This document shows positions 1-64,000 of a stretch of 64,000 nucleotides of DNA, in pieces. This DNA comes from Kordiimonas sp. SCSIO 12610. GTDB lineage: Bacteria > Pseudomonadota > Alphaproteobacteria > Sphingomonadales > Kordiimonadaceae. Both the position numbers and the translations under genes were made by a program. The notes under the pieces were generated by a model that was not told where the DNA came from, did not search any database, and was given only the letters and a program-made list of their open reading frames with translations. The stretch covers positions 2,415,001 through 2,479,000 of the forward strand of contig NZ_CP073747.1 of the NCBI RefSeq assembly GCF_024398015.1. The letters run 5' to 3'. Position 1 is the first letter of the stretch. Every line of letters starts with the position of its first letter.

Positions 1-1
1 T

Positions 2-955
2 ATCATTCATACCCATTCCCCTGTTTTGAATTTTTGGCCTTTATACAGTGCGTTTAAAAACTCCTATCCAATCGTCTACGAGATCAGAGCCTTCTGGGAA
101 GACGCAGCAGTTAACCACGGCTCTACATCGTTCGGAAGTCCAAGATACAGAAGCACAAAAACACTGGAAACATTGGCAATGGAACGTGCTTCCCATGTTA
201 TTACAATATGTAATGGGTTGAAGCGCGATATTCTATCGCGTGGTATCGCCCCTTCAAAGGTAAGCGTGGTCCCCAATGCTGTTGAGGTTAACCGCTTTCC
301 GCCCATTAAAGAGCGTAATATAAAATTAGCCCAGAACCTTAATCTTGAAGGGTATTTCACGCTGGGGTTTGCAGGATCATTCTATGACTATGAAGGTTTA
401 GACCTTCTAATCGAAGCCCTGCCCCTTATTCATAGTAAACACCCAAAGACAAAAATTCTTCTGGTGGGGGGCGGCCCTAAAGAAAATGACCTGAAAACAT
501 TAGTTGATAAGCTTGGATTATCGGACTTTGTTGTTTTCACTGGCAGGGTCCCGCAATCAGAAGTCAGGGACTATTACAGCATTGCTGATTTGATGGTTTA
601 TCCAAGATATTCAATGCGCCTCACAGAAACGGTTACCCCTTTAAAGCCTCTGGAAGCCATGTCCATGAAACGCACTGTTCTTGCGTCGGACGTGGGAGGA
701 CACCACGAATTAATAGAAGACCGCAAAACCGGTTTCTTATTTAAAGCAGGTGACAAATCAGATTTGGCTAACAAGGTATGTGATATTGCAAATTCAATTT
801 CTGAATTGCCTGCAATATTAAACAACGCGCGGCATTATGTGGAAAATGTTCGCAATTGGGAAAATAGCGTTGCGAAACACAAACCTATATATGAAAACCT
901 AATCAAGACATTTGCAAATCACCAACTTCATAAAGACATGGTCAACACTAGATGA
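2..955 (+). CDS. Glycosyltransferase family 4 (5' end outside window)
   Basis: GT-B fold glycosyltransferase that probably adds a sugar during surface polysaccharide assembly at the cytoplasmic face of the inner membrane. The reading frame is open to the left edge and begins with IIHTHSPV, the usual His-containing strand of GT4 N-terminal domains, so about 80-100 residues are missing; the TTG at 26 is internal. Seen further on are VVPNAVEV, the donor-domain start LGFAGSFYDYEGLD, LLVGGGP and the EAMSMKRTVLASDVGGHHELI segment typical of the nucleotide-sugar site of GT4 enzymes. Its stop overlaps the wecB start (ATGA), so the two are translationally coupled. Donor and acceptor sugars cannot be read from sequence. 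Confidence 0.85.
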   Translation: MIHTHSPVLNFWPLYSAFKNSYPIVYEIRAFWEDAAVNHGSTSFGSPRYRSTKTLETLAMERASHVITICNGLKRDILSRGIAPSKVSVVPNAVEVNRFPPIKERNIKLAQNLNLEGYFTLGFAGSFYDYEGLDLLIEALPLIHSKHPKTKILLVGGGPKENDLKTLVDKLGLSDFVVFTGRVPQSEVRDYYSIADLMVYPRYSMRLTETVTPLKPLEAMSMKRTVLASDVGGHHELIEDRKTGFLFKAGDKSDLANKVCDIANSISELPAILNNARHYVENVRNWENSVAKHKPIYENLIKTFANHQLHKDMVNTR

Positions 956-2070
956 AAATACTAACTGTTTTAGGAACGCGACCAGAAGCGATTAAAATGG
1001 CGCCAGTTATTTCTGTTCTGGCTGCAGACCCGAGATTTGAAAGTAAGGTCTGTGTGACAGGGCAACACCGAGGAATGCTTGATCAGGTTATTCGTTTTTT
1101 CGAAATCAACGTCGATTTTGACCTCAATGTTATGAAGGAAAACCAATCGCTTGCAGATACCACAAGCGCAATCTTAAAAGGGCTTGATGATATAATAAAG
1201 CAAGCATGCCCAGATCTTATTCTGGTGCACGGTGACACCAATACAACATTATCGGCAAGCCTTGCGGCATATTATAATCAGGTTGATATTGGTCACGTTG
1301 AAGCCGGCCTTAGAACACATGACCTTTATTCACCGTGGCCTGAAGAAGGCAACAGACGAATCACCGACCTTTTATCCAGTAAGTTTTTTGCACCAACTGA
1401 ACTCGCGAAAGCCAACCTTGTTAAGGAAGGTGTTGAGGCAACCAAGATTACTGTATCAGGCAATACAGTCGTTGACGCACTCTTGAATGCGAAAGCCCAC
1501 ATCGACAATAACCCTGCGCTTTCGAAAGACCTTCAAGACCGTTATAGCTTTCTGGACAAAAACAAACGGCTCATACTCGTAACCGGTCACCGCCGGGAAA
1601 ATTTCGGTAAAGGCGTGCAAGAGATTTGCAGTGCCTTGCAGAAAATCGCAAAAATGGATGATATCCAGATCATTTATCCCGTTCACAGGAACCCAAACAT
1701 TCAGGAACCCGTATTCGCCGCCTTGCAATCATCAGCGAATATTCATCTGATTCCCCCGCTCGACTATCCTGATTTTGTGTATTTGATGAACCGTTCGTAT
1801 TTAATTTTAACCGACTCTGGTGGTATCCAGGAAGAAGCCCCGTCCCTTAACAAACCCGTTCTCGTGATGAGAGATGTCACAGAGAGGCCCGAGGGTCTTA
1901 GAGCAGGGACATTAAAACTGGTTGGGACAAATGCAGAAAAAATAGTTGAGAATGTTCACACGCTATTAAGAGATAACGGCGCATATTCTGCCATGGCTAA
2001 CGCCGATAACCCTTACGGCGATGGTCAGGCATCGAAACGAATTGTGGACGCCCTCTATAATGATAAGTGA
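952..2070 (+). CDS. wecB: UDP-N-acetylglucosamine 2-epimerase (non-hydrolysing)
   Basis: Interconverts UDP-GlcNAc and UDP-ManNAc in the cytoplasm. The 372 residues match the family's usual length. Family signatures are visible: GTRPEAIKMAPV at the N terminus, VHGDTNTTLSASLAAYY, GHVEAGLRTHD, TGHRRENFG in the middle, and the C-terminal LTDSGGIQEEAP loop that binds the UDP moiety. It overlaps the upstream glycosyltransferase by 4 nt and the downstream dehydrogenase by 11 nt, which argues for one operon making UDP-ManNAcA for a capsule, exopolysaccharide or O-antigen repeat. Nothing unusual in the reading frame. Confidence 0.95.
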   Translation: MKILTVLGTRPEAIKMAPVISVLAADPRFESKVCVTGQHRGMLDQVIRFFEINVDFDLNVMKENQSLADTTSAILKGLDDIIKQACPDLILVHGDTNTTLSASLAAYYNQVDIGHVEAGLRTHDLYSPWPEEGNRRITDLLSSKFFAPTELAKANLVKEGVEATKITVSGNTVVDALLNAKAHIDNNPALSKDLQDRYSFLDKNKRLILVTGHRRENFGKGVQEICSALQKIAKMDDIQIIYPVHRNPNIQEPVFAALQSSANIHLIPPLDYPDFVYLMNRSYLILTDSGGIQEEAPSLNKPVLVMRDVTERPEGLRAGTLKLVGTNAEKIVENVHTLLRDNGAYSAMANADNPYGDGQASKRIVDALYNDK

Positions 2071-3310
2071 AACGACCGAATTTAAGTCAATATGCGTTGC
2101 AGGCCTTGGGTATATCGGCCTGCCAACAGCAGCACTGTTTGCCAAGTCTGGCATACAGGTGTTTGGATATGACGTTAATCCGTCAACAGTTGAAATCATT
2201 AACAATGGCCAAGCGCATATTAAAGAAGTTGACCTTGATGGATTGATACAAGGGGTAACCGCAAACGGTATGCTGACGGCATCCACAAAACCAAGCAAAG
2301 CGGATGTTTATATTCTTTGTGTACCAACACCGTTTTCAGATAACCAAAAACCCGACCTTAGTTTTCTTGAACAGGTTTTGGACGATATTGCGCCGCTGAT
2401 TAAAGTTGGCGACCTGATCATTATAGAATCCACCGTTCCACCGGGGACAACACGAAACATATGTACACTGCTAGAAGAAAAACGCCCTGACCTCAAGGAA
2501 GCTGGGGGTGCGGGAACAGCCTATTACGCTGCGCACTGCCCGGAACGTGTGTTACCGGGGCGTATTTTAATCGAATTGGTCCAAAACGACCGCATTATTG
2601 GTGGCATGACCGAGCCATGCGCGGACAAGGCCCGCAACCTCTATGAAACAGTTGTACGCGGCGAATGTTTTCTAACAACATCGCAAACAGCCGAACTCGC
2701 CAAATTGTCTGAAAATGCTTTTCGTGATGTCAATATTGCCTTCGCCAATGAACTTTCGGTTATTGCTGGAAAATTAGACATTGATGTTTGGGAGCTCATT
2801 TCACTCGCTAACAAGCACCCGCGTGTGAATATACTAAACCCAGGGCCCGGTGTTGGTGGCCATTGCATCGCGGTTGATCCATGGTTCATTGTTGATGCAG
2901 CGCCAGAAGAGACAAAGCTTATCAAAACAGCGCGTTCTATTAATGATAGTATGCCGCAGAATGTTGTCGAGCGTATTCAAACAGCTGCTGAAAAACTGAA
3001 GACACCGAAAATTGCTTGCCTCGGCCTTGCGTTCAAAGCCGATATTGATGACCTGAGATCAAGTCCGGCGCTGGAAATCACTGAAAAACTGGCATGTAAT
3101 GATAGCTATGAGGTTCTGGCAGTAGAACCAAACATCAAACATTTGCCTTCGTCATTACAAAATGGAAATGTTGAATTCACTTCATTACAGGACGCACTTA
3201 AACGCGCGGACATTGTTGCCCTCTTGGTGGACCATACCCAATTCAAGCGGATTAACAGAAAACAACTACTTGATAAAATTATCATAGATACAAGGGGGCT
3301 TTGGAGTTAA
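2060..3310 (+). CDS. wecC: UDP-N-acetyl-D-mannosamine dehydrogenase
   Basis: NAD-dependent four-electron oxidation of UDP-ManNAc to UDP-ManNAcA. The chosen ATG at 2060 gives 416 residues and puts the Rossmann motif GLGYIGLPTAALFA close to the N terminus; an upstream in-frame start at 2021 would add 13 residues that do not look like the family. The C-terminal active-site segment GPGVGGHCIAVDPWF carries the catalytic Cys, and GLAFKADIDDLRSSPA is the usual UDP-glucose/GDP-mannose dehydrogenase C-domain motif. Related UDP-glucose dehydrogenases share the fold, but the adjacent wecB makes the ManNAc substrate the best call. Its end marks the end of the visible polysaccharide operon; no clear terminator follows. 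Confidence 0.92.
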   Translation: MISETTEFKSICVAGLGYIGLPTAALFAKSGIQVFGYDVNPSTVEIINNGQAHIKEVDLDGLIQGVTANGMLTASTKPSKADVYILCVPTPFSDNQKPDLSFLEQVLDDIAPLIKVGDLIIIESTVPPGTTRNICTLLEEKRPDLKEAGGAGTAYYAAHCPERVLPGRILIELVQNDRIIGGMTEPCADKARNLYETVVRGECFLTTSQTAELAKLSENAFRDVNIAFANELSVIAGKLDIDVWELISLANKHPRVNILNPGPGVGGHCIAVDPWFIVDAAPEETKLIKTARSINDSMPQNVVERIQTAAEKLKTPKIACLGLAFKADIDDLRSSPALEITEKLACNDSYEVLAVEPNIKHLPSSLQNGNVEFTSLQDALKRADIVALLVDHTQFKRINRKQLLDKIIIDTRGLWS

Positions 3311-3360
3311 TCAAAGCCCTACTTAAATTCCGACCATAGTTTATATAGGTCAGGCTATAT

Positions 3361-3789
3361 TTAAGCCATGGCAATATATTCTTTAAGCGCTTCGGCTTCT
3401 TGCTCTGTTTCCTGAAGACGTTCTTTGACCAAATCACCGATGGATACAATTCCGATTAGGTTGCCATTATCCACCACAGGAATGTGGCGTATCTTTTTTG
3501 CGGTCATTAATGCCATAAGCTGCTGTACTGTATCATCGCTTTTACATGTAAAAACCCGTTGGGTCATAAGATGATCAACGGTATCGCTGAGGGCATCCGC
3601 ACCCTTCTCTGCAATCCCGCGCACAACATCACGTTCCGAGATTATCCCGCATAATTTACCATTTTCGATGATTGGGACGGCCCCTATTTTATGCTCGCCA
3701 AACAATTTTGATATTTCGAGAACAGATGTTGTTTTCGTAACAGAAATAACATCACGGTTCTTATTTCCCAAAATTTGACTAACATTCAT
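3361..3789 (-). CDS. CBS-pair domain protein
   Basis: A 142-residue protein made almost entirely of two CBS domains (about residues 10-65 and 75-130), the Bateman module that binds adenosyl ligands. Seen are VPIIENGKLCGIISERDVVRGI and the second IRHIPVVDNGNLIGIVSIGDLVK, each with the typical (S/G)xxDxxR-type C-terminal strand. The start is supported by GGAGG nine bases upstream. It is monocistronic and convergent with wecC. Stand-alone proteins of this type are common in alphaproteobacteria and are presumed energy or redox sensors; no partner can be inferred here. Confidence 0.88.
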   Translation of the reverse strand: MNVSQILGNKNRDVISVTKTTSVLEISKLFGEHKIGAVPIIENGKLCGIISERDVVRGIAEKGADALSDTVDHLMTQRVFTCKSDDTVQQLMALMTAKKIRHIPVVDNGNLIGIVSIGDLVKERLQETEQEAEALKEYIAMA

Positions 3790-4032
3790 ATGGAATTCCC
3801 TCCTAATGGTTTGAACTTACTCCGCCCTCTCTAACAAAACATAGTATGCCTGTTTTTTGTTTTTTTTGCAAAATTTGGTTCATTATTATGGCCTAACTGC
3901 TTATTGTTAGGGCCGATAAAGGTTGGGTGCGTTCTTAGACCGCAGTCACAGATCAAATAAAAACTCTATGGTGTCGGCAAAATTAGTAAAATAGTCGCAT
4001 CGATATAATGCGGCCACTATAAGGAAATCATT

Positions 4033-4320
4033 ATGAAAAAAGCTCTGGCAGTAATAGGGTTTTGCTTGATTGTGAGTGTCATTAGTTTTGTTGGCATTCG
4101 TGAATATATGGAATCAGAAGGCATTGATTTTACAATTCACGGTCAGATTGCCATGGGCATTGGTATTTTCTTTACCATGTTAATTGGATTTGGCCTGATG
4201 GCACTTCTATTTTTCAGCAATAAAAACGGTCATGATGAAGTTGTTTATGAACTAAGTTCTGAAGACGGCTACAAGGCATATTCAAACAACAGCTCTGACG
4301 AAAATAACCAACAGGGATAA
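4033..4320 (+). CDS. Small two-helix membrane protein of unknown function
   Basis: A 95-residue protein with two hydrophobic segments (about residues 5-22 and 38-62) and a polar, acidic tail rich in Ser and Asn. AAGGA precedes the ATG. It lies 11 bp upstream of the MscS-type channel gene on the same strand, so co-transcription is likely. I do not recognise a family; the layout fits an inner-membrane protein with both ends on the same side. A function linked to the channel is inference from position only. Confidence 0.65.
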   Translation: MKKALAVIGFCLIVSVISFVGIREYMESEGIDFTIHGQIAMGIGIFFTMLIGFGLMALLFFSNKNGHDEVVYELSSEDGYKAYSNNSSDENNQQG

Positions 4321-4331
4321 ATATTCTTTTC

Positions 4332-5459
4332 ATGGAAAGCTTCAATGACTTTTGGATACTCGTGCAGGACGTCTGGAATAACGGCCTTTACGGTATAAAC
4401 ATAAGTAAAATCATCATTGCATTCGGGATTTTCTCTATTTTCCTGATCGCTCGCAATCTTTTCACGCGCCTTATTTTAAATAGAATAAAAAAATGGGCAT
4501 CAAAAACTGAAACAGAAATTGATGATGCGGTCGTTGAGGCAATTGAACCGCCAGTGCGCTTTATTCCGATCGTTATGGGTATTTTCTTCGCAACCGAATA
4601 TATAGGCCTGAACGGTGATACAGCCGAATTCGCGGAAGCCTTAAATCGTTCGCTGATCGCATTCTTGATTTTCTGGGCGCTCTTTAGAGCGTCTGAGCCC
4701 GTCGGTGGACTGCTTCAAAAAGCGGATAAGTTTCTCACGTCCTCAATGATTATCTGGCTCGCGAAAGCAATCAGGATTGCCTTTGCGCTATTGGGGGCAG
4801 CTACAATTCTGGAAATTTGGGGCATCCATGTTGGCCCTCTGATCGCTGGCCTTGGCCTTTTCGGGGTTGCCGTTGCCTTGGGCGCACAAGACCTCTTTAA
4901 AAACCTGATCGCGGGCCTGTTTATAATCGGCGAAAAACGTTTCCATCCGGGGGATTGGATTTTAGTCAAAGGCGTTGTCGAAGGCACTGTCGAGCAGATC
5001 GGTTTCAGAACAACAACCATCCGCAGGTTTGATAAAGCCCCTGTTTATGTTCCAAATGCACAATTATCCGATAATGCCGTTACGAACTTTTCCCGAATGA
5101 CATTTCGCAGGATTAAATGGCTGATTGGATTGGAATATAGATCAAGCGCTGATCAACTGGAAAAAGTACGAGAAGGCATCGAAACTTACCTTAGCAACAA
5201 CCCTGCTTTTGCAAAACCTGATGAAACAGCGACCTTTGTACGAATTGATAGGTTCTCGGATAGCTCAATTGATATTCTTTTATACTGCTTCACCAAAACT
5301 ACCGATTGGCTGGAATGGCTTGCAATCAAGGAACAATTGCTGATCGAAATCAAACGTATTGTTGAAAACGCGGGAACCGGATTTGCTTTCCCTTCGCAGT
5401 CGCTTTACGTCGAAGCCTTGCCTGAGGATATTGAAATACCGATGTTGGGCCAAAAATAA
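4332..5459 (+). CDS. MscS-family mechanosensitive ion channel
   Basis: Inner-membrane tension-gated channel that releases solutes on hypo-osmotic shock. The 375 residues contain several N-terminal hydrophobic segments and then the MscS core: the pore helix region GPLIAGLGLFGVAVALGAQDL (Gly/Ala-rich, about residues 165-185), FIIGEKRFHPGDWILV at the start of the beta domain, and VEQIGFRTTTIRRFD typical of the MscS middle domain. It sits between a small membrane protein and a thioesterase gene, 11 bp from each, suggesting one transcription unit. The N-terminal extension beyond the three-helix core makes it one of the larger alphaproteobacterial variants rather than E. coli MscS itself. Confidence 0.9.
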   Translation: MESFNDFWILVQDVWNNGLYGINISKIIIAFGIFSIFLIARNLFTRLILNRIKKWASKTETEIDDAVVEAIEPPVRFIPIVMGIFFATEYIGLNGDTAEFAEALNRSLIAFLIFWALFRASEPVGGLLQKADKFLTSSMIIWLAKAIRIAFALLGAATILEIWGIHVGPLIAGLGLFGVAVALGAQDLFKNLIAGLFIIGEKRFHPGDWILVKGVVEGTVEQIGFRTTTIRRFDKAPVYVPNAQLSDNAVTNFSRMTFRRIKWLIGLEYRSSADQLEKVREGIETYLSNNPAFAKPDETATFVRIDRFSDSSIDILLYCFTKTTDWLEWLAIKEQLLIEIKRIVENAGTGFAFPSQSLYVEALPEDIEIPMLGQK

Positions 5460-5470
5460 AGGACACAATC

Positions 5471-5851
5471 ATGCCAAATACAGGCCGTCAGGCAACAATT
5501 CGCACAGTGCCGCAACCTTCTGAATTGAATGTAAACGGAAATATCTTTGGTGGATGGGTGTTATCTCAAATGGATATCGCGGGCGGCGTTGTTGCTGGTC
5601 GCCGCGCAAACGGTTCCGTTGCAACAGTAGCGATTGAAGGTATGAAGTTCCATCAACCGATTGAGGTCGGTGATGTCGTCAGTGTCTATGCTGAGGTTGA
5701 AAAAGTTGGCCGCACGTCGATAACTGTCTCCATAGATGTCTACGCCGACTGCGGCACGAAAGAACCTCACAAGGTTACCGAAGGCAAATATATCTTCGTC
5801 GCGATCGATAAAAACGGCAAACCCCGCGCCGTTGACAATGCCAGCGATTAA
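5471..5851 (+). CDS. yciA: Acyl-CoA thioesterase, YciA-like hotdog fold
   Basis: Hydrolyses acyl-CoA to free acid and CoA in the cytoplasm. At 126 residues it has the expected size of a single hotdog domain. The segment [20 protein letters not shown] contains the family's N-G-x-I-F-G-G-W signature with the catalytic Asp in MDIAGG, and [24 protein letters not shown] is the usual central strand. AAAGGA precedes the ATG. The 3' end overlaps the 3' end of the oppositely oriented arsH by 4 bp, so the two convergent genes share their stop region. Confidence 0.9.
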
Positions 5852-6564
5852 ACGCTTCGCTGGTTAACACGTTTAATCAGGGCCTCACCACTTTCAACAC
5901 GCTCAGAATACCTGTCCGTCAGATAATCAGAATGTTGCCTGGTCAACAGAGTAAACTTCATCAGTTCTTCCATCACATCAACAATCCTGTTGTAATAGCC
6001 TGATGGTTTCATCCGCCCATCCTCTTCAAATTCAAGGAATGCCTTCGCAACCGACGATTGGTTCGGAATGGTGATCATGCGCATCCAGCGTCCAAGAACA
6101 CGTAACTGATTGATCACATTGAAAGATTGCGATCCACCGCAAACCTGCATTACCGCAAGTGTTTTACCTTGTGTTGGACGAACCGCACCTAGGCTTAGCG
6201 GTATCCAGTCGATCTGAGCTTTCATGATACCAGTCATACTTCCATGACGCTCGGGCGAACACCAAACCTGACCTTCCGACCAAATCACAAGCTCCCTAAG
6301 CTCTTGAACTTTTGGGTGATTTTCGTCTTCATCATCCGGTAATGGCAATCCTGAAGGATTGAAAACCCGGGTTTCTGCTCCCATGGCCTCTAATATACGG
6401 ACACATTCCTCAATAACGAGCTTACTGTATGACCGATCCCGCAACGAGCCGTACAGCAGTAGAATTCGAGGTTTATGCTCTAATGGTTCGGCCCTAAAGG
6501 CATCGGTAGTTGGACACTCAAACTGACCAGAGTTGATATGGGGCATATGATCAAACTTAGACAT
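5848..6564 (-). CDS. arsH: ArsH-type NADPH-dependent FMN reductase
   Basis: Flavoprotein of the NADPH:FMN oxidoreductase family; characterised ArsH proteins oxidise trivalent organoarsenicals or act as quinone/azo reductases. Seen are [14 protein letters not shown] (FMN phosphate loop), [21 protein letters not shown] and [13 protein letters not shown], all strong ArsH hallmarks, and a C-terminal region ending in [10 protein letters not shown]. The ATG at 6564 is preferred over a GTG six bases upstream because GAGG lies five bases before it (238 residues). No arsR, arsB, acr3 or arsC is nearby, so this copy stands alone; a role in general flavin-dependent reduction is as likely as arsenic resistance. 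Confidence 0.88.
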
Positions 6565-6691
6565 TTTCACCTCAAAGCATCGCTATAATTCATAACAATA
6601 TGCAATGCCTCAAAATCGCAGAAAATACCAGTTCAGAAATATGACAAATTGACTACCAGATATTATGCTAGTGCGGGGAATAACGCTAATT

Positions 6692-7057
6692 CTAGTTTGG
6701 TTCTTGCGCCTTGGGCTCAGCACTTAAGTCCACACCGGACTTTTCAACCTGATCAGCACAATATAACGCAATACTATCAAGAAGTTGCCGACTTTCGGGC
6801 CCAATCTCGTTTCTCGCCAGTTCAGCTGCTAAATCCAGAAAACGCTCGAAATCCATGCGCTTTTGGAATTCCTGCATCGTACAATCACACAGCGCTTTAC
6901 AGGCCACTTCCCCAACACTTGGTACACAGCTTCTCATGCATTTTTGATGCTCCACGCCTATCAAAGCTTCAGGGATTTTTGTATCTTGCGCAGACAGTCC
7001 AATTGATAAAGTTAAGACAGTCCAAAACCCAATAATAATGCTTGATAGTCTTGCCAT
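6692..7057 (-). CDS. Exported Cys-containing hypothetical protein
   Basis: The ATG at 7057 gives 121 residues beginning with a clear signal peptide (MARLSSIIIGFWTVLTLSIG, probable cleavage after LSA). An upstream in-frame start at 7090 would bury that signal. The mature part has five cysteines in KCMRSCVPSVGEVACKALCDC, spaced like a small disulfide or metal-binding cluster, then an amphipathic helical region and one further Cys in IALYCADQ. I recognise no family. It lies between arsH and the TPR gene on the same strand. Periplasmic location is inferred from the signal peptide. Confidence 0.6.
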   Translation of the reverse strand: MARLSSIIIGFWTVLTLSIGLSAQDTKIPEALIGVEHQKCMRSCVPSVGEVACKALCDCTMQEFQKRMDFERFLDLAAELARNEIGPESRQLLDSIALYCADQVEKSGVDLSAEPKAQEPN

Positions 7058-7173
7058 GGTTTTAACGTCCTCCACACATAACATAATCATTTATGAACTT
7101 TATTCTGGAATAAGGCCAGAAAGATGGCAATTTTTCTTTTATAAAACGCTTTTTGGATAAAGCCGTTATAGGC

Positions 7174-9369
7174 TTAAGTCTTTTGCGACAAAATTAATGG
7201 TCTCAAAGCACGAGCGGTCCAGCTATCCAAATCAATTGTTTCAGGCGCTACCGCCTCTGCCTTTGTGCGCGCATACTCGGCGTCTTCATACCGTTCTTCG
7301 CATTCCTTTAAAAACCCGGCATAAAGCGCCCAATTCTCAAAATTATCCGGTGTCAATTCGATCGCCCGCTCAAATGCTTCTTCAACCAAGGCGCTATCAG
7401 CTTCCATCATGAAAAGATATTGCCCATATGCGCGCCATGCATCGGCGTTATCACTGTCGATTTCTAAAGAGCGTTCAAAATGATCCCGCGCAGCATCCTT
7501 ACGGCCCTGCACATATCTGATTAATCCAATATCCTGATCAACAGTCCCACAAGCATTATCGAGTGTTTGCGCGCGCAGTAACGCTTCTTCCGCGTCTTCG
7601 ATGTTCCCGACATCGTAAAGCAGCATACAACCATATTCATGCCATGCAAAATGATCATCCGGTGACAGCGATACCGCCTTGTTCAAAAGTTCAGCTGCTT
7701 GCGCGCTATCAGGTTTCACATAACGCATAAGCCTGCCAACAAGAGCACATGCATATGCATTGTCTGTGTCGAGTTCGATCAATTGCAGCGCTTCATTGAT
7801 CACAAGGTCTGGCCTGTAGAGGCCAAACTGCGCCAACCAGACAATATCATATAATGCAGCGATATGATCAGGCTTCAGTTCCAAGGTTTTCGAAAGTGCT
7901 TCCCACGCCTTTTCCATATTTTCCAGATGATAGAGCGATAATTGGCCTAATTTATGCCATGCCCACGTATAATCAGGGCTTAACTTGATCGCTGCTCTAA
8001 GATGGGTTTCTGCTTCTTCAAATTCAGACCCGAGTTCAAACAAAACGGCACCCAAATAAGCGTGTGCCCAGTCGTAATTGGGGTCCGATTTCAATGCAGC
8101 ACGTAGCCACTTTTCTGCTTGTTTTCTGTCTTTTAGTGCCAAATAATAAACTTGAGCCAAATGCGTTAAGGACCATGCACTATCAGGGGCTAACTCGCAC
8201 GCCTTTGTCAGCAGTTGAACACCCTCGTCAAGCTTATCGGCTTTTTCCCAACACAACCATCCAAGTCTGGTCAAAATATCATGGTCGAAAGGATTTAAAT
8301 CCAGGGCCCGACGATAGTAGGTTTCAGCGGTTTCCACATCGTTCAAATCATTATGGTACAAAATACCAATTCGTCGGATCGCTGCGGCGTCACCTTTGTC
8401 CAACTCTAACACCCGCTTGTAATAAACAAGGGCCTTTTTGGGTTGATTTAACTGCTCTTCGTACAAAGCAGCTAAGTTAAACAACGCTGGAACATCACCG
8501 ACATCCAGTTCAATCGCGCGCAGAAACGCCCGTTCTGCCTTACCTGGGCAATTCTCTTTGATATATCGCACTAACCCAAGATGAAAATATGCCCATTGAT
8601 ATTCAGGCCACAAGCGAACTGCCTCCTCAAGGGAACGTTCCGCTTCATCATACGCTTCATTTTGCCTGTAAAGGCTCCAGCCTAACCATCCATAATAATA
8701 GCATTCTTTCGGATCGAGGCTAATTGCATGCCTTAGCATAGCCTGCCCCTCGTCAGCACGGCCCATAAAATCGGCAAGCATAATACCAAGCTTGCCCCAT
8801 ACCCAATCATCCGTCGGGTCTTCTTCGAGCGCACGTCTATACGCGCTTTCCGCTTCGTCATATTTTTGAAGATGAACGCTCAACAGATGCCCATACTGAG
8901 CCCACGCCCAAGTATCACTTGGGTCAATCTCAATCACCTGCTCCCAAATATTTTCTGCTCGTGTCCAGTTTTGTTTGGCTTCGGCAAGTTTCGCTTCAGT
9001 GATTGCCTCGTTCTTGTGGTCAACGCCCGCCATGTGCGGTGGCTGGAACAGTTTCTTTGCACGCTTTGGGCTTGCGGTTGCCCTCATACTCAGGGCTTCA
9101 ATCGCACCTTCAGCTTCCTCAAGGTCAGGTTCGATCTCAAGTGCGCGCTTAAAGGCTGTTGCCGCTTCACCGCGTTTACCAGGCTGCGCAGCCAGAATAT
9201 TGCCAAGCACCTGCCAAGCCGACGCATTTTTGGGGGTCAAACTTAATACAGCACGAGCTGTTGTCTCAGCAGAATCCAAAGCGCCCTCAGCGATTTGCCG
9301 AGACGCCAGTTCCAGGAATTCCTGCGCGGTTGATGATATGTCTGCCTGAATAGCCATAAGAAACAGCAT
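7174..9369 (-). CDS. Large tetratricopeptide repeat protein
   Basis: A 731-residue protein consisting nearly end to end of about 18-20 TPR units of 34-38 residues, with no signal peptide or membrane segment. Units carry the usual A/G-Y-A-F pattern (for example AESAYRRALEEDPTDDWVWG and AETYYRRALDLNPFDHDILT), and an aromatic Trp or Tyr recurs at the start of helix A (WAWAQYG, WVWGKLG, WAYFHLG, WAWHKLG, FAWHEYG). An in-frame ATG at 9357 is an alternative start; neither has a good ribosome-binding site. Such proteins are scaffolds; partner and pathway cannot be read from this context, where flanking genes are unrelated. Confidence 0.8.
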   Translation of the reverse strand: MLFLMAIQADISSTAQEFLELASRQIAEGALDSAETTARAVLSLTPKNASAWQVLGNILAAQPGKRGEAATAFKRALEIEPDLEEAEGAIEALSMRATASPKRAKKLFQPPHMAGVDHKNEAITEAKLAEAKQNWTRAENIWEQVIEIDPSDTWAWAQYGHLLSVHLQKYDEAESAYRRALEEDPTDDWVWGKLGIMLADFMGRADEGQAMLRHAISLDPKECYYYGWLGWSLYRQNEAYDEAERSLEEAVRLWPEYQWAYFHLGLVRYIKENCPGKAERAFLRAIELDVGDVPALFNLAALYEEQLNQPKKALVYYKRVLELDKGDAAAIRRIGILYHNDLNDVETAETYYRRALDLNPFDHDILTRLGWLCWEKADKLDEGVQLLTKACELAPDSAWSLTHLAQVYYLALKDRKQAEKWLRAALKSDPNYDWAHAYLGAVLFELGSEFEEAETHLRAAIKLSPDYTWAWHKLGQLSLYHLENMEKAWEALSKTLELKPDHIAALYDIVWLAQFGLYRPDLVINEALQLIELDTDNAYACALVGRLMRYVKPDSAQAAELLNKAVSLSPDDHFAWHEYGCMLLYDVGNIEDAEEALLRAQTLDNACGTVDQDIGLIRYVQGRKDAARDHFERSLEIDSDNADAWRAYGQYLFMMEADSALVEEAFERAIELTPDNFENWALYAGFLKECEERYEDAEYARTKAEAVAPETIDLDSWTARALRPLILSQKT

Positions 9370-9497
9370 TTATACTGAGACTAAGTAAAAAACCAGTATA
9401 TTATTGAGAAGTATTTTTATTAAAACTGTCGATATATGTTCGGGCGCTACAAAACAGTATTTGTATAAACTACTGATACGCTCTGGAACATGGACAC

Positions 9498-9971
9498 TTA
9501 AGCCGCTTCCTGGGACCCGCGACAGTTTGAGCACACCCCATGAAGTTCAAGGGTTTGGCGATCAATTGTGAAATTTGAGCTTTTTGCTGCCCCCAAAACC
9601 GCACTATCAAGTGCAGGTGAGCTCATTTCCTGAACAGTTTCACATTTATCACAAATCAAAAATTGACTGATATGGGCGTCTTCAGGATGGATGCATCCAA
9701 CATAGGCATTCAGCGACTCAATTTTGTGAACCAACCCCTCTTCCATGAGAAAGTCTAGCGCACGATAAACTGTGGGTGGTTTCGCTGAGCCACCCTGCTT
9801 TGCCAATTCATCCAGAAGGTCATAGGCTTTCACCGCACTATGACCTTGCCACACCATTTCAAGGATTTGCCGGCGCAGTTTCGTGAACCTTGTACCTCTT
9901 TCGGTGCAAATCTTTTCGGCTTTGGCGATAGCATCTTCAATACAAACGTTGTGATCGTGCGAATGTGTCAC
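9498..9971 (-). CDS. zur: Zinc uptake regulator Zur (Fur family)
   Basis: Zinc-responsive repressor of zinc import. The 157 residues show the winged-helix segment GTRFTKLRRQILEMVWQGHS and PTVYRALDFLMEEGLVHKIE, followed by a dimerisation domain with two Cys pairs (ICDKCE and VCSNCR) for a structural zinc and a His-rich N terminus (HSHDH). GTG start with GAGG seven bases upstream. It is divergent from a small exported protein and a ZnuD-like TonB receptor, the classic Zur-target context, and the shared intergenic region has a candidate operator at 10040-10054. Fur or Mur are less likely given the neighbours. Confidence 0.9.
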   Translation of the reverse strand: MTHSHDHNVCIEDAIAKAEKICTERGTRFTKLRRQILEMVWQGHSAVKAYDLLDELAKQGGSAKPPTVYRALDFLMEEGLVHKIESLNAYVGCIHPEDAHISQFLICDKCETVQEMSSPALDSAVLGAAKSSNFTIDRQTLELHGVCSNCRGSQEAA

Positions 9972-10030
9972 AATTATACCTCATAATATATTTTAATAAC
10001 TATAACGCTTTAATTTAAAAGATTCTAGTC

Positions 10031-10059
10031 TTGACAGTCAGTTACATAATAACATATTC
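10031..10059 (+). promoter_or_regulatory. Candidate Zur-controlled promoter with Zur box
   Basis: A TTGACA -35 hexamer at 10031-10036 is followed by a weak AT-rich -10 near 10053-10059. Between them lies AGTTAC-ATA-ATAACA (10040-10054), four of six plus six of six matches to the alphaproteobacterial Zur half-sites TGTTAT-N3-ATAACA. An operator placed between -35 and -10 fits repression of the genes starting at 10094 and 10570. Sequence match is seen; binding is inferred. Confidence 0.55.
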
Positions 10060-10093
10060 CGTTTTCGTTGATTAACTGCTGAGCGGGGATTGG

Positions 10094-10405
10094 ATGTTGT
10101 TCAGGCAACATAAAAATAAGACTATATTCAGGGCTGTATTCTCAGCTTTGATGTTCTTATTGCTCGCGGCACAAGTATCTGTAGCTGCCCATTCCGCTGA
10201 ATTTGATCATGACTTTATCGGTGAAACACTTGATTGTAGTGTTTGCAAACACTCTTTAAGCAAAGATGATTTAACCATTGATGGACCTGTGGTCATAACA
10301 CGGTCATACAATGTCTATCGGGTCAACTATACAAGACCTCATCAAATAACAGCATTCTATCAACTGCTTGATTATACACAATCACGCGCCCCTCCATTAC
10401 TCTAG
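10094..10405 (+). CDS. Small exported protein, DUF2946-like, in zinc module
   Basis: A 103-residue protein with an N-terminal hydrophobic segment (about residues 15-32, FSALMFLLLAAQVSVAAHSA) acting as signal peptide, then HSAEFDHD and a CSVCKHS pair that could bind metal, and a C terminus ending SRAPPLL. The overall plan (signal, His/Asp residues, CxxC, terminal RAPP) resembles DUF2946-type proteins often found beside zinc or copper receptors. It is the first gene after the candidate Zur operator and precedes the TonB receptor by 164 bp. A role as periplasmic zinc carrier is inference. Confidence 0.65.
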   Translation: MLFRQHKNKTIFRAVFSALMFLLLAAQVSVAAHSAEFDHDFIGETLDCSVCKHSLSKDDLTIDGPVVITRSYNVYRVNYTRPHQITAFYQLLDYTQSRAPPLL

Positions 10406-10412
10406 GTAATTC

Positions 10413-10435
10413 GCACACCTTATACATCCGTGTGC
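10413..10435 (+). terminator. Weak hairpin after DUF2946-like gene
   Basis: GCACAC (10413-10418) pairs with GTGTGC (10430-10435) around an 11-nt loop and is followed by TTTGTTG. The short T run makes it at best a partial terminator or a processing stem between the small protein and the receptor gene. Confidence 0.25.
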
Positions 10436-10525
10436 TTTGTTGAAGATTATCTCTAGCTGCGTTCTGTCATCTATTCAGACACTGCAACTATCATAATCAT
10501 TCCAGTACAATTGTTTTCTCATGGG

Positions 10526-10544
10526 ATATTCAGAATCTGAATAT
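10526..10544. promoter_or_regulatory. 19-bp perfect palindrome before TonB receptor
   Basis: ATATTCAGA-A-TCTGAATAT is a perfect 9-bp inverted repeat around one base, ending 25 bp before the receptor ATG. It does not resemble a Zur box. It may be a dimer operator or, in the mRNA, a stem just upstream of the ribosome-binding region (GAGGTAAAGAAAG). Confidence 0.5.
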
Positions 10545-10569
10545 TGCTTGAGGTAAAGAAAGCTCGAAA

Positions 10570-12630
10570 ATGAAATATTACAGCTCAGCGGCAAGCATCC
10601 TTGCAATTACCCTTGCAACGTCAGCAACGGTAAACGCACAAAGTACTACTGATCACAATGAAGTTGAAGAAATTATTGTATCAAGTAGCCCAATTCAAAC
10701 AACATCAACCAATGTTGCACAAGGTATCAGTATCCTAACTGGCGAAGAACTAGATCGTCTTGGCAGCACAACACTTGGTGACACGCTTGATAGCCTACCC
10801 GGCATTTCACAAACTGCATTTGGTCCATCCGCATCACGCCCGATCATTCGCGGCCTTGGCGGTGACCGCATCCGTATTTTGATTGCAGGGATTGGAACAA
10901 TTGACGCGTCAACAACAAGTGTTGATCACGCACTTGCACTTGACCCTGAAACAGCAGAAAAAATCGAAGTTCTTCGTGGCCCTGCCACATTACTTTTTGG
11001 TAATAACGCAGCGGGCGGTGCGATCAACGTTTTTGACGGCCGTATCCCAACACAGCTTCCAGAAGACGGCGTTGAAGGCCAAGCAAAAGCTGAATACGAT
11101 ACAAATGGTAACGAGTTTAACACCACAGGCTCTGTAACGTTTGCCGCAGGTGACAAGCTCGCGCTTCACGCTGATATCAGCTATCTTGATCGCGGTGATA
11201 TTGATATCCCTGGCTTTGCCACTTCTGATGCCCTGCGTGCTCAGTTGGCGGCAGAAGGTGAAGAAGTCGAAGAAGAAGAAGGCACTGTTGCAAGCACTGC
11301 CCAAGAGAGAACAGCTGGCTCATTCGGCGCTTCCTACATCGGTGAAACTGGTTTCTTCGGCGTGAACGTTAGTTTCTTCGATAATACTTATGGTCTTCCT
11401 GTTGTAGAAGAAGAAGAGGAAGAAGAAGGCGGCGAAGGTGAGGAAGAAGGCGAAGAAGAAGGTATTTCAATCGACCAAGACCAATTCCGCCTGGACTTCC
11501 TTGGTGAAGTAGAATCTGATTTCCTTATCTTTGAGAAAACAAAGTTCCGTTTCGGTTACGCAGACTACGAACACGTTGAACTGGAAGGCGACGAAATCGG
11601 TACGCAATTCTCAAACGAAGGTTGGGAAAGCCGTGTGGAATTTGTCCAAAAAGAAGTTGAAGGCCTGAAAGGGGCTTGGGGCTTCCAAATCCGTGACCGT
11701 GACTTCTCAGCAATTGGCGCAGAAGCGTTTGTTCCACCGAGCGAACAGGTTCAATGGGGTCTCTTTGGTCTTCAGCAATTTGAAGATGGTCCATTACTAC
11801 TAGAGGCAGGCCTTCGTTTTGAACGACAATCAATCGAAGTCGCGTCAACTGGTTTTGACCGTAATTTCACAGGCGTTTCCTTCTCTGGCTCTGCTATTTA
11901 CAGGCTCGAAAATGATTGGCAGGTATCTGTTTCTGGCTTCAGAACTGAGCGCGCACCTACCGTTGAAGAATTACAGTCCAATGGTCCACACCTTGCAACT
12001 GGTGTCTTTGAGATCGGTGACCCGAACCTTGATGAAGAAACAGCGATTGGTTTCGAACTTAGTATTGAAAAAACAGATGGTCCGGTAACAGGTGGCCTTA
12101 ATTTCTTCAATACAAGCTATGACGACTTTATCTTTGAAGATTTCACGGGTGAAATCGAAGACGGTTTACCTGTTGGCGTGTTTACAGCAACGAATGCCCG
12201 TTTCTGGGGTATCGAAGCTGACTTCAAATGGCATGCTTACGAAGACGGTGACGACTCGTTCCATATCAATGCTGGTTTCGACTTTGTTCGTGCAACAGAT
12301 ACAGAGAATGATAATCCGCTTCCACGCATCCCTGCTTTCTCTGCAAGAGTTGGTGGTGTTTACCAGTCTACAAACTGGGATGCTTATACAACATTAGAAT
12401 GGACAGATAGCCAAAACCGTGTTGGCAATTTCCAGCTTCCAACAGACAGCTTCTTTGACCTAACTGTTGGTGCAACGTTCCATCCGATGGGACCGGAAGG
12501 ACCGCTCCATCTCTATGTTGAAGGTAAAAACTTGTTCGACGAAGAAATTCGCTATGCAACAAGCTTCCTAGCGCAAACTGTTCCTGCACCGGGTGCACGC
12601 GTTCGTTTCGGGGCTAAAGTTACCTTCTAA
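10570..12630 (+). CDS. znuD: ZnuD-like TonB-dependent zinc receptor
   Basis: Outer-membrane receptor, probably importing zinc or a zinc complex. The 686 residues have a signal peptide (cleavage near VNAQS), a TonB-box-like EEIIVSSSP, a plug (about residues 45-160) with SRPIIRGLGGDRIRIL and GIGTIDASTTSVDHA, both characteristic of the ZnuD group, then a 22-strand barrel ending in Phe (RVRFGAKVTF). Unusual are two acidic inserts in extracellular-loop positions: about residues 230-237 (EGEEVEEEEG) and about 279-298, the latter almost only Glu and Gly. ZnuD relatives often have His/Asp/Glu-rich loops; here His is absent. Adjacent zur and operator support zinc-controlled expression. Confidence 0.88.
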   Translation: MKYYSSAASILAITLATSATVNAQSTTDHNEVEEIIVSSSPIQTTSTNVAQGISILTGEELDRLGSTTLGDTLDSLPGISQTAFGPSASRPIIRGLGGDRIRILIAGIGTIDASTTSVDHALALDPETAEKIEVLRGPATLLFGNNAAGGAINVFDGRIPTQLPEDGVEGQAKAEYDTNGNEFNTTGSVTFAAGDKLALHADISYLDRGDIDIPGFATSDALRAQLAAEGEEVEEEEGTVASTAQERTAGSFGASYIGETGFFGVNVSFFDNTYGLPVVEEEEEEEGGEGEEEGEEEGISIDQDQFRLDFLGEVESDFLIFEKTKFRFGYADYEHVELEGDEIGTQFSNEGWESRVEFVQKEVEGLKGAWGFQIRDRDFSAIGAEAFVPPSEQVQWGLFGLQQFEDGPLLLEAGLRFERQSIEVASTGFDRNFTGVSFSGSAIYRLENDWQVSVSGFRTERAPTVEELQSNGPHLATGVFEIGDPNLDEETAIGFELSIEKTDGPVTGGLNFFNTSYDDFIFEDFTGEIEDGLPVGVFTATNARFWGIEADFKWHAYEDGDDSFHINAGFDFVRATDTENDNPLPRIPAFSARVGGVYQSTNWDAYTTLEWTDSQNRVGNFQLPTDSFFDLTVGATFHPMGPEGPLHLYVEGKNLFDEEIRYATSFLAQTVPAPGARVRFGAKVTF

Positions 12631-12658
12631 AGCAGCATAGAATGCTGGTAACACAAAT

Positions 12659-12688
12659 AAAAAGCCGGGTCATTGACCCGGCTTTTTT
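12659..12688. terminator. Strong bidirectional rho-independent terminator
   Basis: A 13-bp perfect stem with AAAAAGCCGGGTC (12659-12671) and GACCCGGCTTTTT (12675-12687) around a 3-nt loop, with A and T tracts on both sides. It ends the TonB receptor transcript and the convergent M20 peptidase transcript. Confidence 0.93.
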
Positions 12689-12718
12689 ATCAGCTTGGTC
12701 ACTTTAAAACCAATCCTT

Positions 12719-14035
12719 CTACTTACGGGGCAGCAATTCCAACACGGCCTGTGTCATTGCCTCTACACCGCCCTTCAGGGTTGCTTCACGGTCAGGTGCG
12801 AAAAACGGCGAATGTAAGCTTGGGAGCTTCTTTTTACCGGCGTTTGCAAGCGCTACATCATCAGCACTTACCCCGCCAAGCCAAAACATTAGACTTGGGA
12901 TTTTAGGTTCAACACGACCAAAATGCGCAAAGTCCTCAGCGCCCATAACGGGGCTTACTTTCTTCACACGATCACTACCGAGCTTATCAGTGAGTGTATT
13001 AAAAATGCGTGCTGTTAATTCAGGATTATTATATGTCGCCGGGGTAGATTCGCCCACAGTGACGACAGGCATTTTGTCCTCAGGCAACCCAAAGGATAAC
13101 GCCTGCGCGCGGGCAATGCGCTTAATTCCGTCCAATATATTCTTCCGGACGTCATCTTTATAGGATCGAACTGTAATCTGAAGGTGCGCCCCATCTGAAA
13201 TAATATTGTGTTTTGTGCCAGAGTGAATGGACCCAACAGTCACCACAGCCGCTTCAAGCGGTGAAGTTTCCCGCGAAACTAGCGTTTGCAGGGCAACAAC
13301 AATATGCGACGCCAAAACAACCGGATCTTTGGTCGTATGCGGGTAAGCACCGTGACCACCAATCCCCTTAACTGCAATGTCAACAGAATCGACATTTGCA
13401 AGTGCATAGCCATCGACTAGTCCAACAGTCCCAGCCTCCATGGATGCATTAACATGGAGCGCGAGGTTATAATCAGGGCGAGGGAATTTCTCGAACAACC
13501 CCTCTTCAATCATGGCCACAGCACCAAGTACTCGTTCTTCCGCAGGTTGCCCTACCATGACAAGTGTCCCCTGCCAACTATCACGCATGGCAACCAGCCT
13601 CCGTGCAGCACCGACAAAGCTTGTCATATGCACATCATGGCCACATGCATGCATAACTGGAACAGTATTTCCATTATCGTCAATGGTTGTTGCGCGGCTC
13701 GCAATGTCCAGTCCTGTCTGCTCAAGAACAGGAAGGCCGTCCATATCTGCCCTTACAAGCACCGTCGGGCCATCGCCATTTTTCAAAACACCTACAAGCC
13801 CATAGCCACCAAAATTGTCTGTGACTTCAAACCCGATATCTCTCAATTCTTTTGCAATTCGGGCAGATGTTTTTTCTTCTTGCAGGGATATTTCAGGATT
13901 TTGATGTAAGTGGGTATATAAATCTGAAAGATAACCATAATCCTTATCAATTGCGGTCTTCAAATCGTCACTCACAACAGAGAACGATAAAGCTGTAGAG
14001 ACCAGTGCCCCAATCAGATATTTTCGCTTATTCAT
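12719..14035 (-). CDS. Exported M20 family amidohydrolase
   Basis: Metal-dependent amidohydrolase/carboxypeptidase of the hippurate hydrolase/IAA-amino acid hydrolase group, releasing amino acids from N-acyl conjugates. The ATG at 14035 is chosen because GGGAGG precedes it and the first residues (MNKRKYLIGALVSTALSFSV) form a signal peptide; an upstream start at 14077 has neither. In the 438 residues are HQNPEISLQE, ADMDGLPVLEQTG, HACGHDVHMT (metal ligands), GQPAEE and MGAEDFAHF, covering the di-metal site, and a lid domain with GIGGHGAYPHTTKDPV. Export implies action in the periplasm on scavenged conjugates. It is monocistronic. Confidence 0.9.
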   Translation of the reverse strand: MNKRKYLIGALVSTALSFSVVSDDLKTAIDKDYGYLSDLYTHLHQNPEISLQEEKTSARIAKELRDIGFEVTDNFGGYGLVGVLKNGDGPTVLVRADMDGLPVLEQTGLDIASRATTIDDNGNTVPVMHACGHDVHMTSFVGAARRLVAMRDSWQGTLVMVGQPAEERVLGAVAMIEEGLFEKFPRPDYNLALHVNASMEAGTVGLVDGYALANVDSVDIAVKGIGGHGAYPHTTKDPVVLASHIVVALQTLVSRETSPLEAAVVTVGSIHSGTKHNIISDGAHLQITVRSYKDDVRKNILDGIKRIARAQALSFGLPEDKMPVVTVGESTPATYNNPELTARIFNTLTDKLGSDRVKKVSPVMGAEDFAHFGRVEPKIPSLMFWLGGVSADDVALANAGKKKLPSLHSPFFAPDREATLKGGVEAMTQAVLELLPRK

Positions 14036-14109
14036 CCCGTAATTCCCTCCCGAATAATAAAATAGAAATTGCTTCAATCATGTTAGCGACATTAGGCATT
14101 TAATAGCAA

Positions 14110-15264
14110 TTATGCTAGCCCGCTACCTTTTGGAGCCAAAGTCACATGACGGTGAGTGGCAGCAGATAAAATCAATCCATAGGCTACGCACCAAGTCAGC
14201 ATTGCCGACCCACCGTAAGATACCAAAGGTAATGGCACCCCTACAACTGGCAGTAACCCCATAACCATACCAACATTAATGAATACATATAGAAACAGTG
14301 TGATCGACAAGCCAGCAGCCAGCAAACGCGCAAATTGGCTTCTGCAAGCGATACCAATCAAAATACCGTACCCAAGAACAATCCCGTACATTGCAAGCAA
14401 AATAAGCCCGCCGATCAAGCCAAATTCTTCAGCCAATACAGTAAAAATAAAATCAGTTTTCATTTCGGGTAAGAAATTAAGTTGGCTTTGCGTTCCTTGC
14501 AGAAAGCCCTTCCCGGTTAATCCACCGGAACCCGCAGCAATTTTTGCCTGCGTGATCTGGTAGCCAGCGCCAAGCGGGTCAGATTCAGGGTTTAAAAAGG
14601 TTAAAACACGACTTTTCTGATACGGTTTCATCAATTGCCAGACAATTGGTATTGCCGCCAAAACCGCGCCACCCGCGGAAATAAATAACCATTTCGAAAG
14701 ACCAGCCATAAATATAATAGCCGCCCCGCCAGCAACAATCATCAATCCAGTTCCAAGGTCCGGTTGAATAACCACCAACCCAACAGGAAGGACAATCAAA
14801 AACCCTGGAATAATCAGATTTATCAAGCGCTTACTTTGTTCAAGGCTTCGGCTATGATAATAACGGGCAAGCGCCATTACCGTTGCTATTTTCATCAATT
14901 CCGAGGGTTGAATTCGCATGAAACCAATATCAAGCCAGCGCTGCCCCCCCATACCAGTGGCACCGATAAGCTCAACAGCAATCAATAAGGCTACACCAGC
15001 AAACCATGCCGGATACGCAAGCGCCATCCATACCCGAATATCGGTTACAGCGATACCAATCATCAGTATAATCGCTGCGCTAAAGCGGATAGCCTGCCTT
15101 GAGGCCCATGGGTCCCACTCGCCACCAGCAACCGAATAGAGAATAGCAAAACCGGTTCCCGCAATCGCAGCAGTTATTAAAACAACGAACCAATTTAATC
15201 CTATAATTCTTTGAAAGACATTTTTGTTAACCCGTCTTGGACCAAACATGCGTGCAGACCCCAT
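14110..15264 (-). CDS. rodA: Rod-shape peptidoglycan glycosyltransferase RodA
   Basis: SEDS-family peptidoglycan polymerase of the elongasome, working with PBP2. The 384 residues have about ten transmembrane helices; family signatures seen are GGQRWLDIGFMRIQPSELMKI, QPDLGTG and the C-terminal LPLVSYGGSAMLTWCVAYG. ATG at 15264 with GAGGAAG upstream; the start overlaps the mrdA stop by one base (TGATG), indicating translational coupling. Presence of the mre genes and mrdA distinguishes it from FtsW. It is the last gene of the five-gene rod operon. Confidence 0.95.
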   Translation of the reverse strand: MGSARMFGPRRVNKNVFQRIIGLNWFVVLITAAIAGTGFAILYSVAGGEWDPWASRQAIRFSAAIILMIGIAVTDIRVWMALAYPAWFAGVALLIAVELIGATGMGGQRWLDIGFMRIQPSELMKIATVMALARYYHSRSLEQSKRLINLIIPGFLIVLPVGLVVIQPDLGTGLMIVAGGAAIIFMAGLSKWLFISAGGAVLAAIPIVWQLMKPYQKSRVLTFLNPESDPLGAGYQITQAKIAAGSGGLTGKGFLQGTQSQLNFLPEMKTDFIFTVLAEEFGLIGGLILLAMYGIVLGYGILIGIACRSQFARLLAAGLSITLFLYVFINVGMVMGLLPVVGVPLPLVSYGGSAMLTWCVAYGLILSAATHRHVTLAPKGSGLA

Positions 15265-17132
15265 CAAACTTCCTCACTTAATGAAGAAGGTTGCTGAGGT
15301 TCAGCTCGTGCCCTAATTTCTGCGGCCTTATCCAAGAGAGCCCGACCCAATGGCGCCGCGGTACTTGCGCCGCCGCCACCATGTTGCACCAGAATAGAAA
15401 CAGCAAATTGCGGGTCCTCGGCAGGTGCATACGCAACAAACAAGGCATGATCACGCGATGCCCACGGTAATTCTTTATTATCCAGTACACCAGTAGTATT
15501 GCGTTCTTGTATTGTGATACGCCGTACTTGTGCAGTTCCTGTTTTTCCAGCTATTTTCTGAGCGGTTTTCGGTCGTTTCGGGTCAAAGGCTGTTCCCCTA
15601 ACGGCGGTTACCCGCTCCATACCCTCTCGAACAATATCAAGGTGTAAGGGATTAATACGCATTCGGCCAAAATCATTATCGTAAAGAAAAGGGTCTTGAT
15701 AATCAGATTGCGACGCCATGAATAGCGACGGCTTGACTTCCTTACCTGAAGCTATTCTTGCTGTCATAACAGCAAGTTGCAAAGGCGTGGCGAGTAACGC
15801 GCCTTGCCCGATTGAAACATTTAGTGTTTCACCAAGTTGCCAACGTTCCCTCCGGGTTCGCTCTTTCCATTCGCGGGTCGGAACTAATCCCGACTTTTCT
15901 CCGTCAACACCGATATTATGCAACTGTCCCAAACCAAACCGATTTGCCATTTCAGCAATTTTATCGATATCCATTTTTTCGGCGAGTTCATAAAAATAGA
16001 CATCGCAGCTATTGGAAATCGCACCAACCAGATCAAGCTTACCATGGCCACCGCGCTTCCAGCAGTGAAAGGTATTATCCCCTAATCGGTGACGTCCATT
16101 ACAATAATATTCAGTATCAGGCGTCACCAATCCCTCTTCAAGGGCCGATAACGCCATCAACATTTTAACCGTTGAACCCGGTGGATACAGCCCATTAACA
16201 CATTTATTAACAAGCGGTTTTCGGGGGTCCTTCAACAAGGAATTCCAGTTTTGGCTACTAATACCGCGCGTAAATTCATTTGGGTCATATGTCGGGGTGG
16301 ACGCAAGCGCCAGAAGCTCACCGCTCTTGATATCAATAACAACCGCGCCTGCAGCTTCTTCACCCAGAATTTTTGTTGCTTCACGTTGGAGTTCAAGATC
16401 AATGCTAAGGTTCAGATGATCGCCAAATGTGGCATCTTGCCTGCCAGGTAATTCACGAATCTCGCGGCCAACCGAATTAACTTCAACCCTGCGCGTCCCG
16501 GCATAGCCGCGTAAATGCGCTTCAAATCTGTCTTCAAGGCCTTGTTTGCCAACTTTAAACCCGGGCAATTGATAGAGTGGGTTTTTGTTAACATCATCCT
16601 CATCAGGACTAGCAAGATATCCGACAATATGCGCAACATCGTTACCATTTGGGTAATGGCGAGACAAACCTGCGTCCGTCAGGACCCCAGGAAGCTCAGG
16701 AGCATCAACATTCACGCGCGCAAATTCATCCCATTCAAGACCTTCCGCAACAGTTATGGGAACAAATTTGCGCTGACGTTTAATCTGGCGCTCTATCCGC
16801 CGAAGTTGACGGGGGGAAAGATCAATAATTCGCCCAAGTTTATTTAATGTTTCTTTGCTGTCATCAGTTTGTTCCGGCACTAGGAACACCCTGAAATCCT
16901 GCCTGTTAGTTGCGAGTTTCCGGCCCTTACGGTCCAAAATATCACCGCGCTCAGGCGCGATTAACCTAAGCGAAATTCGATTTTTATCTGCCCTAACTTT
17001 ATATTGTTCCCCTTCAACGACCGAGAGATAATACAACCGTCCTCCAAGGGCTGATAAAACAAGCCCCTGCCCCCCTGCAAGAAGCAGGGCACGCCGGCTG
17101 AATAATTGGTATCTCATTCCCTCTTTAGACAT
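15264..17132 (-). CDS. mrdA: Penicillin-binding protein 2 (transpeptidase)
   Basis: Class B PBP cross-linking peptidoglycan during cell elongation. The 622 residues have one N-terminal membrane anchor (about residues 13-30), the dimerisation domain beginning APERGDILDRKGRKLA, and the transpeptidase domain with all three active-site motifs: STVK in YPPGSTVKMLMAL, SNSCD and KTGTA. The extra segment CNGRHRLGDNTFHCWKRGGHG between the first two motifs is typical of PBP2 rather than PBP3. It lies 6 bp after mreD and is coupled to rodA. Confidence 0.95.
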   Translation of the reverse strand: MSKEGMRYQLFSRRALLLAGGQGLVLSALGGRLYYLSVVEGEQYKVRADKNRISLRLIAPERGDILDRKGRKLATNRQDFRVFLVPEQTDDSKETLNKLGRIIDLSPRQLRRIERQIKRQRKFVPITVAEGLEWDEFARVNVDAPELPGVLTDAGLSRHYPNGNDVAHIVGYLASPDEDDVNKNPLYQLPGFKVGKQGLEDRFEAHLRGYAGTRRVEVNSVGREIRELPGRQDATFGDHLNLSIDLELQREATKILGEEAAGAVVIDIKSGELLALASTPTYDPNEFTRGISSQNWNSLLKDPRKPLVNKCVNGLYPPGSTVKMLMALSALEEGLVTPDTEYYCNGRHRLGDNTFHCWKRGGHGKLDLVGAISNSCDVYFYELAEKMDIDKIAEMANRFGLGQLHNIGVDGEKSGLVPTREWKERTRRERWQLGETLNVSIGQGALLATPLQLAVMTARIASGKEVKPSLFMASQSDYQDPFLYDNDFGRMRINPLHLDIVREGMERVTAVRGTAFDPKRPKTAQKIAGKTGTAQVRRITIQERNTTGVLDNKELPWASRDHALFVAYAPAEDPQFAVSILVQHGGGGASTAAPLGRALLDKAAEIRARAEPQQPSSLSEEV

Positions 17133-17138
17133 AGGTAA

Positions 17139-17645
17139 TTACATCATTAATCGTCTTAAGCGTCCTAAAACAAACGCAACAGGGGCATATGCTATCACAG
17201 TTACTCCCCATTGACTAACCACAGGCTGTACAGGAATCATTTTACCACTAACTAACGAAGTAACAATCCAGCCCCCAGTATATAATACAAGGGCAAGTAC
17301 TGCGAAGATTGCCCAGTATAATACCCGAGTTCGTCCTCTGTAGTGTTTCAGTTGGGTAATTACAAACAGCCTTGTGCACAGAAGAATTGCCATGTTTAAA
17401 CCGAGTGGCACACCGAGCCAGAGATCCAGAAAAAATCCAATCCCTGCACATGCACCAAAAGGTAACAAAAGTGGTCTAGCCGACAACCAGTAAAATGCGG
17501 ATATAAGAACGAAATGGGGCATAGCTGCTGTTGTCACAACGCTACCAAGCGGCAGCAGCATAATGAATGCAAAAGCAACCGTTACAATAATTGGAACGAA
17601 GCCCACCAAACCGAATGAAGCGAACAAAGGTTTTCTAAGTGCCAT
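17139..17645 (-). CDS. mreD: Rod-shape protein MreD
   Basis: Integral membrane component of the elongasome. The ATG at 17645 has GGAGG five bases upstream and is preferred to a GTG two codons earlier; this gives 168 residues with about five transmembrane helices. Sequence conservation in MreD is low, but length, hydrophobic pattern and the position between mreC and mrdA make the call firm. The start lies within the end of mreC (11-bp overlap). Confidence 0.88.
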   Translation of the reverse strand: MALRKPLFASFGLVGFVPIIVTVAFAFIMLLPLGSVVTTAAMPHFVLISAFYWLSARPLLLPFGACAGIGFFLDLWLGVPLGLNMAILLCTRLFVITQLKHYRGRTRVLYWAIFAVLALVLYTGGWIVTSLVSGKMIPVQPVVSQWGVTVIAYAPVAFVLGRLRRLMM

Positions 17646-18579
17646 TTGCACCTCCCTCTGTTTCAGCGTTTGGGGTTTGCGCTCCTATCTCGGATGGTTG
17701 CGTCACAGGTTCCAATTGGTCCTCAGGGTCAATTAACTCATCCTCAGGAACCTTTGGCTGGTAATTCATCACACGGACATAATCAAGGCTAGAGATAGAA
17801 CTCGTCGCACGAATTGTAACCTTGTCAAGAGTTACCGATAACACCTCAGCCATCGGCAAATCAGGTGGAAACGCGCCTCCATGCCCTGAAGTTAAAAATC
17901 TGTCACCGACTTCTAGTCTGACTGTAGGTGGTAAATATTTTACCTCCAAAAAGAGTTCATTCGTGCCTTCAATAATCGCCAAATCACCTGTTCTTTCTAA
18001 TTTAACAGGGATATGGCTATTCACATCTGTCAGCAGCAAAACACGGCTACTTAAGTAACCGACTTCAATGATACGACCTACGATGCCGCCATCGTCAATA
18101 ACAGGAGCATTTCTGCGTACACCGTCGTTATGTCCAACATTGATCACAACACTTTGCTCGAAGGCGCCGCCGCTTGAGCCAACAACACGTCCTGTCGCTG
18201 CGGTAGGGACTTCGCGGCCAGGTACTTTTAAAATTGACCTTAACTGCTCATTTTCACGGTTTAACTGAAGTGCGGTTTCACGCCACTGCCGTAAACGCTC
18301 ATTTTCTTCGCGTAAATTTTGATTTTCCAGATAAATATCAGAAACACCTGCAAGGCGTTCCAAGCCATCCTGAGTGGCGCGGATAGGCTGTTCCAAAACA
18401 GTTAAAATTGGGGCTGCAATATCATTCGCATAGGACCTGACTTTTGAAGGAACACTGTTTCCCAATGCTTCCAGAACCAAAAATACTATCGCAATAACAA
18501 GATAAAGCCAAAAATACCCTCGGCCTTTATTAACACGGCGGCGCCCGAAATTATCACTTAGCATTGATGATTGCATCAT
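17635..18579 (-). CDS. mreC: Rod-shape protein MreC
   Basis: Periplasmic scaffold that links MreB filaments to PBP2. The 314 residues show a short cytoplasmic tail, one membrane helix (about residues 20-40), a coiled coil (about 65-105, LENQNLREENERLRQWRETA) and the double beta-barrel domain with NVGHNDGVRRNAPVIDDGGIVGRI and VGDRFLTSGHGGAFPPDLPMA. The tail after about residue 270 is acidic and proline-containing. Second gene of the rod operon, 50 bp after mreB. Confidence 0.94.
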   Translation of the reverse strand: MMQSSMLSDNFGRRRVNKGRGYFWLYLVIAIVFLVLEALGNSVPSKVRSYANDIAAPILTVLEQPIRATQDGLERLAGVSDIYLENQNLREENERLRQWRETALQLNRENEQLRSILKVPGREVPTAATGRVVGSSGGAFEQSVVINVGHNDGVRRNAPVIDDGGIVGRIIEVGYLSSRVLLLTDVNSHIPVKLERTGDLAIIEGTNELFLEVKYLPPTVRLEVGDRFLTSGHGGAFPPDLPMAEVLSVTLDKVTIRATSSISSLDYVRVMNYQPKVPEDELIDPEDQLEPVTQPSEIGAQTPNAETEGGANGT

Positions 18580-18629
18580 TTGGATCGAGCGCCTGTATCA
18601 GTACCTATCGTTTCATAATGTATCTATAA

Positions 18630-19664
<1,035 letters not shown>

Positions 19665-19736
19665 TTAGTGCCTCATAAATTCGGGGTCAAAATTTCAGAA
19701 GGGCCGATTGATCACAAGCGCCCCCAACAGGTTTGT

Positions 19737-19780
19737 TATGGGGCAGAAGCGCCCCATACACAAGTTTTCTTGCGCAAGAA
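19737..19780. promoter_or_regulatory. Two perfect inverted repeats upstream of mreB
   Basis: Between leuA and mreB lie TATGGGGC-N6-GCCCCATA (19737-19758, 8-bp stem) and the 14-bp palindrome TTCTTGCGCAAGAA (19767-19780), 73 and 103 bp upstream of the mreB start. The first could end leuA transcription (minus strand) although no long T run follows; the second has the form of a dimer operator. No known regulator motif is recognised. Confidence 0.4.
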
Positions 19781-19891
19781 TACGGCATGTTTGTGTTTTT
19801 TTTCAAAAACAAGCGTTTTATTGTCAATTTCCAAGCTTTTACGAGCACACAAATCATTCACTGAACATTTTTATGATGAAAAACGGGTGAA

Positions 19892-21460
19892 TTATCCTGT
19901 CTTTTGAACAGAATCGACTCTATGTCCTGGAGCACGTTTTTCCTTTTTGACAATCAGCTTGTTAACCGCAGCAACATAAGCGCGTGCGGCCGCCGTAACA
20001 GTATCTTCGTGCGCACCCTGCCCGTTCACGAGGTACCCATCATCTTCCAGACGAACAGTACACTCAGCCTGGGCGTCTGTGCCCGCGGTTACAGCATGAA
20101 CCTGAAAGAGTTGAAGATGAGGGTAAAACCCAATCAAAGCTTTAATCGCATTGAAGGCTGCATCAACCGGCCCGGCACCATAAACCACTGTTTTCCGATC
20201 TTTGCCGTCAATTGACAAGGTAACATCAGAAAAGGCCCGCCCGTCCGAGGAAGTATAGGTGTTTAAGGACATGACCTGGATCTTGTTTTCAGCGGTTGCA
20301 ACCTCATCATCCACAAGCGCGATGATATCCTCGTCATAAATATTCTTTTTACGATCCCCAAGCGCTTTGAAACGCTTGAAACATTCCTGAAACGCATTGT
20401 CGCCAAGTTCGTAGCCAAGCTCTTTTAGTTTATCTGCAAACGCATGCCGGCCAGAATGTTTACCCATCACAAGCACTGAACGGCTAAGCCCAACTGATTC
20501 AGGTGTCATAATTTCATAGGTTTCAGCGTTTTTGAGGACACCGTCCTGATGAATACCAGATTCGTGCGCAAACGCATTGGCACCAACAATAGCCTTGTTG
20601 TTCTGAACCGCAAATCCCGTCACCGTTGAAACAAGACGACTGGCCCGCATAATCTCCGTAGTTTCGATCTTGGTTGTCACAGGCATAATATCACTACGGG
20701 TTTTGATCGCCATCGCAATCTCTTCCATTGCGGCATTGCCTGCTCTTTCGCCGATACCATTGATCGTACATTCCACCTGACGCGCGCCTGCGTTAACGGC
20801 CGCAAGCGAATTTGCTACTGCTAAACCCAAATCATTATGACAATGGGTAGAAAATATCGCTTTGTCCGAATTTACAACATTTTCAATCACATGCTTGAAC
20901 ATCGCGGCGTATTCTTCAGGCACTCCGTACCCTACAGTATCAGGAAGGTTGATCGTCGTCGCTCCTGCCTTAATGGCTGTATCTACGGCCTTGCATAAAA
21001 AGTCTAAATCTGTGCGGGTTGCGTCTTCAGCGCTCCATTCAACATCATCGACAAACCGCCGCGCATGACTAACCGAATGATGAATAGCTTCAAGCACAGC
21101 CGCCGGTTCCATTTGAAGCTTAACTTTCATATGAAGCGGGCTTGTGGCGATAAACGTATGTATCCTAGGGCTCCGAGCGGGCTTCAGTGCCTCAGCAGCG
21201 CGGTCAATATCGCCGAGTGCTGCACGGGCGAGCGAGCATACTGTGCTATCCTTCACCTGTTCTGATATTTTTTTCACGCATTCGAAGTCACCATTTGAAG
21301 CAATGGCGAACCCTGCTTCGATCACATCAACCTTCATTGCTTCCAGTACTTCTGCAATCTTAAGCTTTTCATCAAGCGTCATGGATGCCCCTGGCGATTG
21401 TTCGCCGTCCCGGAGGGTTGTATCGAATATTTTTATATGATCTGTCTGCGAATGCGACAT
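19892..21460 (-). CDS. leuA: 2-isopropylmalate synthase
   Basis: First committed step of leucine synthesis: acetyl-CoA plus 2-oxoisovalerate to 2-isopropylmalate. The 522 residues have the TIM-barrel catalytic part starting DTTLRDGEQSPGASMT, metal ligands in STHCHNDLGLAVAN, NGIGERAGNA, the GANAFAHESGIHQDGVLK segment, and a C-terminal regulatory domain (after about residue 390) ending near the leucine-binding region. AGGA lies eleven bases before the ATG. It is separated from ilvC by 432 bp that include an ilvC terminator and a structured leader. Confidence 0.96.
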   Translation of the reverse strand: MSHSQTDHIKIFDTTLRDGEQSPGASMTLDEKLKIAEVLEAMKVDVIEAGFAIASNGDFECVKKISEQVKDSTVCSLARAALGDIDRAAEALKPARSPRIHTFIATSPLHMKVKLQMEPAAVLEAIHHSVSHARRFVDDVEWSAEDATRTDLDFLCKAVDTAIKAGATTINLPDTVGYGVPEEYAAMFKHVIENVVNSDKAIFSTHCHNDLGLAVANSLAAVNAGARQVECTINGIGERAGNAAMEEIAMAIKTRSDIMPVTTKIETTEIMRASRLVSTVTGFAVQNNKAIVGANAFAHESGIHQDGVLKNAETYEIMTPESVGLSRSVLVMGKHSGRHAFADKLKELGYELGDNAFQECFKRFKALGDRKKNIYDEDIIALVDDEVATAENKIQVMSLNTYTSSDGRAFSDVTLSIDGKDRKTVVYGAGPVDAAFNAIKALIGFYPHLQLFQVHAVTAGTDAQAECTVRLEDDGYLVNGQGAHEDTVTAAARAYVAAVNKLIVKKEKRAPGHRVDSVQKTG

Positions 21461-21505
21461 GACTTTAGTCCTGTGTAAAATGTATTATGGATAAATTTTG
21501 TAACC

Positions 21506-21777
21506 GTTCATTCCCTTAAGCACCTTGATGGTCAATCATGAACCGATAAGGTCGTGCCTAAGGGCTGATAAGTCGGCCTGACAGCAGAAGAATATGAGCA
21601 TCCGGGCATGCAAAAAGAGCATCAAAAAGATGATGCTGTTTAAAGTTACAATCTGTATGGTCAAATTCAACCACAACCCAGTCTCAAATAATATTAAATA
21701 CTCCAGCACTACATATCAGAATTAATTATTACTGAAAAGATTATTTTTGTATAATTATATTACTAATTATCGACAAT
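21506..21777 (-). promoter_or_regulatory. leuA leader: candidate attenuator with small ORF
   Basis: This fills the 432-bp gap between leuA and ilvC. A candidate promoter is TTGTCG (21777-21772), 17-bp spacer, TATACA (21754-21749). Downstream on the minus strand come AGCATCA-N6-TGATGCT (21637-21618) plus CTTTTTG, a weak terminator shape; an ORF from ATG 21601 to TGA 21536 encoding MLIFFCCQADL followed by SALRHDLIGS (28 codons if ATG 21622 is used); and a long stem pairing 21564-21548 with 21527-21513. An alternative pairing joins GTTCAT (21543-21538) with ATGAAC (21511-21506). The ORF has 4 Leu in 21 codons. The layout fits leucine attenuation, but no Shine-Dalgarno is evident. Confidence 0.45.
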
Positions 21778-21841
21778 TATAAATGATATTCATAGACATT
21801 TTCTATTATTATAATTTTTTATGTAATTAAATTTCATAAAC

Positions 21842-21866
21842 AAAAAAAGGCGGTATAAACCGCCTC
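21842..21866 (-). terminator. ilvC rho-independent terminator
   Basis: Read on the minus strand, AGGCGGT (21865 side after pairing complement) and ACCGCCT form a 7-bp stem over a 4-nt loop (21848-21865), followed by seven T residues at 21847-21842. It lies 28 bp beyond the ilvC stop and separates the ilv transcript from leuA. Confidence 0.88.
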
Positions 21867-21892
21867 TTTCACGTAACTTATAATATCTTACT

Positions 21893-22915
<1,023 letters not shown>

Positions 22916-22992
22916 TCATTTCCTATATGAAGCCTGCCAACCTTGGCATAGGCAAAATCAATGTTATCCAATTTCTTAAAAACTATCTGTAA

Positions 22993-23514
22993 TTATAGAC
23001 CTTCGCCGCCTCTTGATAAGGCAACGGCACCGGTTCTAGCCGCTTCCACTAGACCTAAATCGCTCATTAATTCGATGAAAGCGTTAATTTTATCGCTCGA
23101 CCCTGTTAATTCAAAAACAAAGCTCTTCCGTGTGGAATCAACCACTCGTGCGCGAAATGCTTCCGCGAGGCGTAGTGCCTCCACACGCTTCTCGCCCTCA
23201 CCCGTCATTTTCACAAGCGCCAGCCCTCGGGAGACGAATGGGCCATCAATCGTCAGGTCTGCCACTTTGTGAACTGGGACCAAACGATCTAACTGAGCTT
23301 TAATCTGCTCGATGACCATATGTGTTCCCTTTGTCACAATCGTTATGCGCGATAATTCTTTACGCTCGTCAATGGAGGCGACGGTCAGGCTTTCAATATT
23401 ATAGCCTCGACCGGAAAATAAACCGATAACGCGCGCCAGAACGCCTGCTTCGTTATCAACCAGAACACTAATCGTGTGTTTTTTTATAGGGCCTTGATCT
23501 TTCATGGCATGCAT
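22993..23514 (-). CDS. ilvH: Acetolactate synthase small (regulatory) subunit
   Basis: Regulatory partner of IlvB that activates catalysis and confers valine feedback inhibition. The ATG at 23514 (173 residues) is preferred to a TTG at 23529; an ATG at 23505 is also possible. The N-terminal ACT domain starts HTISVLVDNEAGVLARVIGLFSGRGYNIESL, where the Gly and Asn of the valine site are present, and the C-terminal domain includes VEALRLAEAFRARVVD. It lies 17 bp after ilvB. Confidence 0.94.
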   Translation of the reverse strand: MHAMKDQGPIKKHTISVLVDNEAGVLARVIGLFSGRGYNIESLTVASIDERKELSRITIVTKGTHMVIEQIKAQLDRLVPVHKVADLTIDGPFVSRGLALVKMTGEGEKRVEALRLAEAFRARVVDSTRKSFVFELTGSSDKINAFIELMSDLGLVEAARTGAVALSRGGEGL

Positions 23515-23531
23515 ACTCTTACTTAACAAAC

Positions 23532-25361
23532 CTATACAACCGCGAGCGCTTCATCGTCTCTTGGTTTGGTTTGAACATCACCAGCAAGCATCATTTCATT
23601 ATGTGCCGCACCAGCAGGAACCATCGGAAAACAGTTTTCTAACTTTGCGATATGACAGTCAACAATAACTGGACCATCATGATCTATCATTTCCTGAATT
23701 GTAGCATCCAATTGTGCAGGGTCATTAACCCGCAGTCCTTTCCAACCATAGGCTTCAGCAAGCGCAACAAAGTCAGGCAGAGCAGAGGAATAGCTTTCTG
23801 AATACCGGCTCTCATAGGTTAACTCCTGCCACTGTCGAACCATGCCCATAAATTCATTATTCATAATGAAAATCTTAACAGGCAACCGATATTGAACAGC
23901 AGTCGCAAGTTCCTGAATATTCATTTGAATAGACGCCTCACCAGCCACATCAATCACCAGACGATCGGGCTCAGCAAGCTGTGCCCCGATAGCCGCTGGT
24001 AAACCATATCCCATCGTTCCAAGGCCGCCAGATGTTAACCAACGATTTGGCTTCTCAAAGTCAAGATACTGAGCGGCCCACATCTGGTGCTGCCCCACCT
24101 CGGTAGAGATAATAGGATCATGGTCTTTAGTTAATGCATTCAAACGATCAAGTGCATATTGCGGCATAATAACGTCATCGCTATTTTCATAAGCAAGGCA
24201 TTTAATCGCGCGCCATTCGTCAATTTGCGCCCACCAATCGGTCAAATCAGGCTGTGTTTCAGCAAAATTATGCTCTTCCCAAAGCTCAATGAAACGAGAC
24301 AAGGTTCTACCGGCATCAGCCACTATCGGAACGTCAACAGAAACATTCTTATTGATAGATGACAGATCAATATCCACATGGATTTTCTTTGAGTCAGGGG
24401 AAAACGCATCGATACGGCCAGTTACCCGGTCGTCAAACCGTGCACCAATCGCAAGCATAACATCACAGTCGTGCATCGCATGATTAGCTTCAAAGGTACC
24501 ATGCATACCAAGCATGCCCAAAAACTGTTTATCACTTGCTGGAAATGCCCCTAATCCCATCAATGTGTTTGTAACAGGCATGCCAGTCATTTTCGCAAAC
24601 TTCGTCAACAGTTCGGAAGCTTCAGGGCCGGCATTAATAATACCACCGCCCGCATATATAATTGGCCTTTCTGCCTTTGAAAGCAGTTCAATCGCTTCAT
24701 TAAGGGCGCTTTCCGTTCCGTCCAAAATTGGCTTATAGGTTTTGTGTTCAACAGGAATGTTTGGCTGATAAGTGGCCTTTTCAACCTGAACGTCCTTTGG
24801 CAAATCAATAACCACAGGCCCCGGCCTGCCGCTCGTTGCCACATAAAACGCTTCTTTTAAAACGCAGGAAACTTTAGCTGTATCCTTCACCAGATAATTA
24901 TGCTTGGTGCACGGGCGCGTAATCCCAACAGTATCCGCCTCTTGAAAGGCATCATTGCCGATTAAATGCCTTGCAACCTGTCCGGTTAGGCAAACGATGG
25001 GGATAGAATCCAACATTGCATCCGTCAGCCCCGTTACGACGTTGGTAGCCCCAGGGCCGGATGTCACAAGAACAACACCTGGTTTACCGGTAGAGCGTGC
25101 GTACCCTTCCGCAGCATGAGCGGCAGCCTGCTCGTGGCGCACAAGAACATGCTTGATTTTTTCTTGCTTAAAAATTTCATCGTAAATAGGCAGAACGGCG
25201 CCGCCTGGATAGCCAAAGACGACCTCCACGCCCAATTCAGTTAACGTTTGAATAATGATCTCCGCGCCGCTTAACTCCTGAATGTCAGATTGTGTTTCTG
25301 AGCCATCAGGTCCTTCATCTAATTTTGCAGCGTCTGAATTCAAAGTCTGAATTGCTGACAT
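23532..25361 (-). CDS. ilvB: Acetolactate synthase large (catalytic) subunit
   Basis: Thiamine-diphosphate enzyme that condenses pyruvate with pyruvate or 2-oxobutyrate, the first common step of valine and isoleucine synthesis. In 609 residues are the catalytic Glu region [38 protein letters not shown], the FAD-binding middle domain with [11 protein letters not shown], and the ThDP/Mg motif around [20 protein letters not shown] (GD of the usual GDG is changed to GE: DVAGEAS). The N-terminal 25 residues are an acidic extension. AGGA precedes the ATG. First gene of the operon, preceded by a candidate attenuator. Confidence 0.95.
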
Positions 25362-25396
25362 TTTCTTATCCTGCTGATTATCTTAATATTAGGCCC

Positions 25397-25446
25397 AAAA
25401 CACCCCGTTTACACAAGTGGGGGCGCACTAGGCGCCCCCAGGGGTG
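25397..25446 (-). promoter_or_regulatory. ilvB leader: nested hairpin with small ORF
   Basis: On the minus strand an inner 9-bp stem TGGGGGCGC/GCGCCCCCA (25440-25418) sits inside an outer stem CACCCC/GGGGTG (25446-25441 with 25406-25401) followed by TTTT (25400-25397), a terminator-like shape 36 bp before ilvB. A 21-codon ORF runs from ATG 25493 to TAG 25428; the stop codon falls in the hairpin loop. The peptide (MLEASRPMKF then PTVTRPTPGGA) is not rich in Ile, Val or Leu. A palindrome AGCATCGATGCT covers the ORF start. Attenuation is inferred from the layout. Confidence 0.5.
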
Positions 25447-25527
25447 GGTCTCGTCACAGTTGGAAACTTCATTGGGCGTGAAGCTTCCAGCATCGATGCT
25501 AGGGCTGGCTAAGCACCGATAAAAGTG

Positions 25528-25556
25528 ACAATATTGTACATAAATTACTCAGTCAA
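25528..25556 (-). promoter_or_regulatory. Candidate ilvB promoter
   Basis: On the minus strand, TTGACT (25556-25551) and TATTGT (25533-25528) are separated by 17 bp. Start of transcription near 25521 would give a 160-nt leader holding the small ORF and nested hairpin before ilvB. Confidence 0.5.
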
Positions 25557-25571
25557 TACTTATTTGTTAAT

Positions 25572-26492
25572 TTAAATAAATATTTTTGCCATTTGACTTT
25601 CCAAATATTGCGCATCAATTCGTTCCCAAGCATTAAATTGATTACGAAACCATGTCATCTGACGTTTTGCGAAGCGCCTTGTCTGAGTCTTGCTCTCTTC
25701 TCGCGCTTCGTCCAAGCTTATATTCCCGCTGAGGTATTTCATCAGCGAGGGCACACCAAGCGACTTCATTAAAGGAAGAACAGGCGATAAATTTCTTGAT
25801 AATAACGCCTCAACCTCCTCCAAGGCTCCCTCTTCCAGCATCAAATCAAACCGAAGGTCACAGCGTCGGTATAATTCTTCCCGGGGCCATTCCAGAACTA
25901 CCTTCTTCACATTCCCTGATTGATCAAGTGCCTGCAAGGGGCCTGCCTGTGTTTCTTTTTGCCATTCACTTATTGGCTTACCGCTTGATCTATAAACTTC
26001 GATCGCTCTTGAAATGCGCTGGCTATCACCCTGTGCAAGGCGTTCAGCCGTCATGGGGTCGCATATCATGAGCTCCGCGTGCAGCTTTGCACTTCCAAAT
26101 TCAACTGCCTCTGCCCTGACTTGCGTTCGAATTTCGGGATCCACATCAGGAATATGGGCCATACCATCAAGAAGTGTGCGAAAATACATCCCGGTTCCAC
26201 CAACCAATATGGGTGTTCGATTATCCTGCCATGCCTCATCTACCGCATTCATTGCGAGCTTCGCCCAATCCATTGCGGAAAAAGCCTGTGCCCCGTCGAC
26301 AACCCCGTACAGCTTGTGCGGGGCCATCATCTCTTCTTCCACGCTAGGACGCGCCGTTATGATCCGAAGGTCTCTGTAGACTTGCATACTGTCGGCATTA
26401 ATAACGACACCATCATATTGCTTTGCCAGTTTTATAGATAATGCTGACTTGCCGCTTGCGGTTGGACCTGCAATAAGAATAGCCTGTTTCAC
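25572..26492 (-). CDS. miaA: tRNA dimethylallyltransferase
   Basis: Adds an isopentenyl group to A37 of tRNAs that read UNN codons. The 306 residues start with the P-loop IAGPTASGKSALSIKLAKQY, then INADSMQVYRDL (catalytic Asp and prenyl-acceptor contacts), GGTGMYFRTLLDG and the C-terminal TRRFAKRQMTWFRNQF motif. It is upstream of ilvB on the same strand but ilvB appears to have its own promoter, and it is divergent from serB (32 bp apart). Confidence 0.95.
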   Translation of the reverse strand: MKQAILIAGPTASGKSALSIKLAKQYDGVVINADSMQVYRDLRIITARPSVEEEMMAPHKLYGVVDGAQAFSAMDWAKLAMNAVDEAWQDNRTPILVGGTGMYFRTLLDGMAHIPDVDPEIRTQVRAEAVEFGSAKLHAELMICDPMTAERLAQGDSQRISRAIEVYRSSGKPISEWQKETQAGPLQALDQSGNVKKVVLEWPREELYRRCDLRFDLMLEEGALEEVEALLSRNLSPVLPLMKSLGVPSLMKYLSGNISLDEAREESKTQTRRFAKRQMTWFRNQFNAWERIDAQYLESQMAKIFI

Positions 26493-26524
26493 ACATATCT
26501 CGCTTTTGTGGTTAGGTTTTACTT

Positions 26525-27430
26525 ATGAATATGGTTCTTACTCTTGTCGTCAACCCCAACAATTCAGATATTCTGAATAAAGCGATCGCTTTGTCGCAGG
26601 AACTGCTTAATAATCACTATAACATCAATGACATCGATCATTCTATATTATCAGAAGATGAAGCCATAGACCTAGCCTTTGAGGTAAACGAAGGAGATGG
26701 ACCTTCAATCAAATCTACTCTGACAGAAACCCTGTCATCATACCCGATTGACTGGGCCCTTCAAAACACCGCTGACCGGAAGAAAAAATTACTTCTAGCC
26801 GACATGGATTCGACCATGATTACCGTTGAATGCATTGATGAACTAGCCGATTTTGCCAGTCTGAAAGACAAAGTATCTGCGATCACAGAAGCGGCAATGC
26901 GTGGAGAATTGGATTTTCAGGATGCCCTAAGGGAACGGGTTGCTTTACTGAAGGGATTAAACACGGACGTCCTTGATCGATGTTTTGCTGAACGCATTAC
27001 CGTTTCGGATGGAGCCGAAACCGCACTCAGCACAATGTCAGGTGCTGGCGCCTATAGCGCCCTCGTCTCAGGTGGTTTTACCTTCTTCACTGAAAAAGTT
27101 GCGAACAAGCTTGGCTTCTCTATGCACAGGGCAAACATACTTGGCATTAACGACAGCACATTAACTGGTGAAGTCATTCCTCCTATTTGTGACGCCAGCA
27201 CGAAAGAAGAAACTCTTAAAGAACTTCAGTCACAACAAAATTTATCAGTGTCTGATATTATCGCGGTTGGAGACGGTGCAAACGACATCCCCATGTTAAA
27301 TGCGGCAGGCCTCGGCGTCGCCTACAAAGCCAAACCAGTCGCACAAGAGGCCGCTGACGCCTGCATTAATCATACTAGCCTAGAAACGTTACTATTCTTT
27401 CAAGGCTTTACGCGCAGTTCATTCAAATAA
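26525..27430 (+). CDS. serB: Phosphoserine phosphatase
   Basis: HAD-superfamily enzyme for the last step of serine synthesis. The 301 residues have a poorly conserved N-terminal ACT-like region (about 1-85) and the catalytic domain with DMDSTMITVECIDELADF (nucleophile Asp in the DxDST motif), SGGFTFFTEKVA, and VGDGANDIPML (motif III/IV Mg ligands). Divergent from miaA and ending at a strong terminator shared with the convergent degP gene. Confidence 0.94.
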   Translation: MNMVLTLVVNPNNSDILNKAIALSQELLNNHYNINDIDHSILSEDEAIDLAFEVNEGDGPSIKSTLTETLSSYPIDWALQNTADRKKKLLLADMDSTMITVECIDELADFASLKDKVSAITEAAMRGELDFQDALRERVALLKGLNTDVLDRCFAERITVSDGAETALSTMSGAGAYSALVSGGFTFFTEKVANKLGFSMHRANILGINDSTLTGEVIPPICDASTKEETLKELQSQQNLSVSDIIAVGDGANDIPMLNAAGLGVAYKAKPVAQEAADACINHTSLETLLFFQGFTRSSFK

Positions 27431-27483
27431 GTTATCGAATATATAATGTGTTGAAATAACTGTTAGCGAAAAAACCCAGATAT

Positions 27484-27512
27484 AAAAAAAGGCCGCTTAA
27501 AGCGGCCTTTTC
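27484..27512. terminator. Bidirectional terminator between serB and degP
   Basis: AAAGGCCGCTT (27488-27498) pairs with AAGCGGCCTTT (27500-27510), with an A tract upstream and TTTT downstream, so it can stop both convergent transcripts. Confidence 0.92.
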
Positions 27513-27528
27513 ATTTGCTAATTAACGC

Positions 27529-29046
27529 TTAGTCGTCTTCGCGTTCTTTTTCCAACTGCAGTGGAATATGAGCCGTACGTCCACGTACATTCACCAGAAG
27601 AAGAACACGTTCACGACCACGCTCGCGTGCATCTTCGATTGCAGCCGCGACATCAGCAGGCGTTTCAATCTCATTCTGATTAACGCGCAGGATCACAAAA
27701 CCTGGGCGAATCTGCGAACGAGCTGCCTGGCTTCTGCGCGCTACACGAAGAACAACAACACCGTCAACATCATCTTCGATACGGAAACGACGACGAATAT
27801 CACCAGTGATCCGTCCTAGCTCCATTCCTTCAACAAGCTCACGGTCACCGCGACCCTCGTTGTCGTCATCACCGTTACCCGCTGGAGCATCGTTATCATC
27901 GTCAGTTTCTTCACGCTCACCCGTGATCACTTCCAAAGTTTTACGTTCGCCATTGCGAACAACAACAACATCTACAGGTTTACCAACAGTAGTTCTGCGG
28001 ACAGCACGAACAAGCTCGTTGCTTGTCGTAATTTTCTTACCGTCCCATTCAACGATTACGTCCTGGATTTCAACACCAGACTTGTCAGCCGGGCCGTCAG
28101 GTGTAATTTCACTGATCAACGCGCCTTCTGTAATATCAAGTCCAAGGTCTTCCGCGTCATCTTCGCTGAGCGTTGTGATGGCTACGCCAAGGAAACCACG
28201 GACAACACGGCCATTTTCGCGAATTTGTGCGATGAAACGGCTGGCATCATTTGAAGGGATTGAGAAGCCCAAACCAACACTACCACCAGTTGGCGAAAAG
28301 ATCGCTGTGTTCACACCGATCACTTCACCTTCCATATTGAAAAGTGGTCCACCAGAGTTCCCTTTATTAATGGCTGCATCTGTCTGGATAAACTCAACTT
28401 CGCCATCACCATTGATCTGACGGTTTCGCGCTGAAAGGATACCAGCGGAAACAGAGTTTTGCTGACCAAATGGGTTACCAATTGCCAAAAGCCAATCACC
28501 AACACGCTCAGCGTCGCTATTACCCCATTTGACAAATGGAAACTTACCGCCATTTTCGATTTTCAAGAGCGCTAGATCGCTTAGTTTGTCGCGGCCAATA
28601 AGCTCCGCTTGATATTCTTCACCTTCATTAGTGATAACAGTGATCTCATCCGCGCCTTCAATTACATGGTTGTTTGTGACCACGTAACCGTCTGCATCGA
28701 TAATGAAACCAGATCCTAATGATCGTGCCTGACGAGGCTCAGCTTCCTGTTCTTCAAAACGATCGCGGAATTGATCCCACAAATCGCCAAACGGCGTACC
28801 TTCTGGTGCCTGTGGCAAGCGACGGTTGCCTCTGCGGCGCTCAATTGTTTGAACTGTCGAAATATTCACAACAGCAGGCTGAAGTTTTTCTACAAGGTCT
28901 GCAAAGCTCTCAGGTGCGCCCTTCGCAAAGAGCGGTTGATATGAAAGAGCTACCGCACCTAAAACAAGCATTCCAGCCATTAAGACACGCAACATTAATG
29001 TCTTTTGGGGCTGTCGCTGTTTTGCTTTTACTTTAATGGTGCTCAC
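27529..29046 (-). CDS. degP: DegP/HtrA family periplasmic serine protease
   Basis: Quality-control protease and chaperone of the envelope. GTG start with AGGAG seven bases upstream. The 505 residues show an N-terminal signal/anchor (about 16-40), the trypsin-like domain with triad motifs TNNHVIEG, DLALLKIE and GNSGGPLFN, and two PDZ domains (about 275-365 and 410-495) joined by a very acidic Asp/Asn/Gly linker (DDDNDAPAGNGDDDNEGRGD). Lies downstream of hflC on the same strand, a common alphaproteobacterial order, but with a terminator between. Confidence 0.94.
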   Translation of the reverse strand: MSTIKVKAKQRQPQKTLMLRVLMAGMLVLGAVALSYQPLFAKGAPESFADLVEKLQPAVVNISTVQTIERRRGNRRLPQAPEGTPFGDLWDQFRDRFEEQEAEPRQARSLGSGFIIDADGYVVTNNHVIEGADEITVITNEGEEYQAELIGRDKLSDLALLKIENGGKFPFVKWGNSDAERVGDWLLAIGNPFGQQNSVSAGILSARNRQINGDGEVEFIQTDAAINKGNSGGPLFNMEGEVIGVNTAIFSPTGGSVGLGFSIPSNDASRFIAQIRENGRVVRGFLGVAITTLSEDDAEDLGLDITEGALISEITPDGPADKSGVEIQDVIVEWDGKKITTSNELVRAVRRTTVGKPVDVVVVRNGERKTLEVITGEREETDDDNDAPAGNGDDDNEGRGDRELVEGMELGRITGDIRRRFRIEDDVDGVVVLRVARRSQAARSQIRPGFVILRVNQNEIETPADVAAAIEDARERGRERVLLLVNVRGRTAHIPLQLEKEREDD

Positions 29047-29261
29047 GCACTTACTCCTTTTATATTTTTATTATCCATTACTAAAAGTTGGCCTGTTTCA
29101 TCTAATGAACAAAGAGGGGATTTCACTAGATATCAACTATCGCATCATTATTACGCCGCGCGGTCAAGTTTCAGTTTTGTCCTTTGCGGCAAATTGTTTC
29201 ACGCCTGCGATAAGACGTACAATTTATGTCTATAAAACACTTCTGATAAACAGACTATATA

Positions 29262-29298
29262 TAAAGAAGGGGCACGCTAACTACACAAAGCATGCCCC
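29262..29298 (-). terminator. hflKC rho-independent terminator
   Basis: On the minus strand GGGGCATGC (29298-29290) pairs with GCGTGCCCC (29277-29269) over a 12-nt loop, complete only with a U-G wobble in this orientation, and is followed by TTCTTTAT. It separates hflC from degP; the rest of the 275-bp gap shows no ORF I would support. Confidence 0.8.
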
Positions 29299-29321
29299 CA
29301 ATCACAATTTAAAGTGATGAT

Positions 29322-30185
29322 TTACTTACCGTCATCGACAAACAATTTGAAGAATTCACTATCTGGCGATAGCACCAAAGTTGTGTCGTCCTTACCGAGT
29401 GATTTTCTGTAAGCTTGCATTGTCCGGTAAAATTCAAAGAAATCTTTGTCTTTTCCATATGCATCAGCGAAAATCTTAACAGCCTGACCATCTGCTTCAC
29501 CACGAATTGTTTGTGATTGACGTTCTGCATCAGCCACTAATTCAGCAACACGGCGATCAGCTTCCGCCTTGATTTTCACGGCATCACGACGACCGGATGC
29601 GCGCTTTTCTTCGGCTTCTCTTTGGCGCTCAGTTTCCATACGAGCAAAAATCGCCTCGCTGTTCTGCTGAGGGAGGTCAACTCTTTTCAAACGCACATCA
29701 ACAACCTCAAGCCCGAAAGATGCAGCACGCTGGTTTGTGAGTTCGCTAATTTTACGCATCAGTGCCGCACGCTCGCCAGAAACGATTGACCCCATGACTT
29801 CATTCGCAAGCACCTGTCTTACAGTTGATTCCATCGCATCCTCAAGTAACCGGGCAGCCGTGCGCTCATCGCGAGCAGCCTGAAAACGCTTGAGCGGATC
29901 ACTAATACGGTACCGAGCAAAACTATCGACCAAAATACGCCGCTGGTCACTCGCTAGAACTTCTTGTGGTCGGATATCAAGGCTTAAAATTCGCTTATCT
30001 AAATAGATGACCTGCTGAAGACCTGGAATTTTAAAATGTAACCCTGGTTCACGGATCACATCTTTTGGTTCACCAAATTGAACAACAATCGCCTGTTCAC
30101 GTTCGCTGACAATGAACATGCTACTAAAGAAAACAAACAAGCCGATGAAAAGAACAACGATTCCACTGATTACCTTTGCATTCAT
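29322..30185 (-). CDS. hflC: HflC, SPFH-domain regulator of FtsH
   Basis: Inner-membrane protein that with HflK forms a periplasmic cage around FtsH protease. The 287 residues begin with a single membrane helix (about 5-25), followed by the SPFH/band 7 domain (VSEREQAIVVQFGEPKDVIREPGLHFKIP) and a long charged helix (RQREAEEKRASGRRDAVKIKAEADRR). It follows hflK by 3 bp. Confidence 0.96.
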   Translation of the reverse strand: MNAKVISGIVVLFIGLFVFFSSMFIVSEREQAIVVQFGEPKDVIREPGLHFKIPGLQQVIYLDKRILSLDIRPQEVLASDQRRILVDSFARYRISDPLKRFQAARDERTAARLLEDAMESTVRQVLANEVMGSIVSGERAALMRKISELTNQRAASFGLEVVDVRLKRVDLPQQNSEAIFARMETERQREAEEKRASGRRDAVKIKAEADRRVAELVADAERQSQTIRGEADGQAVKIFADAYGKDKDFFEFYRTMQAYRKSLGKDDTTLVLSPDSEFFKLFVDDGK

Positions 30186-30188
30186 GAT

Positions 30189-31286
30189 CTAGTTCCCTTC
30201 GCCTTGCTGTTTCTTCTTAATTTCATTGATTGGAAGATAAGGAACAACTCCTGATCCGGCATTGCCGTCCAAAATAACTTTATCCATACCAGCGAGAATG
30301 TTTTCCATGGTCTCTAGGTATATACGTTTTTTCGTTACATCTTTTGCCTGAACATATTCATTGTAAACAGATGTAAACCTAGCTGCTTCACCTTGTGCGC
30401 CAGCAACAGTTGTAGCACGATAAGCCTCTGCTAGCTGAACAAGGCGCTCCGCCTCACCTTCAGCTTGTCGAACTTTCTGATTGCGGTAAGCTTCCGCTTC
30501 ATTCTGGAAACGCTGCTGATCCGCTTCAGCTTTCTGTACATCGAGGAAAGCATCTTTCACCTCTTCAGGCGCTTGCGATTCGATAATCTGAACACGCAGG
30601 ATATCAACACCGGCACCGTAATCATTAAGGGTTGATTGAATAATTCGAATAGCTTCTTCTTCAATCTGACCACGAGCAGTTGTAATGATTGGCGTAATTT
30701 GATTTTTACCAACGATTTCACGCATGGCGCTTTCGGAAACAGATTTAATCGTACCGTCAGGATCCTGCATATTGAAAAGATAGTCACGCAAGCTACCAAT
30801 TCGCCAAACAACGTTGAAACGAACGTCAACTATGTTTTCATCCTGTGTAAGCATTAGGCTTTCGTCACGCCCTGAGCCAGCTTGCAAACGACGACCACGT
30901 GTGTCCTGAACACGACGGTTACCAACTGATATTTGCTTTTCATCAGTTACACCGCGAATTTCAACCGTTTCTATTGGATAGGGAAAGTGCCAATGCGCAC
31001 CAGGCTCGGTTTGATCAACAAATTTCCCAAACCTAAGCACAACAGCTTGTTCATTCGGATCCACGAAATAAATACCCGTGGCCAGCCAGAGCGCTAAAGC
31101 CGCAAGCGCTATGATAGAAAAACTGCCTTTTCCACCAGGCAAAACTGTTTTCAGTTGATCCTGACCCTTTTTGATAAACTCATCGATTTGTGGTGGTTCG
31201 CCGCCCCCACCACGACGAGGGCCGCCGCCATTGTTGCCCCAAGGATTATTGGGGCGGTTACCGTTATTGTCGTTTTGCCAAGGCAT
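30189..31286 (-). CDS. hflK: HflK, SPFH-domain regulator of FtsH
   Basis: Partner of HflC. The 365 residues start with a cytoplasmic Asn/Gly/Pro-rich tail (about 1-35), one membrane helix (about 55-75), the SPFH domain starting VDPNEQAVVLRFGKFVDQTEPGAHW and a helical stretch DQQRFQNEAEAYRNQKVRQA. First gene of hflKC; divergent from mrp with about 170 bp between. Confidence 0.96.
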   Translation of the reverse strand: MPWQNDNNGNRPNNPWGNNGGGPRRGGGGEPPQIDEFIKKGQDQLKTVLPGGKGSFSIIALAALALWLATGIYFVDPNEQAVVLRFGKFVDQTEPGAHWHFPYPIETVEIRGVTDEKQISVGNRRVQDTRGRRLQAGSGRDESLMLTQDENIVDVRFNVVWRIGSLRDYLFNMQDPDGTIKSVSESAMREIVGKNQITPIITTARGQIEEEAIRIIQSTLNDYGAGVDILRVQIIESQAPEEVKDAFLDVQKAEADQQRFQNEAEAYRNQKVRQAEGEAERLVQLAEAYRATTVAGAQGEAARFTSVYNEYVQAKDVTKKRIYLETMENILAGMDKVILDGNAGSGVVPYLPINEIKKKQQGEGN

Positions 31287-31458
31287 ACTGAGGATCTCCC
31301 TATGATCTCTTAACCAGTGTCTTCTATCATCATGAAGTCAAATTACCGCACAGACAAAAGAAAGACAGTGTTTTATTATTCTATATATGGTAGCCCCCCC
31401 TTACCTGCAATGGAATATACGTATTTTTTGACTTCTTACGAGAATTAGAGACTAATCG

Positions 31459-32547
31459 ATGACAAACCTCAGCCAAGCCTTGATCGAAAATGCCCTCAGT
31501 GAGATAGAACACCCTGTAACTGGCCAGTCCCTGAAAGCTTCGGGTACACTCAGTGCGATTATCATCGATAAAGGACAAATTGGGATTATTCTTGATTTTG
31601 GCGATATGCCGATATCTTCAATTGAAGGCACAAAAGGTTCAATCGAGGATATACGGTCCCGCGTTGAAAAAACTGTTTCGAATTTAGAAGGTGTGGACGC
31701 CGTTAACGTTGTCGTAACAGCAAGCAAAGCAAATAAACCAACACCTGCAAGCAAACCACAAACACCGCCGCCACCAACACCCGTGGAAATCCCCGGTGTT
31801 AATCATGTTGTTGCTGTCGCAAGTGGAAAAGGCGGCGTTGGTAAGTCAACAACATCGATTAACCTTGCCCTCGCCCTCCGCGACCAACGGTTAAAGGTCG
31901 GGATTATGGACGCTGATATATTTGGCCCATCACTTCCTACACTTGTTGGCCTCGATGACCGTCCTGAAATAGTAAATGGTGTTATCCAACCCCTTCAGAA
32001 ATACGGGCTCAAAATTATGTCCATCGGCTTTTTAATTGACGTCGATCAGCCTATCGTTTGGCGCGGACCACGGGTAATGGGTGCCGTGCAGCAACTTTTA
32101 AAGGATGTAGCCTGGGGCCCATTGGATGTATTAATTGTTGATATGCCGCCTGGAACCGGCGACGTACAGTTATCGATGGTTCAAAACGCACCTTTAAGTG
32201 GTGCTGTCATTGTTTCAACACCACAAGACCTTGCCCTAATCGACGCGCGCAAGGGACTTGCAATGTTTAGAAAGGTCGATGTGCCAATCATCGGTATCAT
32301 CGAAAACATGAGCAGCTTTATCTGCCCGAGTTGCGGTGAAGAAAGCCATATTTTCGGCCATGGCGGTGCAGAAGACGCAGCAAAATTACTCGATGCAACG
32401 TTTTTAGGGGCAATACCACTCCATATGGATATTCGTGCCCTTTCTGACGCTGGAACCCCTGTTGTCGTCACAGCACCTGATGGTCCGCACGCTGACATAT
32501 ACAGGAACATCGCGAAAGAAATAGGCCAAACATTGGTCCTAAACTAA
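31459..32547 (+). CDS. mrp: Mrp/ApbC iron-sulfur cluster carrier ATPase
   Basis: Cytosolic P-loop ATPase that holds and transfers [4Fe-4S] clusters. The 362 residues comprise an N-terminal MIP18/DUF59 domain (about 1-85), a Pro-rich linker, and the ATPase with deviant Walker A SGKGGVGKSTTSINLALAL, DADIFGPSLP, DMPPGTGDVQL and the cluster-binding pair in CPSCGEESHIFG. Convergent with folA, whose stop lies two bases away. Confidence 0.95.
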   Translation: MTNLSQALIENALSEIEHPVTGQSLKASGTLSAIIIDKGQIGIILDFGDMPISSIEGTKGSIEDIRSRVEKTVSNLEGVDAVNVVVTASKANKPTPASKPQTPPPPTPVEIPGVNHVVAVASGKGGVGKSTTSINLALALRDQRLKVGIMDADIFGPSLPTLVGLDDRPEIVNGVIQPLQKYGLKIMSIGFLIDVDQPIVWRGPRVMGAVQQLLKDVAWGPLDVLIVDMPPGTGDVQLSMVQNAPLSGAVIVSTPQDLALIDARKGLAMFRKVDVPIIGIIENMSSFICPSCGEESHIFGHGGAEDAAKLLDATFLGAIPLHMDIRALSDAGTPVVVTAPDGPHADIYRNIAKEIGQTLVLN

Positions 32548-32548
32548 C

Positions 32549-33046
32549 CTAGGAAATACGGTCGTAATTGATAAAGGCGTGGGCGGGGCGACCATCCACG
32601 CTTTTGTGGCTTTCTCGTGCGGTTTCCCGCCAAATAGATTGGTCAATTTTTGGGAAAAACGCATCCCCTTCGGTCTCGAGACTAATTTCGGTAATATACA
32701 GCCTGTCAGCCAGCGGCAAGGCTTCCTTATAAACCTGTCCGCCGCCAATGATCATTATTTCATCAACCGCTTCGGGTAAGCGCCGAGCAAGCTCTATAGC
32801 GTCCGATAAACTAGATGCGTTGGTGACACCATCGGCATGCCAACCCTTATTACGAGTAATCACTATATTAGTACGACCAGGAAGCGGTCTGCCGATCGAT
32901 TCAAATGTTTTGCGACCCATAATTATAGGTTTAGAAAGCGTGATTGATTTAAAATGCTTTAAATCCGCAGGAAGATGCCAAGGCATTTGGTTATTAAGTC
33001 CAATGACATTATTTGATGCCATAGCAGCAATACACGATATTTTCAT
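32549..33046 (-). CDS. folA: Dihydrofolate reductase
   Basis: NADPH-dependent reduction of dihydrofolate. The ATG at 33046 gives 165 residues starting MKISCIAAMASNNVIGLNNQMPW, the normal DHFR N terminus; a TTG two codons upstream is ignored. Also seen are LPADLKHFKSIT (acidic residue in the substrate site), IMGRKTFESIGRPLPGR and IMIIGGGQVYKEAL. Together with thyA it forms the thymidylate cycle, but a histidine kinase gene is placed between them. Confidence 0.95.
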   Translation of the reverse strand: MKISCIAAMASNNVIGLNNQMPWHLPADLKHFKSITLSKPIIMGRKTFESIGRPLPGRTNIVITRNKGWHADGVTNASSLSDAIELARRLPEAVDEIMIIGGGQVYKEALPLADRLYITEISLETEGDAFFPKIDQSIWRETARESHKSVDGRPAHAFINYDRIS

Positions 33047-33073
33047 ACCCAAACCGTTACCATTTGAAATTAA

Positions 33074-34867
33074 TCAGATCATCATATCGTCATTATCAGC
33101 TGACGATGCTTCTTCCAATGGTAAATGTACAAAAATTGTAGTCCCCACGTCAGTTTGGCTCTTAACCGATATCGTTCCACCCATTTTAACGATCAATTCA
33201 TGACAAATGGCCAGCCCCAGGCCTACCCCGCCGTGCTTGCGCGTTAGCGCAGCATCAATCTGAGTAAATCTTTGGAATAGAAGCGATTGTTTATCTTCCG
33301 GTATTCCTATTCCTGTATCACTGACTTCAATGACATAGCCCGGCTTTATCCCATCCACCTCTATGGGCTTCGGATAAATCTTAACATCAATATGGCCTTG
33401 ATCTGTAAATTTGATCGAATTGGAAACGAGGTTAATAATGATTTGTTTGAGTCGTAGGTCGTCGCCGACTATTGGCTGGGGCAATTCATCAGACAAGGTC
33501 AGGTTTAAAGCGATATTTTTCTCTGTAAATTGTGGTGTTACCAGTGATTTTACATTATCGAGCAAATCACTTGGATAAACTTCATGATTTTCGATCTGAA
33601 GCTGATTTGCCTCCAGTTTTGCCAAATCAAGGATATCATTGATCAGACCAAGAAGATGCGATCCACTGGCGTGAATATCATTCGAATATTCAACGTACCG
33701 TTCATCACCAAGTGGCCCTATAACCTGATCTTTCAATATCTGAGAGAAACCCAAAATTGCATTCAATGGTGTTCGAAGTTCATGGCTCATGGTAGCCAGA
33801 AATTCTGACTTTGCATGACTGGCAGCTTCCGCAGATTCGCGCGCCTTCGAAAGGTCTAAATTCAAGTCTTGTAAGACTTCATAATGTTCTGCCAGTTCAT
33901 CATTTGCTTTTTGTAAGGCCCGTGTTCTTCTATCAATTATCGCACTTACCCTGCGTGTTCGCTCTGATTGTGACCAAACGATATAATACACAAGTCCTGT
34001 AAGAATTACGCATACAAACAAAGCGACTTGCACTCTGAAATGATCGGTTTCGAATATCTCCTCCGTCGACCAAGCGACCGCATTCCATACCTGAGACCCG
34101 AATTGAAATGAATGAACTGATATAAAATAGTCATCATAATCTGCGCTATCATCAAAATCTGATATTGCAGCATCCAGTTCAACTTCTTCGCCGTTCGGTA
34201 ATTTCAGGATACTACTGAGTTGCAAATCCATATCAGCAAATCGTTTCACCTGTTTAAGGTCATTTAAAATCTCTCTGGCATCAAGAATTTGAATAGAGAA
34301 ATCCTTGTTTCTTTCTCCTGCAAGCGAAGACACGATTAGAACATAACCGCCGCCACTAAATTCTTTTAAAACCCCATCGGGTAAGGGAACGGCCGCCGAT
34401 GCCCGATTTAGCAATGAATTATTTATGAGCGCTCCAAAAATATCAGAAGTATTAATTTGCTCCAACAGCACCGCTTGGTCAAAATCACCCGCAGAACTCC
34501 AAACCTGTTCAAAAATAAAGTCGCTGGAATTTTCCTGAGACTCTCGATTTAGAAAGGCGATAAACTTACGATACCTGCTCAATCCAGAAAAATTGTTAAT
34601 CAAATAGGAAAACTGATTAGCTTTCAGCTTTGTCATTTCCGATTCAGGTCGTAGTTCCTGATCAAGGTCTGAAGAATTCTGATAAATCCTCAGCAGATCA
34701 TCACTCGAGGCTATCGCTTGCTGAATTCTACTATGGAACCTATCAATCATACTTTCGGCGCGTGCTTCAAACTGTGCAAACGCCTCTTCATGCGAAATAA
34801 TATCTGCTTCCCGCGTCACAGACCAGGTGACGACAAAACCAACAAACAAAGTCAAGAGCGACGGCAA
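33074..34867 (-). CDS. Hybrid-less sensor histidine kinase with CHASE-like domain
   Basis: Membrane sensor kinase. From the TTG at 34867 there are 597 residues: a first helix at the very start, a periplasmic CHASE-like region (about 25-275, with FHSRIQQAIASSDDLLRIY), a second helix (about 279-298), a coiled coil, the HisKA box FLATMSHELRTPLN with phospho-acceptor His near 362, N box NLVSNSIKF, G1 DTGIGIP and G2 GGVGLGLA. The frame stays open back to the thyA stop, so the true start may be the CTG at 34900, which has GGAG eight bases upstream and supplies a basic segment before the helix. No response regulator is nearby. Confidence 0.88.
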   Translation of the reverse strand: MPSLLTLFVGFVVTWSVTREADIISHEEAFAQFEARAESMIDRFHSRIQQAIASSDDLLRIYQNSSDLDQELRPESEMTKLKANQFSYLINNFSGLSRYRKFIAFLNRESQENSSDFIFEQVWSSAGDFDQAVLLEQINTSDIFGALINNSLLNRASAAVPLPDGVLKEFSGGGYVLIVSSLAGERNKDFSIQILDAREILNDLKQVKRFADMDLQLSSILKLPNGEEVELDAAISDFDDSADYDDYFISVHSFQFGSQVWNAVAWSTEEIFETDHFRVQVALFVCVILTGLVYYIVWSQSERTRRVSAIIDRRTRALQKANDELAEHYEVLQDLNLDLSKARESAEAASHAKSEFLATMSHELRTPLNAILGFSQILKDQVIGPLGDERYVEYSNDIHASGSHLLGLINDILDLAKLEANQLQIENHEVYPSDLLDNVKSLVTPQFTEKNIALNLTLSDELPQPIVGDDLRLKQIIINLVSNSIKFTDQGHIDVKIYPKPIEVDGIKPGYVIEVSDTGIGIPEDKQSLLFQRFTQIDAALTRKHGGVGLGLAICHELIVKMGGTISVKSQTDVGTTIFVHLPLEEASSADNDDMMI

Positions 34868-34927
34868 GACCCGCTTAATATTTTCATTGTTTGATGACAG
34901 AGGACAAGCTCCACAAATATAAAGTTT

Positions 34928-35722
34928 CTAGACAGCGACAACCCCTTTGATATGAGGATGTGCTTGGTAATTCAAAATCTGGATATCTTCATATGTGAAT
35001 GCAAATAAATCATTAACATCTTGATTTAATTTCAATTCAGGTAAGTCAAATGGTATGCGCGATAACTGCAAATCGGCTTGATCAATATGATTGCTGTATA
35101 AATGAGCGTCGCCAAAGGTATGCACAAAATCACCAACCCCCAGGCCACAAGCTTGCGCAATCATATGGGTCAGCAATGCATAAGATGCGATATTGAAGGG
35201 CACTCCTAAAAACACATCTGCGCTTCGTTGGTAAAGCTGACAAGACAATTTGCCCTCTGCAACGTAAAACTGGAACAAACAATGACATGGAGGCAAAGCC
35301 ATGTGATCAACGTCTGCAACATTCCATGCAGATACAATTAAACGGCGGCTTTCAGGCGTATTTTTGATTTGGTGGAGCAAATTGGTGATTTGATCGACCT
35401 TTTCACCGTTCGGGGTGGGCCAACTGCGCCATTGATGGCCGTACACTGGCCCAAGGTCGCCATTTTCGTCCGCCCATTCATCCCAAATCTTCACACCATT
35501 TTCTCTTAGGTATCCGATATTTGTATCGCCTTTTAAGAACCAAAGAAGCTCATGAACAATCGATTTTAGGTGAAGTTTCTTGGTCGTAACGAGTGGAAAC
35601 CCATCATTGAGGTTAAATCGCATCTGATGGCCGAAAACACTATAAGTTCCCGTTCCTGTCCGATCCCCTCTAAAAACGCCTTCGCGTCTAATTCTCTCTA
35701 AAAGCTCATGATATTGTTGCAC
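34928..35722 (-). CDS. thyA: Thymidylate synthase
   Basis: Methylates dUMP to dTMP using methylenetetrahydrofolate. The GTG at 35722 is chosen: GGGAG lies seven bases upstream and the product starts [15 protein letters not shown], giving 264 residues, the same as E. coli ThyA; an upstream GTG would add eight residues. Motifs seen: [40 protein letters not shown] with the nucleophile Cys, [20 protein letters not shown]. First of thyA-kinase-folA on the minus strand. Confidence 0.96.
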
Positions 35723-35784
35723 AAAGTCACTCCCTGAAAACTGCACTTTATTTCTATAGGGTCTTCGGTCATGGAGCGCAAGAA

Positions 35785-35811
35785 AATGGCTATGAATTTC
35801 ATAGTGCCATT
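35785..35811. repeat. Inverted repeat between thyA and tmRNA gene
   Basis: AATGGCTATGA (35785-35795) pairs with TCATA-GT-GCCATT (35799-35811), an 11-bp stem with a 2-nt bulge and a 3-nt loop. It lies in the divergent region of thyA and ssrA, so it could be an operator for either. Confidence 0.4.
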
Positions 35812-35859
35812 ATTATTCGCGAAAATACTTTAATTTCATATCAGAATTTCTTATATGAG

Positions 35860-35943
35860 AGGTGCTGGTTTTCCAGCTATGGCGATAAACGGCGCAGTAA
35901 GTAAATAAGACGGACCCGGGGGCGGTACCCGGCACCTCCACCA
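35860..35943 (+). ncRNA. ssrA: Two-piece tmRNA, acceptor piece
   Basis: Alphaproteobacterial permuted ssrA places the 3' part first. This piece contains a stem GCTGG-TTTT-CCAGC (35864-35877), a T-arm-like stem CCGGG/CCCGG around loop GGCGGTA, and the acceptor strand CACCTCC followed by ACCA, so CCA is encoded (ends 35943). CACCTCC pairs over seven positions, one G-U, with GGGGGTG at the start of the coding piece. The 5' boundary is approximate. The T loop lacks the usual TTCRA sequence. Confidence 0.85.
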
Positions 35944-35972
35944 TAAAGAACCTACCTGTTTAGGGTTCTTTA
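35944..35972 (+). other. tmRNA intervening segment hairpin
   Basis: TAAAGAACC (35944-35952) and GGTTCTTTA (35964-35972) form a perfect 9-bp hairpin that joins the acceptor and coding pieces in the precursor and would be removed in maturation. Confidence 0.75.
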
Positions 35973-35976
35973 TGAT

Positions 35977-36172
35977 GGGGGTGAAATAGGATCGACGTGT
36001 ATTGAACAGTGTTAGCTTTTCGCTCGGGATGGTACCGCCGCGATGGACCAAATTTTTATAAATGCAAACGACAATGACGTCGAGTTCGCTGTTGCAGCGT
36101 AAGCTGTTCCAGTAAACACATTTATCAATTCCTGAGGATTGACGTCTTCAGGTGGGGGTTGGTCCACCTAGC
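35977..36172 (+). ncRNA. ssrA: Two-piece tmRNA, coding piece with ANDNDVEFAVAA tag
   Basis: Starts with GGGGGTGAAATAGGATCGACG, the conserved tmRNA 5' end. The tag reading frame at 36064-36102 gives ANDNDVEFAVAA and TAA; with the alanine carried by the RNA the appended tag is AANDNDVEFAVAA, close to known alphaproteobacterial tags and ending in the ClpX-recognised Ala-Ala. Downstream stems CCTGAGGA/TCTTCAGG (36131-36152) and GGTGG/CCACC (36151-36168) form the pseudoknot region. The 3' end is approximate. Trans-translation rescues stalled ribosomes and tags products for ClpXP, for which SspB is encoded 1.6 kb away. Confidence 0.9.
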
Positions 36173-36197
36173 AACAGAACGGACCATTTATTTAAAT

Positions 36198-36563
36198 TTA
36201 GCAGTATACATCCCTGCATTCGCAGTCATCTGCACCTAGTTCCAAGGCTCTAATCTGAACCAGAGTAAATGCAAAAGCTATATCTTCACGTGGTCGCCCC
36301 AAAATGACATAAAAAAATCGTATTACTGCATGTGCGGCAATATCGTTTTTATTATGATATTCTATCTCGCTGAATTCTGTGTTTGTTGAAATCCCGTATA
36401 TATTTTCAATATCTACAAGTATAGAATCTAAAACGCTTGGCTCTAATTGCGCAAATAGAAATATTAACTGTTTCATCATGTTCTGATACGAAAGTACAGT
36501 ACCCGAACATACGGCATGTACATTGTCTTTAGTGTCGTACGACACTGGTGTAATTATAGTCAT
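36198..36563 (-). CDS. Orphan 121-residue hypothetical protein
   Basis: GGGAG lies seven bases before the ATG, so the frame is probably translated. The product is mildly acidic, mixed helical, without signal peptide or membrane helix; it ends in a Cys-containing tail, GADDCECRDVYC. I recognise no domain. It stands alone between the tmRNA gene and a LuxR-type regulator transcribed in the same direction, 138 bp away, so it could be a target of that regulator, but that is position only. Confidence 0.5.
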   Translation of the reverse strand: MTIITPVSYDTKDNVHAVCSGTVLSYQNMMKQLIFLFAQLEPSVLDSILVDIENIYGISTNTEFSEIEYHNKNDIAAHAVIRFFYVILGRPREDIAFAFTLVQIRALELGADDCECRDVYC

Positions 36564-36701
36564 CAGAAGGCTCCCAATCTAACAAATCAGGAGCTAAGTC
36601 TCTACACCCCCAACCGTCTAATAGGAATGTAATCAGACTTTGAAGCGTTTTCCTATAGGCTGATCAGATAGGGTGAATTTGAGAAAGTAGCCAAAAACAC
36701 C

Positions 36702-37472
36702 TTATGCGTGAATTTGATTTAGAAAATATGCCCTCATCACAGCCTGAATGCGCGTATGCACCCCCATTCGTTTCTTTGCGCTTTCAACGTGTGCATGAAC
36801 GGTACTTTCTGCAAGATTAAGAATACTCGCGGTCTCGGCGTCTGTTTTGCCCTTGCTTACCCAATATAAACATTCCCGCTCTCGAGGTGTAAGCTTCTTG
36901 ACAATTAGAGAAGAATTATCGTTCTCACCTGCTTGATCGGTGCCAGATAGCCTCACATAAGCCTCGAAGAAAGCAGATACAACAAATGAAATCATATATT
37001 TCATTCCCCATGTAAGGATTGAGGGAATGGTTGATTGACTAGATATAAGAGTAAGCGCTGACACAGGAAAACCGGCATAATGCAAAGGAATTGTATAGCC
37101 TTCTAATATGCCTTGCTCGTCCATAATAGAGAGAAAAGACTGGTCCATTTCATTCAATCCAGCAAGGAACTCTGCCTCAGACCAATCAAAAGGATAGATT
37201 TGAGAAGCCGCCTTCCTTAAAATCGGATTATTGTAGCGGCTATCTGCTATAATATACTCATGCAGCGCCTCCACCGCCAGACTTGCAGAGTGAACCCGAA
37301 CCCGTTTCTCCTCTGCCCATGCCATACATGACGTGCAAATATAGTCATCGAATCCCAATGACCGTATCAAATCTGTGAATTTCACTTCAAGTTCCGAAAT
37401 GCTTGCTGCTAACAAGGCAGCGTCGCAAAATGCGGCAGACTCTCTAGTATGTTTATCCTCAATCTGTAGCAA
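36702..37472 (-). CDS. LuxR-type transcriptional regulator (solo)
   Basis: A 256-residue protein with an N-terminal autoinducer-binding-like domain (about 20-165) and a C-terminal GerE/LuxR helix-turn-helix: LTPRERECLYWVSKGKTDAETASILNLAESTVHAHVE. In the first domain the stretch YNNPILRKAASQIYPFDW matches the family pattern, but the Asp that normally precedes the Pro and contacts the lactone amide is Asn. Start is a TTG with GAGAAG upstream; no ATG is available nearby. No luxI is seen in the window, so it is an orphan regulator and its ligand is unknown. Confidence 0.82.
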   Translation of the reverse strand: MLQIEDKHTRESAAFCDAALLAASISELEVKFTDLIRSLGFDDYICTSCMAWAEEKRVRVHSASLAVEALHEYIIADSRYNNPILRKAASQIYPFDWSEAEFLAGLNEMDQSFLSIMDEQGILEGYTIPLHYAGFPVSALTLISSQSTIPSILTWGMKYMISFVVSAFFEAYVRLSGTDQAGENDNSSLIVKKLTPRERECLYWVSKGKTDAETASILNLAESTVHAHVESAKKRMGVHTRIQAVMRAYFLNQIHA

Positions 37473-37739
37473 TCGCGCTTCTCGGCTTTAAAATTGTATT
37501 TTGCAAATTTTAGTAAATTAATCAAAAAAATGACCATAATAAGATTAACCACTTAAAATCAATCATCAATTTACAATCCAAATGCCAAGAATATGATGTC
37601 AATGTCGAACTAAGACCATTCAACCTCTTCACGAAATAGAAATTTCACATAAAAATCCGTAATTTTCCCTTCACGCCGCTGATATCTGTTATTATAACAG
37701 CCGAAATTACTTAATCATTGACGATGATAGAGAACATCA

Positions 37740-38321
37740 ATGGCTGACACTTTTATTGACTATGACTCCAAAGTACAAAGTGCCTTGAGAAGCGTTGTAA
37801 GAAGCGTGTTGATTGATACTGAGAAAGAGGGCTTGGCTGGCGATCATCACTTTTATATTGCGTTCAAGACGCAAGCTGACGGCGTCATGATTCCTGACCA
37901 CCTGATTTCAAGATTTCCCGACGAAATGACAATCGTTCTTCAGCACAAATACTGGGGACTTAAGGTTTTTGATGATTATTTTGAAATCGGTTTATCGTTC
38001 AATCAAACACCAGAGCATCTAACAATCCCCTTCGCTGCAGTTACAGGTTTTGTAGACCCGAGCGTTCAATTTGCCCTGCAGTTCCATGATGACAATGGCA
38101 GTGCGAATACTGTTGAAGGAAATAATGAGAGTATATTTCCATCTGATGCTACCAGCGCATTCCCAACAAATGTAACAAACGAAGACGCCAAAGCCTCAAC
38201 TTCGCAAGACTCTAACGCGAATGAGCATACCGCCAAGGCCATGGTGGCAGATACCGACGATGATGACAGCAAAAAAGATGAAAACAATGTCGTCACACTC
38301 GATGCTTTTAGAAAAAAATAG
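37740..38321 (+). CDS. sspB: ClpXP adaptor SspB (alpha type)
   Basis: Adaptor that tethers ssrA-tagged proteins to ClpXP. The 193 residues have a folded dimer domain (about 5-125) with HFYIAFKTQADGVMIPDHLISRFPDEMTIVLQ and FDDYFEIGLSFNQTPEHLTIPFAAVTGFVDPSV, a long disordered acidic linker and the C-terminal ClpX-binding peptide VVTLDAFRKK. Divergent from the LuxR solo. The tmRNA gene upstream supplies its substrate signal. Confidence 0.93.
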   Translation: MADTFIDYDSKVQSALRSVVRSVLIDTEKEGLAGDHHFYIAFKTQADGVMIPDHLISRFPDEMTIVLQHKYWGLKVFDDYFEIGLSFNQTPEHLTIPFAAVTGFVDPSVQFALQFHDDNGSANTVEGNNESIFPSDATSAFPTNVTNEDAKASTSQDSNANEHTAKAMVADTDDDDSKKDENNVVTLDAFRKK

Positions 38322-38402
38322 CACTCTAGAAGACAGCATCACTAGCCAGGCCGTTTAACCGCGACCAAGCAACCTTAATTCAAAACATAAAGAGACATAG
38401 AC

Positions 38403-40013
38403 ATGACTGAATGGACGTATTCAAAACTTTTCCAAACAGGTAATGACGACACAGAGTATCGAAAAATAACAAGCGACTATGTCTCCACTATCGAAGTAGA
38501 GGGCCGTACTATCCTAAAGGTCGAAGATGAAGGCCTGGAGCTTTTGTCAAGAGAGGCTATGGCAGATATCGCGCATTTACTTCGCCCAGGCCACCTCCAG
38601 CAGCTCGCGGATATTCTGGATGACAAAGAAGCAAGCGATAATGATCATTTTGTCGCCAAGGAACTCTTGAAAAACGCAAATATTGCTGCGGGCCGGGTTC
38701 TCCCGAGTTGCCAGGACACCGGCACAGCGATCGTCGTCGGCAAGAAAGGCCAGGACGTCTGGACAGATAATGATGATGCAGCCCCCCTTAGCAAAGGCAT
38801 CATGCGGACCTACACAGAAACTAATTTGCGTTATAGCCAGATGGCCCCGATTTCCATGTATAAGGAAGTTAACACAAAAAATAATACGCCAGCGCAGATT
38901 GATTTGTACGCAACAACCGGCAACGAATATCATTTTCTGTTCATGGCGAAAGGTGGGGGCAGTGCAAACAAGACCTTCTTGTTCCAACAAACACCCGCGA
39001 CACTTCGTGAAGACAGGATGCTTGCGTTCTTAGAAGAGAAAATCAAAACACTCGGTACGGCCGCGTGTCCACCCTATCACTTAGCAATAACAATTGGCGG
39101 TTTGTCCGCTGAACAGAATCTTGCAACCGTTAAAAAAGCCTCGGCCCGTGACCTCGATAATTTACCAACTACAGGCGATGAAACAGGCCGCGCTTTCCGC
39201 GATATTGAACTCGAAGAAAAAATCCATAAAATGACCCAGAATATGGGGATTGGCGCGCAGTTTGGTGGGAAATATTTCTGCCATGATGTTCGCGTAATTC
39301 GCCTTCCCCGTCACGGTGCTAGTCTGCCTGTTGGTATTGGTGTTTCCTGTTCCGCCGACCGTCAGGCAAAGGCGAAAATCACAGCAGACGGTATTTTCAT
39401 TGAGCAGCTCGAGACTGATCCAGCGAAATATATGCCGGAGGTCAGTGAAAATACTTTGTCTGATGAAGTCGTTAAAATTGACCTCAATCGCCCGATGAAA
39501 GATATTCTGGCTGAATTAACAAATTATCCAATAAAAACCCGCCTCAGCCTTACTGGTACAATCATCGTTGCCCGTGATCTCGCGCATGCCCGTATTCAAA
39601 AAATGATCGAGGACGGCGCTGAAATGCCGAGTTACTTCAAAGATCATATTATCTATTATGCCGGACCAGCGAAAACGCCCGAAGGCTATGCCTCTGGTTC
39701 TTTTGGTCCAACCACCGCAGGCCGCATGGACAGCTATGTCGGGCCATTCCAAAAATTGGGCGGTAGCATGATCAGCCTCGCCAAAGGCAACAGATCACGC
39801 GATGTAACCAAAGCCTGTGAAGAAAATGGCGGGTTTTACCTCGGCTCCGTTGGTGGGCCAGCAGCAGCACTTGCCCAAGACAATATCACCAAAATCGAAA
39901 CACTTGATTTTGCTGACCTCGGCATGGAAGCTGTATGGAAAATTGATGTTGTTGATTTCCCTGCATTCATTGTTGTGGATGACAAAGGAAATGACTTCTT
40001 TAAAGCGCTTTAG
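38403..40013 (+). CDS. fumA: Class I fumarate hydratase (iron-sulfur)
   Basis: [4Fe-4S] enzyme of the TCA cycle converting fumarate to malate. The 536 residues join alpha- and beta-type domains as in E. coli FumA. Cluster and substrate-binding segments seen: [52 protein letters not shown] and in the C-terminal half [17 protein letters not shown] and [13 protein letters not shown]. The start is 81 bp after sspB; a terminator follows. Confidence 0.95.
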
Positions 40014-40040
40014 CTAAATCAATCCAATCAGACATACAGA

Positions 40041-40072
40041 AAAGCTCAGTCATGTATTCGCTGGGCTTTTTT
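40041..40072 (+). terminator. fumA rho-independent terminator
   Basis: AAAGCTCAG (40041-40049) pairs with CTGGGCTTT (40061-40069), one G-U pair, followed by T residues to 40072. Confidence 0.85.
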
Positions 40073-40080
40073 GATTTCAA

Positions 40081-40123
40081 GTCCATTCCCTCGAACTCAC
40101 ATAAGTTTTGAGAGGCAATGGAC
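40081..40123 (+). repeat. Long imperfect inverted repeat upstream of sulP
   Basis: GTCCATT (40081-40087) pairs with AATGGAC (40117-40123), then CCTC with GAGG and AACT with AGTT around a CACATA loop: 15 bp in three blocks. It lies between the fumA terminator and the sulfate transporter gene, where no ORF is seen. Confidence 0.5.
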
Positions 40124-40256
40124 GTGAGTAACTTTATTCGAAGTCTCTTGCCCTATTGACCTTAACGGTATAGAACCCTGCGCTTGTAGAAATTAGCGCA
40201 GACCTTACACAATTCAGATCGCAGACCTGCTTTACCTCTGCCATAAAGGGCCATTC

Positions 40257-41819
40257 ATGTTTAATAATCTAACATCATCCTTTCGTGCAATGACACCAAA
40301 CATTGTCAAGACAGAGGTTCTCTCGGGTCTTACTGTAGCGCTTGCTCTTGTGCCTGAAGCCGTTGCATTTGCGATAGTCGCACGAGTCGATGCACTAGTC
40401 GGTCTGTATGCCGCTTTCATTGTTGGTCTAATCACAGCCCTTATTGGGGGAAGGCCTGGAATGATTTCTGGTGCAACTGGCGCCTTAGCTGTTGTGATGG
40501 TCGAATTGGTTGTAAGTCACGGCGTACAATATTTATTCGCAACCGTTGTTTTAATGGGAATATTACAAATACTTGCTGGTGCCTTCCGACTTGGAAAATT
40601 CATCCGGATGGTCCCGTATCCCGTAATGCTCGGGTTTGTTAACGGGCTCGCCATAGTTATTTTCTTAGCTCAACGGTCACAATTTAAGGATGCTTCTGGC
40701 GAATGGTTAAATGGCATTCAACTATATCTTATGCTTGGCCTGACCGGTTTAACTATGCTGATTATTTGGGCAGGTAGTAAATATATTAAAGCATTCCCGG
40801 CCCCACTTTTAGGCATTCTCATTGTTTCAGCAATTGTCATCGGCTTTAACCTTGATGTTTCACGAGTAGGCGACTTGGGCTCTATTCAAGGTGGTTTACC
40901 TGATTTCAGTATTCCGGCTGTCCCTATGAACTTTGAAACACTAAGTATTATCTTCCCATATAGTGCTATACTTGCAGCAATCGGATTAATTGAATCACTA
41001 TTGACACTAAACCTAGTTGCCGAAATTACAGAATCAAAAGGCGGTGCAAGCCAAGAATGCGTCGCGCAAGGTGCTGCAAACGTAGTCACAGGCTTTTTCG
41101 GCGGCATGGGTGGATGTGCCATGATTGGTCAAAGCATGATCAACGTGAATTCTGGTGGTCGTACTCGGCTTTCAGGGACATCTGCTGCACTTTTCTTACT
41201 TGCATTCATTCTGTTCGGCAGTAGCCTGATCGAACAAATTCCACTTGCCGCCCTCACTGGTGTTATGTTCATGGTGGTGGTTGGAACCTTCGCATGGTCG
41301 AGCTTCAGGATTATCAATAAAATTCCACGCTCTGACGCATTTGTTCTGATATTAGTATCAGGAGTAACTGTTGCAGAAGACCTTGGCATCGCCGTAATTG
41401 TTGGTGTTATTGTCTCTGCCCTTGTCTTCTCGTGGCAGGCAGCCAAACGTATTGAAGCCCGCACAAGTATGCTCGCTGAAAACCAAAAACTATATGAGTT
41501 ACACGGCCCTCTATTCTTTGGCTCCATCACCAGCTTTCAGGAGATCTTTGACCCCAAAGGCGACCCTGAAGATGTGATCGTAGATTTTATTGATAGCCGC
41601 GTTTGGGATCATTCGGGCCTTCAAGCAATTGACAGCCTTGCAGAGCGTTACAAAAGTGCCGGTAAAACACTTCACCTGCGTCACCTGAGTGCCGATTGTA
41701 AATCCCTTCTCAACAAAGCGGGGCAAATGGTGGAAGTTTCAGTGATTGAAGACCCAGAATATGGTATCGCCGTTGACTATGAAGGCCGTCTGGAAAAAGA
41801 AGAGCCAATTGCATCTTGA
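40257..41819 (+). CDS. SulP family anion transporter with STAS domain
   Basis: Inner-membrane anion permease, substrate sulfate, bicarbonate or dicarboxylate. The 520 residues begin with the SulP signature segment (LSGLTVALALVPEAVAFAIV), GLYAAFIVGLITALIGGRPGMISGATGA, about 11-12 membrane helices, and a cytoplasmic STAS domain (about 405-500) with HGPLFFGSITSFQEIF and SRVWDHSGLQAIDSL. Followed 32 bp later by a ribbon-helix-helix gene. Substrate cannot be read from sequence. Confidence 0.9.
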   Translation: MFNNLTSSFRAMTPNIVKTEVLSGLTVALALVPEAVAFAIVARVDALVGLYAAFIVGLITALIGGRPGMISGATGALAVVMVELVVSHGVQYLFATVVLMGILQILAGAFRLGKFIRMVPYPVMLGFVNGLAIVIFLAQRSQFKDASGEWLNGIQLYLMLGLTGLTMLIIWAGSKYIKAFPAPLLGILIVSAIVIGFNLDVSRVGDLGSIQGGLPDFSIPAVPMNFETLSIIFPYSAILAAIGLIESLLTLNLVAEITESKGGASQECVAQGAANVVTGFFGGMGGCAMIGQSMINVNSGGRTRLSGTSAALFLLAFILFGSSLIEQIPLAALTGVMFMVVVGTFAWSSFRIINKIPRSDAFVLILVSGVTVAEDLGIAVIVGVIVSALVFSWQAAKRIEARTSMLAENQKLYELHGPLFFGSITSFQEIFDPKGDPEDVIVDFIDSRVWDHSGLQAIDSLAERYKSAGKTLHLRHLSADCKSLLNKAGQMVEVSVIEDPEYGIAVDYEGRLEKEEPIAS

Positions 41820-41851
41820 CCAACAGGATAAAATAACGGCAAATTTCCCTA

Positions 41852-42100
41852 ATGTTAGATCTTGAAGATGCAAAATTAAAAAAACGTTCTGTGACCATTT
41901 CCGGCCACAGAACATCAATATCGATCGAGCAATGCTTTTGGCGGCACCTAAAACGTTATGCTGATACGGACAAAATTTCACTCAATGAAATTGTCAGACA
42001 AATCGATGAAGCCCGCTCAAGGTCACTATCAGGCAGTATTCGGGCCTATGTTATCCAACGCCTTGAAACAGAAAGTACCCAAAAGATAACAACCGACTAA
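41852..42100 (+). CDS. Ribbon-helix-helix domain protein
   Basis: An 82-residue protein with the RHH_4-type pattern common in alphaproteobacteria: KKRSVTISGHRTSISIEQCFW as the strand and first helix, then DKISLNEIVRQIDEARSRS and SGSIRAYVIQRLE. Such proteins are arylsulfate-sulfotransferase-like/RHH DNA-binding proteins of unknown target. It may be co-transcribed with the SulP gene; it converges with the AsmA gene with 7 bp between. Confidence 0.82.
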   Translation: MLDLEDAKLKKRSVTISGHRTSISIEQCFWRHLKRYADTDKISLNEIVRQIDEARSRSLSGSIRAYVIQRLETESTQKITTD

Positions 42101-42107
42101 TCAGGCG

Positions 42108-45100
42108 TTAGTTTTGCTTCTCTTTATCTTGTTCTTCCTTCGCCTTTGCGGCTTCTGCTTCTTTCTTTGCTTGTTGTTTTTTCTTTAAGGCTGAAAGAAT
42201 ACCAAAAGCACTATCAAAGACTGCGCTGCCAGCGCTATTTGATTTTGGAGGATTATCCGGGGAGGTCGTACTGTCCGCCTTTTCAAACTGCTTAAAAATA
42301 CTGGACCTTAGACGGCGCTCTATCCCTGCAAGAACAAATCGTTCCAACGCCCGGCTTTGCCAACCACCACTCGGGGAAGACAAAGGCCCACGATAATTCA
42401 CGGGCATTAAAGGTGCGTCCACCGGACTTGCGAGCGCAAGAGCACCCTTCATATCCATAAACTGGTCAACCAGATTAATTTGTCCGTCAAGCCCAAGGCT
42501 TCCCCAGCTACCGTTTGCTTTAAACGTTTCCACCAGTGCTACACCACTATCCATCGAAAATGATGCTTCCAATGTACCAAATGATGTCTGCCCACCTTGC
42601 AAGCGATGACCAATTACATTCAAAAACCCACGCCCTGATGATGCTGTTTGAATATCATTTATCAAAGAAGGCACATCCAAAAACGATAAAATACCAGCTT
42701 GTCCCTTGAAACTACCTTGCCCGTTCAGGCTTTTCATCAAAGATAAGGTATCATTACCTTGTGCCGCCAGGTTTAGTTTCACTGAACTACCGCCAGACAT
42801 GAAATCACTATAGCCTGCGCCGATCAGCATAGACGCAATATCAATGTAATTTGCATCCAATTCCAATTCAAATGCAGGAATAGGGTTAAGCGCAACAGAA
42901 ACCTTCCCATATAAGGGCTGACCATTCAACTGCGCCCCTTCACCAAGGCCTAAATACGCATAGCCGTCACCGATATCAAGTTGGCCATTCTGAAGTGATA
43001 ATATTTGGCCAAACACTTCGACATTATTGAAAGTAAGCGCAACCGCCCCCGCGTAATCACTATAGTTGCCCAGATTAAAAGCTGGTTGATTGCCAGAAGG
43101 TCTGTATGAAGCAGTTTGATTAAAGGTCTGAGGCGGAACGCCCGAGGTAGTTTTTGGCGATGCATTGACTTTCCAATTTTGAAATTGTAATCCGCCGTTA
43201 ATCGTTTTTCCTTGCCCCGCCAAGTTCCCGAAAAAGCTGGCATTACCGTTCCTTACATCCAATCCATTTAGGGCCCAATTTTTGTCCTGAAACTTTGCCT
43301 TCCCATTCAGGTTTATGGAATTTGTCGGATTAGGAAGTGGTAAATCAAGCGAGAACAGGTCAAATAACTTGATCGCACTTTGATGGGCCACAGAAAAAGT
43401 CGCTTCAATGTCACCTGGTTGATAAACCGCTTCCGTAATAACCTGGCTATTTTCAACCTTACCATTTGCTTTTACAGCAACTGGTCCGTTTAGCGAATTT
43501 TGATTAATAGCGAGTGTAAGATCAACAGGCGTCACTTTAGCATTTATACCCACCTCCTTTAGGGTCTTGGAAACATCATCATGACGCACATTTCCCTGAA
43601 GCGACATAGTTACTATAGTATCATCTTCTAATGACAAATCGCCGCTTAAAGACCATTCTGATGACCAATCATGTTTGACATTCGCAACAACCTTAAGAGC
43701 GTCCATGGGGCCGTTTACCGAAATGTTCCCCGTAGCAGTCTTTAGCCCTAAATCATCCAAATACTGTGCACTCTCAGGCGCTAATTCACGCACTAAGTCC
43801 AGTGACATATTGGAAAATCCTGCATTCAATTCATAATTGGGCTGGGAATTTGTACTAGCAGGGCTTTGAACAGCACCAGCAATATTCAACGAACCGTTTC
43901 CTTGAGAGGCTGTAAACTTTGAAACCCTGATTTCCACAGGACTTGCCTGAGTTTCAATATTTATATTTTTGAACTGCTTATTTTTCCAAAGGGCCTGATC
44001 AGCCGTTAACTTGAGATCAATTGTATTCGCTGGAAAATAAGAAACGTTAGTAGTCTGCGTGTTCGATGAAGGCGCAGGATTAGCTTCAGGCTGGACGGTA
44101 CCCTTTGCAAAATCTGAAAGGTAAGCATCAAGATTTATAGTACCAACATTTATATCCGCAGTAGTAAGATACGTCCCCGTGAAATTGCCCGTCGCTGTTC
44201 CAGTGAAATTGGACGTATCAACATTCCCCTTCACATTTTCTATAGTCCAGCTAGAGCGATCAAAATTTAGCTTCGCGGCAATATTAGCAGTGGCTAATCG
44301 ACCCGCAGGCAAATCTTTTTGAAAGGAGGCGCCTGTCCAGTCCAAAAGAACTGGCAATTGTTCTGATATAATTGAAAAACCACCACTGCCCCGGATATCA
44401 TCCTGCCCATCGATAACAAGCTGCGCAGCAACACCAGTGCCGCCCGGAAGAAGTGCCTGAAACTTGTTAAGCTCAATTCGATTACCATTCACCCTGACAA
44501 CAGCGTCAACATTTCTGATCGTATTGCCTTTTAAGACAATCCCTTCAACTGTTGTATCAAGCGCCCCCTGCAACGGTAGATTAAAGCCACTGGTTTGATC
44601 GGAATTTGCCGCCTGATCATCAACATTAGAAATGAAAAACGTATCCCAGCGCGCCGTATCTATGATTCCAAGGGCCAGTGTGCCCGTTACGTTGGAGCGC
44701 TCTTCAAGATTTGCATACGTCAAATCAAGCCGCCCGTGTGTACTGTTCACGTCTAGTTGCTTGGATACAATGGAATAAACGCCACCGTTTCCCTCAACCT
44801 GTAAGTCAACGAGAAAGGGAATGTCTGTTCCTTCATATGTCGTTTCACTACCCGTAATATTCGAAACTGACGATAGAAAGCCCGGCAAATCATTACCAGA
44901 TATAATTGCGCGACCGAGTACACCTGTTTCTGCGCCGTACCGACCTGATACTGATAGGCCACCGCCATTCACACCGAGTTCTACTTTCAAGGAAATTTCA
45001 TCCCGTGAAGGAATAGGACGCGCTCGACCGCTAACGTCAACCTTTTCATCGCCAACAAAAAACTGTCCTTGCCAATTCAATGGACCCTTTGGAAAAACGC

Positions 45101-45653
45101 CTGACAGTGAAATATCAAGACTCTCAATATTTCGTTGCTTGCCATCAAAAGGAACAATATTGATACGGGCACCAGTCAGTTGAAATTGATCCAGATTAAT
45201 AGCCGTATCCGCTGAGCTTTCATTCTCATCATCAGAGGGTGATTGCTGTCTGGCCTTATTGTCGGGCCACCCCTGTAGAACCCAGGCACCGTTCTGGTCC
45301 TCGTTGACATTCAACTCTAGACCAACAAGCTCCAACTTATTAAAGGATACATCCCCTTTTAAAAGGTCACCCAAAGAAAGCTCGACATCGATCCGTTTCG
45401 CGGTGGCTATAAGCTCCGAATTTTGTTCATCAGGCCTTCTAAGCGATATGGTTTCAGCGCTTAAAGACGGTGTTGGAAGAAGACTAATACCTATATTTCC
45501 TGCAAGATCTAGCTTAACGCCTGTCGTGCTATAAGCCGTTTCTTCTAATGTTCCTTTATATTCATTCCAATCAACCGTGCTTAAGAAAATGGCCGCGACA
45601 GCAACACATGCAAAAACGAATGCAATAATTCCAAAAGTGATCTTCTTAAACAC
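42108..45653 (-). CDS. AsmA-family envelope protein
   Basis: An 1181-residue protein anchored by an N-terminal helix (about 5-27, followed by LSTVDWNEYKGTLEETAYSTTG, the usual AsmA start). The N-terminal AsmA domain and a long central region of repeated beta strands (LDLTYANLEER, AQLVIDGQDDIRG, VNGPMDALKV) end with the AsmA C-terminal domain, GQGSFKGQAGILSFLDVPSLI to VETFKANGSWGSLGLDGQINLVDQFMDMKG. The C terminus is a Lys/Glu/Ala-rich charged tail after about 1150. AsmA-like proteins are linked to phospholipid transport and outer-membrane assembly. It is monocistronic. Confidence 0.9.
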   Translation of the reverse strand: MFKKITFGIIAFVFACVAVAAIFLSTVDWNEYKGTLEETAYSTTGVKLDLAGNIGISLLPTPSLSAETISLRRPDEQNSELIATAKRIDVELSLGDLLKGDVSFNKLELVGLELNVNEDQNGAWVLQGWPDNKARQQSPSDDENESSADTAINLDQFQLTGARINIVPFDGKQRNIESLDISLSGVFPKGPLNWQGQFFVGDEKVDVSGRARPIPSRDEISLKVELGVNGGGLSVSGRYGAETGVLGRAIISGNDLPGFLSSVSNITGSETTYEGTDIPFLVDLQVEGNGGVYSIVSKQLDVNSTHGRLDLTYANLEERSNVTGTLALGIIDTARWDTFFISNVDDQAANSDQTSGFNLPLQGALDTTVEGIVLKGNTIRNVDAVVRVNGNRIELNKFQALLPGGTGVAAQLVIDGQDDIRGSGGFSIISEQLPVLLDWTGASFQKDLPAGRLATANIAAKLNFDRSSWTIENVKGNVDTSNFTGTATGNFTGTYLTTADINVGTINLDAYLSDFAKGTVQPEANPAPSSNTQTTNVSYFPANTIDLKLTADQALWKNKQFKNINIETQASPVEIRVSKFTASQGNGSLNIAGAVQSPASTNSQPNYELNAGFSNMSLDLVRELAPESAQYLDDLGLKTATGNISVNGPMDALKVVANVKHDWSSEWSLSGDLSLEDDTIVTMSLQGNVRHDDVSKTLKEVGINAKVTPVDLTLAINQNSLNGPVAVKANGKVENSQVITEAVYQPGDIEATFSVAHQSAIKLFDLFSLDLPLPNPTNSINLNGKAKFQDKNWALNGLDVRNGNASFFGNLAGQGKTINGGLQFQNWKVNASPKTTSGVPPQTFNQTASYRPSGNQPAFNLGNYSDYAGAVALTFNNVEVFGQILSLQNGQLDIGDGYAYLGLGEGAQLNGQPLYGKVSVALNPIPAFELELDANYIDIASMLIGAGYSDFMSGGSSVKLNLAAQGNDTLSLMKSLNGQGSFKGQAGILSFLDVPSLINDIQTASSGRGFLNVIGHRLQGGQTSFGTLEASFSMDSGVALVETFKANGSWGSLGLDGQINLVDQFMDMKGALALASPVDAPLMPVNYRGPLSSPSGGWQSRALERFVLAGIERRLRSSIFKQFEKADSTTSPDNPPKSNSAGSAVFDSAFGILSALKKKQQAKKEAEAAKAKEEQDKEKQN

Positions 45654-45896
45654 AGCTCTTAACCTGCCTTCGTTGTAAATTAGATAGAGTGTTACACACC
45701 TTTTATAGGAATGAGAGTAACATCACCGCGATTTTTACTCTAAAATCAGGCAATGATACGGCAAAAAATCAACTATTAAGAAACAGTTTCTGCAATAAAT
45801 TTAAAAGAGAAGGTTTTACCCAGTCATAAGAACTGCTATCTGATTGTTATATTCTACGAACTATAACTTCTGGCTGAAGACGAGTATTCAGGCAAA

Positions 45897-47696
45897 ATGG
45901 CAAAGAAAAAGCACACATTACATGGCTGGGCGCGGTGGCTACGGGCAACAATGTTTGGTTCTGGCCGTTATGAATATGGCGTCATCACCTTTCTTGCTGC
46001 CATAATCGGGGTTATTGCAGGCTATGCAGCCATCGGATTTTATCTAGCAATCGAAGCGATTATCATTTTCGCCTTTGGCGAAAGCGAAGCAACATTTGCA
46101 ACGGGTATTACAAATTTACCGTGGTGGCAAATTCTACTGGTTCCCATCATAGGCGGCTTAGTTGTTGGGCAAATTCTTCGGTTTCTTCCAAACAATCTTA
46201 CAAAGGGTGTTCCCCACGTTATCGAAGCAGCAGCACTTAAGAAAAGCCATGTTGACTTGAAAGAAGGTTTGATTAGTGCAGCCGCAACCATTTTATCGCT
46301 CGGTGCTGGTGCTTCATCAGGACGGGAAGGGCCTGTTGTGCATTTGGGTGCCACGCTTGCTGCCTTCGTCACTGATCGCTTGCACTTAAACCCAGCCACA
46401 GCGCGAACCCTACTCGGCTGTGCTGTGGCAAGCGCTGTGGCCGCTTCGTTTAATGCACCAATCGCAGGAGTATTTTTTGCGCTTGAGGTCATCATAGGGC
46501 ACTACGCTCTTCACACGTTTGCTCCGATTGTTATTGCCGCGATCGCCGGCACACTCGTCAGCCGTGCGCACCTCGGTGACAATCCTGCTTTTCAAGTTAT
46601 CGATTACTCAATCGTCAGCTTTTGGGAATTTCCAGCCTTCTTCATTCTAGGTATCGTCGCCGCCATTGTAGCGATCATTTTTATGACGGCTATTAATTAC
46701 GGCGATAAAATTCGGACAAGCTTTTCCAAAATCCCCTATTGGCTCCACCCTGCTATTGCCGGGCTGATCTTAGGCATGATCGCCCTCGTCTATCCTGAGG
46801 TTCTAAGCGTTGGCTATGAAGCCACATCAAAAGCACTGAACGGTGAGTATACACTGCAAGTTCTTTTAGCTTTAATTGTAGCTAAGATTTTTGCTGCAAC
46901 GGTCTCATTGGCTGGTAGGTTTGGCGGCGGTGTTTTCAGCCCTTCATTGTTTATTGGTGCTGTGCTTGGTGGTGCTTTCGGCCTCATTGTCGCAACTATT
47001 TTCCCAGAACTGGCATCATCACATGGAATGTATGCCATTGTAGGTATGGGCGCGATGGCAAGCGCCGTTTTAGGCGCACCCATATCAACAATGCTGATTG
47101 TCTTTGAGATTACAGGTGATTATTCAACTACAATCGCCGTGATGATCGCGTCCGCCGTAGCAAGCCTTGTTAGCAACCTGTTTTATCGGCGATCCATATT
47201 TCACATGCAACTTGCGAACAGAGGCATTTTCCTTGAAGGCGGTCGTGCCACTTACCTCCTCAAGTCTGCGCATGTGAGTGATCATATGACACGCGATTTT
47301 TACACGCTCCAGACAAGCGAAAAAGCCATAAAAGCCAGAGAGCTATTAATGCTTCAAGGTGGTGGCATTCTTATCGTGACCAACGAAACTGGTCACATGG
47401 AAGGGATTTTATCCTTTTCGGAGCTGCCATCGCATGTATTTGAAGGCGATATGGCAAATTCGGTCACTGTCGGCGAGCTTTTACGTCGAGCGCCAACGGT
47501 TGTGAAATCTAGTGATATTTTGGAAGTTGCCCTCAATAAGCTTGAAATGAGCGGAGAAGAAACATTGCCTGTTGTTTCTCCAGAAGGAAACAATACGGTT
47601 GTCGGGCTGATCAAACACCGTATGGTTATGCGCGAATATAACCGGGCTCTTCTAGAATCTCATGGCCAGGACAAAACTATCGGCAAACACGGTTAA
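45897..47696 (+). CDS. ClC-type chloride channel/transporter with CBS domains
   Basis: Inner-membrane ClC protein of 599 residues: about 10-12 hydrophobic segments followed by two cytoplasmic CBS domains (about 455-510 and 520-585). Seen are GAGASSGREGPVVHLGA, containing the gating Glu in the GREGP motif, and GRFGGGVFSPSLFIGAVLGGAFG. The usual GSGIP segment reads TKGVPHVIEA. A gating Glu suggests either a proton antiporter or a gated channel. Divergent from the AsmA gene across 243 bp in which I see no gene. Confidence 0.9.
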   Translation: MAKKKHTLHGWARWLRATMFGSGRYEYGVITFLAAIIGVIAGYAAIGFYLAIEAIIIFAFGESEATFATGITNLPWWQILLVPIIGGLVVGQILRFLPNNLTKGVPHVIEAAALKKSHVDLKEGLISAAATILSLGAGASSGREGPVVHLGATLAAFVTDRLHLNPATARTLLGCAVASAVAASFNAPIAGVFFALEVIIGHYALHTFAPIVIAAIAGTLVSRAHLGDNPAFQVIDYSIVSFWEFPAFFILGIVAAIVAIIFMTAINYGDKIRTSFSKIPYWLHPAIAGLILGMIALVYPEVLSVGYEATSKALNGEYTLQVLLALIVAKIFAATVSLAGRFGGGVFSPSLFIGAVLGGAFGLIVATIFPELASSHGMYAIVGMGAMASAVLGAPISTMLIVFEITGDYSTTIAVMIASAVASLVSNLFYRRSIFHMQLANRGIFLEGGRATYLLKSAHVSDHMTRDFYTLQTSEKAIKARELLMLQGGGILIVTNETGHMEGILSFSELPSHVFEGDMANSVTVGELLRRAPTVVKSSDILEVALNKLEMSGEETLPVVSPEGNNTVVGLIKHRMVMREYNRALLESHGQDKTIGKHG

Positions 47697-47765
47697 TTAT
47701 AAAAATATTCGACTTTCCAGCATGATCAGCTTCCCCATCCGGAAGTAGGATGATATAGACAAATC

Positions 47766-50135
47766 ATGATGAATGACCCTTTTGATCTTGACGGTTTTGA
47801 CACCCCCTCTGCACCTGCTGCACCGCAGCAAGAAGCTACAGCCACAGACCATGAACCGCCATACATAAGCGGCCTAAACGCGCCGCAAAGAGAGGCCGTT
47901 CTGACTTGTGAGGGCCCCGTTCTTGTGCTCGCAGGGGCAGGTACAGGAAAAACCCGTGTCCTTACAACCCGTCTTGGTCATATTATGGCAACGGGCCGTG
48001 CAGCACCCTGGAATATACTGGCTGTTACTTTTACGAATAAAGCTGCGAAAGAAATGCAGGAGCGGGTCGCGCGCGTTATGGGGCGCCCGGTTGAGGGTAT
48101 GTGGATAGGAACATTCCATTCTGTATGTGTTCGTATCCTTAGAAAACATGCCGAACTCGTGGGCTTAAAATCCAATTTCACCATTCTTGATACTGATGAT
48201 CAAATTCGCCTTTTGAAACAACTCTTGCAGGCAGAAAATATCGATGACAAACGCTGGCCCGCTCGAACATTGGCTGGCCTCATTGATCGATGGAAAAACC
48301 GTGCCCTAACCCCGGACAAAATACCGGAAGGCGAAAGCTATGCTTTTGCTAATGGCTTGGGAGGAAAGCTTTACAAAGCTTATCAGGATCGCCTGACAAT
48401 TTTAAATGCCTGTGATTTTGGTGATCTACTGATGCATGTGATCACCATCTTTATGAATAACCCTGATGTTTTAAGGGAATACCATAATCTCTTTAAATAT
48501 ATTCTTGTGGACGAGTATCAGGACACAAACGTCGCACAATATCTCTGGCTCCGTCTGCTTGCGCAATCGACACAGAATATTTGCTGTGTAGGTGATGATG
48601 ATCAATCTATTTATGGTTGGCGCGGGGCAGAAGTTGGTAATATTCTGAGGTTCTCCGATGACTTCCCAGGGGCAAAGGTTGTTAGGCTAGAGCAAAACTA
48701 CAGGTCTACAGGTAATATCCTCGCCGCCGCATCTGCGCTCATCGCTACTAACGAAGACAGGCTTGGTAAAACACTTTGGACAGATCAGGATAACGGCGAC
48801 CTTATAACTGTTCGTGGGGTCTGGGATGCTCCTGAAGAAGCCAGATCAATCGGCGATGAAATTGAAAGCCTGCAAACCAAAGGGCATGCCCTAAGCGAAA
48901 TCGCCATTTTGGTGCGCACTGGTTTCCAGATGCGTGAGTTTGAAGAGCGTATGATTACGCTTGGTGTCCCCTACCGTGTAATCGGAGGCCCGCGTTTCTA
49001 TGAACGTGCGGAAATTCGTGATGCAATGGCGTATCTGAGAGTGATCGCACAGGCCGATGATGACCTTGCTTTCGAACGTATTGTCAATGTTCCAAAACGC
49101 GGCCTCGGCGGTGCCACCATTCAAAAGATCCATCATCTGGCTACTTCGCACGAAATTTCGATGACACGTGCAGCCCGGCAAATCACGGGGCTTGATATCC
49201 TGCGACCTCAGGCGAAAAATTCGATCACCAAATTAATGGATAATTTCGATCGATGGCGGGCCATGTTACACACCCATTCGCATGTTGAAGTAGCAGAAAT
49301 GGTATTGGACGAGTCTGGTTATACCGAAATGTGGCAAAACGATAAATCACCTGATGCGGCTGGTCGACTTGAAAACCTTCAAGAACTTGTTTCTGCAATG
49401 GGTGAATTTGAGAACTTAGGCGGTTTTCTGGAACATATTTCACTGGTAATGGAAAATGCAGGCAACGACAGTCAGGATAAAGTAAGCCTGATGACTTTGC
49501 ATGCTGCCAAAGGGCTGGAATTTGACACTGTTTTTCTACCCGGTTGGGAAGAAGAGATATTCCCAAGCCAACGCGCCATGGACGAAAGTGGCATGAAGGC
49601 GCTAGAGGAAGAACGTCGGCTTGCCTATGTGGGCATAACCCGTGCGAAGAAGAAAGCCTTTATATATTTTGCTGGAAATCGTCAGGTATTTGGTCAGTGG
49701 CGTAGCAGTATTCCAAGCCGCTTCATTGAAGACTTACCTGAAGATCATATCGAAATGGACTCAGCGCAAGGCCTCTACGGAAATCGCTCTGGTCGCACAA
49801 ATGGTTGGGGTAGCGATGATAGCTGGTCTAACGAGACTAACGATGGGTATTTCACATCAAGCGGCGATAAGTATGGCCCAGGGTGGCAACGTGCCCAGGA
49901 ATGGCGCCAAAATCAAAGCGCAACTAAATATCAAAGCTCAAAGCCAATTATTGAAGGCAGAGTGAAACGAAAACCAAAACCAACTCCCGTCAGTAATTTT
50001 GCCGTGGGGGAACGGGTTTTTCATGATAAATTCGGATATGGTACGATCGAAGATGTTGAAGGTAACAAGCTGTTGGTCGCTTTTGAGAAAGCAGGTACCA
50101 AGCGCGTTATCGATACATTCATTACGGCCGCATAG
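47766..50135 (+). CDS. uvrD: UvrD/PcrA-type DNA helicase
   Basis: SF1A 3'-5' helicase used in nucleotide-excision and mismatch repair. The 789 residues carry motif Q/I LNAPQREAVLTCEGPVLVLAGAGTGKT, Ia TFTNKAAKEMQERV, II DEYQDTN, III GDDDQSIYGWRGAE, IV QNYRSTGNIL, V LMTLHAAKGLEFDTVFLPG and VI EERRLAYVGITRAKK. The C-terminal segment (about 730-789) with GERVFHDKFGYGTIEDVEGN is the PcrA/UvrD Tudor-like domain. 20 bp upstream of prmA. Confidence 0.95.
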   Translation: MMNDPFDLDGFDTPSAPAAPQQEATATDHEPPYISGLNAPQREAVLTCEGPVLVLAGAGTGKTRVLTTRLGHIMATGRAAPWNILAVTFTNKAAKEMQERVARVMGRPVEGMWIGTFHSVCVRILRKHAELVGLKSNFTILDTDDQIRLLKQLLQAENIDDKRWPARTLAGLIDRWKNRALTPDKIPEGESYAFANGLGGKLYKAYQDRLTILNACDFGDLLMHVITIFMNNPDVLREYHNLFKYILVDEYQDTNVAQYLWLRLLAQSTQNICCVGDDDQSIYGWRGAEVGNILRFSDDFPGAKVVRLEQNYRSTGNILAAASALIATNEDRLGKTLWTDQDNGDLITVRGVWDAPEEARSIGDEIESLQTKGHALSEIAILVRTGFQMREFEERMITLGVPYRVIGGPRFYERAEIRDAMAYLRVIAQADDDLAFERIVNVPKRGLGGATIQKIHHLATSHEISMTRAARQITGLDILRPQAKNSITKLMDNFDRWRAMLHTHSHVEVAEMVLDESGYTEMWQNDKSPDAAGRLENLQELVSAMGEFENLGGFLEHISLVMENAGNDSQDKVSLMTLHAAKGLEFDTVFLPGWEEEIFPSQRAMDESGMKALEEERRLAYVGITRAKKKAFIYFAGNRQVFGQWRSSIPSRFIEDLPEDHIEMDSAQGLYGNRSGRTNGWGSDDSWSNETNDGYFTSSGDKYGPGWQRAQEWRQNQSATKYQSSKPIIEGRVKRKPKPTPVSNFAVGERVFHDKFGYGTIEDVEGNKLLVAFEKAGTKRVIDTFITAA

Positions 50136-50155
50136 TTCAAGAAAGCAGATAATCT

Positions 50156-51085
50156 ATGACTGTTGATACATGGTGTTTAACCCTAGAGGCACCGCTTGAA
50201 AAAGCACAAGCGCTTGAGACGATCCTTGAGACTTCAATTTTAATGGAAAGCGAGTACCCGCCTACTCTCTCCTATTTTGAGCAACCTGGTGACGCAAACT
50301 GGAAAATCGAACTGTTTGTGACCGGAACACCAGACGAAAATATGCTCAAAGCATTGTTGAGGGACGCCGCATTAAAAAGTGTTCCCTATTCGCTTGAAAA
50401 ACTAGAAGACCGTGACTGGGTTAGCGAAAGCCAAAAGCTATTGAAACCCGTCGAAGCAGGCCGCTTTTATATATATGGAAGCCACGACGCTGACAGTCTA
50501 CCACAGGATACTATCAATATCTTGATTGATGCCGGGCAAGCATTTGGAACGGGACAGCATGAAACGACTTGGGCGTGCCTCCATACACTCGATACAATTG
50601 CAGATACCGTAAAACCAAAAACAATATTAGATTTAGGGACTGGTACCGGCGTGCTTGCGATCGCTGCAAAGAATTTATGGCCGGATAGCGATATTCTCGC
50701 GACCGACATAGACCCGATTGCAATCGACGTAACCGTGCAAAATATGGATGTCAATGACGTCAAAATAAGCGATAAGTTTGGCGACAAAGGAATAAGGTGC
50801 GTTACAGCCGAAGGCCTCGGTCATTCGAGCTTTACTGAATATGGTCCGTTTGATCTCATTACTGCGAATATTTTAGCGGGCCCATTGATTGACCTGGCCC
50901 CTGCCCTGACAGCAATATTACGGCCTGGTGGCACCTTGATTTTATCGGGTCTTTTGTTAACTCAAGAAAAAGAGGTCCTTGACGCTTATAGACATCAAGG
51001 ACCAGATAATACTCTGAATTGGGAGATGGGCAGAGTAGAAAAAGGTGAGTGGCTCGCTCTTAAGCTCATTAAGCCACTCGTGTAA
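50156..51085 (+). CDS. prmA: Ribosomal protein L11 methyltransferase
   Basis: SAM-dependent trimethylation of ribosomal protein L11. The 309 residues have a small N-terminal substrate-recognition domain and the Rossmann domain with AFGTGQHETTWACLHTLD, DLGTGTGVLAIAAKNLWP, ATDIDPIAIDVTVQN and DLITANILAGPLI, all PrmA hallmarks. Lies 20 bp after uvrD and is probably co-transcribed. Confidence 0.94.
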   Translation: MTVDTWCLTLEAPLEKAQALETILETSILMESEYPPTLSYFEQPGDANWKIELFVTGTPDENMLKALLRDAALKSVPYSLEKLEDRDWVSESQKLLKPVEAGRFYIYGSHDADSLPQDTINILIDAGQAFGTGQHETTWACLHTLDTIADTVKPKTILDLGTGTGVLAIAAKNLWPDSDILATDIDPIAIDVTVQNMDVNDVKISDKFGDKGIRCVTAEGLGHSSFTEYGPFDLITANILAGPLIDLAPALTAILRPGGTLILSGLLLTQEKEVLDAYRHQGPDNTLNWEMGRVEKGEWLALKLIKPLV

Positions 51086-51123
51086 GCGGATTATCTTGGG
51101 AGGAAATAAGTCGCTTTAGTAAC

Positions 51124-51417
51124 TTAGTGAGCGAATGCCGTCTGAGCACCGCCAAGACCTACTGGACGTACAATCTTGAAAGAGTATGATTTGCGAACAC
51201 GTTCAATTTTGCTCATTTGGCCTGCTTCTTCCATCAATGTGAAAAAAGTGTCATTTGCTTTCATGTCGCTTGCCAATTCATTGATGCTTTCTTGAATAGC
51301 AACTGATGTTACTTCTTTTTGAACCGATGCGCTTGCTGTTCCTGGGATCAAACCTTCGCCAGCCATTAGGCCCATGAAAGAAAATGGTGCGATTGTTTCT
51401 GTTCTTATATTAGCCAT
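51124..51417 (-). CDS. Unrecognised 97-residue protein
   Basis: The ATG at 51417 has GAGGAG upstream and is preferred to a start 15 bases earlier. The product MANIRTETIAPFSFMGLMAG continues with a Gly/Ala/Ser-rich stretch, a predicted helix (VAIQESINELASDMKANDTFF), and a basic segment IERVRKSYSFKIVRP before GLGGAQTAFAH. No signal peptide, membrane helix or Cys. I recognise no family. The strong ribosome-binding site and isolated position suggest an abundant stand-alone product. Confidence 0.5.
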   Translation of the reverse strand: MANIRTETIAPFSFMGLMAGEGLIPGTASASVQKEVTSVAIQESINELASDMKANDTFFTLMEEAGQMSKIERVRKSYSFKIVRPVGLGGAQTAFAH

Positions 51418-51502
51418 CGTTATACTCCTCAATACCGACTGTATGTCGCTGTTATTTTTCCTATCAATGCAACATTCTGCGTTGCTGTTGAGGGAAAAAT
51501 AA

Positions 51503-51571
51503 TCATTTTGAGTAAGATAAGAAGTTAGAAAAAGCGCAAACTAGCCATGCAAAAAATGCATAACTCAACAC
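51503..51571 (-). CDS. Possible 22-residue hydrophobic small protein
   Basis: GTG at 51571 with GGGAGG five bases upstream encodes MLSYAFFAWLVCAFSN then FLSYSK, a single hydrophobic span of about 14 residues. It lies 85 bp upstream of the 97-residue gene on the same strand. The surrounding 307-bp interval between that gene and the DUF389 gene has no other feature I can support except a TATAAT at 51590-51585. Length is too short for composition statistics; translation is inferred from the ribosome-binding site only. Confidence 0.3.
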   Translation of the reverse strand: MLSYAFFAWLVCAFSNFLSYSK

Positions 51572-51724
51572 GAATGCCTCCCATATTATAACGGTCTTTA
51601 AGGTATGAAAAGCGCCATGTTTTAGATGCTGATATTGAATATAGTCCAATATTTACAATAGTTTATATTTATATGAACTTAAAATTAACCCACTTGTAAG
51701 CACACGCATCAATCGCGAAGTCTC

Positions 51725-52675
51725 TCAAAAGATCACAGCCATGAGAGCAAAAAGCAATACAGTCCAAACCGCAATACCGGATAAAATAAAGGGTTTGGCC
51801 ATTTTGCGTTCAAACCAAAGTCTGGGCCTGAACCCTTTGGTCATCAGCACCAAAAGCCCAGATAGATTTACGCAAACAATATTGACGGACAATAATAGAA
51901 GTGCGCCAAGCGCCGGCTTCATTTGCCCAACCCCAATCATAAATCCAAATGTGGCGGTCGGCGGTAACAAAGCGACAGCAACCATAACACCAACAAGTGT
52001 CATCGACAGGCCAGATGTTAGCGAGAGAACACCCGCAACCCCAGACGCAATCGCAAGCGCCACACCATCATAACCCACACTTGTCCGGCTCATAAGTTCG
52101 TGACTCGCAGGCACTTCTCCCCACAAATATCCGGTGAAGGCAGAAAGCAGTAATGCAACCGACAACCCGGCGACCGCAGTAAGAATCGACTTTTTCATTA
52201 ATTCCTTATCACCTAGGGATGTACCAAGTGCGAGGGCAAGATTGGGCCCCAGCAAGGGAGCAATTACCATTGCCCCAACAACCACAGCCACGTTATCCTG
52301 CAACAAGCCAATTAAGGCTACAATCGTTGATAGGGTAACCAGTGTAATATAGGTACCATCAAGTTTGGCACCACGGTCCATCTTTTGATAAAGTTCTTCC
52401 CGCGTATCCACTGCATTATCTAATTCTACTGCAGGCAGGGTTGCATCTACACTCAGGATATTCACACGCGCCTTTTTTGACGTCAAAAGTACATCTTGTA
52501 ATTCATCGATCAATCGTTGCCTGCGCGCTGGGCTCGTCAATAAGAAAAAGAGCGCATGATCATCCTCGAGCAAAACACCCTTGTGAAACGATACAGCCTC
52601 ATATTTAGCAGCCAAATTTTTCAGTTTCGCTTCGGCTGCAATGGGTGCAGTGATTTGTAATAATTTTAGTGCCAC
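51725..52675 (-). CDS. DUF389 / TIGR00341 membrane protein
   Basis: A 316-residue inner-membrane protein with a soluble N-terminal part (about 1-125) and six or so membrane helices. GTG start with a GGGGGG run four bases upstream. Family pattern seen: YITLVTLSTIVALIGLLQDNVAVVVGAMVIAPLLGPNLALALG and PTATFGFMIGVGQM. The function of DUF389 proteins is not established. Follows ligA on the same strand with 23 bp between, probably co-transcribed. Confidence 0.85.
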   Translation of the reverse strand: MALKLLQITAPIAAEAKLKNLAAKYEAVSFHKGVLLEDDHALFFLLTSPARRQRLIDELQDVLLTSKKARVNILSVDATLPAVELDNAVDTREELYQKMDRGAKLDGTYITLVTLSTIVALIGLLQDNVAVVVGAMVIAPLLGPNLALALGTSLGDKELMKKSILTAVAGLSVALLLSAFTGYLWGEVPASHELMSRTSVGYDGVALAIASGVAGVLSLTSGLSMTLVGVMVAVALLPPTATFGFMIGVGQMKPALGALLLLSVNIVCVNLSGLLVLMTKGFRPRLWFERKMAKPFILSGIAVWTVLLFALMAVIF

Positions 52676-52698
52676 AGCACCCCCCTTAATAAATCAGA

Positions 52699-56494
<3,796 letters not shown>

Positions 56495-56517
56495 CCCTGC
56501 CCCCTCATATTATAGGC

Positions 56518-57324
56518 TTACGAGAATAATTTGCTCAGCCATGAGCCCTCGCTATCTTCTGGTGCAAGATCCTCGTCACCCAATAACCGATAGCTGTGGC
56601 GATACCATTTACTATCCGGAAAATTATGACCAAGAACCGCAGCAGCCATTTGCGCCTCATGCTTAATACCGAGCGCCAGATAACTCTCTACAAGTCTGTG
56701 CAGTGCTTCAGGCGCATGGCTTGTGGTCTGATACTGTTCAATAACATTGCGGAAGCGACCGATAGCTGCCAAATATTCTTGTCGGTTCAAGTAAAATCTA
56801 CCAACTTCCATATCCTTGCCAGCCAAGTGATCACTTGTAAGCGCTAATTTCAATTTAGCATCTTCAGCATATTCACTGTCAGGGAAACGCCTGATGACCT
56901 CGATAAGAGCGTTCTGCGCTTTGGCTGTTTCTTCCTGGTCACGACCAACACCAGTAATGCGTTCATAATGACAAAGAGCAATCAAATAATATGCGTAAGG
57001 TGCGGAAGAGTTACCAGGGTGCAATTGTAAAAAGCGCTCTGCCGCAAGAATCGCATCATCATACTTATTGCTTTGATAACTTGCATACGCTGCCATAAGT
57101 TGTGCGCGTCTCGCCCATATTGAATAGGGATGCTGGCGTTCAACTTCATCAAAAGCAACGGCAGCTAGTCGGTAATTGCCTCGTTGCAATTGATCCTGTC
57201 CGAGATTGTAAAGAACCTCTACATCGCGTGCGACATAGCGATCTTCACTATCACTAGATCCGCAGGCTGCCAGAGCGAGCAATGACGCACCTAATACAGA
57301 TTTTTTTAGCCAATCGTTTGCCAT
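56518..57324 (-). CDS. bamD: Outer-membrane assembly lipoprotein BamD
   Basis: Essential lipoprotein of the BAM complex that inserts beta-barrel proteins. The ATG at 57324 gives 268 residues; the lipobox LAACGSS has the acylated Cys near residue 21. TPR-like repeats follow (YNLGQDQLQRGNYRLAAVAFDEVERQHPYS, AERFLQLHPGNSSAPYAYYLIALCHYERI, VIRRFPDSEYAEDAK). A TTG three codons upstream is less likely. First gene of bamD-recN-ligA. Confidence 0.92.
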   Translation of the reverse strand: MANDWLKKSVLGASLLALAACGSSDSEDRYVARDVEVLYNLGQDQLQRGNYRLAAVAFDEVERQHPYSIWARRAQLMAAYASYQSNKYDDAILAAERFLQLHPGNSSAPYAYYLIALCHYERITGVGRDQEETAKAQNALIEVIRRFPDSEYAEDAKLKLALTSDHLAGKDMEVGRFYLNRQEYLAAIGRFRNVIEQYQTTSHAPEALHRLVESYLALGIKHEAQMAAAVLGHNFPDSKWYRHSYRLLGDEDLAPEDSEGSWLSKLFS

Positions 57325-57369
57325 AACAACCAAAAACTCCCGACATAGTTTAACTATACACTTGCAATT

Positions 57370-57430
57370 AACTTATAAGATTATAATCTACATCTAATGC
57401 AACCATAGATCATACTTACACTTATAAGTT
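57370..57430. promoter_or_regulatory. Repeated ACTTATAAG elements upstream of bamD and XRE gene
   Basis: ACTTATAAG occurs at 57371-57379 and, as the full palindrome ACTTATAAGT, at 57420-57429, 49 bp apart (about five helical turns). The two copies lie between divergent bamD and an XRE-type regulator gene and could be operators for that regulator. Confidence 0.35.
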
Positions 57431-57522
57431 CAAAGCATCATAATTCAAGTTCATATGATTTAGCATATGTACCCCTGAACTGCCAATGACGAAGTATGAT
57501 AAAAATATGAGGAAAGTACGGC

Positions 57523-57924
57523 ATGACCCCAGAAAAAAATACTCATACTTCTGAAACTTCGGAATTAAATGCACGGAAGGCTGATATGATTGATCAACAT
57601 GTCGGTAAAAAACTACGTGAGCATCGACGTATGCTGGATATGTCACAGCAGGATGTTAGTGACCTACTTAGTATTTCCTATCAACAAATTCAGAAATACG
57701 AAAGCGGCGTTAACCGTATCAGCGCCGGGCGGCTCTACACGTTAGCTCAGATCATGCAAATACCCGTGAGCAAGTTTTATGAAGGCCTGCAAGAACATCC
57801 CTATACGGATGCTGAAAATAGCCAGTACAGTAGTTCATTACATACAAGGGAATTAGTTACTACACCTGAGGTCAAGCAAGCTCTATATAATTTGGCTGAT
57901 ACCATAAAACGTCATATCAAATAG
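57523..57924 (+). CDS. XRE-family helix-turn-helix regulator
   Basis: A 133-residue protein with one HTH_3 domain (about 30-85): KLREHRRMLDMSQQDVSDLLSISYQQIQKYESG followed by VNRISAGRLYTLAQIMQIPVSKFYEGL. The rest is polar, with no sensor domain. This short alphaproteobacterial type is often developmental or stress-linked; the target is unknown. Divergent from bamD; ends at a terminator shared with ilvE. Confidence 0.88.
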   Translation: MTPEKNTHTSETSELNARKADMIDQHVGKKLREHRRMLDMSQQDVSDLLSISYQQIQKYESGVNRISAGRLYTLAQIMQIPVSKFYEGLQEHPYTDAENSQYSSSLHTRELVTTPEVKQALYNLADTIKRHIK

Positions 57925-57951
57925 AGGTGCGATTAAAATCACACCTCCGTT
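57924..57951. terminator. Bidirectional terminator between XRE gene and ilvE
   Basis: GAGGTGCGAT (57924-57933) pairs with ATCACACCTC (57938-57947), one mismatch, around a 4-nt loop; TTTT follows on the plus strand. Confidence 0.75.
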
Positions 57952-57956
57952 TTAAA

Positions 57957-58829
57957 TTATTGCCGAACAATAGCGTCATATGCATGCATCAGGTTTTTAG
58001 TAATCTCTCCTACTTCAAACCTGAACTCGCCAATTTCAGATAATGGACTGACCTCTGCTGCTGTTCCAGTGAGGAATGCCTGTTCAAAACCTTCCATTTC
58101 GTTTGGCATAATAGCACGCTCTATAACTTCTATCCCCATACCGCGCGCAATATCCATGACAGTTCTGCGCGTGATACCATCCAGAAAACAATCAGCCTTT
58201 GGTGTATGAATAACGCCGTCTTTCACAAAGAATATATTTGCACCTGTAGCCTCTGCAATCTGCCCCCGATAGTCAAACATCAATGCGTCATCATAACCGG
58301 CTGCTTCAGCCTTATGCTTGGATAATGTGCATATCATATAAAGACCAGCAGCCTTGGCATGAACAGGAGCAGTATCAGGGGCTGGGCGACGCCAATCAGA
58401 TATACATAACCTCAATCCCTTAAGCCGTGCTTCCTCGGAAAAATAGGAAGGCCACTCCCACACCGCGACGCCAACATTAATACCAGCTTCCTGAGCGGAT
58501 ACCCCCATCATCTTGCTGCCACGCCAAATAATTGGCCTGCAATATGCGTCTGTCAGGTTATTCAACTCCAATAATTGATTACACGCATCATTGATCTGCT
58601 CCTGTGAAAACGGAACTTCCATATCGAGCATATCAGCCGATGCAAACAATCGTTCAGTATGTTCTTTCAATTTAAAGATTTTACCATTATACGCACGCTG
58701 GCCTTCAAACACAGCGCTTCCATAATGCATAGCATGTGTTAACATATGGACTTTAGCATCGCTCCAAGGAACAATTTCTCCATTCATCCATATCGAACCA
58801 TCTCTCTCAGCGAATGACTGTGAAGCCAT
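57957..58829 (-). CDS. ilvE: Branched-chain amino acid aminotransferase
   Basis: Fold-type IV PLP enzyme transferring the amino group to the oxo acids of Val, Leu and Ile. The 290 residues have MHYGSAVFEGQRAYNGKIFKLKEHTERL, HAKAAGLYMICTLSKHKAEAAGYDDALM with the PLP Lys (about residue 155), ATGANIFFVKDGVIHTPK and LDGITRRTVMDIARGMG. Divergent from a MarR-type gene with palindromic sequence between. Distant from the ilvBHC cluster. Confidence 0.93.
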   Translation of the reverse strand: MASQSFAERDGSIWMNGEIVPWSDAKVHMLTHAMHYGSAVFEGQRAYNGKIFKLKEHTERLFASADMLDMEVPFSQEQINDACNQLLELNNLTDAYCRPIIWRGSKMMGVSAQEAGINVGVAVWEWPSYFSEEARLKGLRLCISDWRRPAPDTAPVHAKAAGLYMICTLSKHKAEAAGYDDALMFDYRGQIAEATGANIFFVKDGVIHTPKADCFLDGITRRTVMDIARGMGIEVIERAIMPNEMEGFEQAFLTGTAAEVSPLSEIGEFRFEVGEITKNLMHAYDAIVRQ

Positions 58830-58878
58830 TTCATTTCTCCAAATACCTACACTTTAGTAATAATATGATTTTTTTATA

Positions 58879-58927
58879 TTGATATTTGTAACATTATGTC
58901 AAATAATCAGTCAATATTCCTGACATA
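58879..58927. promoter_or_regulatory. Promoter and palindromic elements between ilvE and marR
   Basis: TTGATA (58879-58884) and AATAAT (58902-58907) with 17 bp between form a candidate promoter for the MarR gene. Within it lies TATTTG-N11-CAAATA (58883-58905), and TATGTCA (58895-58901) repeats inverted as TGACATA (58921-58927). These are candidate MarR operators in a divergent intergenic region. Confidence 0.45.
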
Positions 58928-58942
58928 AAATTTGGAAAAAAA

Positions 58943-59431
58943 GTGCACAGACGTCTACCACCATCTAATTTATATCTTCGCGAAGAAGAACTTCGACGCG
59001 GTATTGAGCTATTGTATTTTGCCTATCGTGACTTTACAGGCGCACCAGATGCCATGCTGGCGAAGCGGCAATTTGGCAGAGCCCACCACCGTGTCTTATA
59101 CTTTGTCGGCCGAAATCCAGGCATACCTGTTTCTGGCCTCTTGAAAATACTAAGAATCACAAAACAAAGCCTCTCCCGAGTATTAAGTCAGCTGATGGAA
59201 GAAGGCTACATAACCCAGGAGCAAGGCGTAATGGACCGCAGGCAGCGGCTTCTGACGCTAACGGAAAAAGGCAAGGCCTATGAAGAAGAGCTGTTTTCAA
59301 GTCAGCGGGAACGCATTGCTTTGGCGTATAAGAAGGCCGGACCAGAAGCTGTATCTGGATTTTGGGAAGTTCTCCTCAACATCGTAGATGACGAAAATAA
59401 AGAATCAGTTTTAAAACAGATTGAAAAATAA
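58943..59431 (+). CDS. MarR-family transcriptional regulator
   Basis: A 162-residue winged-helix protein. GTG start. Pattern seen: YFVGRNPGIPVSGLLKILRITKQSLSRVLSQLMEEGYITQEQGVMDRRQRLLTLTEKGKAYEEEL, with the recognition helix and the wing (DRRQ) of MarR. Divergent from ilvE; followed 43 bp later by a PAS_5 gene. Likely binds the palindromes upstream of itself and may control ilvE; this is inference. Confidence 0.88.
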   Translation: MHRRLPPSNLYLREEELRRGIELLYFAYRDFTGAPDAMLAKRQFGRAHHRVLYFVGRNPGIPVSGLLKILRITKQSLSRVLSQLMEEGYITQEQGVMDRRQRLLTLTEKGKAYEEELFSSQRERIALAYKKAGPEAVSGFWEVLLNIVDDENKESVLKQIEK

Positions 59432-59474
59432 CCTCGCACCTTGCATTTCTAGATAATACGTGTTTGATGGTTAT

Positions 59475-60035
59475 ATGACGTATACAGATGGTTTTGAGCA
59501 ATTTTTGGACATTTGGGACCAGTTGCCGAAAGAGGGAAAAACACAGCTGCCACTCCGCAGCAGTATCTCTCCGGCCAGCTTTGGTGAATTGATGGCAAAT
59601 ATCGGCTTGGCTGAATTCATCGCCCCGCAAAACCTGACATTCTTTTACTATGGCAGCAAAATTGAAACGCTATCCAGTATGCTTCTTACTGGGAAAAACT
59701 ATTATAGTCTTTTGTCGGAAGAATTTTACCCAGCAATGGCCGCGTTCCACAAACAAATTTTTGGGGTACCATGCGGTGCATATGTTGAAGACCTGATACA
59801 AACGTCGAGCGGGAACAAATATTTATTCAGGAACTTACAATACCCACTTTTAGACGATAATGGCATCCCTAAATTCATGCTTGTTTTTGCAAATGCACGA
59901 AAACCCGCTGATGATAAAAGCATGCGGATGCAAAAGAAACTGAAGGCATCCACGATTAAAACCCTAAACTATATTGACTTGGGCTCTGGGGCACCCAGCC
60001 ATTATGTTGAAGACTTTACCTTTTATTCAGGATAA
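59475..60035 (+). CDS. PAS_5-type domain protein (first of tandem pair)
   Basis: A 186-residue protein of the alphaproteobacterial PAS_5 type (PF07310-like). The ATG at 59475 aligns its N terminus with its neighbour; a GTG at 59460 would add five residues. Seen: FLDIWDQLPKEGKTQLPLRSSISPASFGELM, TFFYYGSKIETLSSMLLTGKNYYSLL and the conserved HKQIFGVPCGAYVED. It has no output domain, and the ligand is unknown. It ends GSGAPSHYVEDFTFYSG, matching the second paralogue. Confidence 0.72.
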   Translation: MTYTDGFEQFLDIWDQLPKEGKTQLPLRSSISPASFGELMANIGLAEFIAPQNLTFFYYGSKIETLSSMLLTGKNYYSLLSEEFYPAMAAFHKQIFGVPCGAYVEDLIQTSSGNKYLFRNLQYPLLDDNGIPKFMLVFANARKPADDKSMRMQKKLKASTIKTLNYIDLGSGAPSHYVEDFTFYSG

Positions 60036-60124
60036 CCAATTACCCTAATAAAAAACAAATTGGGTAATACAGTTACGCAATGCAATTCTTTTGGGCCATT
60101 CGACTGTAGATATAGTGGTTAGAG

Positions 60125-60691
60125 ATGATTGAACTTGAGGAAAAACACGAGGATTTTTTCCGTTTGTGGCGGTCTTTGCCTCGCGACAATCACCCCTTAT
60201 TACCCTGCAAGAAACATTTCACCCCGCTCACCTTTGGAAACATGCTTTCAAACGTCGCTATCGGAGAAATGAGGGGACCAAAAAACTTCACCTTCATTTT
60301 TTCTGGCACCAACTTTGAAGCGATTTCAGGCTTCAAGGCAACAGGTGTGAACTACTATGATATCCTGGCCGAGAAGGATCATGCGGGAACAGTTCTTGTC
60401 CACAATGCACTCTTTGGATATCCATGTGGGATATACATGGAAAACCAGTTTATAAGCGAAGCAGGAAACCCCTATACAATTACAAGCCTGCAATTACCTC
60501 TGTGTGACGAGAAAACGAAAAAACCCCGTTTTGCAGCCTCTTATTCAGGTGGAAGAAAATCAATCAGCGATGCAAGCGGGCTTAGAAACAGAGAGATAAC
60601 CCAATCTAGCGTCAAAAACTTTCGCTACATGGATATAGGAGCAGGTGCCCCTAAACACTTCATCTCAGACTATAAATATTTCTCAGAGTAA
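60125..60691 (+). CDS. PAS_5-type domain protein (second of tandem pair)
   Basis: A 188-residue paralogue of the preceding gene, sharing FFRLWRSLPRDNHPLLPCKKHFTPLTFGNML, the central NFTFIFSGTNFEAISGFKATGVNYYDIL, VLVHNALFGYPCGIYMEN and the C-terminal GAGAPKHFISDYKYF. The two appear to be a local duplication, moderately diverged (identity by eye about one third). Stand-alone PAS_5 proteins may act as small-ligand or redox sensors; function unknown. Confidence 0.72.
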   Translation: MIELEEKHEDFFRLWRSLPRDNHPLLPCKKHFTPLTFGNMLSNVAIGEMRGPKNFTFIFSGTNFEAISGFKATGVNYYDILAEKDHAGTVLVHNALFGYPCGIYMENQFISEAGNPYTITSLQLPLCDEKTKKPRFAASYSGGRKSISDASGLRNREITQSSVKNFRYMDIGAGAPKHFISDYKYFSE

Positions 60692-60723
60692 GTGAAACAA
60701 CGCATTCTAGCGAAGGCATACAA

Positions 60724-61023
60724 GTGCAAACAGAAACCCAACAATCAATCGCCAAATGGAGTGAAGAAACATTTGGCCCAGTGTCGAACATTACTGCACT
60801 ATTAGACCGTGCACTCGAGGAATTTACCGAACTAAAAGACGCGGTACAAGACGACAACAAACCTGAAATTGCCAACGAACTTGCGGATATCTTGATCCTA
60901 TTATACCGCTTCGCTGAGTTAAACGGCATTAATGTTACAGAAGCCATTCAGCATAAAATGTCAATCAACCGTCAACGTAAATGGCAAAGCTATGGTGACG
61001 GCACGGGAAAACATATCAAATAA
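60724..61023 (+). CDS. MazG-like nucleotide pyrophosphohydrolase
   Basis: A 99-residue all-alpha protein of the MazG/dimeric dUTPase superfamily, which hydrolyses nucleoside triphosphates to monophosphates. The metal-binding acidic residues sit in EEFTELKDAV and ELADILILLYRFAEL (the EExxE and ELxDxxx-type motifs). GTG start. It ends with an Arg/Lys-rich segment NRQRKWQSYGDGTGKHIK. Last gene in a same-strand run with the PAS pair. Confidence 0.82.
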   Translation: MQTETQQSIAKWSEETFGPVSNITALLDRALEEFTELKDAVQDDNKPEIANELADILILLYRFAELNGINVTEAIQHKMSINRQRKWQSYGDGTGKHIK

Positions 61024-61033
61024 AAAGCGCAAT

Positions 61034-61062
61034 AAAAAAGGCCGCTAAAGAAGCGACCTTTC
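61034..61062 (-). terminator. petABC terminator
   Basis: A 10-bp stem over 61037-61061 with a five-base loop. On the minus strand the one mismatch becomes a U-G pair and the stem is followed by TTTTTTATT, so it is best read as ending petABC; it could also act on the MazG-like transcript. Confidence 0.8.
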
Positions 61063-61085
61063 TATAATGATGTCTGAAGACTGCC

Positions 61086-61892
61086 TTACTCAGCATCCTC
61101 ATAGAAGTTTTTGCCTTCCTTAACCGGGCGCCAGATTTTCTTCATAGAGAAATAGAGAAGAATAGTCAGAACCGATAGGAAGATAATAACCATCACACCC
61201 ATTTTGTGGCGGTCATGAAGGTTAGGCTCAGCCGTATACATAAGGAAGTTCACAAGGTCCTTGGACATTTGATCAAGGTTTGCCTCAGGGTTACCTTCTG
61301 CATACTCTACGATACCTTCAGACAAAGGAGGTGCCATCGAAATTACACTACCTTTGAAATATGGATTGTAATACTTACCAGCGCTAACATTAATTCCTTC
61401 TGGGGCAGCGCTTTCATCTTCATATCCGGTTAGCAAACTATAAACATAGTTAGCACCGTCATGACGCGCCTTTACCATCAAGGATAGATCAGGTGGAATA
61501 GCACCGCCGTTTGCCGACGCCGCAGCGTTATCATTTCTGAACGGGCTCGGGAACGCATCCTGCGGAAGTGCAGCACGAACGGTTTCATCACCAGCATCAT
61601 CAATGTCACCATCTACTTCATACTCAGCAGCAATGGCCTTGATCTGATCTTCATTATACCCAAGCTTATCAAGGTTGCGGAAACGGAAATATTTCAGGCT
61701 ATGACAAGCGGAGCATACTTCCTTATAAATTTGGAAGCCACGCTGTGCTGACTGATAATCAAAGTCACCGAAAACGCCGTTGAACTTCCATTCAACCTGC
61801 TTTGGGTGCTTCCCTGCACCAGCAGCATTTGCTGCTGACGCAAGGCCCGCTGTAACACAAAGGGCAACAGCAATATTTTTAACGAATTTCAT
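61086..61892 (-). CDS. petC: Cytochrome c1 of the bc1 complex
   Basis: Haem c subunit passing electrons from the Rieske protein to cytochrome c. The ATG at 61892 has AAGGA eight bases upstream and starts a clean signal peptide (MKFVKNIAVALCVTAGLASA); two ATG codons just upstream are less likely. The 268 residues have haem motif CSACH, the Met-ligand region around GSVISMAPPLSEGIVEY and a C-terminal membrane anchor (about 235-255). Third gene of petABC. Confidence 0.95.
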   Translation of the reverse strand: MKFVKNIAVALCVTAGLASAANAAGAGKHPKQVEWKFNGVFGDFDYQSAQRGFQIYKEVCSACHSLKYFRFRNLDKLGYNEDQIKAIAAEYEVDGDIDDAGDETVRAALPQDAFPSPFRNDNAAASANGGAIPPDLSLMVKARHDGANYVYSLLTGYEDESAAPEGINVSAGKYYNPYFKGSVISMAPPLSEGIVEYAEGNPEANLDQMSKDLVNFLMYTAEPNLHDRHKMGVMVIIFLSVLTILLYFSMKKIWRPVKEGKNFYEDAE

Positions 61893-61904
61893 GCTCATCA
61901 TCCT

Positions 61905-63164
61905 TTATTCAGCAGGCATTGCTTTTGGTTTGATAACAGCCGACGCAATACTTTCTGGTAACGGCAATGTTCGTTCCATACGGCCGAGCAAAGGCAAGAT
62001 TACCAAGAAATGTGCGAAATAGTATGCAGTCGCAATAATTCCATAAAGCGGAATGTTACCTTCAGCTTTCTGACCACCCAGCCACATCAGAACAAACATA
62101 TCAACGACCAAGAGTGCAAAGAATATTTTGAACAATGGACGGAAATTACCAGAGCGGACCTTGCTTGTGTCCAACCATGGCAGGAAGAACCAAACCAAAA
62201 TCGAAGCGAACATCGCAATTACACCAAGTAATTTTGCGTCAATTGGGCCAAGATCAAAAGTGATCGAACGAAGGATTGCATAGAAAGGTAGGAAATACCA
62301 TTCAGGAACAATCGAGTCCGGTGTCACAAGTGGATCGGCAGGAATATAGTTGTCCGGGTGACCAAGTGCATTCGGTGCAAAGAACAGGAAGTATGAGAAG
62401 AAAATCAAGAATACACCAAGACCAAACGCATCCTTAACTGTGTAGAAAGGATGGAAAGGGATTTGGTCAGCTGTTGATTTCACTTCAACACCGAGTGGGT
62501 TACCGGAATCTGAAATTTTCTTCGCCCACAAGTGAAGGATAACAACACCTGCAATCACAAATGGTAATAGATAGTGAAGGCTGAAGAAACGGTTGAGTGT
62601 AGGATTATCTACAGAGAAACCACCCCAAAGCAGCGTTACGATAGACTCTCCAACGACAGGAATAGCAGAGAAGAGGTTTGTAATCACTGTGGCGCCCCAG
62701 AAAGACATCTGGCCCCACGGTAGTACATATCCCATGAAAGCAGTTGCCATCATAAGCAAGAAGATCACAACGCCCAACATCCACAAGACTTCTCGTGGTG
62801 CTTTGTAGGAACCGTAGAACAGGCCGCGGAAAATATGGGTATAGACCACGATAAAGAACATGGATGCACCGTTGGCATGCATGTAACGGATCAACCATCC
62901 ATAGTTCACATCACGCATGATGCGTTCAACAGAATCAAACGCCAACATCGTGCTTGCCGTATAGTGCATAGCAAGAACGATACCTGTAATGATTTGGAGA
63001 ACAAGCATGATGCCCGCAAGCGAACCAAAGTTCCACATATAGTTAAGGTTACGCGGGGTCGGTGTTCCTGGCCCCATAACGCTGTTCGCAACGGTAAGGA
63101 TCGGAAGACGTTCCTCAAGCCATGCAAGCGCTTTGTTATTCGGTGTTACCGGTGAAAGTGCCAT
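61905..63164 (-). CDS. petB: Cytochrome b of the bc1 complex
   Basis: Quinol-oxidising core subunit with two haems b. The 419 residues have eight membrane helices. Haem-ligand His pairs lie in [31 protein letters not shown] and [19 protein letters not shown]; the Qo-site PEWYF motif is intact ([17 protein letters not shown]). Unfused full-length cytochrome b as usual in alphaproteobacteria. Second gene, 12 bp after petA. Confidence 0.96.
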
Positions 63165-63176
63165 TTGTTGCTCCCC

Positions 63177-63731
63177 TTAACCGATTTTCAATACTGTATC
63201 TGACAGGAACGCATATTCCGGCACAGGTAAATTCTTAGGCGCTGGCCCCTTGCGAATACGTCCCGATGTATCATAGTGCGAACCATGACACGGGCAGAAC
63301 CAACCGCCAAATTCGCCTTTGTCGTCGCCCGATTTCGTGCCAAGCGGTACACACCCTAAATGGGTACATACACCAACGAGAACGAGCCACTGCTCTTTCC
63401 CTTTAGTTACACGCTCTTCGTCAAACTGAACATCTGGCAGGCCAATTTCATCAGCCATACGTGCTTCTTCAATCTCTGTTGGTGTCCGGTGACGGATAAA
63501 CACAGGCTTACCGCGCCATTTCACCAAAATTGATTCCCCCTCTTCCACTGCTGACAGGTCAACCTCTACAGATGCAAGCGCAAGTGTATCAGCAGCCGGG
63601 TTCATTTGGTCGATGAATGGCCAAACCGCTACAGCAGCACCTACAGCGCCCATACCTGTTGCGGCAATATGAAGGAAATCACGCCGAGTGGCGTTATCTT
63701 CATGGTTATTAATTTCTATATCAGTGCTCAT
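63177..63731 (-). CDS. petA: Rieske iron-sulfur subunit of the bc1 complex
   Basis: [2Fe-2S] subunit. The 184 residues have an N-terminal Tat-type motif [14 protein letters not shown] with the membrane anchor (about 18-40) and the cluster ligands in CTHLGC and CPCHGSHYD, flanked by the usual GGWF. AAGGA is upstream of the ATG. First gene of the operon. The 269 bp upstream, to the window end, hold no gene I can see and probably the operon promoter. Confidence 0.95.
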
Positions 63732-64000
63732 TTATTCTTCCTTGGCAGGAATATGCTTTAAAAAGGCAAAATTTTAAATTTTACAGGCTGCTATTCTAAA
63801 CCAATAGCGTTCTAAACCTATGCGTCACGTAGCCGCATAAATTCAGAGCGAAATCCTGTATCTCCAGAAGCAATTGCTAAATTACTAACCCCTTAGCCCC
63901 AGAGATTCCAAATTGGTTTAATCCCACGCGTCCAAAGAGGCAAGGATTTATCCACCTGAACCATAAAAAAAAGCTCCAAACAAATGGTTAAAACAAGATT

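Follow-up and report, generated by a model that had tools for sequence, protein, structure and literature searches.

To our knowledge, none of the validated riboswitch classes is specific for leucine, isoleucine or valine. Sensing of branched-chain amino acids has been raised for the livJ motif, as speculation only in the available text of that report (PMC11109978). The riboswitch-like motifs ilvB-II, ilvB-OMG and ilvB, found in Corynebacterium, in various phyla and in Leptospira, encode peptides rich in branched-chain residues, and in-frame start and stop codons are present in all ilvB-II and in all but two of 41 ilvB-OMG examples (PMC10272879). In Caulobacter, the ilvBN leader has tandem Ile and Val codons (PMC4117421). 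As far as the available text of these sources goes, the published ilvB and related motifs either are assigned or proposed as upstream open reading frame (uORF) attenuators or belong to different lineages or different genes (PMC10272879, PMC11109978, PMC8632094, PMC1273637).

The ilvBNC leader of Kordiimonas

The leader described here lies in a window of 64,000 nucleotides from Kordiimonas sp. SCSIO 12610 (family Kordiimonadaceae). According to the list of open reading frames, the minus strand carries miaA, the leader, ilvB, ilvN and ilvC in this order; these names were assigned from the protein sequences. A first-pass annotation had read the leader as a promoter, a 21-codon ORF, a palindrome over the ORF start, nested stems and a final TTTT. 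All of these features exist at the positions given, on the minus strand, but the list lacked two covarying hairpins (P1 and P2) and a near-invariant linker, which together with a third hairpin (P3), an A/U tail and a G-run make up the element (Table 1). We conclude that the ilvBNC transcript is predicted to begin with a conserved structured RNA, and from this structure and conservation we infer a function. The leader strand folds at −56.8 kcal/mol, against −43.1 ± 3.6 kcal/mol for shuffled sequences (z = −3.8), a value reached by 0 of 200 shuffles.

Table 1. Genes, promoter and leader elements of the ilvBNC locus in the window
Feature	Coordinates	Strand	Basis
ilvC	21893-22912	−	after ilvN
ilvN	22993-23529	−	next after ilvB
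ilvB, acetolactate synthase large subunit	23532..25361	−	ORF list and relatives
TTTT after outer stem	25400-25397	−	sequence
G-run GGGGTG, pairing with linker CACCCC as outer stem P4	25401..25406	−	positional enrichment, pairing probability
A/U-rich tail 3′ of P3, ACTTGTGTAAAC in the window	25407..25418	−	alignment
Hairpin P3 (inner stem), invariant arms GGGGGCGC / GCGCCCCC, variable loop N5-8	25419..25439	−	identical in 22/22
Linker CTGTGACGAGACCCACCCC, near-invariant	25441..25459	−	22-leader alignment
Outer-stem CACCCC arm	25446-25441	−	within linker
Hairpin P2, conserved loop (A)GCCCA(A)	25461..25489	−	covariation
Hairpin P1, conserved loop GCCAGCC(C/T), with the transcript predicted to begin at or near its first base	25492..25520	−	covariation, loop conservation
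21-codon ORF ATG...TAG, peptide MLEASRPMKFPTVTRPTPGGA, judged not functional	25493..25428	−	start in 1/22 leaders
Palindrome AGCATCGATGCT over ORF start	25500-25489	−	sequence
Predicted sigma-70-type promoter of ilvBNC, TTGACT-17-TATTGT	25528..25556	−	consensus scan

The predicted promoter matches the consensus at 9 of 12 positions, and a scan of the region returned two sites, one of them on the opposite strand, compared with 0.7 ± 0.9 in shuffled sequences. Its first hexamer is well conserved, with TTGAC(T/C) at the corresponding place in all 22 leaders compared. Assuming a 17-nt spacer, the second hexamer starts with TA in every leader and ends with T in seven of them, the remaining 15 having a poor −10 hexamer that lacks the final T. 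With the same spacer, the predicted transcript start coincides with the first base of P1 or lies at most about three bases from it in 22/22 leaders, and an alternative TACAAT reading shifts it about five bases upstream. Under either reading, the transcribed stretch before P1 is too short to encode a peptide. By eye, the promoter spacer (25533-25556) is conserved as well, reading TTGACYGAGTAAT in most family members. This conservation exceeds what sigma-70 needs, and a regulator may possibly bind there. Elsewhere in the window, a permuted alphaproteobacterial tmRNA gene of ordinary type occupies 35825-36188.

Conservation and distribution of the element

A total of 28 loci matched the linker, and 22 leaders were kept for all counts. 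Three loci (L062, L072 and L073) were dropped because their linker had four mismatches and was taken as a chance match, and three others (L031, L032 and L034) were regarded as second copies of L001, L016 and L025. Across the 22 leaders, P1 shows changes on both sides in 6 of its 8 modelled pairs with 94.3% of cells paired, and P2 in all 7 of its modelled pairs with 96.8% of cells paired. The covariation score is 0.454, compared with 0.234 ± 0.014 for shuffles, which ignore the relatedness of the leaders; sliding the partners gave no more than 0.134. Changes on both sides were counted in 83 cells, against 28.7. The weakest of the five covariation measures, the count of further pair types, gives 31 against 27.6 and was reached by 21 of 500 shuffles. 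In our reading of the alignment, a portion of P1 was wrongly placed by MAFFT in a single subclade, so that covariation in P1 is probably underestimated; alignment A2, in turn, was fitted to the structural model and is biased towards it. The optimum single-sequence fold with 30 nt of downstream sequence retains both P1 and P2 in 15/22 leaders.

While the arms of P1 and P2 change, their loops stay similar across the family (GCCAGCC(C/T) and AGCCCAA, respectively), the motif being largely gone from the P1 loop of L027 and from the P2 loop of L025. Among the last 18 columns of the linker, 16 are invariant and two have one exception each, and the first letter of the linker deviates in three leaders. 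The arms of P3 are identical throughout. P3 and a small GUG/CAC pairing within the linker never vary, so neither provides covariation evidence. What is looked for in a riboswitch, a conserved structured 5′ leader domain with covarying stems and conserved letters in loops and linker, was thus found. By eye, four leaders (L005, L017, L022 and L027) carry a second, partly decayed P3 hairpin with an A/U tail shortly downstream, which resembles the outcome of a tandem duplication.

A covariance-model search found the full-length element at ilvB in 22 of the 29 Kordiimonadaceae genomes, with scores of 96-131 bits, and no further strong copy in any of the 29. These 22 genomes are also the ones that contain the exact P3 pattern, each of them a single time and within the element. 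A role of P3 as an all-purpose terminator was rejected, because its exact pattern is confined to this leader. The order sample (296 genomes, including the 29 of the family) yielded no element outside Kordiimonadaceae, and the class sample (385 genomes) yielded it in the Kordiimonas genome itself only, both at stricter filters that lose weak matches. Among the seven family genomes that lack the element, one (L012) gives a weak match (E = 0.0065), and its leader may be a diverged relative. The six others gave no convincing match. Hits in G010 (24.6 bits, on a contig other than that of ilvB) and G026 (19.8 bits) were taken as chance, and further short matches in these two genomes are the P3 palindrome on the opposite strand. 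In two element-less family leaders, L012 and L026, a C-run was seen by eye just 5′ of a GC hairpin that is followed by a real T run.

The linker letters, allowing at most one mismatch, were found in 12 of 398 genomes of the phylum, three of them in the family, and a backward control matched 13 genomes. Seven of the nine matches outside the family were rescored (all except G813 and G920) and gave 8.8-14.3 bits, compared with 96-131 bits in members; they were taken as chance, including an exact linker match in G835. Two loci of one genus in the same class, L160 and L161, both contain GTGTCGAGACCCACCCC and give weak full-length matches of 9.3 and 12.1 bits, which are probably due to chance or coding sequence.

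An ilvB tree of 27 of the 29 family genomes (all but G007 and G028), in which the outgroup rows group as a single clade, was used to place the carriers. The deepest split in the family has carriers on either side, two basal ones (G005 and G008) being long branches of unsure placement, and the carrier label needs four changes. The spread of carriers across the deepest split indicates that the element is probably ancestral in the family and was lost several times.

Small open reading frames and the 3′ part of the leader

The first-pass annotation had suggested control by termination or by the presence of a ribosome, as a ribosome stopping at the TAG of the 21-codon ORF would break the inner stem. 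The TAG does fall within the inner-hairpin loop, CTAGT, and runs of Ile, Val or Leu are missing from the encoded peptide. The description of an ilvB leader with nested stems in place of a classical run of control codons stands. Control by translation of the ORF is not supported. The ATG of this ORF is present only in the window genome, 1/22 leaders, and a shorter in-frame ATG in 2/22. When the leaders of the relatives were compared, the frame was disrupted while the stems and the linker were kept, an outcome that the annotation had itself named as speaking against its reading. The spacer between linker and P3 is 0, 1 or 2 nt long in 10, 3 and 9 members, respectively, and the P3 loop has 5-8 nt; with these lengths varying, no fixed reading frame runs through the leader. 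Within the linker and P3, variation is absent or almost absent at all three codon positions. Owing to the constant linker, a GTG is found in it in all 22 leaders, and its frame stops at differing places. As for the palindrome over the ORF start, it is present in the window and absent in a relative of the same genus, L002.

Other frames in the leader are not shared beyond the genus. An alternative ORF in the window, MYNIVTFIGA, contains Ile, Val and Ile and corresponds to MYNNVLCVDA in a genus mate; it is found in these 2/22 leaders and starts inside the predicted promoter. A search with a loose filter for branched-chain leader peptides found none conserved in the element leaders: an ORF passed in 4/22, none of them alike, and one of the 22 leaders also had a ribosome-binding-site match. 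Among element-less loci, of which 101 of 102 were read, the same loose filter was passed in 32, and in 15 of these with a ribosome-binding-site match. Clear leader peptides are found at other alphaproteobacterial ilvB loci, e.g. MITVLVVRDSGLI and MSVIVVIVR. At L127, L080, L083, L084, L086, L088, L090 and L098, all from other alphaproteobacteria, ilvB is preceded by a short ORF that has a ribosome-binding-site match and a high content of Ile, Leu and Val; these ORFs are likely to encode classical leader peptides. Translation of a small ORF as the means of control in the Kordiimonadaceae leader was rejected, as starts, frames and peptides are not conserved.

P3 forms with a probability of 0.99-1.00 in every member. 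It is followed by an A/U-rich tail, AAYTATTAT in many relatives. The tail scores only 1.75-3.34, a loose hairpin-plus-T filter accepts P3 in 4/22 leaders, and a consensus scan found no terminator-like site in the window. The weak U tract suggests that P3 may pause RNA polymerase rather than terminate transcription. The length of the tail is about right for a pause or a weak terminator. In L113, from G007, and in the same stretch in L149, a hairpin followed by nine T lies about 75 nt after P3 and before ilvB; as a terminator tail, this T run far surpasses the tail of P3.

The outer stem described in the first-pass annotation, CACCCC/GGGGTG, proved widespread, but the TTTT after it did not. A GGG is located 8-19 nt past P3 in 17/22 leaders, in a window chosen after the sequences had been viewed, compared with 4.0 ± 1.8 and a maximum of 11/22 in 2000 shuffles that ignore relatedness; in 12-nt bins of the same stretch, GGG occurs in 4 to 9 of the 22. 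The G-run pairs with the C-run of the linker with a probability of at least 0.5 in 15/22 leaders. As the linker hardly varies, covariation cannot test this pairing. Complementarity of linker and loops to the 60 nt after P3 was not above that of shuffles (outer-stem mean z = −0.34), and the higher values of the P3 arm derive, in our reading, partly from the second hairpin copies. An antiterminator in which the linker pairs with the G arm of P3 was considered and rejected: it has only four pairs with the consensus cut before the C arm, and it loses to the complete P3. Folding found no stable competing antiterminator.

Candidate mechanisms and comparison with known systems

We consider it most probable, at close to 60%, that the leader is a family-specific, translation-independent, cis-acting structured sensor of a metabolite or a protein that controls ilvBNC. 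In such a mechanism, the C-rich loops and the linker would form the recognition site of the signal, which may be a protein that binds RNA or a small molecule related to branched-chain amino acids. RNA polymerase would stall or be released at P3 and the A/U tail, and read-through into ilvB would depend on the partner of the linker, either the signal or the G-run. P3 and the G-run are therefore the candidates for an expression platform, although the U tract after P3 is poor. The narrower proposal of a riboswitch whose direct ligand is a branched-chain amino acid, or the keto acid from which it is made, must be regarded as doubtful.

The main rival is a small RNA made from the leader, with transcription ending at P3, with the loops and the linker acting as seeds on G-rich mRNAs, and with ilvB expressed by read-through. 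The leader has its own promoter, two 5′ hairpins, a GC hairpin and a conserved inter-hairpin segment, a build that is usual for small RNAs, and by eye no alignable sequence follows the tail and the G-run. This rival is nevertheless unlikely in view of the weak U tract of P3 and the constant position of the element in front of ilvB. An attenuator with a coding uORF, in the 21-codon frame or another, has precedent in the riboswitch-like ilvB motifs that were later assigned (ilvB-II) or proposed (ilvB-OMG and ilvB) as uORFs (PMC10272879), and the pair of MYN... peptides could be taken in its favour. It is very improbable here, given start codons in one leader for the 21-codon frame and in two for MYN..., the latter inside the predicted promoter, frames shifted by spacer and loop lengths, and unlike peptides in the four leaders that pass the branched-chain filter.

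An amino-acid operon would also be the right type of target for a tRNA-sensing leader akin to T-boxes. Among 32 distinct tRNAs of the same genome, ranked by complementarity to the P1 loop, Leu(UAG) is first and Val(UAC) fourth, and for the P2 loop Val(UAC) is third, as plain ranks without a significance test. No consistent preference for branched-chain tRNAs emerged over loops and linker, in a scan of tRNAs other than those for Ile; a conserved unpaired Ile, Leu or Val codon was absent by eye from the 22 leaders, and Rfam gave no T-box match. We therefore give this reading very little weight. Hardly more credible is a DNA site for a protein at P3 and the linker, with the hairpins incidental. 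P3 does form a perfect inverted repeat that never varies and is found once in each genome with the element, but its arms stand 5-8 nt apart, depending on the leader, and the covariation of P1 and P2 is that of an RNA. The structured sensor leader is thus preferred to each of these alternatives.

At the gathering score, Rfam 15 gave no match to the leader in the window or in 13 of the 22 member loci, and at E values up to 10 it gave two weak matches, both unrelated. Known Rfam RNAs, including the ppGpp riboswitch, other riboswitch classes and the T-box, were rejected as identities of the leader, since no covariance model matched these loci at that score. A literature search returned no paper on a Kordiimonadales riboswitch and, among the matches listed for Kordiimonas, RNA motif and ilvB, none on point by title, in a coverage that leaves out most subscription journals. 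We regard the leader as a new conserved structured RNA, so far found only in Kordiimonadaceae, for which an earlier description is possible.

Several described systems resemble the leader in part. As far as it is described, the ppGpp riboswitch exerts on ilv genes the kind of translation-independent RNA control that is proposed here; Rfam should contain this class, and the Kordiimonadaceae leader has no Rfam match at the gathering score. The serC, speF, suhB, ybhL and SAM-II elements are also small, lineage-specific structured leaders of alphaproteobacteria, and in the available text serC likewise starts beside its predicted promoter (PMC1273637). The same lack of an Rfam match at the gathering score sets the leader apart from these elements. 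The ilvD motif of Veillonella, as presented in the available text, is similarly a structured leader of a branched-chain gene and a weak riboswitch candidate, but it belongs to another gene and another phylum (PMC8632094).

The ilvB-II, ilvB-OMG and ilvB motifs are the most similar in position and form, being structured hairpin leaders with conserved letters before ilvB (PMC10272879, as far as available). In contrast to them, the Kordiimonadaceae leader has no conserved frame. Since earlier structured ilvB leaders turned out on closer look to be assigned or proposed uORF attenuators, this difference matters: with its clear covariation, near-invariant linker and lack of a conserved ORF, the element is a compact test case for whether RNA can sense branched-chain biosynthesis without the ribosome. 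The Caulobacter ilvBN attenuator, as far as its source is available, likewise represents control by an ilvB leader in an alphaproteobacterium (PMC4117421). Leader peptides of the Caulobacter type occur elsewhere in the class, whereas none is common to the Kordiimonadaceae element leaders. The element occupies the site that a leader peptide holds in some other alphaproteobacteria, which suggests that one mechanism was replaced by another behind a promoter that was kept.
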